IMG/VR virus record: IMGVR_UViG_3300010373_000098
Location: 1-34,582 of that record
Direction: 5' to 3' (one strand)
DNA: 34,582 nt
From: a virus
Below, in pieces: positions 1 through 34,582 of this stretch; within the stretch, counting starts at the first letter, position 1; the number at the start of each line of letters is the position of its first letter. Both the position numbers and the translations under genes were made by a program. The notes under the pieces were generated by a model. That model was given only the letters and a program-made list of their open reading frames with translations, did no database searches and was not told where the DNA came from.

Positions 1-362
1 GGGGTGCCGTTGACAATGTATTTATGCAGCCCGGTCGAGCCGTCGCCGCGCAGTCCAACGATGTGGAAATCGTTATTGTTCTTGAGTCCGAAGCCGACCA
101 TGGCGAGCTTGCCCTGCTGGGCGAGCTGCTGGAACTGCGGCGTGTAGCGGAAGGTGTATTGCCGGCCGGCCGCGACATTAGCCAGCGGCACGACGAATTT
201 ACCGAAGGAGCCCGGCTTAACCTTGCCCTTGATTGTCGTATTGCCCGACGCGGTTGTTGTCACAACGGGCTGGTCGACAAAGCCACCGTCGCTTGAACCG
301 CCACCACTACCGACAACCACAGCGTTGCCCGGCCCACGTCGGCCGATCATATGAGGAAGCAT
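1..362 (-). CDS. tail/fibre-associated structural protein, 3' end outside window
   Basis: An open frame starts at the ATG at 362 and runs off the left edge with about 120 residues visible. A Shine-Dalgarno-like AGGA lies 8-9 bases before the ATG. The N-terminus (MLPHMIGRRG) is followed by a Gly/Ser-rich linker and then a beta-rich segment with many Thr, Val and Gly, as in phage receptor-binding or fibre-accessory proteins. It is the last visible gene of the late operon and is in the same frame as the preceding gene, whose TAG stop lies only three codons upstream; the good ribosome site argues for a separate gene. No family was recognised. Confidence 0.7.
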   Translation of the reverse strand, partial: MLPHMIGRRGPGNAVVVGSGGGSSDGGFVDQPVVTTTASGNTTIKGKVKPGSFGKFVVPLANVAAGRQYTFRYTPQFQQLAQQGKLAMVGFGLKNNNDFHIVGLRGDGSTGLHKYIVNGT

Positions 363-371
363 CTGATGATC

Positions 372-1019
372 CTAAGCTGAGAGGGCTGGCAGCGAGCCGT
401 CTGAGACCGGCGCGGTCACCACGCACGATTTGATAGTGAGAGCATCGCCGACGGTGTTGCCTGGATACCCACCGAAGGCCGCTGCGATTGGCGTTATGCC
501 AAAGCTGATCGATGTGTCGGAAACCACGGAGCGCCCATCGACGGAGAAGATGACTTTTGCATCCGCTCGGGTGATCGCAATCTTGTGAACGTTGTCGCCG
601 ATTGCGCCGGAACTATCCTCTGCCTGCCGAAAGTTGATGCCGGCGAAGTCCTGCACGTTCATGAAGTGGCCGCCAAGCCCATCCTTGCGTTTGACCTGGA
701 CGGCGTTGTCATTGGAGCCGTCCGCCATCACGAAAGGCAGGATATTATTGGACGAGGTGAAGTGATCCCATGCAAGGACCATCGTCCAGTCAGCCGTGAG
801 CAGATAGGTTAGCGCATCGCCGAGGATGCCGACCGTCGCGGCCGAGTCCGCGATCACAAGGCCTGTGCCGTCAATCCATGTAGGTTGGTCGACGATATCG
901 GTGGCAGTCACCGTCACGCCATTGACCGAATAGACGTGGTTGATAAAATCGAAGTTGATCGGGTCACTTGGCGGAGGCGGTGAGCCTCCCGCCAATATGA
1001 ACGGGTTGAGCAGCATCAT
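372..1019 (-). CDS. tail fibre / tip-associated protein
   Basis: A 215-residue protein directly downstream of the fibre-like gene, with start ATG overlapping the upstream TGA. After a short Pro-rich segment (about residues 12-18) the rest reads as a beta-sandwich, with repeated short hydrophobic strands and a stretch around residues 80-190 (DWTMVLAWDHF, HKIAITRADAKVIFSVDG) that resembles laminin-G/concanavalin-type carbohydrate-binding folds. A role in host surface binding is inferred from fold impression and position at the end of the tail module; no close family was identified. It ends in TAG, so TAG serves as a normal stop in this phage. Confidence 0.75.
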   Translation of the reverse strand: MMLLNPFILAGGSPPPPSDPINFDFINHVYSVNGVTVTATDIVDQPTWIDGTGLVIADSAATVGILGDALTYLLTADWTMVLAWDHFTSSNNILPFVMADGSNDNAVQVKRKDGLGGHFMNVQDFAGINFRQAEDSSGAIGDNVHKIAITRADAKVIFSVDGRSVVSDTSISFGITPIAAAFGGYPGNTVGDALTIKSCVVTAPVSDGSLPALSA

Positions 1020-1480
1020 GCGCGGGTGCCGAACAGGGTTAGCTTGAGGCCTTTGGCGGTGCCATCGCCGACCTGATCGATATCGATGCTCATCTCGGCA
1101 TCGTCGGTCAGCGCACTGGTGCCGATCACCGCTGGCGTCGCCGCCGTAACAGAGGTTTTCTCGGTGTTGTCGATGGTCAGGAGCGTCGAGAGGACCGACG
1201 AGCCGCCCTGGTTGATGTCGACGGTGAAGATCGAGCCGGATGACTGAGCCGTCGAGAGCGACGCGCGGACGCCGGCCAGCGTGATGGCGCGCGGCATGCG
1301 GAACGTGATCTTGGCCGTCCCCGCTGTCAGCGCCGTCGTCTCATCCGACGCCGCGACAGTCATTTCCCAATTGGCGTAGAGCTCGTCGAAATTGCTTTTC
1401 GCCTTGCTGAAAGCATCGCGGATCGGATCGCCGGTTCCGTCGTTGGCAACCGTACCGATGTTGATGACTTGCTTGCTCAT
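1016..1480 (-). CDS. tail fibre N-terminal type protein
   Basis: A 154-residue protein. Residues 5-35 (INIGTVANDGTGDPIRDAF, then a KANFDELY-like motif) match the N-terminal signature common in phage tail fibre or baseplate-attachment proteins (GTxxNDGTGDxLRxAFxKxNxNFxEL). The remainder is a beta-rich domain. It starts at an ATG overlapping the TAA of the tail-tip gene (TAATG) and its TGA overlaps the next start, so these genes are translationally coupled. It probably connects receptor-binding parts to the tail tip. Confidence 0.8.
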   Translation of the reverse strand: MSKQVINIGTVANDGTGDPIRDAFSKAKSNFDELYANWEMTVAASDETTALTAGTAKITFRMPRAITLAGVRASLSTAQSSGSIFTVDINQGGSSVLSTLLTIDNTEKTSVTAATPAVIGTSALTDDAEMSIDIDQVGDGTAKGLKLTLFGTRA

Positions 1481-4400
1481 TAGGCTGCATCCGCTGTGAA
1501 GGCGGTGCTATCCGCCAAGATGATGGAATTGTCGGCCGTCATGGAGCCCGGATCGAGGACGACGCGCGCTCGGGCCTTGTAGCCCCTGCCGGCAACGGCG
1601 CGCGTCTGGCCCGGAACCAGAATGCTCAGCGCGCTCATCATGAAGACATCGAAGGTGATTTCCGCCGGCGGATCGGAACCAAAGTCCGTAACCACATCAG
1701 CGGTGGCATAGTGGACCGAGCCCGTTGCTGAGGTCAGGGTCCGCTTGTAGGTGACGCCATTGTAGATATCGATTTCGAAGGCCAGCGCCGCCTCACCGAA
1801 ATTCGATGGATTGAGGCCGGCCGCGAGCCGGGAACGATAGTCCCAGGAGATGTCGAGACCATCGGGCGACGCCACGACAGCATTGAGATTGACCGGCGCA
1901 TACGGCGTCTCCGCCGCACCAATGATGGTGTGCGGAACAACCGTTCCCGTCGCCGGGTTTTGAGTGAGGCCGATTGCCTTGTAGAATTTCGTTCCGCCGA
2001 GATCTGTTAGCGGATGCGAAACGCCCTTGAGCCAAGAGGCGTCGATCATTACGAACTGATCGCCAACCTGATGCCGATAGGCGAAAACCTCGGTGCCGCG
2101 ATATCCTCGAATTGTGAAGCCCGAGAGCGTGAACGTGCCATCGCCATTGTCGACCGCAGTCTTGTAGCCGACGCCTTCCCACCGGCCCGGTGCACCGATG
2201 AAAGCAAAGTTCGCGCCGGCAAGAACCTGGTCTTCGGTCTTGTTGACGAGCAGCGTTGCGTCACCGGCCGTTTTGCGAAACGTGACCGTCGAAGTGTCGG
2301 TCAGTGCGAATGGATCGAGCGGGTTGCCGAGAACCGTCGTGCAGATGCCCAGAACGCCATTCTGAGGGGCTTGGGAGAGCAGCGCAGTCAGATCGGCCGC
2401 AGTGTCGCCCCGGAGCAGCAAGCCGCCTCCCCAGCCTGCCTGCCCGCGTGAGGCCACAACGCCATATTGGCGAAGCCCGGTCCCACCGAGATCATCGCCA
2501 TAGCGGAACAGCGGCACGTCGAGATGGATGTATTGCGTCGAGAGCGTGATCGGAACCGATCCTATTCCCGTATTGGTCACGGGGTTGATAGTCGTCGCCA
2601 CCGAGGTCTGGAAATCGCTGGCCTGGATGTCGATCGACATGTCGCGGTTCAATGCGACGCTGGCGATCTGGGCGCCGAATGCGATATCCCCGCTTGGAAC
2701 CGAAACGACATCGCCGGGCAGCAATGTCGGCCTGCCCATCAGCGAAAAGTTGTGATCCCGCAACCGCATCTGCGCTTTGAAATATTTCTGCGTGCAGAAG
2801 GTTTTCGCGTCGAGGTCAGACATCACCATCGGCGTCGAGTATTTGTCGACCTTGATGGAGTTGTTGACCGCCGGCATCTGGAAGGAGGCGGGGCGGGAGT
2901 TGTAGTCCGTCTTGGAGAAATAGGTGAGTTCCACCCGCGAGGTCGTGCGGATGGCGGCTTCGTCCGAACTGTCGATCGCCGACTTGTCGCCAAAGACCAG
3001 ATCGGCCGTGGTCAGCGTCGCATCATAGGCGAAGGCATCATCTTGACCCGGTTTCTTGAAATAGAAGCCGGAGCCGATATCGGCGAAGGAGAAGCTATAG
3101 ATGTCGGCGATTGCCTGGACCGCCGTCCTGACGTTGGTGTCGGAAGCGATGACGAAGCCATAGCCGGTGATGCCACTGAATCCCTCGAAGGTCAGTTCGG
3201 ACGGGCCATAGCCGGCCAGCGACATCACCTTGGTTAGGATGAAGGTGTCCAGCGCCACAAGGCGCGGCAAGGTGCTTGGAAGCCGATGCTCGACCCAGAC
3301 ATAGCCGCCATAGAGGAAATAGGATGCCTTGGCCTGATCGACGAATGGAACCTCAAATGTAAAGGCGGGCACGGTGAAATCGCTGATCTTGGTCGCCGTC
3401 TTCCCCGCGATATCGACACCCCAGATTTCATGCGTTCCATGGATGAAGATTGCGGTTCCAGGTTTCGGGACCGTTCGATCCGTCGTCAATGGACCCGACA
3501 TGCTTTCCAGCAGCACTGAAATGGTGAAAGTATCGACAAGCCCACTATCGGGGGCAATGCGGCGCGCATTGAAGACGCCAGAATTGGTTTCCATGACCAG
3601 TAGGTATTCAGTCAGCGGGTCATAATGAATCCCTGAGACGTTCCCGGCCGGACTGTAGACGATGGCGAAAGACCAGCCATCACCGTTGAAAGTGACTTCA
3701 TAGACATAGCCAGCGCTGGCCGCCGTGTTGGAGAAAAAGGACGCGGACCCTTGCCCAATCCTGCCCCTGACAAATGGACCGCTGAACGATGTCGCGTTGC
3801 GCGTGACATCCACCGTGCCGGCGACAAGATCGATGACAGCGAAGGCGGACGGATTGCCGCCGGAGCCTTCTGCATCATTGCCGGCAATCAGCCATTTGCC
3901 GCCAAACTGCTCGGCGACATACCAGACGAAATCTTCACCTGGGTCTTCAGAGAACTCAGCGACGATAGCGCCTGTCGCGGCATTGTAGACCCGTGTCGGG
4001 GAACCAAGATCAGAAGGGATGGAGAGCTTGACCCAGACATAGCCGGACCCGCGAAGGCAAAGCAGCGTCGGCGTCGTGCTGGCCGCATAAGCATCCGACC
4101 CAGCAAGCGGGATTCGATACCGCTCAAGATGCGTGTCGGCATCAAGGACGGAAAGATAGCAACTGCCAAGACCTGGAATATCAGCGGCGGTCAGCACCTG
4201 ATAGATGGCGGATTCGGTCGGATCATAGCCGGCATGCTCATAGGAGTAGAGTGGCGCGCCTGTCGTTGGAGCTGTGCCGGTCCACGCAATCGGATGGGTG
4301 CCGCCATCGTCGTCGGCCGCGTTGGAAATGACGCATTTGACGGTTGGCAAGCTTGTAGTGACATAGCCGTCGATGAAGATCATGGCGAAGCGCTGCCATG

Positions 4401-4914
4401 CGCCAGCCTTGGCACCGATGACAGATTTCGTGATCGGATCGACGGCGGTCTGTGTCCCGCCATAGAAGCGGAAGGGTTGCGAGGCGCCTATGCCGTTTTC
4501 TGCATCGTACACAACGACATCGTTGATCTCGACGCGGATCAGCTCGTAGCCATCGCCAAACGGATCATAGGCCAGGAGATAGCCGATCTGTGCAATCTGC
4601 TGCGTGCTTGATGCCGGGTTGCTTACTGGTGTTGTGGCCGGGGTTCCCTGACCGCCTAACAAAGTTGGCCCGGCGGCGAATCCTATGAGCCCTGGCCTGC
4701 CAGAACTATCGTCGGTGGTCGAAGTAGAAACAATCGCGGTGCCACCAATGACCGGGATGCCCTCCACCTTACCCGTACCGATGACGATCGGAATTGAGCG
4801 GCCAAGAACATTTGAGGGCGTAAAGGGTGTAGCCGAAACAGGATCGATCTGCTTCGTCGTGTCAACGCTGCCGGGGATGATAGCCCCCGTTGCGAACCCG
4901 ATGATACCAGCCAT
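1480..4914 (-). CDS. tail tip / central fibre protein (gpJ or GTA gp15-like)
   Basis: A large protein of 1144 residues starting MAGIIGFATG. The chosen start overlaps the stop of the DUF2163 gene as TGATG; a longer frame from 5010 would overlap that gene without reason. It opens with a Gly-rich hydrophobic segment typical of the tail-tip proteins that follow lambda gpI/gpK or GTA gp14, contains a beta-propeller-like middle region with many Asp/Gly/Tyr, and a C-terminal part with FN3-like stretches (around residues 990-1090, ALAFEIDIYNG). Position after the DUF2460 and DUF2163 genes is that of the GTA gp15 host-contact protein. No NlpC/P60 peptidase gene separates them, unlike in gene transfer agents. 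Confidence 0.8.
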   Translation of the reverse strand: MAGIIGFATGAIIPGSVDTTKQIDPVSATPFTPSNVLGRSIPIVIGTGKVEGIPVIGGTAIVSTSTTDDSSGRPGLIGFAAGPTLLGGQGTPATTPVSNPASSTQQIAQIGYLLAYDPFGDGYELIRVEINDVVVYDAENGIGASQPFRFYGGTQTAVDPITKSVIGAKAGAWQRFAMIFIDGYVTTSLPTVKCVISNAADDDGGTHPIAWTGTAPTTGAPLYSYEHAGYDPTESAIYQVLTAADIPGLGSCYLSVLDADTHLERYRIPLAGSDAYAASTTPTLLCLRGSGYVWVKLSIPSDLGSPTRVYNAATGAIVAEFSEDPGEDFVWYVAEQFGGKWLIAGNDAEGSGGNPSAFAVIDLVAGTVDVTRNATSFSGPFVRGRIGQGSASFFSNTAASAGYVYEVTFNGDGWSFAIVYSPAGNVSGIHYDPLTEYLLVMETNSGVFNARRIAPDSGLVDTFTISVLLESMSGPLTTDRTVPKPGTAIFIHGTHEIWGVDIAGKTATKISDFTVPAFTFEVPFVDQAKASYFLYGGYVWVEHRLPSTLPRLVALDTFILTKVMSLAGYGPSELTFEGFSGITGYGFVIASDTNVRTAVQAIADIYSFSFADIGSGFYFKKPGQDDAFAYDATLTTADLVFGDKSAIDSSDEAAIRTTSRVELTYFSKTDYNSRPASFQMPAVNNSIKVDKYSTPMVMSDLDAKTFCTQKYFKAQMRLRDHNFSLMGRPTLLPGDVVSVPSGDIAFGAQIASVALNRDMSIDIQASDFQTSVATTINPVTNTGIGSVPITLSTQYIHLDVPLFRYGDDLGGTGLRQYGVVASRGQAGWGGGLLLRGDTAADLTALLSQAPQNGVLGICTTVLGNPLDPFALTDTSTVTFRKTAGDATLLVNKTEDQVLAGANFAFIGAPGRWEGVGYKTAVDNGDGTFTLSGFTIRGYRGTEVFAYRHQVGDQFVMIDASWLKGVSHPLTDLGGTKFYKAIGLTQNPATGTVVPHTIIGAAETPYAPVNLNAVVASPDGLDISWDYRSRLAAGLNPSNFGEAALAFEIDIYNGVTYKRTLTSATGSVHYATADVVTDFGSDPPAEITFDVFMMSALSILVPGQTRAVAGRGYKARARVVLDPGSMTADNSIILADSTAFTADAA

Positions 4915-5750
4915 CAGATGCCGTCCGCGAGTTGAAAGGGCGTATAGTCCTGTCCGGGATAACGATTGATGTTGTTGAAGCTGATGCAGCCGTCGCGAGT
5001 GAGCGGACATCCGGCTGAAATGGTCAAAGTATCCCCGACATGGATATCGAAAGGAACGACTGTCACCAGTTGGACAGCGCCCGTTCCCGAGACCCAGAGC
5101 CGGACATTTTCCTTCGCGCCAACATTGGATCCCGAGGTGAAGGTAACGACGCCATGGGTAAAATCGAGATGCGCGGGATTGGTCACGGTGATGGTGAATT
5201 TGCCATTATCGGTGACGCCTGCGACGGTCGCAGTGAGCGTGTAGATGGCCAGATTGACGCCGCACTGAGGACTGCCGAACTTATAGCTGCAGTCCGGTTG
5301 CACGGTCGGCAGGATGATGTCCGCCAGCGCGTCGGCCTTGGTGATGATCTCGATCGAACCGGCCAGGCGATCGGTGAACGTGGTCTTGCCGACGAAGCCG
5401 GTGATGAGGATTTCGCGGTCGGATGGATTGGAGGAATCCGCCAGCCAAACCGTGATGGTGGCCCCGCGCCAGGCTCCGCGCTTGATGTCGTCGGACAGGA
5501 TCGGGCCGACGCTATCGAATGGCAGGGCGAAATCGAGACCGGCCGGACGGCCGCCATTGGCCACCGTGAACTTGGTGACGGTGAAGCCAGGGGAATGAAG
5601 GAACGTATGGCCGCTTACGACCTGATCAGCATCGAAGTCGGTGACTCTCACAACAGGCGTGATTCCATTGTTGAGTTCGATATGGAAGCAGCGCGTGATC
5701 TCCTCGCCCGATATCTTGGCGACGAGCGTAGGCGACCAGTCCCTGCTCAC
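4914..5750 (-). CDS. DUF2163 baseplate hub protein (GTA gp13 / lambda gpL-like)
   Basis: A 278-residue protein starting at a GTG that overlaps the previous TGA (GTGA). The N-terminal half carries the DUF2163 pattern (FHIELNNG, VVRVTDFDAD, HSPGFTVTKF, a GRPAGLDFALP segment). The C-terminal half has four conserved cysteines: two in CSYKFGSPQC near residue 155 and two in CPLTRDGC near residue 250, followed by FNNINRYPGQDY. In lambda gpL and the GTA hub these cysteines hold an iron-sulphur cluster. The protein forms the ring joining tail tube to tip. All four cysteines are present, so the cluster is probably retained. Confidence 0.9.
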   Translation of the reverse strand: MSRDWSPTLVAKISGEEITRCFHIELNNGITPVVRVTDFDADQVVSGHTFLHSPGFTVTKFTVANGGRPAGLDFALPFDSVGPILSDDIKRGAWRGATITVWLADSSNPSDREILITGFVGKTTFTDRLAGSIEIITKADALADIILPTVQPDCSYKFGSPQCGVNLAIYTLTATVAGVTDNGKFTITVTNPAHLDFTHGVVTFTSGSNVGAKENVRLWVSGTGAVQLVTVVPFDIHVGDTLTISAGCPLTRDGCISFNNINRYPGQDYTPFQLADGI

Positions 5751-6352
5751 GGTATGACTTCCACGGCCTGAAGGCCATCGACGCTGATGGCTGCAAGACC
5801 CTGATTAGCCAAGACGGTGGAGAATGCATCGCCCTCGAAGCGGACAGGGACGTAGAACTGCCCGTCATAGCTTGGGATGACGCCAGCTGCCGGCGCAGAC
5901 ACAAAGGTAATCGCCCCGGTCGAATTGACGGTATAATCCGTGGTCAAGACCTTCGGCACGCCATTCAGATAGACGACAAGCGTCCCGGCCTTGAGGTAGC
6001 GAATAATCCGCTCATAGGGATTGTTCCCCGCCGTGTAGGTCTTGATGCATTGGAAGGTAGTTTGAACGCCATCGCCGATGCCGATCTGTTCGCCGACGCA
6101 CTGATAGTCGGCCCAGTCCTTGAACAGGAAGGCTTTGAAGTCGCCGCGACGATCAAACCAGAAGGCGCGCAAGGCCGTGACGACAGAAGCCGCCGCATTA
6201 TCCAGCATGAAGGAATAGACATGCCGCGCGATCGACAGGTTCTGCAGGCGCCGTTCCTGCATGTTGACCGAGACAACCTTGTCGGTGGAAAAGGTCGGGC
6301 CGCCCTTGAAGCCGACCGACAGCGTCTCCGGCATGATCAGATTATCGACCAT
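5747..6352 (-). CDS. DUF2460 distal tail protein (GTA gp12-like)
   Basis: A 201-residue protein with the DUF2460 pattern: an early GGPTFSTD motif, a central ALRAFWFDRRGDFKAFLFKDWADY block (about residues 60-85) and a DGVQTTFQ segment followed by a strand-rich domain with TDYTVNSTGAITFVSAP. Members form the distal tail ring below the tape measure. The start at 6352 has a GAGG ribosome site 8-9 bases away and overlaps the 3' end of the tape measure gene by 11 bases. It is followed by the DUF2163 gene with a GTGA overlap, the standard order in GTA-like tails. Confidence 0.9.
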   Translation of the reverse strand: MVDNLIMPETLSVGFKGGPTFSTDKVVSVNMQERRLQNLSIARHVYSFMLDNAAASVVTALRAFWFDRRGDFKAFLFKDWADYQCVGEQIGIGDGVQTTFQCIKTYTAGNNPYERIIRYLKAGTLVVYLNGVPKVLTTDYTVNSTGAITFVSAPAAGVIPSYDGQFYVPVRFEGDAFSTVLANQGLAAISVDGLQAVEVIP

Positions 6353-9300
6353 TGACGGACCTCAGAGCGTCACGAATGCCAAGCGCGGTCTGCCGGCGGA
6401 TTTCCGCCTGGCTGGCTGGTGATGGCGGCGTGTTGCCGTTCCAGTTGTGGGTCTGGTTGATGACAATCGGGCGATTGTCGTTAGTACCAGATGACCCTGC
6501 GCTTCCAGACCCCGGCCGCACATCGGCAAACTGCTGCGGAGTGGCAATGATCACCTTCTCGTTTGGGTTCTTGAAGAACTCGACCTTTTGAGTGTCACTG
6601 CTATCGATGCCACCAGTGGCAAAACCCATTACCCCGTTCGTTTTGGCGAGCGCTTGCGCATAGGCTTGGGCATATTGAGTTGTGCCAGGCGTGAGCCCAT
6701 TGAGCAGCGCGTTGTTTGGATCCCCGCCGTGCAGGGCTGAATAGGCGCCTCCGCTCGACAACGATCCGCCGCCGGTCGGGTTGCCAACCGATGACATGCC
6801 GCCATAGGTGACGGCATAGGCGATCTGCTCGGGAGAGGCGCCCAAGCCACTCGAGCCATAGCCAACTGGTCCGCCCCCACCGATCGCAGCATAGTTGGCC
6901 CGCGCAGTGCCGAGCGCCTGAAGGTATTGCATAAACTGCGCATCACCCTGGCTGCTGCCGCCCGCCGACGAAGACCCGCCGGACGACAGACCCGAGCTGG
7001 CGGCCAATCCTGCCGTCTTGATGTCGTCGAGCAGTTGCGCAGTCTTCTGCGTCGCCGCCTCGATGTTCATCAGGACGACCCAGTAGCGATCGTTTTCCTT
7101 GGTGGCCTCGGTGCCGGTATAGCCAGATTGCGGGTTGGCGAGCGCCGAGCGCTGCTGTGGCGTGAAGATAGCCACGGTCTCGTCCGGTGATTTGAAGAAC
7201 GAGACCTGCTGCGTATCGCCAGGATGAATGACACCGCCAGTAGCGAAGCGAGTGACGTTGACGGTGCCCATTGGGCTGTCTCCGCTACCGCCCTGACTGC
7301 CATAGCCAGTGCTGGGCACCTGGTAGGCCGACATGGATGGCCCTGACTGCTGGCCAGGCACGCCACCATAACGGGTCACGCCAACGCCGCTGGTGCCGCC
7401 GGATGAATTGGGGACATCGTAAATCGACTGCGTTCCCGAGCCGACCTGCTGCGTCCTGACGGTGATCGTGACGGTCTTGTCGGGGAGATGCGCGATGCTG
7501 TTGCTAAGCGTCTGGACGTCGCCGGTAAGCTGGCGCACCTTTTCCTGACCCTGAACGATGCTGTTGATGAATTCGTTGACGCTGGCATTGTCGCCGCCAA
7601 GGGCGATCAGGCTGGCGCGTACCTGTTCAATGGCGTCATGTACGGCTCGCACCGAGGCCGTGCCCGAGTCGTATCGCTTGAAAATCTGGTCGATCGCATC
7701 GTAGGCGTTGGTGATGTCTGCCTGGGTTCCCTTGTCGCCGATGCCAAAGAGGGCATCTGGCGGCAGGTTCGAAATCGCGTCGAGTTGGTCCTTGATGTCG
7801 ACGATCTGCGACTTGAACCCCTCAAGCTTCTGCGTTGCGTCATTGATCCCGATCAACTGGTCGAGCTTGGCCTGTCCGAACAACTGGGTGATGTTAATGA
7901 TCGGCTCGGCGATATTGCCGATTTCGACCTTAACCCCAGCAGCTGCACTCCCCACCCGGCTGATTGCCACCCCGAACTCATTTGCGCCACCGATGGCCTG
8001 GTCAAAGCTGATGCCGCTAAGAGCTTTGAGGCTCGCTTCCTGGACGCTGAGATTTCGCGCCTGATTGAAGGTGTCGAGCGCCGCGCCGGAAGCGTGCGCC
8101 TTCACGATCATGTCGTCGAAGCGCAGGTTGATGTTGGCGATGGCACGGGCATAGGACGTCATGCCGGAAGTATCGGCGCTGTCTTGCACGTTCTTCAGCG
8201 CGTCAGCAGCAGCGTTGCCGGCTGAGACCATGTTGGCGATGATGTTAGCACCTTCATCGCCGCGCCCAACGGTGCTTCCGGCAAAGACGTTGGCCGCCGC
8301 GCCCACGCCACGCAACTTCAGTTCGAGCTCGGCCGCCTTGTTGGCCGAGTCCTGCAATGACGAGGCGAATTCATGGGCGTTTTTGTTCAACGCAGGGTCA
8401 ATGCGCAACTCGCCGAGCTTCGTCTGCACATCGCCGATGCTGATAGAGCCATTTTTGATCTCATCGCCGAGCTGCATAAATGCGTCGGAGCCAGCCGAGC
8501 CAAACAGGGCGAAATCGTTGCCGGTGACCGACAACCTGCTGCTGATGTCGGTCAGATAGGATTGGATCAGGTCTTTGTTGGCCTCGATCGCCTCCTTGGT
8601 GTCGGCGGCAGCGACGACGGTGGGGATTTTCGCCGCCTGCTCTTCATAAGCCTTCGCAGCATCGCCAGCCGCTGGATAAGCAGACGTGATCTCATCTATC
8701 AGCTTTTTGTGGTTTTCAAGGACGGTGTTGACGTCAGAAATGCCGCTGCCGAACCCACTAAATGCCTTTGCCGCCAGATCAAGGCCGATCGTCAGGCCCA
8801 GGAACCCAATTACGTAAGGGTTGAAAATGACAGACGCCAGCCCGCCAAACGCCTTCATGAAATTGGAGAGGGTGAGAACGCTGGTACCGGTCGAAACCAG
8901 CCGCTCATTGAGGACGATAAGCGAGCCGGGGATGCGCGAGAAGTTGCCCCGCGCCACCTCGGCGCCCAACACTGAAAACTCACGAGTAACACCCGCGCCA
9001 AGACCTGCTGTGTGTGCAGAGGCGACGCCGAGAGATTCCATGCCTGCGGCGGCACCCCGGCTGGCACCAGCTACGCCATCTTCGGCGACGGCCAATTCCC
9101 GGAAGACGGCAGCACTATCGCGCGCCGACTTCGTGGTGTTATTAATTAGGCCAAAGCTTTCATTGAGTGAATTGCGGAAGTTCGTGCCTGCCTGCTGTGC
9201 GGCAAAGGCTTGGACTTGCGCTTCAGTCAGGCCACGAAATGCCGCCGTCGCTTCGAGCGTCGCGGCAGTCATGACGCCTTCGGATTCGGCAATGCCGAGC

Positions 9301-9737
9301 ATGGCCGGCGTAATTCGGCTTAAATTGCCCCCCGTCGCCTCCAGAGCAGCGGCAAAATCCTTCGCCGATATTGTGCCAGCGGTAAAAGCCGCCGCGCCCG
9401 CGCCAGAGCCAATCGAAGCGATGCCGGCATTAGCCTGTGCCGCCGCCGTAGAGACGGTTTGGAGCGCTGTGGCGACCGGCTGCGTGCTCGTGACCAGCCG
9501 AGCCATGGTCGCGCCAGCCGCTGTCCCAGAGGTAGTCAGCTTGGTCAGCAGCGCGTTGATGCTATCGACCCCGGCCGCGATCTTCGCCAGACCAGAGGAA
9601 AGGCCGACGCCACTCAGCTTTGCCGAGATCTGCGCGTCAAAAGCGACGGCCTGCTCCTTGGCTCTGGCGAGCGCCGCCTCAAAGGCGGAAAGATCGCCGC
9701 CAATTGATATGACGACGCTACCTGCGATATCAGCCAT
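6342..9737 (-). CDS. tail tape measure protein
   Basis: A 1131-residue protein, the longest with the tail tip gene, placed after the tail assembly chaperones as expected. The N-terminus (SVVISIGGDLSAFEAALARAKEQ) is the usual tape measure opening, followed by long Ala-rich helices. A hydrophobic stretch lies near residues 290-330 (FGGLASVIFNPYVIGFLGLTIGLDLA), as in tape measures that enter the host membrane. The C-terminal third is Gly/Ser-rich with two diverged copies of a module (see the repeat entry). The start has a GGAG site 6 bases upstream. No lysozyme or peptidase domain was seen. Confidence 0.92.
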   Translation of the reverse strand: MADIAGSVVISIGGDLSAFEAALARAKEQAVAFDAQISAKLSGVGLSSGLAKIAAGVDSINALLTKLTTSGTAAGATMARLVTSTQPVATALQTVSTAAAQANAGIASIGSGAGAAAFTAGTISAKDFAAALEATGGNLSRITPAMLGIAESEGVMTAATLEATAAFRGLTEAQVQAFAAQQAGTNFRNSLNESFGLINNTTKSARDSAAVFRELAVAEDGVAGASRGAAAGMESLGVASAHTAGLGAGVTREFSVLGAEVARGNFSRIPGSLIVLNERLVSTGTSVLTLSNFMKAFGGLASVIFNPYVIGFLGLTIGLDLAAKAFSGFGSGISDVNTVLENHKKLIDEITSAYPAAGDAAKAYEEQAAKIPTVVAAADTKEAIEANKDLIQSYLTDISSRLSVTGNDFALFGSAGSDAFMQLGDEIKNGSISIGDVQTKLGELRIDPALNKNAHEFASSLQDSANKAAELELKLRGVGAAANVFAGSTVGRGDEGANIIANMVSAGNAAADALKNVQDSADTSGMTSYARAIANINLRFDDMIVKAHASGAALDTFNQARNLSVQEASLKALSGISFDQAIGGANEFGVAISRVGSAAAGVKVEIGNIAEPIINITQLFGQAKLDQLIGINDATQKLEGFKSQIVDIKDQLDAISNLPPDALFGIGDKGTQADITNAYDAIDQIFKRYDSGTASVRAVHDAIEQVRASLIALGGDNASVNEFINSIVQGQEKVRQLTGDVQTLSNSIAHLPDKTVTITVRTQQVGSGTQSIYDVPNSSGGTSGVGVTRYGGVPGQQSGPSMSAYQVPSTGYGSQGGSGDSPMGTVNVTRFATGGVIHPGDTQQVSFFKSPDETVAIFTPQQRSALANPQSGYTGTEATKENDRYWVVLMNIEAATQKTAQLLDDIKTAGLAASSGLSSGGSSSAGGSSQGDAQFMQYLQALGTARANYAAIGGGGPVGYGSSGLGASPEQIAYAVTYGGMSSVGNPTGGGSLSSGGAYSALHGGDPNNALLNGLTPGTTQYAQAYAQALAKTNGVMGFATGGIDSSDTQKVEFFKNPNEKVIIATPQQFADVRPGSGSAGSSGTNDNRPIVINQTHNWNGNTPPSPASQAEIRRQTALGIRDALRSVNGR
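6541..7250 (-). repeat. duplicated FATGG-DTQ-FFK-TPQQ module inside the tape measure gene
   Basis: Two segments encode similar peptides: about residues 829-862 (FATGGVIHPGDTQQVSFFKS then TPQQ) and about residues 1037-1065 (FATGGIDSSDTQKVEFFKNP then TPQQ). They share the FATGG start, DTQ, FFK.P.E and TPQQ positions and are separated by a Gly/Ser-rich linker. This appears to be a tandem duplication of a C-terminal module. Confidence 0.75.
9704..9733 (+). promoter_or_regulatory. possible promoter for the plus-strand membrane gene
   Basis: TTGATA at 9704-9709 and TATCAG at 9728-9733 with an 18-base spacer, lying at the start of the tape measure gene on the opposite strand. The -10 box is a weak match, so this is only a candidate for transcription of the gene at 9794. 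Confidence 0.3.
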
Positions 9738-9766
9738 GGATTTCTCCAGCGAATGCGATACGCTTG

Positions 9767-9788
9767 CCTCCCGTCAATGAACGGGAGG
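9767..9788. promoter_or_regulatory. perfect 8-bp hairpin covering a ribosome binding site
   Basis: CCTCCCGT (9767-9774) and ACGGGAGG (9781-9788) are exact inverted repeats with the 6-base loop CAATGA. In plus-strand RNA the right arm is the GGGAGG Shine-Dalgarno sequence of the gene starting with GTG at 9794, so the hairpin would hide it. In minus-strand RNA the same hairpin lies in the leader of the tape measure gene, about 30 bases before its ATG. Confidence 0.7.
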
Positions 9789-9793
9789 GGGAA

Positions 9794-10126
9794 GTGCCAA
9801 ATTGGCTTACGATGTTAGTTGCCGGCGCTTGCGTAGTGGTGATCGCGGGCGGCGGCCTATTTGGTTACCGCCAGTATCAGGACTACCGGCAAAGGCAGGA
9901 TTTTGCTTCCTACCAGACGACCTGCCTAAATGCTGTGTTTGATCTTGCCAAATACGTCAAGACAGAGTCGGCACTTGATGACACCGCAACGGCGATGGCG
10001 CGGAAGGTGCGCGCGTGCATGACCGATCTTCGCGGCACCGACTTCGCGGATACTGCAGAGAATATCGTTCGCGACAGCGGCTATACTTTGACGGGATCGC
10101 CCAACCTGCTGCCATTGGCGAAATGA
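9794..10126 (+). CDS. single-pass membrane protein of unknown function, moron-like
   Basis: A 110-residue protein on the strand opposite to the surrounding late genes, between the tape measure and the tail chaperones. The GTG start is chosen because a strong GGGAGGGG site lies just upstream. Residues 4-24 (WLTMLVAGACVVVIAGGGLF) form a transmembrane segment with no lipobox, followed by a basic/polar linker (YRQYQDYRQRQD) and a helical domain with two cysteines (residues 39 and 73). No minus-strand frame covers this interval, so it is not a shadow. Its inverted orientation suggests expression outside the late programme, for example in the lysogen. Superinfection exclusion or another lysogenic trait is possible but nothing in the sequence proves it. 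Confidence 0.7.
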   Translation: MPNWLTMLVAGACVVVIAGGGLFGYRQYQDYRQRQDFASYQTTCLNAVFDLAKYVKTESALDDTATAMARKVRACMTDLRGTDFADTAENIVRDSGYTLTGSPNLLPLAK

Positions 10127-10136
10127 AGGGACCGCA

Positions 10137-10729
10137 TCAAGCCGGAGGCGGCCGAAGCACTCGCCCCGTGCTGAGAAGCGCCGCCGGCGTCAGTGGCGGC
10201 AATTCCTGTGGTTCCGGCGGCTTGTCCTTGGAATCGAATAGCCGCCGCAGGAACTCGTCCTGTCCATTGAGTGCCATGATGATGCCGATGCAGTCGGTCT
10301 TCATGGCCCTATCAAGCGGCCAGAACAAGCATCCCATGGCATCGCGCACAAGCGCGTCGACATAGTCCGCCAGGCTTACAAAGGGTTTTTCCCGCCCTCC
10401 TGATCGTGCTTCTCTTCCCGAAGCGGCCTGCCGCCGTTGGCGAGAATCCCGACGAAGTCCGAAAGCGGCTTGGCGAGAGCCATCAGGTCCGATGACGCGA
10501 CGGACATCATCATGTCGCGCGCCTTTTGCCCCTCAAGGCTAAGGCCCTGGATCACGACATCAGCCATCGCGTGGACATTCAGCCGCGCCAATGCATTATG
10601 CAGCGGCTGCAGCCCATCGTACTTTGCAGAAAGGTTGAGTATCGCACTGGGTGAAGGAATGAGTTCGAAGTCGATGCCGTCGATCTCGACGGTAACGCGG
10701 GCTTTTTTCAGGTCTGCCAGAGTGGCCAT
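10137..10729 (-). CDS. tail assembly chaperone fusion (G-T type) made by -1 frameshift
   Basis: The second frame is open from before the upstream stop to 10137 and lacks its own ribosome site at a suitable start. A -1 slip on C CCT TTG (10379-10385), just before the TAA of the short product, joins the 117-residue protein to 80 further residues starting VSLADYVDALVRDAMG, giving 197 residues. Such G/GT pairs are almost universal in siphoviruses between tail tube and tape measure genes, where the longer form binds the tape measure. The extension is rich in Pro near its end (PPEPQELPPLTP). Confidence 0.75.
10376..10729 (-). CDS. tail assembly chaperone, short form
   Basis: A 117-residue protein between the tail tube and tape measure genes. 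It opens MATLADLKKARVTVEIDG, with a short beta segment followed by helices, resembling phage tail assembly chaperones (lambda gpG role). The ATG has an AAGGTG site about 6 bases upstream. It ends in TAA immediately after a slippery heptamer, so it is the zero-frame product of a frameshift pair. Expected to be needed for tail assembly but absent from the virion. Confidence 0.85.
   Translation of the reverse strand: MATLADLKKARVTVEIDGIDFELIPSPSAILNLSAKYDGLQPLHNALARLNVHAMADVVIQGLSLEGQKARDMMMSVASSDLMALAKPLSDFVGILANGGRPLREEKHDQEGGKNPL
10379..10385 (-). other. programmed -1 ribosomal frameshift site
   Basis: In the minus-strand message the zero frame reads AAC CCT TTG TAA. The heptamer C CCT TTG fits X XXY YYZ (CCC, TTT, G), and a TAA stop follows at once. 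Slipping back one base leads into an 80-codon open frame. Confidence 0.7.
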
Positions 10730-10748
10730 GGTTCACCTTATGTTGGAA

Positions 10749-10776
10749 GAAAAGGCCGCCCCGATTTGGAGCGGCC
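10749..10776 (-). terminator. intrinsic terminator after the tail tube gene
   Basis: GGCCGC (10754-10759) pairs with GCGGCC (10771-10776), with two further G-C pairs inside and a small loop. On the minus strand it is followed by TTTTCTT. It probably partly terminates transcription after the highly expressed tube gene. Confidence 0.65.
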
Positions 10777-10789
10777 CTGGTTTGACGGT

Positions 10790-11524
10790 TTATTCGGCCG
10801 CCGGGACTTCGATCTGGTCGGTGTTCAGGCTGACATCAGCCGAAAGCTTGATCACGTTATCTGGGCCAGTGCCAAGGATACGCTTGAAGGCCATGACCTT
10901 GCCGCGCCAGTAGACGGTCGTGGGAGACGGGACAGTCGAGATGGTATGAACGCCCGACTGAGTGCCAGTCGTATTGATGACCGAGCCACCAGCCGTCGCC
11001 GAGAGCGTGAAGGTATCCGCCGTGAGGATCGACTTCACATAGTAGGTCGTGGCGGCAGTCAGGCCAGTCGGCAGGGCGCCCGTGGTGGCGAACGACACCG
11101 CCGCATTGAGCGCAAGACCATTCGCGGTCCACGTCACCACACCGGGCGTGGCGATCGTGATGGTAGCGGTTGAGCTGCGCACCGAAGGCGTATCATTAAA
11201 CACGATCTTGTGGTTGTAGTCATTCGGAGACGCGAAGGCCGCTTTCGTGGCAATCTGACCCGGATCGGTTGCATCGAAACCGAAGGTGCGCTGCTGAACG
11301 CCGCCGTCCTTCGAACCCTTGAGATGCTGGGCGCGGGAATCGCCGACGCCGAGGAATTTGACATCGGTGAATGTGTCACCGAAGTCGCCAATGGTTTCGG
11401 ACGGCTTAATCTCAGTATAGCTGTCAGCGGCAAAGCCGGCGAGAGCGGTGGCATAAGAGGTGAAGTCGATTGCGGCGGTCGTACCGAGGTAGACCTTACT
11501 GCCGGCGGTGGCGTAGATACCCAT
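10790..11524 (-). CDS. tail tube protein with inserted Ig-like domain
   Basis: A 244-residue protein beginning MGIYATAGSKVYLG. The start at 11524 has an AGGAG site 8 bases upstream; the longer frame to 11587 does not. Residues 1-115 and 200-244 (TTVYWRGKVMAFKRI, NVIKLSADVSLNTD) resemble the phage tail tube family. Residues about 117-197 form an inserted Thr/Ala-rich beta domain (VSFATTGALPTGLTAATTYY) of a type found in many phage structural proteins, probably displayed on the tube surface. The position, between the tail terminator gene and the tail chaperones, and the terminator behind it fit the major tail protein. Confidence 0.85.
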   Translation of the reverse strand: MGIYATAGSKVYLGTTAAIDFTSYATALAGFAADSYTEIKPSETIGDFGDTFTDVKFLGVGDSRAQHLKGSKDGGVQQRTFGFDATDPGQIATKAAFASPNDYNHKIVFNDTPSVRSSTATITIATPGVVTWTANGLALNAAVSFATTGALPTGLTAATTYYVKSILTADTFTLSATAGGSVINTTGTQSGVHTISTVPSPTTVYWRGKVMAFKRILGTGPDNVIKLSADVSLNTDQIEVPAAE

Positions 11525-11635
11525 TGTGGGGCTCCTGATTGAGAGGTGTCGGGATTGGTTGGGATTGGGCCATCCAGCCCGAAGCACCGCGCCTCATCCG
11601 AAGCGGCGGCAAATGGCCATGAAGGCCAGTGCGGC

Positions 11636-12070
11636 TTACTGAGTTAGTCGAATGGTCAGCGAGACCAGCCTGTGAACTGTCGTATCGTCATCGGTGGCGC
11701 CGACGACTGGACCTCTGCAAACGATGTCCAACACATTCCAGCTGGGCACTGAGAGGCTTGCACGCTGGCGATGGAACATCGTTCTCACCCGAAGCGCTAG
11801 CGTCTCCACGGCCCTGACATGGGCTGGCGTATCGTTCTGTCCGAAGACGGATATGTCCCTCACCAGAACCGGCAGGGGATCGTCGATGAAATCCTGATCG
11901 GTGACCGCGATGTCGCCCGCTGCCAGGATCATCGGATAGGTGGCGTCTTTCGGCACTGGACGAGCCGTGAAGACGGTAGGTGCCCCCGCGTATGTCGGCA
12001 GAGCCGCAGCGATGGTGGTGTCGCCGATCAGCGCGGCGTAGATTGGCTGAGAAAGATCGGGAGCCGACAT
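11636..12070 (-). CDS. DUF3168-type tail completion protein
   Basis: A 144-residue protein. It starts SQPIYAALIGDTTIAAALPTY and contains ATYPMILAAGDI and RVRTMFHRQRASL segments, matching the DUF3168/gp11-like tail completion family located just before the tail tube gene. It caps the tail tube before joining to the head. The ATG overlaps the preceding TGA (TGATG). Confidence 0.8.
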   Translation of the reverse strand: MSAPDLSQPIYAALIGDTTIAAALPTYAGAPTVFTARPVPKDATYPMILAAGDIAVTDQDFIDDPLPVLVRDISVFGQNDTPAHVRAVETLALRVRTMFHRQRASLSVPSWNVLDIVCRGPVVGATDDDTTVHRLVSLTIRLTQ

Positions 12071-12261
12071 CAGCGAACCTCAAGCAGGGCGCGGAATTCG
12101 CCCTCAAGCCATTCGCATTGCGATTTACCCACGTCGCGGGCTTCCTCTGAGTGGTTGTTGCCCGCTCCGAGATCATAATAGGTGGCAGCGCGCTGGCACA
12201 TCGCTATGCATTCCTCGATGCCCTTCTTGCGGCCTTCAGCCAGTAAATGCTGCTGTCTCAT
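12070..12261 (-). CDS. small helical protein of unknown function
   Basis: A 63-residue charged, helical protein with three cysteines, placed between the HK97 gp10-like and DUF3168-like genes. Its ATG overlaps the upstream stop as ATGA and its stop overlaps the next start, so it is firmly in the operon. The extra gene at this place in the connector cluster is unusual; no family was recognised. Confidence 0.65.
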   Translation of the reverse strand: MRQQHLLAEGRKKGIEECIAMCQRAATYYDLGAGNNHSEEARDVGKSQCEWLEGEFRALLEVR

Positions 12262-12773
12262 TCGGCCGCCTGCAATAGCTGGACGCGTCCGCTGCCAAGC
12301 GCCTTGGCAATTTCGTCAGCAACGCCAGCCTGTATTTCCTTTGCCTTGTTTATGGCTGCTACACGCATGAATGGCCTGGGTTCCATGTAGCGGGTTCCAT
12401 ATTCGAGAAAAAGCGGTATCAGGCCTGCCGCCGAGACAGAGCTAAGCAGCTTGTTCCTGTCCACTTCTGAATCGATCGATGCAATAAGAGCGCCACTGTC
12501 ATTTGCCGGGGCTTCTCCGGCATCGGAGGCTTGATGTGGCGTTGGGCGAAGCTTGGCCCAGAACCTATGACCTTGAGGTGCCCGCACCAGAAAGGCACGG
12601 GCCGGATCGTTCTTTGACGTTCCGATCCATGTATAGACGACGCCGGTCTTTGGCCCTTCTCTTATGAGGCGGACAGCTTCCGCTTCGACAGCCTTTGTTC
12701 CCACGTCAATGCCCTGACCGGCCGCCGCTTGCACTTTCGCAAGGACGGCAGCGCCGTTCCAAGTGACCGCCAA
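12258..12773 (-). CDS. HK97 gp10-like head-tail joining protein
   Basis: A 171-residue protein with the family signature LEYGTRYMEPRPFMR at about residues 123-137, followed by a C-terminal helix. The start codon is TTG, chosen because a GGGAG site lies 8 bases upstream and no ATG is available. The family forms the minor tail or neck component near the tail terminator. It is the first connector gene downstream of the inserted ribbon-helix-helix gene. Confidence 0.85.
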   Translation of the reverse strand: MAVTWNGAAVLAKVQAAAGQGIDVGTKAVEAEAVRLIREGPKTGVVYTWIGTSKNDPARAFLVRAPQGHRFWAKLRPTPHQASDAGEAPANDSGALIASIDSEVDRNKLLSSVSAAGLIPLFLEYGTRYMEPRPFMRVAAINKAKEIQAGVADEIAKALGSGRVQLLQAAE

Positions 12774-12784
12774 ATGCCAGCTCC

Positions 12785-12982
12785 CTAGGTTTCGTCTTTT
12801 GGCTCGCGTCGGTTTAGTTCAGCGTCAACAGCTTCGCGGATGAACTTGGCCATGCCGTATGTGCCGACAAGCGTCTCGATCCGGCTCCGCTGCTCGTCTG
12901 TCAGGCGGACCTTGGTTTCCTTAACGTGAAGTGTCGGGCGACCCATCCGGGGTGGGATATCTGGTGATCTAGCTTCTGTCAA
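12785..12982 (-). CDS. ribbon-helix-helix transcriptional repressor of a moron
   Basis: A 65-residue protein. Residues 24-60 (KVRLTDEQRSRIETLVG, then MAKFIREAVDAELNRRE) form a beta strand followed by two helices, as in CopG/Arc-type DNA-binding proteins. The TTG start at 12982 has a GGGGA site at a proper distance; the ATG at 12946 lacks one. It ends in TAG, 11 bases before the TTG of the next gene. It is divergent from a two-gene plus-strand unit, and three similar 12-base elements lie in the shared promoter, so it probably represses that unit and itself. The whole segment interrupts the head-tail connector genes. Confidence 0.8.
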   Translation of the reverse strand: MTEARSPDIPPRMGRPTLHVKETKVRLTDEQRSRIETLVGTYGMAKFIREAVDAELNRREPKDET

Positions 12983-12985
12983 TTT

Positions 12986-13039
12986 CGTCCCCGTTTAGTC
13001 TTGACGCGATAAACGTACCCGTTTATATAATAGGGGACG
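12986..13039 (+). promoter_or_regulatory. moron promoter with three operator-like repeats
   Basis: TTGACG at 13001-13006 is followed by TATATA (spacer 17) or a perfect TATAAT at 13026-13031 (spacer 19). Two direct repeats, CGTCCCCGTTTA (12986-12997) and CGTACCCGTTTA (13014-13025), and an inverted copy TAATAGGGGACG (13028-13039) flank or cover these boxes. The last two form an imperfect palindrome centred on the -10 region; the first covers the ribosome site of the repressor gene. This arrangement suits cooperative binding by a ribbon-helix-helix dimer. Confidence 0.75.
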
Positions 13040-13066
13040 TTTAGCGGAGCAAGCCAGGAGATGGAA

Positions 13067-13192
13067 ATGACCTACAAATGCGTTAGTTCTTCGAACGAAA
13101 TTCGCACCTTCAATAGCTACGAAGCCGCCTATCGGTTTGTAATGAAAGAAGGCGACCTTTCCCGTCTCTGGACCTTGGAGCGCGTGTCGTGA
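13067..13192 (+). CDS. 41-residue protein, first gene of the moron
   Basis: Starts MTYKCVSSSNEIRTF and ends LWTLERVS. The second of two nearby ATG codons is chosen because AGGAG lies 6 bases before it, whereas the first ATG touches that site. The peptide has an aromatic and acidic/basic mix with no membrane segment. It has its own promoter, divergent from the ribbon-helix-helix gene, and its TGA overlaps the next start (GTGA). Small size, own promoter and a dedicated repressor resemble anti-defence loci, but no family was recognised. Confidence 0.7.
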   Translation: MTYKCVSSSNEIRTFNSYEAAYRFVMKEGDLSRLWTLERVS

Positions 13193-13368
13193 GCAAAAAG
13201 CCGGAATGTCCCCACTGCGGCGCCACCGAAGGCCTCCGCATCAAGTGCGATGGCGGCGAGTTCGCCTTCGGCTATCGCATCGCCCCCGTCGAATACACCT
13301 GCGAAGGCTGCTTCACTGGTACCGACGATGGTCCTTCCTTCGACGATCTTCCCGAAGTCAGACCTTGA
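13189..13368 (+). CDS. small zinc-ribbon-like protein, second gene of the moron
   Basis: A 59-residue protein starting at a GTG that overlaps the previous stop. It has two cysteine pairs, CPHC at residues 7-10 and CEGC at about residues 39-42, plus a single Cys between, which fits a zinc ribbon; the tail is acidic (DDGPSFDDLPEV). It overlaps the end of the convergent head closure gene by 11 bases. A nucleic-acid or protein-binding role is likely; the specific function is unknown. Confidence 0.75.
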   Translation: MSKKPECPHCGATEGLRIKCDGGEFAFGYRIAPVEYTCEGCFTGTDDGPSFDDLPEVRP

Positions 13369-13714
13369 AACACTGACAGTCATAGGTTGCGCTCGCCGGG
13401 TCGAAGGCCACCTTGCGAACCTGGAACCAGCCGCCATTGATGTTGATGCTATCCCCGATTGCCGGCGCGGCGCCACACAGGCGGGCAATGAGAAGGAGCT
13501 TCACGTCATCGTCAGGGATACCTGCCCCGGCGCGAAAGTATGCACTATAGCTATCCTGTAGGCCCTGGACTGCATAATCCGCTGTCGATGTAACCGGATC
13601 ACCCTTACTGTCCCGGCCGGTTGTGGTCACCTTGCGAAGCGTAGCCGGCAGAAGCTTGCCATTGAAACCCGCAGCAATTGCATTTGCCAACGAACCCGCG
13701 AGAAAGCTGGTCAT
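13358..13714 (-). CDS. head closure / neck protein
   Basis: A 118-residue protein (MTSFLAGSLANAIAAGFN), with a beta-rich C-terminal half including GDSININGGWFQVRKVAFDP. It follows the MuF-like gene with an ATGA overlap. Position between head morphogenesis and tail completion genes, and the strand pattern, fit a head-tail stopper. No exact family assigned. Confidence 0.65.
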   Translation of the reverse strand: MTSFLAGSLANAIAAGFNGKLLPATLRKVTTTGRDSKGDPVTSTADYAVQGLQDSYSAYFRAGAGIPDDDVKLLLIARLCGAAPAIGDSININGGWFQVRKVAFDPASATYDCQCFKV

Positions 13715-14733
13715 CGTCTCTTCCCGTCAAGAGTGTACAATGCCACACACCGACAGTTCACCCAATCCTCGGGGCCAGCCCCAAGGCTCCTATCCCCAGG
13801 ATGCATCATCCTGTTTCCGCGCTGCGATATGAAGGGCTCGTCAAATCTGATCACCCGGCCGTTCAAATCAACATGCGTATGTCGAACGCGGTCGTCTTCC
13901 ATCGACTGCCATTGCTTGAACACCAAGCCAGGGTTGACTTTCCGCGATGCGTCAAGCTGCCTGATTGCTTCTCTGCCCCCAGCATTGACGCCCGCCAGGG
14001 CCTCGGTTCGACCAATGGCCTCTGCGCGAAAGGTAAGGGCACGGTTTTGATAAGCAGTTACCGCATTGTCGACGAGTGCCATCGGCACAGGTTTCTCGTC
14101 TGCGATGGCCGCCCTTATGGCCTTGTCGTAACGACGGTCCCGAAGGTTCCTAGTAAGCGCCCCCGCCGATCCCGACATTAGTTCGTCCCGATAGGCCGCC
14201 ACCCACTGAACCTGAGTGAAAGTTAAGCCTATGATGCCACCAGTTCGGATTCCGTCTGCGCCCCTGCGACCAAGTATCCATTGCGCAATGGCGAGAGCCG
14301 AAAGCCCGCTGGCTATGCCTTTAGTAATCGCATCGCGGACAGACCGTTTTTGGTCCTCTACGATGTCCGCAACGAGCCTTGCCGAATAGGTGCGCAGCCA
14401 CAGTTCCGCAGTCGGGTTCCTCGCATCGAAGAGAAGGTTGATGCGAAACCCGTCCGGATCGTTGATCGGCGGCAATGAGGAAATCGTGGAATTCCCGCCA
14501 CCCGAATAAGCCTTTGCCACCTCGTCCAACACCGGATTGAACATAGCCGGTTCGAGATTTAGGGCTTCGAGCGCCCCCGCATAATCCCTCGCCTCAACGC
14601 GATTGACGAACATGCGAAGAATGATGCTTGCCCGGATATCGCGGATTGTCTGGAGGAAAGCATCCTTGATCGCTGCTGCATATTGGTCGAGAAGGATCGA
14701 GACCTTTTCGGCCGGCGAGAGCTTCTTGAGCAC
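13711..14733 (-). CDS. MuF / SPP1 gp7-like head morphogenesis protein
   Basis: A 340-residue protein whose C-terminal third has the phage Mu F motif set: RTEALAGVNAG (about 243-253), WQSMEDDRVRHTHVDLNG (about 273-290), MMHPGDRSLGAGPEDWVNCRC (about 309-329). The N-terminal region is helical. Members are minor head proteins that bind the portal and enter with DNA. The start is GTG with a GAGGGG site 5 bases away. It lies between the connector gene at 14734 and the head closure gene. Confidence 0.88.
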   Translation of the reverse strand: MLKKLSPAEKVSILLDQYAAAIKDAFLQTIRDIRASIILRMFVNRVEARDYAGALEALNLEPAMFNPVLDEVAKAYSGGGNSTISSLPPINDPDGFRINLLFDARNPTAELWLRTYSARLVADIVEDQKRSVRDAITKGIASGLSALAIAQWILGRRGADGIRTGGIIGLTFTQVQWVAAYRDELMSGSAGALTRNLRDRRYDKAIRAAIADEKPVPMALVDNAVTAYQNRALTFRAEAIGRTEALAGVNAGGREAIRQLDASRKVNPGLVFKQWQSMEDDRVRHTHVDLNGRVIRFDEPFISQRGNRMMHPGDRSLGAGPEDWVNCRCVALYTLDGKRR

Positions 14734-15294
14734 TTAGCCCCTCACCGCTCTGACACCCATTGCATCCGAGCGCAGTAGACCTGAAAGTGCCAAGTCGATT
14801 GCCTGGAATGCCGTAGTCGCCGAAGCGGCAGCGCCGTATTCGATCTCGACAGAACCGGCCTTCAGGCGCTTAACGGCATTGCCGCGATCAAGATCCGGCG
14901 CAAGGACACCCGGAGTAGCCAGTTCACGAACCGCCGCCTCACAGGTGGCATTGATGATCTCGATCGGGATCACATTGTCGTTGATGTAGTCATAGGCGGG
15001 GTCGTAGCCGCCTGCATATGCCATATCCGAGGAGTTGTTCGGGATGTAGACATAGGCACCAACACGCGGCCACTCCAAAGCCTGGTCTCTGCGATGCGTG
15101 CGGTAGCCGGTGAAGCGAGTGCGATAGGTATTGTCGAGATATGCCGTAGCCCGGCGCAATGCTGCTTCCGATCCTGGAACATCCGTCCCCGGAAACGTCA
15201 GCCCGCGATTGGAGGCATAGGTTACAGCATCGGCTACGCTCACGTAGCTTTCAGCGTCAGCCTTGCCTGTGCCATCTTCGACAATGAGCGTCAT
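14734..15294 (-). CDS. head-tail adaptor (DnaT-like family)
   Basis: A 186-residue protein starting MTLIVEDGTGKADAESYVS, with segments AALRRATAYLDN, ALEWPRVGAYVY and IPIEIINATCEAAVRELATPG. These match the DnaT-like adaptor family common in siphophages, which sits on the portal ring. The ATG overlaps the upstream TAA as TAATG. Confidence 0.85.
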   Translation of the reverse strand: MTLIVEDGTGKADAESYVSVADAVTYASNRGLTFPGTDVPGSEAALRRATAYLDNTYRTRFTGYRTHRRDQALEWPRVGAYVYIPNNSSDMAYAGGYDPAYDYINDNVIPIEIINATCEAAVRELATPGVLAPDLDRGNAVKRLKAGSVEIEYGAAASATTAFQAIDLALSGLLRSDAMGVRAVRG

Positions 15295-15614
15295 TAAGCG
15301 AGAGCCCAGCCGGCGCGCTTGTGCGCATCGACGGTTGCAGGATTCATGCGCAGCGTGTCGCCGTTCTTGGTCATGGCCACCAGCCCGTCATCCGAGCCGG
15401 TTGCTTCACGTGTGACCAGTTCATCGGAGATAATACGCTTGGCATCTTCGAAGGTGATTTCGATGTTGCCGGCGATTTTCTTGGCGAGGGCAACAACCTG
15501 TTTCCAGTGGAGTTCGGCCCAGCCTTCGGGGATTTCAACCGCCTGATCAACTGCGGGTTCCGCGCTGGCAACCACTGCAGGCTCATTATCGGCGACGGTG
15601 GACTGATCAGACAT
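15294..15614 (-). CDS. head-region protein of unknown function
   Basis: A 106-residue protein. The first 30 residues are Ala/Glu/Val-rich and probably disordered; the rest contains EGWAELHWKQVVALAKKI and a KRAGWALA C-terminus. It lies between coat-region genes and the head-tail adaptor and is coupled to the adaptor by TAATG. Similar small acidic proteins are often found here, but the function is not known. Confidence 0.7.
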   Translation of the reverse strand: MSDQSTVADNEPAVVASAEPAVDQAVEIPEGWAELHWKQVVALAKKIAGNIEITFEDAKRIISDELVTREATGSDDGLVAMTKNGDTLRMNPATVDAHKRAGWALA

Positions 15615-15629
15615 GGAAGCTCCTATCGG

Positions 15630-16286
15630 TTAGGCCGCGCCCTGGAAGCCTTCGGCGGTCGGTGTGAAGGTGGACGCAGAAAGCGGGGTGAAGGCGTCTA
15701 GTGCCTGCAATTGCCAATAGATGGTGCGAGCGCCAGAGGTGGGAGAGCAGATGATCCGAGAACCTTCATCCGGGACGCAGACCGCGACCGAGCCGTCCTG
15801 CATAGCGCGGAAGTTGCCGCTCATCGTGCCGATGAAACCAGCTCGCTTGTTGGAGAAAGCTGCGCCGTCACCAGCCTGCACGCCCGAATTGGCTGTGGGA
15901 TCGGAGTTATATAGCCAGACGCGAACCGAATGGGTGGCAATGCCCGTATCTGTCGATGTGATACGAAACCGCTCCAAAGTGATCGTGTCGTCGTTGACAT
16001 CGGACACGGTGATCGAATTGGCAGTGACGGAGCCGGCGGTCGTGCTATTGGAAATTGAATAGCCTGCCACATAGGCCGTTGTATTGGCAAAGCGCGTCAT
16101 TGCCGAGCCGGCAGCGGCGATGAACTTGGTCTTGACCTTGCCCAAAAGGCTCGTGCCGGCCGGCAAACCAACATCGGAAGCGAGGACGACTGGGCGTGAA
16201 TTGGCAGCGGTAGCCTGGCCTGGAGTGAGCGGCTTTTCAACCGCGACGGTTGCCCCAGAGGAGTCCTTGACGTTCATTGTAGTCAT
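15630..16286 (-). CDS. probable head decoration or fibre-like structural protein
   Basis: A 218-residue, beta-rich protein (MTTMNVKDSSGATVAVEKPL at the N-terminus, then strands such as TAYVAGYSISNSTTAGSVTA and TGIATHSVRVWLYNSDPT). Located just downstream of the coat protein and two small genes. Composition fits a virion surface protein; family unknown. Confidence 0.7.
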   Translation of the reverse strand: MTTMNVKDSSGATVAVEKPLTPGQATAANSRPVVLASDVGLPAGTSLLGKVKTKFIAAAGSAMTRFANTTAYVAGYSISNSTTAGSVTANSITVSDVNDDTITLERFRITSTDTGIATHSVRVWLYNSDPTANSGVQAGDGAAFSNKRAGFIGTMSGNFRAMQDGSVAVCVPDEGSRIICSPTSGARTIYWQLQALDAFTPLSASTFTPTAEGFQGAA

Positions 16287-16287
16287 G

Positions 16288-16431
16288 TCAAATATCCTCT
16301 AGCAGGATCAAGAGGCCGCCATTCTGGGCTTTGGAGAAATCCATCGTGCCTGGAGGCGACGCGGCGCTATTGCTGTCGCCGGCAATCTGAGAAACGACAG
16401 GTTCAACGACTGGCTCGACATTCTGGGGCAT
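16288..16431 (-). CDS. 47-residue protein of unknown function
   Basis: Starts MPQNVEPVVEPVVSQIAGDS; the ATG overlaps the preceding TGA (TGATG), which decides the start over the longer frame to 16500. It has a repeated VEPVV segment, a Ser/Ala/Pro linker and a hydrophobic acidic end. The next gene begins one base later. Probably a small virion-associated or assembly protein. Confidence 0.6.
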   Translation of the reverse strand: MPQNVEPVVEPVVSQIAGDSNSAASPPGTMDFSKAQNGGLLILLEDI

Positions 16432-16718
16432 CAGGTGCCCTTCATCTCGACAAGGATCGAACCGGACGTGTAAGCAGAGCAATTCAGACGCGTATAGCAC
16501 CCCACGCCATTGTTGATGCGGTATACGCCCGGTGCGGTGATGGCGATGGCCGAACCGCTGGAATCCAGGCAGTTGTTATAGGTGCCGTCGCCCGTCGCAT
16601 CGACCTGGATATTGATCGTGCCAACAAACGTGCCGCCGACCTCCACGACGCCGGTCTGCATGAAGATGGCGCCGGTCGCACCGGTCGCAACAAGCGTTGC
16701 GCTTACCTGAGTTGTCAT
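16431..16718 (-). CDS. small structural protein near the coat gene
   Basis: A 95-residue, beta-rich protein (MTTQVSATLVATGATGAIFM; later GTINIQVDATGDGTYNNCLD). It has two or three Cys and many Thr/Gly, resembling small decoration or cement proteins that follow the coat gene. No family identified. Confidence 0.65.
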   Translation of the reverse strand: MTTQVSATLVATGATGAIFMQTGVVEVGGTFVGTINIQVDATGDGTYNNCLDSSGSAIAITAPGVYRINNGVGCYTRLNCSAYTSGSILVEMKGT

Positions 16719-16746
16719 GATGCCGAACCTTTATGCAGGAGAAAGT

Positions 16747-16774
16747 ACCGGGCGAGCCGTTGAGCCCGCCCGGT
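16747..16774 (-). terminator. hairpin after the coat protein gene
   Basis: ACCGGGCG (16747-16754) and CGCCCGGT (16767-16774) pair exactly, with two further pairs inside. On the minus strand it is followed by ACTTTC, a weak U-run. Placed directly after the coat gene, it may act as an attenuating terminator or 3' stabiliser. Confidence 0.55.
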
Positions 16775-16783
16775 AGGACGACA

Positions 16784-17947
16784 TCAGCCCATCAGGGCGG
16801 CGATGTGGTTCGGCTTGATCGCCTGCGCGCCCCATGCGAGGCGAATGTGGTAGACCAACTGCATGAATTGGCGATACACGGCGACATCGAAGGTGATGCC
16901 CGAGTTCGGATCGGTGATCTGCATCACGTCATCCGCCATATCCATCGGCCGGCCATCCGGGCCGATCGGCATAGCCGGGGCGCGGGTGATGAGCTGCACT
17001 GCCGACTTGGAGAAGGCCATGTTCGGGGTGTAGCTGTTGCCGATGGTCATTGCATTGGCCGTGGCGATGGTCACCATGGCGCCCGGAGTGCCCAAGACGA
17101 TGGTGCCGGGAGCCGCGACGCCAGTGTTGACCACGTATTTGTTGTTCGTATCAGCAGCGAACGTCACGACATCGCCAGCGAGCACTGTGCCCGAGCCGGT
17201 GACGAGAGCGATCGAGGACACGCCAGCAGCGGTCGAGCCCGAAGTGACATAGGACGTGCCTGTGCCCTTCGTGACCTGAACAGCCGAGTTCGAGTTGTGG
17301 ATGTCGAACCCTTCAAGACGGCCCAAGACGCCATCGCGCAGAAGCTGGTCAGAACCGGCTTCATTGACCTTGAACAGCACCGACTGCTTGCCGCGAACGT
17401 TGGCGATAGCCGCCGAGCCGAGGACAAGCTGCAGATCGGTCTGCGGAGCGCCGTTGTCATCGAGGATCTTGCGAACCTGGGCGATGTCAGACAGATCGCC
17501 AGCGGTGCCGAACGGAGCCGTGCCAGCCGTACCATAGGCGCGCGAGGCGTTCTGATAGGTGGTGTTGAACAGATCGGTCTCAACCAGGTTCACCAGGGTA
17601 CGGAAGCCCTGAACGAACTGGTTGCGCAGGATGCCAGCATAGGAGCCGGCATTGATAAGGCCGCGCTGTTCCTCGCCGTTCCAACGGATCGGAACGTGCT
17701 TGGACTTGTTGATGGTCATCGCGACGTTGTTGACGGTCTGATCGCCCGTATTCGGGGCGGTCGTTGCCGGGGTGTTGTCAGCTGCGGTCTGAGCGGTCGT
17801 GATCGGAACCAGGATGGTCTGGTCCTTCGCGGCGCGTTCGGCCGAGGAGTTACGAGAAACGGCAGGAATGAAGCCGACCATTTCGCGGGAGACGATATCC
17901 AACGCTTCGTAGAGCGTCGGGGTGAGCGACGTGAGGGTGTTAGCCAC
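16784..17947 (-). CDS. major capsid protein (P22 gp5 family)
   Basis: A 387-residue protein starting with GTG (AAGG site 9 bases upstream). The pattern is that of P22-type coats: TPTLYEALDIVSREMVGFIPAV at the N-terminus, TINKSKHVPIRWNGEEQ around residue 80, and FDVAVYRQFMQLVYHIRLAWGAQAIKPN near the C-terminus. The segment at about residues 245-290 (GTVLAGDVVTFAADTNN) probably corresponds to the insertion domain region. Scaffold gene upstream and decoration-size genes downstream fit. Confidence 0.92.
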   Translation of the reverse strand: MANTLTSLTPTLYEALDIVSREMVGFIPAVSRNSSAERAAKDQTILVPITTAQTAADNTPATTAPNTGDQTVNNVAMTINKSKHVPIRWNGEEQRGLINAGSYAGILRNQFVQGFRTLVNLVETDLFNTTYQNASRAYGTAGTAPFGTAGDLSDIAQVRKILDDNGAPQTDLQLVLGSAAIANVRGKQSVLFKVNEAGSDQLLRDGVLGRLEGFDIHNSNSAVQVTKGTGTSYVTSGSTAAGVSSIALVTGSGTVLAGDVVTFAADTNNKYVVNTGVAAPGTIVLGTPGAMVTIATANAMTIGNSYTPNMAFSKSAVQLITRAPAMPIGPDGRPMDMADDVMQITDPNSGITFDVAVYRQFMQLVYHIRLAWGAQAIKPNHIAALMG

Positions 17948-18073
17948 TTGAGTGACCTTTCAATGATGGGGGTTGGGGGTGCTTGGCTGCGCAAAGGCGC
18001 AATCGCGGGCTATCCGGCCCAAACACCGCTCCCCATCCAGGTCACGGCACGTAGTCAGGGTATCTTGTAGGTC

Positions 18074-18835
18074 TCAGGCCTCAGTAAGAGTGAAGCCGTC
18101 TTTCATCTTCGCCATCTGTTCCGCAGGGGCGAGCTTTTCGAACTGTGAGCGGGGCATGGCTTTCGCGCCATTGCCGCTATTACCGCCACCAGGTCGAGCG
18201 CCCGAGCCGCTGGAGCCCGTGCCCTTCATGATGGAATCCTTCTGGGGATAGGCATCCACAAGCATCTCAATCGCTTCCTCGAAGTCAGCGACCTCACCAG
18301 GTTTGGCGCGGCTGTAGATGGCATTCCCAGCGTGATCCTTGGCGACAATCTTGCCGTCCTTGATCTCGAAATTGTTGCCGAACCGAGCCTGCAGCAGGTC
18401 GGACGGAATGGCGATCTTGTCGGCGATGAACTTCGACCGGGCAAAGCTGCCGCCGATCTTCTCGCCGTAGAGTTCGCCTTTGAGGCTGTCGCGCTCCTTG
18501 ACGATCGGCTCGAATTCGGCTCGAACGGCCTTGATCGCTTCTGCCTTCACCTTCTCGACTTCGCCGGCATCGACAAGCTTCTTGTCGTCCAGGTTCTTGA
18601 GGGTGGTCATGGCCCGTAGCGCGGCTTCCGGATCGGAGATGCCCTCGAACGCCTTCAGCGCCTTCTCAGCGGTCTCCTTGGCCTCACGATGGCCCTTGGC
18701 TTCGGAGTTGAGCCGCGCAATGGTAGAAATTGTAGTGGCGGCATCGAAGGCGACTTCCTTGCCGTCGTCATGCACGTAGACAGGCTTGCCGTCCTGAACG
18801 ACCACGTGGCCGTCAGCATCAAGTTTGAGTTTCAT
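18074..18835 (-). CDS. capsid scaffolding protein
   Basis: A 253-residue protein between portal and coat. The N-terminus is a small domain (MKLKLDADGHVVVQDGKPVY), followed by a long charged helical region (residues about 45-125, many Glu/Lys/Ala) and a Gly/Ser-rich linker before a basic C-terminal helix (MPRSQFEKLAPAEQMAKMKDG). This is the layout of scaffold proteins that bind the coat by their C-terminus. No protease catalytic motif was seen. A GAGGAA site lies 5 bases before the ATG. Confidence 0.82.
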   Translation of the reverse strand: MKLKLDADGHVVVQDGKPVYVHDDGKEVAFDAATTISTIARLNSEAKGHREAKETAEKALKAFEGISDPEAALRAMTTLKNLDDKKLVDAGEVEKVKAEAIKAVRAEFEPIVKERDSLKGELYGEKIGGSFARSKFIADKIAIPSDLLQARFGNNFEIKDGKIVAKDHAGNAIYSRAKPGEVADFEEAIEMLVDAYPQKDSIMKGTGSSGSGARPGGGNSGNGAKAMPRSQFEKLAPAEQMAKMKDGFTLTEA

Positions 18836-18910
18836 GAGTTCCTCTGGGCATCCGCCCGGCTAGTGGGCGATCCCGCCCGATGCACCAACTGACATCCGCC
18901 AGATGGCTAA

Positions 18911-20440
18911 TTACGCGACCGCTCCAGTCACAGCGACAGAGCCGCCCTTGCCGCCAATATTGGCGCCTGCATTCGACTGCGGGCCGATGATTTCCTGACC
19001 GGTAACCGGGTCAATTGGCACGTCAGGCTCGAGACCGGCCAACTCGTCAGCCAAGTCCGTCTCTTCCTGATCTGGATCGAAATCGGCCGGCAGAACATCG
19101 AACCTGCGAAGCCCATCCCAATACGTGCGAAGCGTGATATCCTTGGCGTTGCGGGCTGCCTGGAGCGTCTGAAGTGGTGCCGGAGCATAAGGTTCGATCG
19201 AGAAATCAACGTCGACAGTGACCTCAACGTTCTCGGGTTCTCTCAGCCATTGGGCGGTATAGACAAACGCTTGCTCAAGAGCGTCCTGAAGGTCCAGAGC
19301 CCACGCCTGCACGGAGGAATGAGCCTTGGCAGCTTCAATTGATTGGCCGGTAGCCGTAGGCGTGCCAGACTTCGGTGTAAGCGGCTGCATGCCCAAACGA
19401 CGGATGTCATCGATTACCGATTGAACGTGATCGCGGACTTCCTTGATGTTTGCGGCGTCGGGCTGGACGAAAGACCAGCTTGTCGCGCTCTCACCAGGAG
19501 GCGCCACCAGGACACGCTTAGGTCCCACGGCAACGCTAACGCCTTTTTCGAGTGCAAACCCATTCGCGGACAGCATCGGCGAGCCGGCAAACGTCAGAAT
19601 TTCATCCAGCCTGCTCAATGAGCGATAAAGCTCAATCTGCATGTCAGCCAGATCGATCAGGGGCGGGATAACCTGATGCTCGCCCTGCCTATCTCCTGTG
19701 TAGAACAAAACCAGCGGGATGGAATCGAGCGTAATTTGTCCATCCGCGATCATCACATAGGCTGGCTTTTCGACCGTCTCCGTCTTTTGCTGCTGCTCCC
19801 AAAGCTGCCAGTTAGGCTTGCCCGTCTCATCGAGGAATAACACACGGACGCGGTTGACTTCCTTCGCTCCGAACCCCTCGGGAATGACAGCGCATTCCTT
19901 GATGCGCACATGGGTGACGCGCTCAACGCCGTTGATGAAGTCGGTATAGAGCGCGATGATGTCCTTGGCGTCGATCTGGACCCAATAAGGGCGAACGCCA
20001 GCCGCCTTTTCTTCGGCAACTGTGGCCGTCTTCGTCATTGTCGGGAAGTCAACGAGGATGGCATGCATCCCGTTGGCAACGCCGTTCTTGAATGTGGCTC
20101 GGGCAAAGGCTGTCAGGCTGTTGCCGCGAGAATCGATGTCTTCGACGAGATCCTTGATCCGCGAGCTTGCGCCCTCGTCTATCGAAACATCCTTGCTGAA
20201 CGGCTTCGATGCCAGGGACCGTAGAACGTCGACGAACTCAGGCCGCCACGGTGCCGCCTTGTTGCGGCGGTCGTATTCGGCTCTGGATTCATCCTCATAC
20301 TTTGGCAGATAATGGTCGATCTTCTTGCGGATTGCACTTGCACCTGCAAGGATGTCGGCGATCAGCGTCCAGCTTTCAATCATCCCCTGATAGGCTTGGG
20401 ATGGTTGGTCTACTGTCTTGGCAGTGGAAGCATCAGCCAT
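18911..20440 (-). CDS. portal protein (DUF4055 family)
   Basis: A 509-residue protein of portal size with the DUF4055 pattern: RAEYDRRNKAAPWRPEFVDVLRSLASKPF near residue 55-85, NGMHAILVDFP, VQIDAKDIIALY, SIPLVLFYTGDRQG and LYRSLSRLDEILTFAGSPML. It forms the dodecameric portal at the packaging vertex. The ATG overlaps by one base (TGATG) the distal stop of the terminase frame, which indicates that the ancestral terminase gene extended to 20440. Confidence 0.92.
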   Translation of the reverse strand: MADASTAKTVDQPSQAYQGMIESWTLIADILAGASAIRKKIDHYLPKYEDESRAEYDRRNKAAPWRPEFVDVLRSLASKPFSKDVSIDEGASSRIKDLVEDIDSRGNSLTAFARATFKNGVANGMHAILVDFPTMTKTATVAEEKAAGVRPYWVQIDAKDIIALYTDFINGVERVTHVRIKECAVIPEGFGAKEVNRVRVLFLDETGKPNWQLWEQQQKTETVEKPAYVMIADGQITLDSIPLVLFYTGDRQGEHQVIPPLIDLADMQIELYRSLSRLDEILTFAGSPMLSANGFALEKGVSVAVGPKRVLVAPPGESATSWSFVQPDAANIKEVRDHVQSVIDDIRRLGMQPLTPKSGTPTATGQSIEAAKAHSSVQAWALDLQDALEQAFVYTAQWLREPENVEVTVDVDFSIEPYAPAPLQTLQAARNAKDITLRTYWDGLRRFDVLPADFDPDQEETDLADELAGLEPDVPIDPVTGQEIIGPQSNAGANIGGKGGSVAVTGAVA

Positions 20441-21780
20441 CAGCCGGTCCTGAAGCTAACAGAGTAAGCGGTTGGCGCTTCTGGGTTGAGCATCAGATCA
20501 GTCAACGCCCAGACCAGCGCATCAACGCGATCAGGCGAGCCTTCGCCGACATACCCTGAAGGTGTGAAGTTGCACATCTGGTCCTCAAGATCTGGAAACT
20601 CGCCCACATGATGCACCTTGCCTTGCTAGTAGAGGGCGCTAACCGGTTCAGCCCGAACGACCTTGCCACGACTTGCGACAACCTCTTTGAACGCTGCCTT
20701 CTTGTCCGCCGTCGCGATCGTGAAGCGAACCATGTCGCCGCCAAAGTTGCGTTCTGCTACGATCCTGTCCGCACCGTGCAAACGGTAGAGGTCAACAGCT
20801 CGCCTACCCCAGCCTTCGGGGGATAACTGGCAAGTGCCGTCCTGTAGAACGTAGCCGTGGCCATCTATTCCAAGTCCGGCCACCACGATGCCGATATCGT
20901 CGCCGCCGCCATCGCCGCGAGTGCCCGATGGATCGATCGCAACGACAATCCGACGCATCTGTGGGGCTGCAGAGACGCGCAGGCTATCGATGCCTGGCAT
21001 GACCTTGCCGTCTGGCGCTTCTCGATCTTCCTGAGACCACAAAGCACCGCTGACTTCGCTGGCCCATTCGCCAGCCTCGAACCTCAGCCTCTTGGCTGCA
21101 GACATCGAAGCCAGAACATCGAAATATTCAGGCGGAAGGTTTTCTGCGTTGTCGGTTGGGTTTACCCTCATCTCGACATATTCATCGGGATTGGGGAGCG
21201 CTTCCTTGGTGCCAGGCTTCAATTTTGCCCGGAAAAGCTGGTAGCTCCAATGCAGTTTTGACGGCGGGTTGCAGTCGAAGTAAGCTTTGAGCGACAGAAA
21301 TGCCCGTCCTGCTGCTTTGGCTATTTCGGGCGCCAACGCTACTTTCTGCGCCAGTCGAGACATTGCAGTTTCAACGGAAGCCCAAGGAATCTGGCTACTT
21401 TCGTTGAAATAGAGGGTCGCGTACTCTTGACCTAGGATCTTCTCGACCCGATCCTTATCGTCCAGACCGCCTATCCAGACCTGGGAACCGTTCGGTAGCT
21501 CAACGAAGAAATCCGTCTTGTCGAACCTGACGAGCAGTGCCGGAAAACAGAGCTTCAATACCCTTGGGAGCGTATCAGACCAAACCGATGTCTTGGCGTG
21601 GTTGAAGCGGAACCGGAAAATCACATGCCGCGATCCCGGCGCATTTAAAGCGCGCTGGATCAACGCTCTGATGAGGATGAAGGTTTTGCCGGATCTTGAC
21701 CCACCTCGCAGCATAACGTTGCGTGCCGGACCGGCCAGAAGGCGATTAGCCTCCCGTTGCTTCTCCGTCAGTTGAACCAT
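20440..21780 (-). pseudogene. terL: terminase large subunit interrupted by an in-frame amber codon
   Basis: The intact frame would encode 446 residues, usual for this family. Walker A is RGGSRSGKT at 25-33, Walker B with the catalytic Glu is ATLYFNE at 121-127, and the nuclease domain starts with AIDPSGT (Asp 283) and VAERN (Glu 343). Codon 385 is TAG (20626-20628), giving a 384-residue product. The frame continues after it for 61 codons with family-typical sequence (QGKVHHVGEFPDLEDQM, SPDRVDALVWALTDL) and stops at 20440-20442, overlapping the portal start. Relatives usually have Glu (GAG) at the TAG position. The lost part holds the last metal-binding Asp (417 or 420), so the short product should lack nuclease activity. 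Readthrough, host suppression or a sequencing error are alternatives. Confidence 0.85.
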
Positions 21781-21783
21781 GCG

Positions 21784-22299
21784 TCACAGTTGTGCATCCT
21801 CGGAGGAAACGGTCAGGTTCACCCCGCCGCTATGCTCTACGCGCTCGATGAACATGCCCAGATGCTTGGCGATCTTTTCGAGAGCTGAGTTCTTGTCCCA
21901 GACCTTGATCTTATGAACGTGCTCAATTTGGGTATTGCCGTCCGCGTCCTTACCGGTATTGCGCGATGTCACCTCGATCGAAGCGACAGTGGCCGCAAAG
22001 GCGTCAGACCAATCCTTTGGCGGCTTTAGCTGCCCAGCCTCAGTGAAAGCGTCCCGAATGTCTGATGTACCAAGACGCACAAGCTCCTTGAGCACACGCG
22101 CTATGTCGATCTCTGCCCGATCGGCACTCTTGCCCTGAATCTCAGCGACGCGCTCGGCAATGCTTTCATTTGCTTTCAAGCGTGTGGCATTGCCGCGATT
22201 GGCCTTGAATCCTGCAGTTCGGTAAGCTTCGTCGCTGGTCTGTCCCTTCGCCAAAGCTTGAGCGAAGGCTTCATGCCTTGTGTTTTTCAGGACGGGCAT
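21784..22299 (-). CDS. terS: terminase small subunit
   Basis: A 171-residue protein. Residues 5-60 contain a helix-turn-helix-like DNA-binding segment (RHEAFAQALAKGQTSDEAYRTAGF then NRGNATRLKANESIAERVAE), the common pattern of Terminase_2-type small subunits; the C-terminal half has SALEKIAKHLGMFIERVEH. It selects the packaging site on phage DNA and recruits the large subunit. The ATG directly follows the upstream TAA; the large subunit starts three bases after its stop. Confidence 0.9.
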   Translation of the reverse strand: MPVLKNTRHEAFAQALAKGQTSDEAYRTAGFKANRGNATRLKANESIAERVAEIQGKSADRAEIDIARVLKELVRLGTSDIRDAFTEAGQLKPPKDWSDAFAATVASIEVTSRNTGKDADGNTQIEHVHKIKVWDKNSALEKIAKHLGMFIERVEHSGGVNLTVSSEDAQL

Positions 22300-22596
22300 T
22301 TAGGCAGCGGCGGGCGTCTCGACTGGCGCAGCCATTGCATCGAGCGTAACCTGTAGCTTGGTCTCTGCGGCTGCCTCCGCAGCCTGTGATGTCGCAAGAT
22401 CTGCGTTCGCGGCATCCAGCGCGCTCTGGAGCTGCGCGGCCTTATCGGCGTTCGAAGCGGCGGTGGCCAGTTCGTCTTTCATTGCGGCGACATAGATATC
22501 CAGCTTGTCGAGCTTTGCGGACATGCCAGTGAAATCAACGGCTGCCATGGACTTGTTCCCTTTGAAGAGTTTGCAGAGGAAGGAGAGAATGCTCAT
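22300..22596 (-). CDS. coiled-coil protein of unknown function
   Basis: 98 residues from the ATG at 22596 (GGGGA site 9 bases away); a second candidate start at 22548 (AAGGGA site) would give MAAVDFTGMSAKLDK. The body is an Ala/Asp-rich helix with heptad-like spacing (KLDKLDIYVAAMKDELATA, LQSALDAANADLATSQ) and an Ala/Pro tail. It directly precedes the terminase small subunit gene. Function unknown. Confidence 0.7.
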   Translation of the reverse strand: MSILSFLCKLFKGNKSMAAVDFTGMSAKLDKLDIYVAAMKDELATAASNADKAAQLQSALDAANADLATSQAAEAAAETKLQVTLDAMAAPVETPAAA

Positions 22597-22614
22597 GCGT
22601 TTAATCCCCAAATG

Positions 22615-22640
22615 CAAAAGGGCGGCCTGAATACCGCCCT
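22615..22640 (-). terminator. intrinsic terminator or attenuator ahead of the packaging genes
   Basis: AGGGCGG (22619-22625) and CCGCCCT (22634-22640) pair around an 8-base loop. On the minus strand it is followed by TTTT at 22619-22616. It lies in the late operon between small leader genes and the coiled-coil/terminase genes, so read-through would need an antiterminated polymerase or would be partial. Confidence 0.65.
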
Positions 22641-22668
22641 AGTCTGGGATTTCTGATTATAGTCCGGG

Positions 22669-22863
22669 CTATCGGCTCATATATGGGCGAACATCGCGGT
22701 TCCAGTCGCCATTTCTGATATCGGCATTTGGAAAGTCTGCCTTGATTTTGGAGAGAATGTCTGTGGCGCGACCTTGATATTCAGGAACTTGGTTGCCTGC
22801 AGCATCGAAGGATGAGACCATCCCGTTTGTCCAGACTACAGCTCTAACGACGGCTATGCTCAT
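22669..22863 (-). CDS. 64-residue soluble protein of unknown function
   Basis: Starts MSIAVVRAVVWTNGMVSSFD; the ATG overlaps the upstream TGA (ATGA), which sets the start. It contains a short beta-hairpin-like part and an acidic/aromatic C-terminal half (DFPNADIRNGDWNRDVRPY). No membrane segment and no known family. Confidence 0.65.
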   Translation of the reverse strand: MSIAVVRAVVWTNGMVSSFDAAGNQVPEYQGRATDILSKIKADFPNADIRNGDWNRDVRPYMSR

Positions 22864-23078
22864 GGTCCGATGCTCGCTCTTGCGATAACCAGCCCAACCC
22901 ACAAACCACCACCAAGCGCTACGCCTAAGAGGAACTTGCCTAGCAATGTCGCTAGTATCTTGAGGACGCCGCCGGAAATCGTCATGCTGGGCGAGCGAAC
23001 TGCTTCCGTGAGACTGTCGAAGGTTCTATCCATTCCTTCAACATAATCCTTCCATGGTGGTATTTGAATCCCGGCCAT
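22860..23078 (-). CDS. small membrane protein, holin-like in size
   Basis: A 72-residue protein with a polar N-terminus (MAGIQIPPWKDYVEGMDRTF) and one long hydrophobic stretch at about residues 36-66 (GGVLKILATLLGKFLLGVALGGGLWVGLVIA) that could form one or two membrane passes. It is next to a tiny lipoprotein gene. A lysis role is possible but no endolysin is nearby, so this is not proven. Confidence 0.7.
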   Translation of the reverse strand: MAGIQIPPWKDYVEGMDRTFDSLTEAVRSPSMTISGGVLKILATLLGKFLLGVALGGGLWVGLVIARASIGP

Positions 23079-23085
23079 GAAATAT

Positions 23086-23187
23086 TCACCGGCAATTTGG
23101 ATCGACTAGGAACCTTTGATAGCTGCATGGCTGTTGAGAAGCGCATGCTGTGAGGCAAAGAAGAAGGGCCAGGAGTGCAAACTGCAT
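23086..23187 (-). CDS. 33-residue lipoprotein
   Basis: MQFALLALLLCLTAC is a short signal peptide with a lipobox (LTAC, Cys 15), followed by 18 residues with two more cysteines (ASQQPCSYQRFLVDPNCR). The ATG overlaps the preceding TAA as TAATG, strong support despite the small size. After processing, an 19-residue lipidated peptide would remain. Its neighbour is a small membrane protein. Outer-membrane spanins of the Rz1 type are similar in size, but there is no Pro-rich part and no inner-membrane partner with a coiled coil adjacent. Confidence 0.7.
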   Translation of the reverse strand: MQFALLALLLCLTACASQQPCSYQRFLVDPNCR

Positions 23188-23363
23188 TAACCGAACTCCT
23201 TGAGCATCTCCGCCTGGCGCTCAAGCCACTCGATGACCTGGGCGATTGGCATGGAAGCCGCCATCAGGTTCACCGCGCATTCCCCGAACTGCTTGGACTG
23301 CTCTGCAACGAAGCGGGCTGTCGCCTGTCTTGCAATTCGGTCAATGTCGCTGGGTTCAGCCAT
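23187..23363 (-). CDS. 58-residue helical protein, first gene of the late operon
   Basis: Starts MAEPSDIDRIARQATARF and ends WLERQAEMLKEFG. It is an amphipathic, charged helical protein without membrane segment. It lacks its own ribosome site; its ATG follows directly on a TAA (TAAATG) that closes a short leader frame having a good AGGAG site, so translation is probably coupled. It is the first sizeable gene after the promoter at 23.6 kb. Confidence 0.65.
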   Translation of the reverse strand: MAEPSDIDRIARQATARFVAEQSKQFGECAVNLMAASMPIAQVIEWLERQAEMLKEFG

Positions 23364-23390
23364 TTAGACGCTAACTTCATCGCCGCGCAT
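23364..23390 (-). CDS. possible 8-codon leader peptide
   Basis: An ATG at 23390 with AGGAG 7 bases upstream encodes MRGDEVSV and stops directly before the next ATG. It may load ribosomes for the 58-residue gene. The same frame is open upstream to a TTG at 23567, so the peptide could instead be the end of a 67-residue protein, though that frame would begin only a few bases after the predicted transcript start. Confidence 0.4.
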   Translation of the reverse strand: MRGDEVSV

Positions 23391-23515
23391 TGGATGGCTC
23401 CTGTTGGGCTTTGCCGGCGGCAGACGCTTAACGACCGCGCTTAATCGACCCGATGCGTTTCGACGCGACGGGCAATGCCGGCAAACTCTGAATTTTGGCA
23501 AATTGAGGGTGAGCG

Positions 23516-23559
23516 CTGGGACGGTGAGTTTCCCGCTGATGAGCCGTGACGTGTCCCAG
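23516..23559 (-). other. inverted repeat in the late leader
   Basis: CTGGGAC (23516-23522) and GTCCCAG (23553-23559) can pair around a 30-base loop in the leader RNA just after the predicted start of transcription. It could be a recognition structure for antitermination or a simple RNA fold. Confidence 0.4.
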
Positions 23560-23580
23560 TCGCCCAAATCACCTGCGGAA

Positions 23581-23609
23581 AATATACAGGCGCTTTCTTT
23601 CTATTGCAA
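23581..23609 (-). promoter_or_regulatory. probable late promoter (sigma70 type)
   Basis: On the minus strand TTGCAA (23609-23604), a 17-base spacer and TATATT (23586-23581). Start of transcription is expected near 23574. The site lies in the gap between the NusG-like gene stop (23614) and the first late gene (23363), the position of the Q-controlled promoter in lambdoid phages. Confidence 0.65.
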
Positions 23610-23613
23610 GTGG

Positions 23614-24279
23614 CTATGCAACCAGCTTTACCGCATCGAACGGCACAGAGATTTCCTCGACCACACCAGTCCGGAGATTTTCCAATATCGCCTTGAGGTG
23701 CTGGTTATCCTCCCAGCCTGTAAGCGTGGCCTCGTGGCCTATGCCCTGCCCCCAGAGGATCTTGACCGTCTGGCCTGCATTGAGCTTTCGCTTGGCCGCA
23801 GCAAGCGCTTTCTGAGCCGTTTTGGTGAGGGTTGCGCGCTCTGATGAGTTGAGCGCCGCGACTTCCTTATCCGCCTTCGTGTGGCTGTTGGCCTCGATTG
23901 TGCGCATAGTGATGATGTCGACCACTGAGACGTTGATAGGTATCCGCTGGTCACCAATGTGCGAGACGAGCAGACCAGCCACACCAGGCACGCCGCGAAG
24001 TCTCTCAAAGTCCGTCACGCCGTGGACGAACATATACCCCTGCAGAAGCGGAAACCGGCGCAGCTCGTAGACGCCAGTTTTCTTGCGGTTGCGGATCACT
24101 TTGAACTCTGCCGGCATGTAGTGCTGATAGCCGGCCTCAGATAGCGCACGCTCAACTGCTGAGACATTGGCGCATAGGCTCGTGACAATACGGTACCCCT
24201 TCCCGCGCGTAGTTAGCTCGGTCTCAAATTGCCTTTGAGGCATCTGGGCACCTGGGGTTGTGCGAATTGCTAGCCACAT
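23614..24279 (-). CDS. NusG/RfaH-like transcription elongation or antitermination factor
   Basis: 221 residues from the ATG at 24279 (CGGGGA site 6 bases upstream; an upstream TTG at 24294 is less likely). The middle part shows the NGN-domain pattern (AGYQHYMPAEFKVIRNRKK, FPLLQGYMFVHG, LRGVPGVAGLLV) and the C-terminus a KOW-like segment (LNAGQTVKILWGQGIGHEATL). NusG paralogues bind RNA polymerase and suppress pausing and termination; some act only on selected operons. It is the last early gene and lies directly before the late promoter, so a role in switching on the terminator-containing late operon is inferred. Confidence 0.85.
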   Translation of the reverse strand: MWLAIRTTPGAQMPQRQFETELTTRGKGYRIVTSLCANVSAVERALSEAGYQHYMPAEFKVIRNRKKTGVYELRRFPLLQGYMFVHGVTDFERLRGVPGVAGLLVSHIGDQRIPINVSVVDIITMRTIEANSHTKADKEVAALNSSERATLTKTAQKALAAAKRKLNAGQTVKILWGQGIGHEATLTGWEDNQHLKAILENLRTGVVEEISVPFDAVKLVA

Positions 24280-24295
24280 GTGTTGTCCCCGCAAG

Positions 24296-24412
24296 TTAGA
24301 GCATCAGCACAGCAAGAAAAATCAGCCATCCCCAACCGTCGTGCCCGGAATAAGCCACAGCAGCAGCACCGATCACGCATATCGCGATGAGATGGTTACG
24401 CGTGAGGCTCAT
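24296..24412 (-). CDS. 38-residue membrane peptide
   Basis: Starts MSLTRNHLIAICVIGAAAVA and ends in a second hydrophobic run (GWGWLIFLAVLML). GGAGG lies 8 bases before the ATG, strongly supporting this start over the longer frame to 24538. Two short membrane segments separated by SGHDG are possible. Function unknown. Confidence 0.65.
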   Translation of the reverse strand: MSLTRNHLIAICVIGAAAVAYSGHDGWGWLIFLAVLML

Positions 24413-24425
24413 TGCCTGCCTCCGT

Positions 24426-24656
24426 TCATCGTGTTGGTCTGAGATCGAGCGCAGAACGGCCCGGAATAGGGTCGCCGCACACGCGAGCGGTGAGGTTTCT
24501 GGTATTGGGCGGTATTTCAGCCAACCTGGCCGCGACATCGGCCGGATTCGGAAAGACTTCGCGCTCGGAAAGGCCCGCCTGGCGACGCAGCCGCGTCATT
24601 TCCCGCATATCGGCGCGGCGTTGAATTTTGCATTTCGCGTGCGTAGATTTACTCAC
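24426..24656 (-). CDS. 76-residue basic protein of unknown function
   Basis: Starts MSKSTHAKCKIQRRADMREM, very rich in Arg, with an early charged helix and a Pro-containing tail (DPIPGRSALDLRPTR). The ATG overlaps the previous TGA. Basicity suggests nucleic acid binding, not proven. Confidence 0.65.
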   Translation of the reverse strand: MSKSTHAKCKIQRRADMREMTRLRRQAGLSEREVFPNPADVAARLAEIPPNTRNLTARVCGDPIPGRSALDLRPTR

Positions 24657-24889
24657 AGTGTCTCTCCGTAAGGATGGGGCAGCCCAAGCCGCCGGCTTCG
24701 CTCGTAGGTTATCCAGCGCAGAATGGTGGCCTCTTGAACGTCAAGCCGCACCGCAAGGTCCGCCGTGTCATTTCCCAAGCGAAAGAGGTCGTAAGCCATC
24801 TGAGATCGAGTGCGGCGGCGCCTTGTCGGCGCCCTTTTGACAAGCGGCTGCTTCCATCTCTCCATGCCGGCATAGGGAACTAGGTTCAT
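24653..24889 (-). CDS. small helix-turn-helix-like protein
   Basis: A 78-residue protein with a very basic segment (KRAPTRRRRTRSQ, about residues 18-30) and a C-terminal part DTADLAVRLDVQEATILRWI that reads as a helix-turn-helix of the kind in small phage regulators. ATGA overlaps at both ends place it in the early operon. Could regulate transcription or act in replication initiation. Confidence 0.65.
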   Translation of the reverse strand: MNLVPYAGMERWKQPLVKRAPTRRRRTRSQMAYDLFRLGNDTADLAVRLDVQEATILRWITYERSRRLGLPHPYGETL

Positions 24890-25356
24890 GCGCGCCTCGC
24901 TATTTCCATCGCGGGAGGTCCGTAGACCGTGCCGACGCCAACGATAAACGCATGCCCGTCTGGAAACTCATTGACGCGCCTGCGGTACTCATCAAGACCG
25001 ATGTTTTCGGCTAGCTTTTCGCAGTCCTGGTATTTCGTGCGCATTTTCTCCTGCCTGATGTAGAAGGGGGTTCCAGTATGCGTTCGATAGACCGGGATGC
25101 GCGGCTTGGCCTTGAGGTCGATATATTCCTGACGCTGGCGAGCTTCCGTGACGAATTCCGCGATCGACGGCGCGAAGGTCTTCGATGCGCCAGCTACATT
25201 CCCCATGATGAAGCGCTGAGCTGCTTCAATGACGGCTGTTGATGACAGGTCCTGCGTAGCCAATTCGTAGGTGTCTAGCGTCAGATCCGGGTTCGTATTG
25301 CTCATCGGAAAAGCATTGAGCATCCGGGTGACTTCCGTTAGCGTTGCGTCGTCCAT
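24886..25356 (-). CDS. early protein of unknown function, possibly replication-linked
   Basis: 156 residues from ATG 25356 (MDDATLTEVTRMLNAF). Contains TYELATQDLSSTAVIEAAQRFI, then TFAPSIAEFVTEARQRQEYID, and a C-terminal globular part. The ATLxEV/APSxxEF layout resembles phage proteins next to replication genes. Ribosome site is weak and the 5' end overlaps the previous gene by 131 bases, far more than other junctions. Confidence 0.7.
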   Translation of the reverse strand: MDDATLTEVTRMLNAFPMSNTNPDLTLDTYELATQDLSSTAVIEAAQRFIMGNVAGASKTFAPSIAEFVTEARQRQEYIDLKAKPRIPVYRTHTGTPFYIRQEKMRTKYQDCEKLAENIGLDEYRRRVNEFPDGHAFIVGVGTVYGPPAMEIARRA

Positions 25357-25639
25357 TGATCTTGTCCCGTGCTGCATCTGCGAAGGTTCGTTTTCCGGTG
25401 CGCGCTTGCGGTCTTTGCATCCAGTCGGACTTGAACCCCGTCCAGCCGCGAAGGATCATCTCCTCGGCCGCTGCATTAGGGTCGGGGCAAAGTGCGAACT
25501 GCTTCGCTAGAAGCTTGGCCGCGAAGGCTGTCAGAGGGCTTTTTTTGCCCCTCCGGTGTTCGATGACCGCCGAAGCGTGATCCTCATCAAGGACGACCAA
25601 AAGGGCGTCTAGGATGGCGTGTCTGTGCTCAAGTGTCAT
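25226..25639 (-). CDS. early protein with GWTGFKSDWM motif
   Basis: A 137-residue protein. Residues 1-80 look genuine: a helical N-terminus (MTLEHRHAILDALLVVLDED) and AAEEMILRGWTGFKSDWM, similar to C-terminal motifs in phage replication initiation proteins. The last 43 residues lie over the next gene in another frame and look less conserved; the true end, or a frameshift, is uncertain. ATGA joins it to the DUF1064 gene. Confidence 0.65.
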   Translation of the reverse strand: MTLEHRHAILDALLVVLDEDHASAVIEHRRGKKSPLTAFAAKLLAKQFALCPDPNAAAEEMILRGWTGFKSDWMQRPQARTGKRTFADAARDKINGRRNANGSHPDAQCFSDEQYEPGSDARHLRIGYAGPVINSRH

Positions 25640-25956
25640 ACGAGCTGTATCTCCCGGCCATAGAGGGCGTGGAAAAGCTTGGCTTTGTTGATGAAGTCGC
25701 GGGTGCGAACACCCTTGCTGTCTTCGGTGACAGTGCGACCGGTACTTGACTCGATGTACTCAAAATCACCGACGTAGGTTGCTACGTGCAGGCTGTTCAC
25801 TGTGAGCGGGTAACGAGGCTGCAGCTTGAGGCCGCTGATCTCCCCTGCCCGCTCTAATAGCTTCAGGTCGCAATACCGCTTGGCTTCACGCTTCGATGCA
25901 AAGCGGATGCCGTCTATTATCGTAGGAACGTTCTTGTATTTGCGGGCACCGTTCAC
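25636..25956 (-). CDS. DUF1064 PD-(D/E)XK nuclease-like protein
   Basis: A 106-residue protein with the DUF1064 layout: FASKREAKRYCDLKLLERAG (Glu 24), LQPRYPLTVN, YVGDFEYI (Asp 64), VTEDSKGVRTRDFINKAKL (Asp 79, Lys 81). These residues are those of PD-(D/E)XK nucleases, and phage members are thought to act as recombination or Holliday-junction endonucleases. It is coupled by ATGA overlaps to the methyltransferase and the next gene. Confidence 0.85.
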   Translation of the reverse strand: MNGARKYKNVPTIIDGIRFASKREAKRYCDLKLLERAGEISGLKLQPRYPLTVNSLHVATYVGDFEYIESSTGRTVTEDSKGVRTRDFINKAKLFHALYGREIQLV

Positions 25957-26639
25957 AGGAACGCCTCCTGCTTTGGCTCAGGAGCGCGTTCAACGAAAAA
26001 GTCAGGCTGCGCATAGGCCTTGCGGATGCGCTCGCATGCGATGTCGAAGTAAGGTTCGTGCCGCTCAATGCCCGTAAACGCCAGCCCACGCTTTGCACAG
26101 GCAACACCTGTCGATCCCGAGCCCATGAATGGGTCAACCACTGTCTTGGCGCTAGGAACGTGCGTGAGGCACCATTCCATGACGCCCACCGGCTTCTGCG
26201 TAGGGTGCTCGCGAATGTCGGAGCCTTTGCGGATCATGCCATGCCAGCGCCAGTAAAGGCGCCTGACTGCTTTCGGCATATTGGTCCACGCCATCTCGCA
26301 GTCGGCGAAGTCATTGTCGCCGTTTTGCTTGTCCCAGATCAGCCAACAGGAGGTTGGCGGAAGCTCGAAATAGTTGCCGCCAAATATAATCTGCCACTTA
26401 CCGGCAGCGCGCATGGCTGCGATCTGCGCCGGAGAACACGGTTGATCGTCCCACGCTGACTTGCCATAGTCCTTGGATGCTGCAAGCATGGATCGGCTAG
26501 CGTTGTCATTGCGCGCCTCGCCGATCCCATAAGGAGGGTCCGTCAGGCATAGGTCGAACTGCCCGATCGCGGGCAAAACCTCGCCCATGTCGCCCAACAG
26601 CAGCCGGCAATCGCCTATCTGGACCTCGCGGCGGATCAT
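25953..26639 (-). CDS. DNA N4-cytosine or N6-adenine methyltransferase
   Basis: 228 residues from ATG 26639, which overlaps the previous stop as ATGA. Motif IV is DPPY at 34-37, then HPTQKP at 145-150, and motif I DPFMGSGSTG at 169-178 followed by GIERHEPYFDIA (Glu 192). The order DPPY before the SAM-binding loop marks the beta-type class. No restriction enzyme gene adjoins it, so it is a solitary enzyme, probably protecting phage DNA or altering its regulation. Target sequence cannot be predicted here. Confidence 0.92.
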   Translation of the reverse strand: MIRREVQIGDCRLLLGDMGEVLPAIGQFDLCLTDPPYGIGEARNDNASRSMLAASKDYGKSAWDDQPCSPAQIAAMRAAGKWQIIFGGNYFELPPTSCWLIWDKQNGDNDFADCEMAWTNMPKAVRRLYWRWHGMIRKGSDIREHPTQKPVGVMEWCLTHVPSAKTVVDPFMGSGSTGVACAKRGLAFTGIERHEPYFDIACERIRKAYAQPDFFVERAPEPKQEAFL

Positions 26640-26812
26640 CCAGCCAGCGCCCTCCACGCCATCATGAGGCACTGCCCTGCTCCGTAGAGAGCAAGGAGGC
26701 TGACGAGTGTTGCTACTGTCCATGCTGCTCCTGATGCCCATGGTGGGAGCTTTGGATCTGGTTCTTCTATCCAGGGCTCTGGAATGCGAGAGTGATCGAG
26801 GGGAGCGTTCAT
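26636..26812 (-). CDS. 58-residue single-pass membrane protein
   Basis: Starts MNAPLDHSRIPEPWIEEPDP (GAGGT site 8 bases upstream), a Pro-rich acidic N-terminus followed by one transmembrane helix (ASGAAWTVATLVSLLALYGA). The longer frame to 26854 has no ribosome site. It lies just downstream of the von Willebrand A gene and could be a membrane partner, but this is only by position. Confidence 0.65.
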   Translation of the reverse strand: MNAPLDHSRIPEPWIEEPDPKLPPWASGAAWTVATLVSLLALYGAGQCLMMAWRALAG

Positions 26813-26817
26813 GGCGG

Positions 26818-27447
26818 TTACCTCGCCGCCTTTTTGCGATCTTCGTCCGACCACGACATTGAAGCGCCAGTTACAGCATAGGCGGTCGTCTGGGACGCCA
26901 TGGAGCGCATCGTTCCAGCATAGTTGCCGGCTGACATCTTGATGGTCTGGCCCGCATTGGTCCCGACGCTGGCGGCTTGGCCGAATGCATCGAAATCAGC
27001 ACCGAGAAACACAACCTGGTAGCCTTTGCCGCGAAGCGTATCGAGAGCCGCCTTCGCCCCGTCGCGCGTCACTTCCTTGCTATCGTTCTCTGCGCCATCG
27101 GTGACCACCGCAATGACGGCCTTGGACGGTGCCTCGTCATTGACCATTGTGCGTAGCCTGCCGATTGCATCGAAAAGTGGCGTCATTCCGCGAGGAAGCG
27201 CTTCGTCAGCCGAAATCGGCTTCCACGACGCCACATCATCGCTCCTGCGAAGAACGTCGAAATTCAGGCTATGAGAGCCATCAAACACAGCCACGGTTGC
27301 CTTGGCCGACTTGGTGGCTTTCTCGGTCGCGAGAGACTCCACATATGTGTTGATCGCGCCCATGGTTTCATCCCAGCGCGACGCCATCGAGCCGGAACGG
27401 TCGATCAGCAGATAAACGCTCAATGCAGACTTCTTGCTCAAGGTCAT
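26818..27447 (-). CDS. von Willebrand factor A domain protein
   Basis: About 209 residues almost entirely a vWA domain. The metal-ion-dependent adhesion site is complete: DRSGS at 16-20 (Asp 16, Ser 18, Ser 20), Thr 89 in GMTPLFDAIG, and Asp 117 in VVTDGAEND. No signal peptide. The AAGGAG ribosome site touches the ATG at 27447, whereas the TTG two codons on (27441, giving MSKKSALS) lies at proper spacing and may be the real start. Metal-dependent protein binding is expected; vWA proteins are uncommon in phage early operons and the partner is unknown. Confidence 0.9.
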   Translation of the reverse strand: MTLSKKSALSVYLLIDRSGSMASRWDETMGAINTYVESLATEKATKSAKATVAVFDGSHSLNFDVLRRSDDVASWKPISADEALPRGMTPLFDAIGRLRTMVNDEAPSKAVIAVVTDGAENDSKEVTRDGAKAALDTLRGKGYQVVFLGADFDAFGQAASVGTNAGQTIKMSAGNYAGTMRSMASQTTAYAVTGASMSWSDEDRKKAAR

Positions 27448-27477
27448 TCTCCTTTGGGTTGATCGTCGTCTAAATTC

Positions 27478-27912
27478 TCAAGTTCTGGTGCGATCCAAGT
27501 CGCGAGACTGGCCGCGAAGTCCCTCAATCTGAGAGCTAAAAAAATCCTCGTCCGTACGCTCAAGAAGCGCACGAAGAGAGGCGGTTTTCTCGATGAATGC
27601 GGCATGTTCTTTCCTCGCTTTCTGGAGCAATTCGCGCTCTTCTTTTGCCTTTGCCGCAGCCGCGTGAAGCTCGCGCATTTCGCGGAACTCCACGATGGCG
27701 GCATCGCGCCACCAGAACGATTTCACCCGCCGTTCGGTCCACTGGCTCTTTGGGTCACCCTCGTGCGGAAACATCTCGGCCAGTATCTTGTAGGCTCGCG
27801 CCAACATCACTTGGACGCTCGTCTTGCCGCCGATATCCAACACGTACCCACGTGCCATTTCTACATCTGACAACATCTGCTTTTTACTCGTATTCTCGTG
27901 TGCATTGCTCAT
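27478..27912 (-). CDS. coiled-coil early protein of unknown function
   Basis: 144 residues from ATG 27912, with a strong GGAAGGA site about 10 bases away. N-terminal globular part with WTERRVKSFWWRDAAIV (about 69-85), then a charged helix (FREMRELHAAAAKAKEEREL) with heptad spacing and a basic/acidic tail. It directly precedes the vWA gene. No family was recognised. Confidence 0.75.
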   Translation of the reverse strand: MSNAHENTSKKQMLSDVEMARGYVLDIGGKTSVQVMLARAYKILAEMFPHEGDPKSQWTERRVKSFWWRDAAIVEFREMRELHAAAAKAKEERELLQKARKEHAAFIEKTASLRALLERTDEDFFSSQIEGLRGQSRDLDRTRT

Positions 27913-28357
27913 GACTTCGTGCGTCCTTCCGCTGCATGGTTTGACCATGAGCAACGGACGAACGAAGGGCTGGAGAGAACTGGAAAGCTTCGAAGAGGCT
28001 GCCGCTCGACTGATTGGCGTCATGGACGAGCGGAAACGAAAAAGGCTTGCCGGGAGCCTTAATGCCCCGGCAGAAATCATGGATCAGCAGCGGTCCCCTG
28101 CTGAAAATGCGGCTGGCGAGAAGCTTGAGGGTTCGGGTAGCTTCGATCGCCAGCCGCAGCGGCCCGCCGCTCGGGAGGATGCGTGCAGCGGATTGGGTAG
28201 CGGGCAGGTTTACTCTAATCGACCAAATGCCGGCCCGAGTGGAGGGGTTAACTCGGTCGTCACTACCCCCTGCCCGCGCACTGACGCGAATGAGGTATCC
28301 GGCGGGTTTACGGTGCCGGTTCTGAACAGCAACGCGCGTCGGTGATTGGGATGTCAT
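27884..28357 (-). CDS. uncertain early reading frame
   Basis: A 157-residue frame that fits the operon: its ATG overlaps the DUF3307 stop (ATGA) and its end overlaps the next gene by 29 bases. The protein is rich in Arg, Ser and Pro and no domain was seen. The opposite strand (27947-28345) is also open, with a better-looking charged N-terminus (MSNGRTKGWRELESFEEAAA) but no ribosome site. Only one of the two, or neither, is likely to be translated. Confidence 0.4.
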   Translation of the reverse strand: MTSQSPTRVAVQNRHRKPAGYLIRVSARAGGSDDRVNPSTRAGIWSIRVNLPATQSAARILPSGGPLRLAIEATRTLKLLASRIFSRGPLLIHDFCRGIKAPGKPFSFPLVHDANQSSGSLFEAFQFSPALRSSVAHGQTMQRKDARSHEQCTREYE

Positions 28358-28692
28358 GGGAGCGGCCCCCACGCGGCGAGCAGGGCAACCCAAAGGACTT
28401 TGCAGGCGACGTGAAGGGCTTGATCTGTGTTGTAGGAGATGCGGCCCATGCATTTGGCGTCATCAATGAAGCAGTGGGCTACGAACTCGGCTACACCGAG
28501 CGTGAGGCTTCCTGTGATGAGGCCGACCATGCCGCCGTGGATTGCAGCGTGCGGGAGCAAGCCGTGGTACCACGGTACACCCGGTATTGGATTGGCGCGG
28601 TTCTTTGCCTTCGCCAGGAAGTCACCTTGAAGCGGATAATCCGCGACCGCGTGACCGGCGAGCAAAAGCGCGAATGTTTGCAGTGTGCTCAC
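28354..28692 (-). CDS. DUF3307 membrane protein
   Basis: A 112-residue protein with three to four hydrophobic helices and the DUF3307 motif pattern: FALLLAGHAVADYPLQ near the N-terminus, PHAAIHGGMVGL in the middle and FVAHCFIDDAKC later. Conserved His and Asp residues lie within or at the edge of the membrane segments. The family is common in bacteria and phages, function not known. Coupled by ATGA overlap to the previous gene. Confidence 0.85.
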   Translation of the reverse strand: MSTLQTFALLLAGHAVADYPLQGDFLAKAKNRANPIPGVPWYHGLLPHAAIHGGMVGLITGSLTLGVAEFVAHCFIDDAKCMGRISYNTDQALHVACKVLWVALLAAWGPLP

Positions 28693-29105
28693 GGCTTCTG
28701 CTCCTGGGAATTGGTGGGTGCGTGTCTCTCCACGCTGTCACCGCCTGCATCTTCCTTTCCCTGCGGTTGGGAGGAGCCTGGGATGCTCAGGCTTTCGGAC
28801 GCCGTTGCCGGCGAATGGGAATTGGTGGTGGTAGAGTTGGCTTGGGAGAGAGCGGCGTGAATGAATGCGCGATGGCACACTTTGATATCGTCGCAGTCGC
28901 GGTCGAAGTTGTCTTCCGCGAATTCCGCCATCGCGTCCGTGGGTTCACGCATAGCCTCGATGGCGGTGCGGGCTTGGTCCTGGAATGACCACCAGTTGCC
29001 ATTAACGTTGAAGCGGACATGCGGGTCGTCAGACAGTTTACCGAAGCGTGCGCAGTAGTGCTGCTCACAAAGGGCGCGCGCGACTTTGTCGATCATCTCG
29101 CTCAT
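28689..29105 (-). CDS. early protein of unknown function
   Basis: A 138-residue protein starting MSEMIDKVARALCEQHYCAR. The first 90 residues, with FNVNGNWWSFQDQARTAIEAM and AEFAEDNFDRDCDDIKVCHR, look globular; the rest is Ser/Asn/Gln-rich and probably disordered. Small phage proteins of this type with the DKVARALCE start are frequent in alphaproteobacterial phages. ATGA overlaps on both sides. Confidence 0.7.
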   Translation of the reverse strand: MSEMIDKVARALCEQHYCARFGKLSDDPHVRFNVNGNWWSFQDQARTAIEAMREPTDAMAEFAEDNFDRDCDDIKVCHRAFIHAALSQANSTTTNSHSPATASESLSIPGSSQPQGKEDAGGDSVERHAPTNSQEQKP

Positions 29106-29380
29106 GGCGTCTGGCCCTCTGGTTGAGTGGGTAGAGGGGCTCGGATGGCTTCGATGACGTGATCGATAGCGAGATTGTAGCTGATGTCCTCGGGGAAGCC
29201 GGTGTCGCCAACCTTTTCATCAAGCGCCACTGCGCAAGCTCGGTCGCGCTCAGCAAGGATGGCAAGAGCTATGTCACGAATGGAGTCTTGCCGCACGTCT
29301 CCAGCCTCCCGGCAATTGCAGAGCATCAAATCGAGCGCATTCTCGGCAGATGCCAAAATGTCAGCAGGGATAGCGCTCAT
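29102..29380 (-). CDS. 92-residue early protein of unknown function
   Basis: Starts MSAIPADILASAENALDLML; this ATG is preferred to the longer frame from 29452, which overlaps the GIY-YIG gene. Helical, with DVRQDSIRDIALAILAERDRAC. Its layout resembles the next gene (both contain an AxAxxALxE-type start and an IEAxR segment), possibly an old duplication. No known family. Confidence 0.65.
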   Translation of the reverse strand: MSAIPADILASAENALDLMLCNCREAGDVRQDSIRDIALAILAERDRACAVALDEKVGDTGFPEDISYNLAIDHVIEAIRAPLPTQPEGQTP

Positions 29381-29417
29381 TGGTGGCCACCTACGATTGC
29401 TGGCGACACGCGGATAA

Positions 29418-29750
29418 TCATGCCGCGCTCCGATCAAAAACCGGAGTGTCAATCAATTCACGGAAGCGCTGGCGGGCGGCTGGACATGCTTGCTCCCAAA
29501 GATGAAGCATCGTTTCTAGCCACGCGAATTGCTTCAATTCTTCCGTCGCGTGAAACCATTCGCCGTGCGACCGAAGATGCTCGAATTGGGCGTGGATTTC
29601 GCGTTCGCGCTCAGCAAAGCCGGGGATCATCCCGACGATTTCTAGGGAAACCGGCGATAAGAGACGAAGTGCCTTCAAACGCTCTTCGGGAGCGGAAGAG
29701 AAGCCAATTTTGATGAGGTTTACTGGTGCGGCGCCAAGGAAGTAAATCAT
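29418..29750 (-). CDS. GIY-YIG nuclease family protein (T5orf172/MUG113 type)
   Basis: 110 residues from ATG 29750, which overlaps the ParB-like gene stop (ATGA). Motifs: MIYFLGAAPVNLIKIGFSS (the Y...KIG equivalent of GIY-YIG, 1-19), PEERLKALR with the conserved Arg, LSPVSLEIVG, then EREIHAQF with His 53 and RSHGEWF at 60-66. The set is typical of the MUG113 group found in phages. Probably a DNA nuclease or DNA-binding protein. Confidence 0.85.
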   Translation of the reverse strand: MIYFLGAAPVNLIKIGFSSAPEERLKALRLLSPVSLEIVGMIPGFAEREREIHAQFEHLRSHGEWFHATEELKQFAWLETMLHLWEQACPAARQRFRELIDTPVFDRSAA

Positions 29751-30586
29751 GTGCCGAAACTCCGGTCCATGATCGGCGCGTCTTTCCACGCATCGAACTC
29801 TTCTCTCCATTCCTGGGGGGCGCGATTCCACCAAGCCTGACCGGCGGCCATCCATTTGGCTTTTGTCTCGGCGTCACTCAGGGGCTCATCAGCCAGACTC
29901 ACGACGCGGCGGGCGATGCCACCTTGTGCACGGTCACGCTCACGTTCCCTGGCCTTTTGCTTGGCCGTGGCGAGGTCGCGCTTGGCCATCGTCATTTGAT
30001 CGCCAGACCGCGTCTTGCGCAGCTTATCGAGATATTCTCCGGTATCGATAAGCGTGCCGGTAATGAACTGAAGAACCGAGGGAACGATAGCCTGTCCACG
30101 CTGGGCATCACGTTGCACGGATCGTTGCGAGAGACCCGTCAGTTTTGCCGTCTCGGAACTGAACGCATCCGCCAAGTTGGCGTTTGCGTCATTGCCCATT
30201 ACGGCATTGGCAGCGGCGGCACCGATCGCCTTGGCTTTGCCGTTCAACTCCTCATAGATTTCTTTCCGGCGGAAAGTCTGCCGCGCCCTATCGGCCGGCG
30301 ACAATTCTGCCCGGCAGAGATTTTCATCGATCATCGCCAGTTCGGCATGAAGGTCGTCGTCATCAACGATGATGCTTTCGATCTCAACCAGACCGAGTTT
30401 GCGGCATGCAGCCAAGCGGTGCGACCCGGCGATGACTTCCCACCGACCATTGCTTGCGCGAACGCGGATAGGATTGATCAGGCCGACCGCTCCTATGCTG
30501 TCTGCAAGCGCATCGACAGACGCCAGATCGATAGCCCTAGCATCGGCCCGCATGTCGATTTGATCGGTGGGAAGTTCGCGGCTCAT
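29747..30586 (-). CDS. ParB-like nuclease/partition domain protein
   Basis: A 279-residue protein. Residues 5-100 form the ParB N-terminal domain: SVDALADSIGAVGLINPIRV, then VIAGSHRLAACRKLG with the GxHR box (54-57), and ENLCRAELSPADRA. A helix-turn-helix-like part (LTGLSQRSVQRDAQRG, about 147-162) follows, and the C-terminus is charged with a WWNRAPQEWREEFDAW end. No ParA partner gene adjoins it, so it may serve gene regulation, recombination or replication rather than partition. Confidence 0.88.
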   Translation of the reverse strand: MSRELPTDQIDMRADARAIDLASVDALADSIGAVGLINPIRVRASNGRWEVIAGSHRLAACRKLGLVEIESIIVDDDDLHAELAMIDENLCRAELSPADRARQTFRRKEIYEELNGKAKAIGAAAANAVMGNDANANLADAFSSETAKLTGLSQRSVQRDAQRGQAIVPSVLQFITGTLIDTGEYLDKLRKTRSGDQMTMAKRDLATAKQKARERERDRAQGGIARRVVSLADEPLSDAETKAKWMAAGQAWWNRAPQEWREEFDAWKDAPIMDRSFGT

Positions 30587-30589
30587 GAT

Positions 30590-31495
30590 TTATTGCTCCA
30601 AAACAGGGAGAAGGCCTCCGGTAATGATCATGCGGGAGAGACTTTCGCCCCGTCGCCAAGCGTTCCAGCCCTTGAAGATCACCTCTGCCTTACCGTTGGC
30701 CCGAATGCGTCCGCGTTCGCCGATGAGGCGATTGCGGGCATAAAGTATTGGACTTCCAGCCTTCAGGCCGGCGCCGGTAAGAATGGAGTGGATGAAGTAG
30801 TCGGCATCTTCAGGATGATCGGTCGTCCTGAATGTGAAGTGCGCGAAAGCAAGAACGGATTGTCCGCCGACAGCCGCAGCAGCGGCGACTTGCACCATCG
30901 CGACAGAACGCGTGAGGCCGGGATTTTCAGCGACGATTTCCAGGACTTCCGATTTCGTGGCCTTGTCGCGGCCGGCAGTCGAAAGAAGTCCCTTGTTTCG
31001 GTATTGCCAAACCATATTGGCGGCAGCAGCAAGAACGTTGGTGTTTGTGTTGCCCTCCATGGAGAGATAGTCAGCGGAAGTGCGCGCTCTTCCCTGGTCG
31101 AGCGTGGTCCTCGTTTCCCGTTTGATACCGACGATCAACACGGTTTCGATTGGCCTGCCAGCCTCAATAACGGCCCGGCAACGATGTTGGCCGTCGTTGA
31201 GTTCTCCGGTATTGGAGACAATGATCGGCTCGCCATTGAATACCCACGCGCCGCGCGCAATCTCATGGGTGTACGCTTCGACTGTCCCTTCGGAGACTTT
31301 TCGGTTTGCGGGATTTCGGTCGAGCAGCATTTCGGCCATTTCTGGCGTGAGCTGGATGATCTGCGAGATCGGCTTGGCTTTGGATTTCTCGATGAGGCTA
31401 TCGAGCCAAATGCCAAGTTTCTTTCGCGAGCTTTCGATGTGCAATCCGGCAGTGACGGCTTGCACGGGCAGCGCCTTTTCGACTACACTGAGCAT
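30590..31495 (-). CDS. ParB-fold DGQHR-type phage protein
   Basis: 301 residues from ATG 31495 (AAGGAA site 11 bases upstream). ISQIIQLTPEMAEMLLDRN, then VSEGTVEAYTHEIARGAWVFNG, and GELNDGQHRCRAVIEAG with DGQHR at 101-105; these correspond to the nucleotide-binding part of ParB-like proteins. The C-terminal part is mostly helical. An alternative start at 31591 overlaps the Cro-like stop (ATGA) but the extra 32 codons run through the hairpin. It lies directly before the other ParB-like gene. Confidence 0.8.
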   Translation of the reverse strand: MLSVVEKALPVQAVTAGLHIESSRKKLGIWLDSLIEKSKAKPISQIIQLTPEMAEMLLDRNPANRKVSEGTVEAYTHEIARGAWVFNGEPIIVSNTGELNDGQHRCRAVIEAGRPIETVLIVGIKRETRTTLDQGRARTSADYLSMEGNTNTNVLAAAANMVWQYRNKGLLSTAGRDKATKSEVLEIVAENPGLTRSVAMVQVAAAAAVGGQSVLAFAHFTFRTTDHPEDADYFIHSILTGAGLKAGSPILYARNRLIGERGRIRANGKAEVIFKGWNAWRRGESLSRMIITGGLLPVLEQ

Positions 31496-31509
31496 AAGTT
31501 GATTTCCTT

Positions 31510-31540
31510 GGCGGGCACCTTCGGGTGTGCCGCCTTTTTT
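31510..31540 (+). terminator. strong intrinsic terminator in the plus direction
   Basis: A ten-pair stem (GGCGGGCACC with GGTGTGCCGCC, one G-T pair and one bulged G) closed by a TTCG loop and followed by TTTTTT. As read on the plus strand it is a near ideal terminator, yet it lies within the minus-strand early operon, right before the ribosome site of the 31495 gene. It would stop transcription running towards the repressor, and as an RNA hairpin it may affect translation of the gene behind it. Confidence 0.75.
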
Positions 31541-31587
31541 GTTGGCGACGCCCGAAGCCGTCGTTCTGGAAAGAACACTCGACGTCC

Positions 31588-31803
31588 TCATGCTGCGCGC
31601 CCTGGAGTCGGACCGAAAATATCGGGGCGCAAAGTGTGGCGAGAAATGCCTGTGGCCTTCTCGACCTCAAGAACCTTTTCCGGCGCAACCGCACGCGTCC
31701 CGTTCTCGATACGAGACCACTGGACGCCGCTGACAGCGATCAAAGCGCCAGCCTCGGAAGCTGAGAGACCTAGGGATTTTCGCCAGTTGCGTAACATGTC
31801 CAT
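31588..31803 (-). CDS. Cro-like helix-turn-helix regulator
   Basis: 71 residues from ATG 31803 (MDMLRNWRKSLGLSASEAGA). Residues 10-35 give a helix-turn-helix of the XRE type (SASEAGALIAVSGVQWSRIE), and EVEKATGISRHTLRPDI is a typical end of YdaS/Cro-like proteins. ATG codons at 31818 and 31821 lie inside operator 1, so the downstream start is preferred. It is the first gene of the early minus-strand operon and divergent from the repressor. Confidence 0.85.
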   Translation of the reverse strand: MDMLRNWRKSLGLSASEAGALIAVSGVQWSRIENGTRAVAPEKVLEVEKATGISRHTLRPDIFGPTPGRAA

Positions 31804-31812
31804 GCGCTCTTG

Positions 31813-31825
31813 TACCATCATGGTA
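31813..31825. promoter_or_regulatory. operator 1, TACCATCATGGTA
   Basis: Perfect 13-base palindrome TACCATCATGGTA immediately upstream of the Cro-like start. The identical sequence recurs at 33307. Confidence 0.75.
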
Positions 31826-31846
31826 TTTTACGCGCAAGCCAAAAAT

Positions 31847-31859
31847 TACCATCATGGAT
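31847..31859. promoter_or_regulatory. operator 2, diverged copy
   Basis: TACCATCATGGAT, differing only in the last two bases from operator 1; centre 34 bases from it. Confidence 0.65.
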
Positions 31860-31872
31860 GAATACGAATTTT

Positions 31873-31885
31873 GGCCATGTTGGTA
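31873..31885. promoter_or_regulatory. operator 3, diverged inverted copy
   Basis: GGCCATGTTGGTA, on the other strand TACCAACATGGCC, like operator 5 in its centre; 26 bases from operator 2 and 12 bases before the repressor ATG. Confidence 0.6.
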
Positions 31886-31896
31886 GACTTCTAGCT

Positions 31897-32322
31897 ATGG
31901 TTGCTAGGTTCAAATTTGAGGACGCGCCGGAGGCTAAGGCCTACCTGCAGGAATGGCGGGAAACCAAGTTCCCGACGCAGCAGGCGCTCTCCGATAAAAT
32001 CGGCCTCAAGGCCGCCACCATATCGCGCATCGAGACCGGTGAACGTGAATGGGGTAAAGGCTACCTGGAAGCTCTAGCCTTCGCGGTTGAGTGCAGAGTC
32101 GGCGACCTCTTTTCACTGCCGACTTCCGCCAAGCCGGTTTCGCCAGAGGCTCAACTCCGCTCAGCTCTCCTGGCCTTTGGAGTGGACGGAAGCGACCTGG
32201 GCCGAGCCATGGGTATGATCAGAGGTTTCGTGACTGGCCACGACGAGCAACCACCAGAAACCCCTCCTGATGATCAATCTGCACCCGCCAGTCGCCGCCG
32301 TGAAGAAGTGCCATCGCGATAG
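31897..32322 (+). CDS. CI-like repressor with XRE helix-turn-helix
   Basis: 141 residues from ATG 31897 (MVARFKFEDAPEAKAYLQEW). Residues 28-47 form the helix-turn-helix (QQALSDKIGLKAATISRIE). The rest is short and contains a second helical segment (PEAQLRSALLAFGVDGSDLG) and a Pro/Arg tail, with no LexA-type protease residues seen. No ribosome site was found and operator 3 sits 12 bases before the ATG, so the transcript may be almost leaderless as for lambda cI. Divergent from the Cro-like gene with operators between; it is the likely lysogeny regulator, probably not self-cleaving. Confidence 0.85.
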   Translation: MVARFKFEDAPEAKAYLQEWRETKFPTQQALSDKIGLKAATISRIETGEREWGKGYLEALAFAVECRVGDLFSLPTSAKPVSPEAQLRSALLAFGVDGSDLGRAMGMIRGFVTGHDEQPPETPPDDQSAPASRRREEVPSR

Positions 32323-32503
32323 CGATTTCGGCGGCTTTTCTTTTGATGACTATTTCTGGGTCTAGTGGCGCGTTGGCGCCGGCAGAATTGCGCAATTGAG
32401 CAATAATTTCTTCATTCCGCGTCCTGTAACGCGGCACGTAATGTATCATTTCCACGCCCCCACGCGACTTCCAATAGGGATAGTCGTTCCCTGCGCCTTC
32501 CAT
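32219..32503 (-). CDS. small protein convergent with the repressor gene
   Basis: A 94-residue protein starting MEGAGNDYPYWKSRGG, or from a later ATG. The C-terminal half (KRKAAEIAIAMALLHGGDWRVQIDHQEGFLVVARR) has a globular helix-strand-strand look with good codon use. Its end overlaps the repressor end by 104 bases, where the repressor is probably disordered. It lacks a clear ribosome site. Function unknown. Confidence 0.55.
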   Translation of the reverse strand: MEGAGNDYPYWKSRGGVEMIHYVPRYRTRNEEIIAQLRNSAGANAPLDPEIVIKRKAAEIAIAMALLHGGDWRVQIDHQEGFLVVARRGQSRNL

Positions 32504-32596
32504 TGCTCTACTTCGGATCGCGCCCTCATTCGTGGTCCTACCACATTGGATTCTGATTAACGGAATATATCAAGCTGTAATAATTAGCTTCGATGC

Positions 32597-32605
32597 CTGT
32601 GGATA
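32597..32605. other. perfect DnaA-box sequence
   Basis: TGTGGATAA, the complement of TTATCCACA, in an AT-rich gap (32504-32686) between the 94-residue gene and the Arc-like gene. It sits in a short imperfect palindrome (CCTG...CAGG). A single box is not proof of an origin. Confidence 0.45.
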
Positions 32606-32609
32606 ACAG

Positions 32610-32642
32610 GTAGCACACGGTGATACATTTATAGCACAAGGT
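32610..32642 (+). repeat. direct repeat upstream of the Arc-like gene
   Basis: TAGCACACGGTG (32610-32621) and TAGCACAAGGTG (32631-32642) differ at one base and are 21 bases apart, about two helical turns. Location 45 bases before the Arc-like gene suggests binding sites for that protein. Confidence 0.6.
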
Positions 32643-32686
32643 GCACCGATTACAGGTTGCAAAGCTTTCCGCCATAAGTCGCAGCC

Positions 32687-32902
32687 ATGCCTGCGCAAGA
32701 TCGCCTCATCATCCACATCCGTATCACGCCCGAGCTTTTGAAGCGGCTCAAGGTTGCCGCTGCGAAGGGCGAACGCAGTCTCAATGCGGAAGTGGTGACC
32801 AGGCTTGAGCGATCGTTCTCCCTCGATAGCTCTGATCGCGATGAAGCCATCCGGCTCCTGGCCGAAGTGTCCGCGATCATCGATAGAGGGAAATCCGGTT
32901 AA
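32687..32902 (+). CDS. Arc-family ribbon-helix-helix DNA-binding protein
   Basis: 71 residues. IIHIRITPELLKRLKVAAAKGERSLNAEVVTRLERSF (8-44) is the Arc/Mnt pattern: strand followed by two helices, with SLNAEVVxRLE as the family mark. An acidic C-terminal helix follows. Only a weak ribosome site is visible. Near-identical direct repeats lie just upstream; autoregulation is likely. A separate regulator from the CI/Cro pair. Confidence 0.85.
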   Translation: MPAQDRLIIHIRITPELLKRLKVAAAKGERSLNAEVVTRLERSFSLDSSDRDEAIRLLAEVSAIIDRGKSG

Positions 32903-33306
32903 CATTTTCGCCCCGCTTTGAGCGAGTAGGAAATCAGTCCTAGAGAGCGAAGTCAACGCGAGCGTGCGGTGTTTACTCAGTGAGCATCCTGACAAGTACC
33001 TTCAGGAAGTCTCTACCTTTCGTTGCCCTGAAACCGGTTCAGACCTCGTATCTGCCATAAGACCCCCAAACCCCCATTCGCCAATCAGGCCAATGGAAGC
33101 CGGAGATCTCATAGCGCTCTGAAACTCGGACGAGCCTCTGTAGAGCTGCCTCCCGCCTTTCGGTTGGGGAAGTCCTCAATTCCCTGACGTGCCGCTAGGA
33201 CTTTCGACCCCGCACATCGCGAATCTTGTCAGGCGAGCCATGACGGCCAGCGCAATCGCGACCGCTTAGGATTCGCATAGCCTCCGCGTCTATGCAAGAA
33301 AAATCG

Positions 33307-33319
33307 TACCATCATGGTA
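33307..33319. promoter_or_regulatory. operator 4, TACCATCATGGTA
   Basis: Exact copy of operator 1, about 1.5 kb from it, upstream of the plus-strand operon. Confidence 0.75.
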
Positions 33320-33326
33320 TTTTGCC

Positions 33327-33356
33327 TCTTGTATGTTCCTACCAACATGGTAATGT
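33327..33356 (+). promoter_or_regulatory. possible early rightward promoter
   Basis: TTGTAT and TAATGT with a 16-base spacer, the latter starting at the end of operator 5. Weak match, but it would be covered by the operator and precedes the AAGGAG-led gene at 33425. Confidence 0.35.
33340..33352. promoter_or_regulatory. operator 5, TACCAACATGGTA
   Basis: One central change from operators 1 and 4; centre 33 bases from operator 4, the same phase as between operators 1 and 2 (34 bases). Confidence 0.7.
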
Positions 33357-33424
33357 GTATCTCAAGAGACCACGAAGAAGCCCAGCCCATCCAGGCCGAT
33401 CTGGTCTCACCAAAGGAGATCGAC

Positions 33425-33646
33425 ATGACCACCGCAGCCTACACCGTCCGCGAAATCACCGACGCCCGCGCTATGGCTAATGCCGGCATGGCTTCGTTCG
33501 CCTCGATGGAAGCCGCAGTCGCCTGGGTGAATGAGAACTTCGACGTTCTGGCCGGCGAGGAATTCGATGGCGAGTACGACGGGATCATTCGCCCCAAGGG
33601 CAAACCCTTCTCCATCCCCACGCAGATCAATATCGCGGCCATCTAA
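33425..33646 (+). CDS. 73-residue early protein of unknown function
   Basis: Starts MTTAAYTVREITDARAMANA with AAGGAG 7 bases upstream. Short helices followed by EFDGEYDGIIRPKGKPFSI. Acidic, soluble, unknown. First gene of the plus-strand operon under operators 4 and 5. Confidence 0.75.
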   Translation: MTTAAYTVREITDARAMANAGMASFASMEAAVAWVNENFDVLAGEEFDGEYDGIIRPKGKPFSIPTQINIAAI

Positions 33647-33657
33647 GGGAGGCGACG

Positions 33658-33825
33658 GTGTTCTACCGCTACGCAATCGCTGAATACGAAACCAAAGCCG
33701 AGGCTGAACAGGCGCTCGAAGACATGTGCGCCGAGGGCGAGGTTTCCGAGCTTGAAGCCCCGCGAGTAGAGCGCAGCCCGTCCAAGCAATACCCCTTCGC
33801 CATTGTCGTTGAGGCGGTGCCGTAG
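33658..33825 (+). CDS. 55-residue early protein of unknown function
   Basis: GTG start with GGAGG six bases upstream. Encodes MFYRYAIAEYETKAEAEQAL and ends PFAIVVEAVP. Looks like a small alpha/beta protein with a strand at each end. Ends in TAG. Confidence 0.7.
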   Translation: MFYRYAIAEYETKAEAEQALEDMCAEGEVSELEAPRVERSPSKQYPFAIVVEAVP

Positions 33826-33887
33826 GCGATACAAACCGCCCGATACCGACACAACACAACCGACAATTTGCATCAAGGAGAACACAG

Positions 33888-34124
33888 ATGAAGCCCCGTG
33901 GATGGCAGATCACCGAAGCCCTGGTTGATGTTCTCAAGGACTTCGATTGCTCGCTGGAGGAAGCCAAGGGTCTGCTGCAGGACACCGTTGGCGAGTTTGA
34001 GAACTACCTCGAAGAGGCTTACCAGCGCCAGCAGGACGAACTGACTGAAAGCGGCGGAAGCGACGACAGCAGCTATCGCAGGTCGCTGATTGACGCCGGG
34101 CGCGGACATTTGGTGAAGCCGTGA
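33888..34124 (+). CDS. 78-residue acidic early protein
   Basis: Starts MKPRGWQITEALVDVLKDFD with AAGGAG 8 bases upstream. Mostly charged helices (GEFENYLEEAYQRQQDELTE) and a short basic end. Its TGA overlaps the next GTG start. Function unknown. Confidence 0.72.
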   Translation: MKPRGWQITEALVDVLKDFDCSLEEAKGLLQDTVGEFENYLEEAYQRQQDELTESGGSDDSSYRRSLIDAGRGHLVKP

Positions 34125-34186
34125 TTGGTGCCGTTCTCATGTTCGCGTTTATCGCGCTGCTGGCTCTTTCTCGGAGACGGAAATGA
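34121..34186 (+). CDS. 21-residue membrane peptide
   Basis: A GTG start overlapping the previous stop (GTGA) encodes MIGAVLMFAFIALLALSRRRK: one membrane helix and a basic end, expected to leave the basic tail in the cytoplasm. Its stop overlaps another ATG. Confidence 0.5.
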   Translation: MIGAVLMFAFIALLALSRRRK

Positions 34187-34227
34187 ACCCTCCCAGCCAA
34201 TCTACCCTCTCAGCAAACAAGGAATAG
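34183..34227 (+). CDS. possible 14-residue peptide
   Basis: An ATG overlapping the previous TGA opens a 14-codon frame (MNPPSQSTLSANKE) ending in TAG, six bases before the next ATG. Could be only a translational bridge to the next gene. Confidence 0.25.
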   Translation: MNPPSQSTLSANKE

Positions 34228-34232
34228 GGACG

Positions 34233-34475
34233 ATGAACGCCGAAGAATTTCTGACACTGCCAACCGTAAAGCTTTCAGAACTGGACGTTGCCGACGCTCT
34301 CATTGCTGATGACGGGTTCGACTGCATCAAACATTGGGCCTGCGTATCGGTCCTGAAGGATGAGCGGGGCGAACTGTATGTTCCCTGCAAGTGCGGTCAG
34401 CATTTTCTAGAGGGGCAACTGGACCACGACGATAACGACACCCTCGTCGGCTTACGGCGCTCGGTGCCGTCATGA
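34233..34475 (+). CDS. 80-residue early protein with cysteine pair
   Basis: Starts MNAEEFLTLPTVKLSELDVA; the central part has WACVSV, then YVPCKCGQHFLEG, with three or four Cys and a His that could bind zinc. The stop overlaps the next ATG (ATGA). Unknown function. Confidence 0.7.
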   Translation: MNAEEFLTLPTVKLSELDVADALIADDGFDCIKHWACVSVLKDERGELYVPCKCGQHFLEGQLDHDDNDTLVGLRRSVPS

Positions 34476-34582
34476 GACACTTCTCCCCCAAGCAGCGCAC
34501 CCCTCTACGCGAGATCGTCGGGAACGTAGGATCAGACTTCCACATCGTCTGCCGGATGTTCGGCGGCGTTACAGGCCCGGAA
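34472..34582 (+). CDS. early gene, 3' end outside window
   Basis: ATG overlapping the previous TGA; the frame stays open to the edge (MRHFSPKQRTPLREIVGNVG and 17 more). Basic N-terminus; too little for assignment. Confidence 0.55.
   Translation, partial: MRHFSPKQRTPLREIVGNVGSDFHIVCRMFGGVTGPE

Follow-up and report, generated by a model that had tools for sequence, protein, structure and literature searches.

To our knowledge, the known phage late antiterminators Q, Q21, p7 and GafZ are unrelated small proteins, and the specialised NusG paralogues known so far act on operons of hosts or plasmids. The specialised NusG families that have been named are TaA, UpxY, RfaH, ActX and LoaP, none of them described as a phage family, and LoaP is reported to bind a leader hairpin and to antagonise NusA at the leader terminator (PMC12691694). 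A prophage study mentions the protein family considered below as an antiterminator (PMC12429752). Here, we describe a locus in an IMG/VR virus record of 34,582 bases, analysed over its whole length and referred to as the window. Its combination of promoter, leader and nusG-like gene recurs before the structural genes in phages and prophages of Rhizobium-type bacteria, where the three elements look like an on-switch for late genes.

The nusG-like gene (23614-24279, minus strand) encodes 221 amino acids, comprising an NGN domain, a long helix and a weak KOW-like C-terminus. The original prediction had described the product as an NGN/KOW protein, and its NGN half is borne out by several methods. 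The Pfam NusG family (PF02357) matches with 28.7 bits at a cut-off of 22.2 and is found at E ≤ 0.01 in 28 of 30 relatives, while the PHROG 'transcription antiterminator' families phrog_25909 and phrog_6386 match at 8.6e-31 and 3e-12. AlphaFold2 modelled residues 1-120 mostly with block-mean pLDDT values of 85-96, apart from an insert (about 11-40) at 65-76; beyond them come an exceptionally long helix (119-165) and a C-terminus of low confidence. Comparing the predicted structure with RfaH and NusG, as had been proposed, revealed the NGN fold: all five PDB matches obtained by Foldseek with E ≤ 0.001 are NusG or RfaH, the top ones being NusG NGN domains and RfaH with ops DNA. The NCBIfam models for RfaH (TIGR01955; 23.9 bits, cut-off 144.5) and UpxY (NF033644; 31.5 bits, cut-off 100) both scored below threshold. 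Homology to lambda Q was not seen in Pfam, PHROGs or NCBIfam, which returned only NusG/antiterminator NGN families, apart from weak chance matches.

The KOW half of the description fared less well. Pfam gave no KOW match in the window protein and AlphaFold2 confidence is low across this region; an hhalign profile alignment to the Rhizobium housekeeping NusG runs into the KOW domain, which points weakly to a C-terminal KOW domain. By profile comparison with host NusG, a KOW-like end is shared by the near relatives L004 and L111 and is missing in L107, L108 and L005, of which L107 and L108 nonetheless have an almost identical leader. In phiLM21-type proteins (for example L026:5971-6651), AlphaFold2 predicts a helical C-terminal part after the NGN domain in place of KOW. 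Because several members have thus lost or replaced KOW and kept the leader, the NGN domain and the long helix are the likelier leader-reading parts, if the protein reads the leader. We tentatively suggest that these proteins form a virus-borne class of specialised NusG, a Q-equivalent of rhizobial phages that would read the RNA at +1 through NGN and the long helix instead of KOW; equally tentatively, this would place the viral class beside TaA, UpxY, RfaH, ActX and LoaP. Separately, the Rhizobium genome G001 encodes another member of the NusG family that has a KOW-like end (L243:1273-1938, minus strand), distinct from both the housekeeping NusG and the phage type.

Five bases past the stop of the nusG-like gene, direct reading of the minus strand confirms the predicted promoter, with the -35 hexamer TTGCAA (23604-23609) separated by 17 nt from the -10 hexamer TATATT (23581-23586). 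This was the only site returned by a promoter scan of 20.3-26.0 kb. The consensus score alone does not exceed chance (1 site found, 2.4 expected), so we rejected it as a measure of significance; it is conservation in relatives that makes the promoter credible. The pattern TTG-N17-TAnnnT lies 6-11 nt ahead of the leader motif in 39 of 46 loci (a few have 18-nt spacing), and a promoter score of at least 8/12 is reached in 76% of loci compared with 0.5% of random positions. The gene-promoter pair sought in related phages therefore recurs, and in most loci the promoter sits within, or just past, the end of the nusG-like gene. Judging from the -10 spacing, transcription is predicted to start at 23572-23574, where the leaders of nearly all relatives begin.

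Downstream on the same strand, the first late open reading frame (58 amino acids; 23187-23363) opens with an ATG at 23363, and the late operon of the window continues with terminase and structural genes (Pfam, PHROG), including the terminase large subunit at 20626-21780. The structural operon is ~23 kb long. The terminator-like hairpins that had been reported within it are present. A strong one (22640-22619) lies about 930 nt past the predicted start and ahead of the terminase genes, a second (16775-16746) has a 13-bp stem and a poor T tail, and the third (10776-10754), read directly, consists of GGCCGC/GCGGCC followed by TTTTCTT.

We read this arrangement as a Q-like switch of phage late transcription, in which a viral NusG paralogue would be loaded at the leader and RNA polymerase would then ignore terminators; we give this reading a probability of roughly two in three. 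In this scheme, the early region ends in a sigma70-type promoter, whose short transcript would start with the structured leader RNA before running into intrinsic terminators. The virus-specific NusG paralogue, as product of the last early gene, would be brought onto RNA polymerase at the leader. It would probably do so by attaching to the folded RNA, much as LoaP does to its hairpin, and exposed non-template DNA might help, as it does with RfaH. By staying on the polymerase via its NGN domain, the protein may allow read-through of the terminators of the structural operon. Several points weigh against this reading: taken alone, the leader match of the window is weak, one stem of the leader (P2, described below) lacks covariation support in the window class, strong terminators within 700 nt were recognised in a minority of loci, three leader-bearing records show no nusG-like gene, and the presumed link between protein and leader is positional.

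A search of viral contigs with the single protein returned zero relatives, and a 3-sequence protein alignment returned 70 loci with relatives. Downstream of the nusG-like stop, these have in common the motif (G/C)TGATTTG and, behind it, a structured stretch rich in GC, and the conserved leader, ~84-110 nt in length, begins at the predicted +1. A MAFFT alignment of all leader classes (A2) misplaced the central helix and was rejected; covariation was therefore judged on A4 (12 leaders), which was not fitted to structure, and on the model-fitted A5 (41 distinct rows). A4 supports the helices P1 (UGGG:CCCA), P2 (GUCG:CGAC), P3 and P4, with 99.2% of cells paired and 4 pairs changed on both sides, a level reached in 0 of 500 shuffles. 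In A5, 98.1% of cells are paired and the covariation score is 0.511 as against 0.131 ± 0.012 after shuffling and at most 0.10 with slid partners, a figure inflated by the fitting of this alignment to structure, although the unfitted A4 points in the same direction. A4 shows covariation, too, for an alternative long-range pairing between the 5' end and the 3' GCRYCC, which is mutually exclusive with the first pairing. The covariance model R1, built from the A4 leaders, gave 52 matches in 73 sources, located at or near the ends of nusG-like genes except for a few second copies (L040, L021 and their duplicates). Rfam 15 contained no match to the leader at gathering score, and weak matches far below the gathering scores were discarded. 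The second leader copies lie 0.6-1.8 kb past the first (L040:7936-8018, L021:7658-7764, L081:5630-5742 and 6274-6356), and the one in L021 is preceded by the apparent end of a nusG-like gene. A further leader class (L012, L021, L040, L052, L053, L056, L058, L065, L066 and L069) lacks the TGATTTG start, has a similar 3' end (GGAGAACTGCATCCAAAATT) and is matched weakly by a second model, R2.

Both models were built without the window, and the site of its leader had been predicted beforehand. Across both strands of the window, R1 and R2 each score highest at 23572-23489 (minus strand; 5' GUGAUUUG). This segment falls exactly on the predicted transcription start and reads 5' GTGATTTGGGCG ... GCGGGAAACTCACC ... 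GCCAAAATTCA 3'. Taken alone, its scores are weak (R1, 13.5 bits, E 0.15; R2, 14.6 bits, E 0.03), and its minimum-free-energy z-scores of -1.7 to -1.8 are modest and no proof of structure. A sequence tag of the window class retrieved six further contigs, L109 being the same contig as L004. Hardly any change is seen among them in the -35 hexamer, in AGAAA, in the -10 region or in the leader between +1 and GCC(A/T)AAA, after which conservation collapses. The distance from the nusG-like gene to the promoter-leader unit varies from 37-38 nt (L107 and L108) to ~300 nt (L109/L004) and ~1.1 kb (L111); L110 and L112 include too little upstream DNA to place the gene. P2 has no covariation support within the window class, and since other members have A.A and a further mismatch in this helix, the class-specific fold of the window leader is putative. 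The original prediction had envisaged a leader of about 200 bases containing an inverted repeat before the first late gene. The leader and a perfect 9-bp repeat (TTTGCCGGC/GCCGGCAAA; 23485-23410) do exist, but sequence conservation among relatives stops before the repeat, which we consequently rejected as a regulatory element; the conserved part is 23572-23489.

The association between leader and gene also emerged from the RNA side. A protein-blind scan of viral contigs with the pattern CGGACC-N6-30-GGGAAYACTCGMCGG yielded at least 120 stretches in at least 80 viral loci, some of which overlap contigs already reached via the protein. Among the matches listed, 77 loci include enough upstream DNA; a same-strand nusG-like gene precedes the leader in 73 of these and lies within 150 nt in 68, compared with 2.75% of random positions. 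The predicted Q-like order with a NusG paralogue as candidate antiterminator thus recurs in related phages. Of the four exceptions, L184 has a NusG elsewhere in its full record, and the full records of L129, L134 and L181 contain no nusG-like gene. In bacterial genomes, leader matches occurred in 8 of 200 sampled from the family of G001 and in 2 of 190 sampled class-wide, one of the latter being the centre genome and the other probably chance; a match in G397 (E 8e-4) likewise looks like chance. The Rhizobiaceae loci found by RNA only (L083, L084, L086 and L087) carry a nusG-like gene directly upstream. In genome G077, this gene is ~4 kb away, with an opposite-strand methyltransferase cargo in between and a terminase after the leader. 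The portal protein directly after that terminase in this rhizobial prophage (611 amino acids; L092:1224-3059, minus strand) bears a C-terminal Acb1 (anti-CBASS) domain. The promoter-leader unit is likewise kept where an HNH gene or other open reading frames part it from nusG. Genome G137 harbours a solitary leader (L085; L091 at ~13060-13154, plus strand) flanked by a phage integrase and an HTH/MerR-like gene, with no nusG-like gene detected by the A9 profile, possibly a satellite using its helper's antiterminator or a decayed element.

Leaders of this last kind bear on a different explanation, in which the leader RNA antiterminates alone, like HK022 put, and the NusG-like protein does another job, for instance competing with host NusG or Rho. 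The position of the leader at the extreme 5' end of the transcript, its high degree of structure and its conservation would fit such a role, as would L129, L134, L181 and G137. We nevertheless consider this explanation unlikely in view of the 95% co-occurrence with a nusG-like gene among the matches listed and of their co-divergence, and the records without the gene are few and may be fragments or decayed. Leader distances correlate with nusG distances (r 0.78, Mantel p 0.0005), to which physical linkage of neighbours could contribute in part, whereas the partial r with the terminase large subunit (TerL) is 0.006. Moreover, the window shares 82% terminase identity with L062, a phage whose nusG and leader belong to another class, and together these observations indicate that nusG and leader behave as a cassette.

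Another explanation that we regard as improbable is that the protein binds promoter or non-template DNA, with AGAAA and TGATTTG forming a loading site as for lambda Q or RfaH/ops and the RNA fold being secondary. The AGAAA immediately inside the -35 hexamer (23598-23602, minus strand; aligned with L107-L112) is invariant in the window's own class while the remaining spacer varies, and is a possible protein or promoter element; TGATYTG stands at +1 in 74 of the 80 RNA-found loci among the matches listed, and in the phiLM21-type model the NGN domain is closest to RfaH bound to ops DNA. However, the frequent compensatory base changes in the leader would be meaningless for a DNA site, and AGAAA was not seen in the other leader classes.

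The switch reading also calls for terminators after the leader. Strong same-strand terminators were found in 19 of 56 loci within 700 nt (1.1 kb for the window), compared with 1 of 56 for the opposite strand and 2 of 56 for the 1.5 kb lying upstream; in the majority of loci, no strong terminator was recognised within 700 nt. In 11 of the 56, the terminator lies at +105 to +117, which would release a discrete RNA of ~130-150 nt. This could be taken to mean that promoter, leader and terminator make a stable small regulatory RNA, comparable to the 6S RNA of lambda pR'-tR', or control translation, with nusG linked by gene order only. We deem this very unlikely, as terminators elsewhere are much farther away (+932 in the window) and the unit keeps its same-strand place ahead of the late operon even where cargo parts it from nusG. 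In most of the 33 cases scanned, the first downstream open reading frame of at least 380 amino acids is the terminase large subunit. Some NusG relatives act genome-wide, and the protein might likewise work against the host or modulate Rho in general, without a specific target; we find this hardly credible, since it leaves the conserved, co-diverging leader unexplained.

The locus had been proposed as a possible new late switch. Its RNA element is new, whereas the protein label is not, GenBank and PHROGs already calling relatives NusG-like antiterminators. In the literature searched, with few subscription papers in scope, neither the leader RNA nor a phage late switch based on NusG turned up. 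If the switch reading is correct, the two fields of late antiterminators and specialised NusG proteins would meet in a phage that has recruited a NusG paralogue together with an RNA leader of its own. Near-identical leaders paired with proteins with or without KOW would provide a compact natural set for asking which NusG domain reads the signal. In rhizobial phages and prophages, late promoters could be recognised by a simple sequence tag, and the leader itself would represent an RNA family not yet described.

Among described systems, those annotated as relatives are phiLM21 gp34, the RHph 'NusG-like transcription antiterminator', phrog_25909 and phrog_6386, which belong to the same family and occupy the same place before the terminase genes; these entries are annotation only, and we found no leader or mechanism described for them. 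The GafZ protein of the Caulobacter gene transfer agent is likewise an alphaproteobacterial antiterminator of a phage-like structural operon, but it has a sigma-like helix-turn-helix, uses a DNA site between -35 and -10 and is not a NusG paralogue (PMC11150451). The HK022 put RNA resembles the leader as a structured RNA near a phage transcript start with proposed antitermination, yet put acts alone on early transcripts, while the leader here co-occurs with a partner protein gene. With RfaH/ops, the system shares the NGN fold, Foldseek top matches that include RfaH:ops, and long operons; it differs in its RfaH model score (23.9 versus a cut-off of 144.5) and in a signal that lies at +1 and is RNA-like. 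With lambda Q and pR'-tR', it shares the gene position, the adjoining late promoter and a terminator ahead of the late operon, and AGAAA after the -35 may compare with the Q-binding element; unlike Q, the protein is a NusG paralogue, and a transcribed conserved leader RNA replaces the Q-binding element. As a working parallel, the nearest is the LoaP system of Bacillota and others, which, with its dfn/mln hairpin, likewise combines a NusG paralogue, a structured 5' leader RNA, a downstream intrinsic terminator and a long operon (PMC12691694). LoaP serves host antibiotic operons through a small UNCG hairpin that it contacts with both domains, whereas the phage system has a multi-helix leader of ~84-110 nt at +1 and several of its proteins lack KOW.
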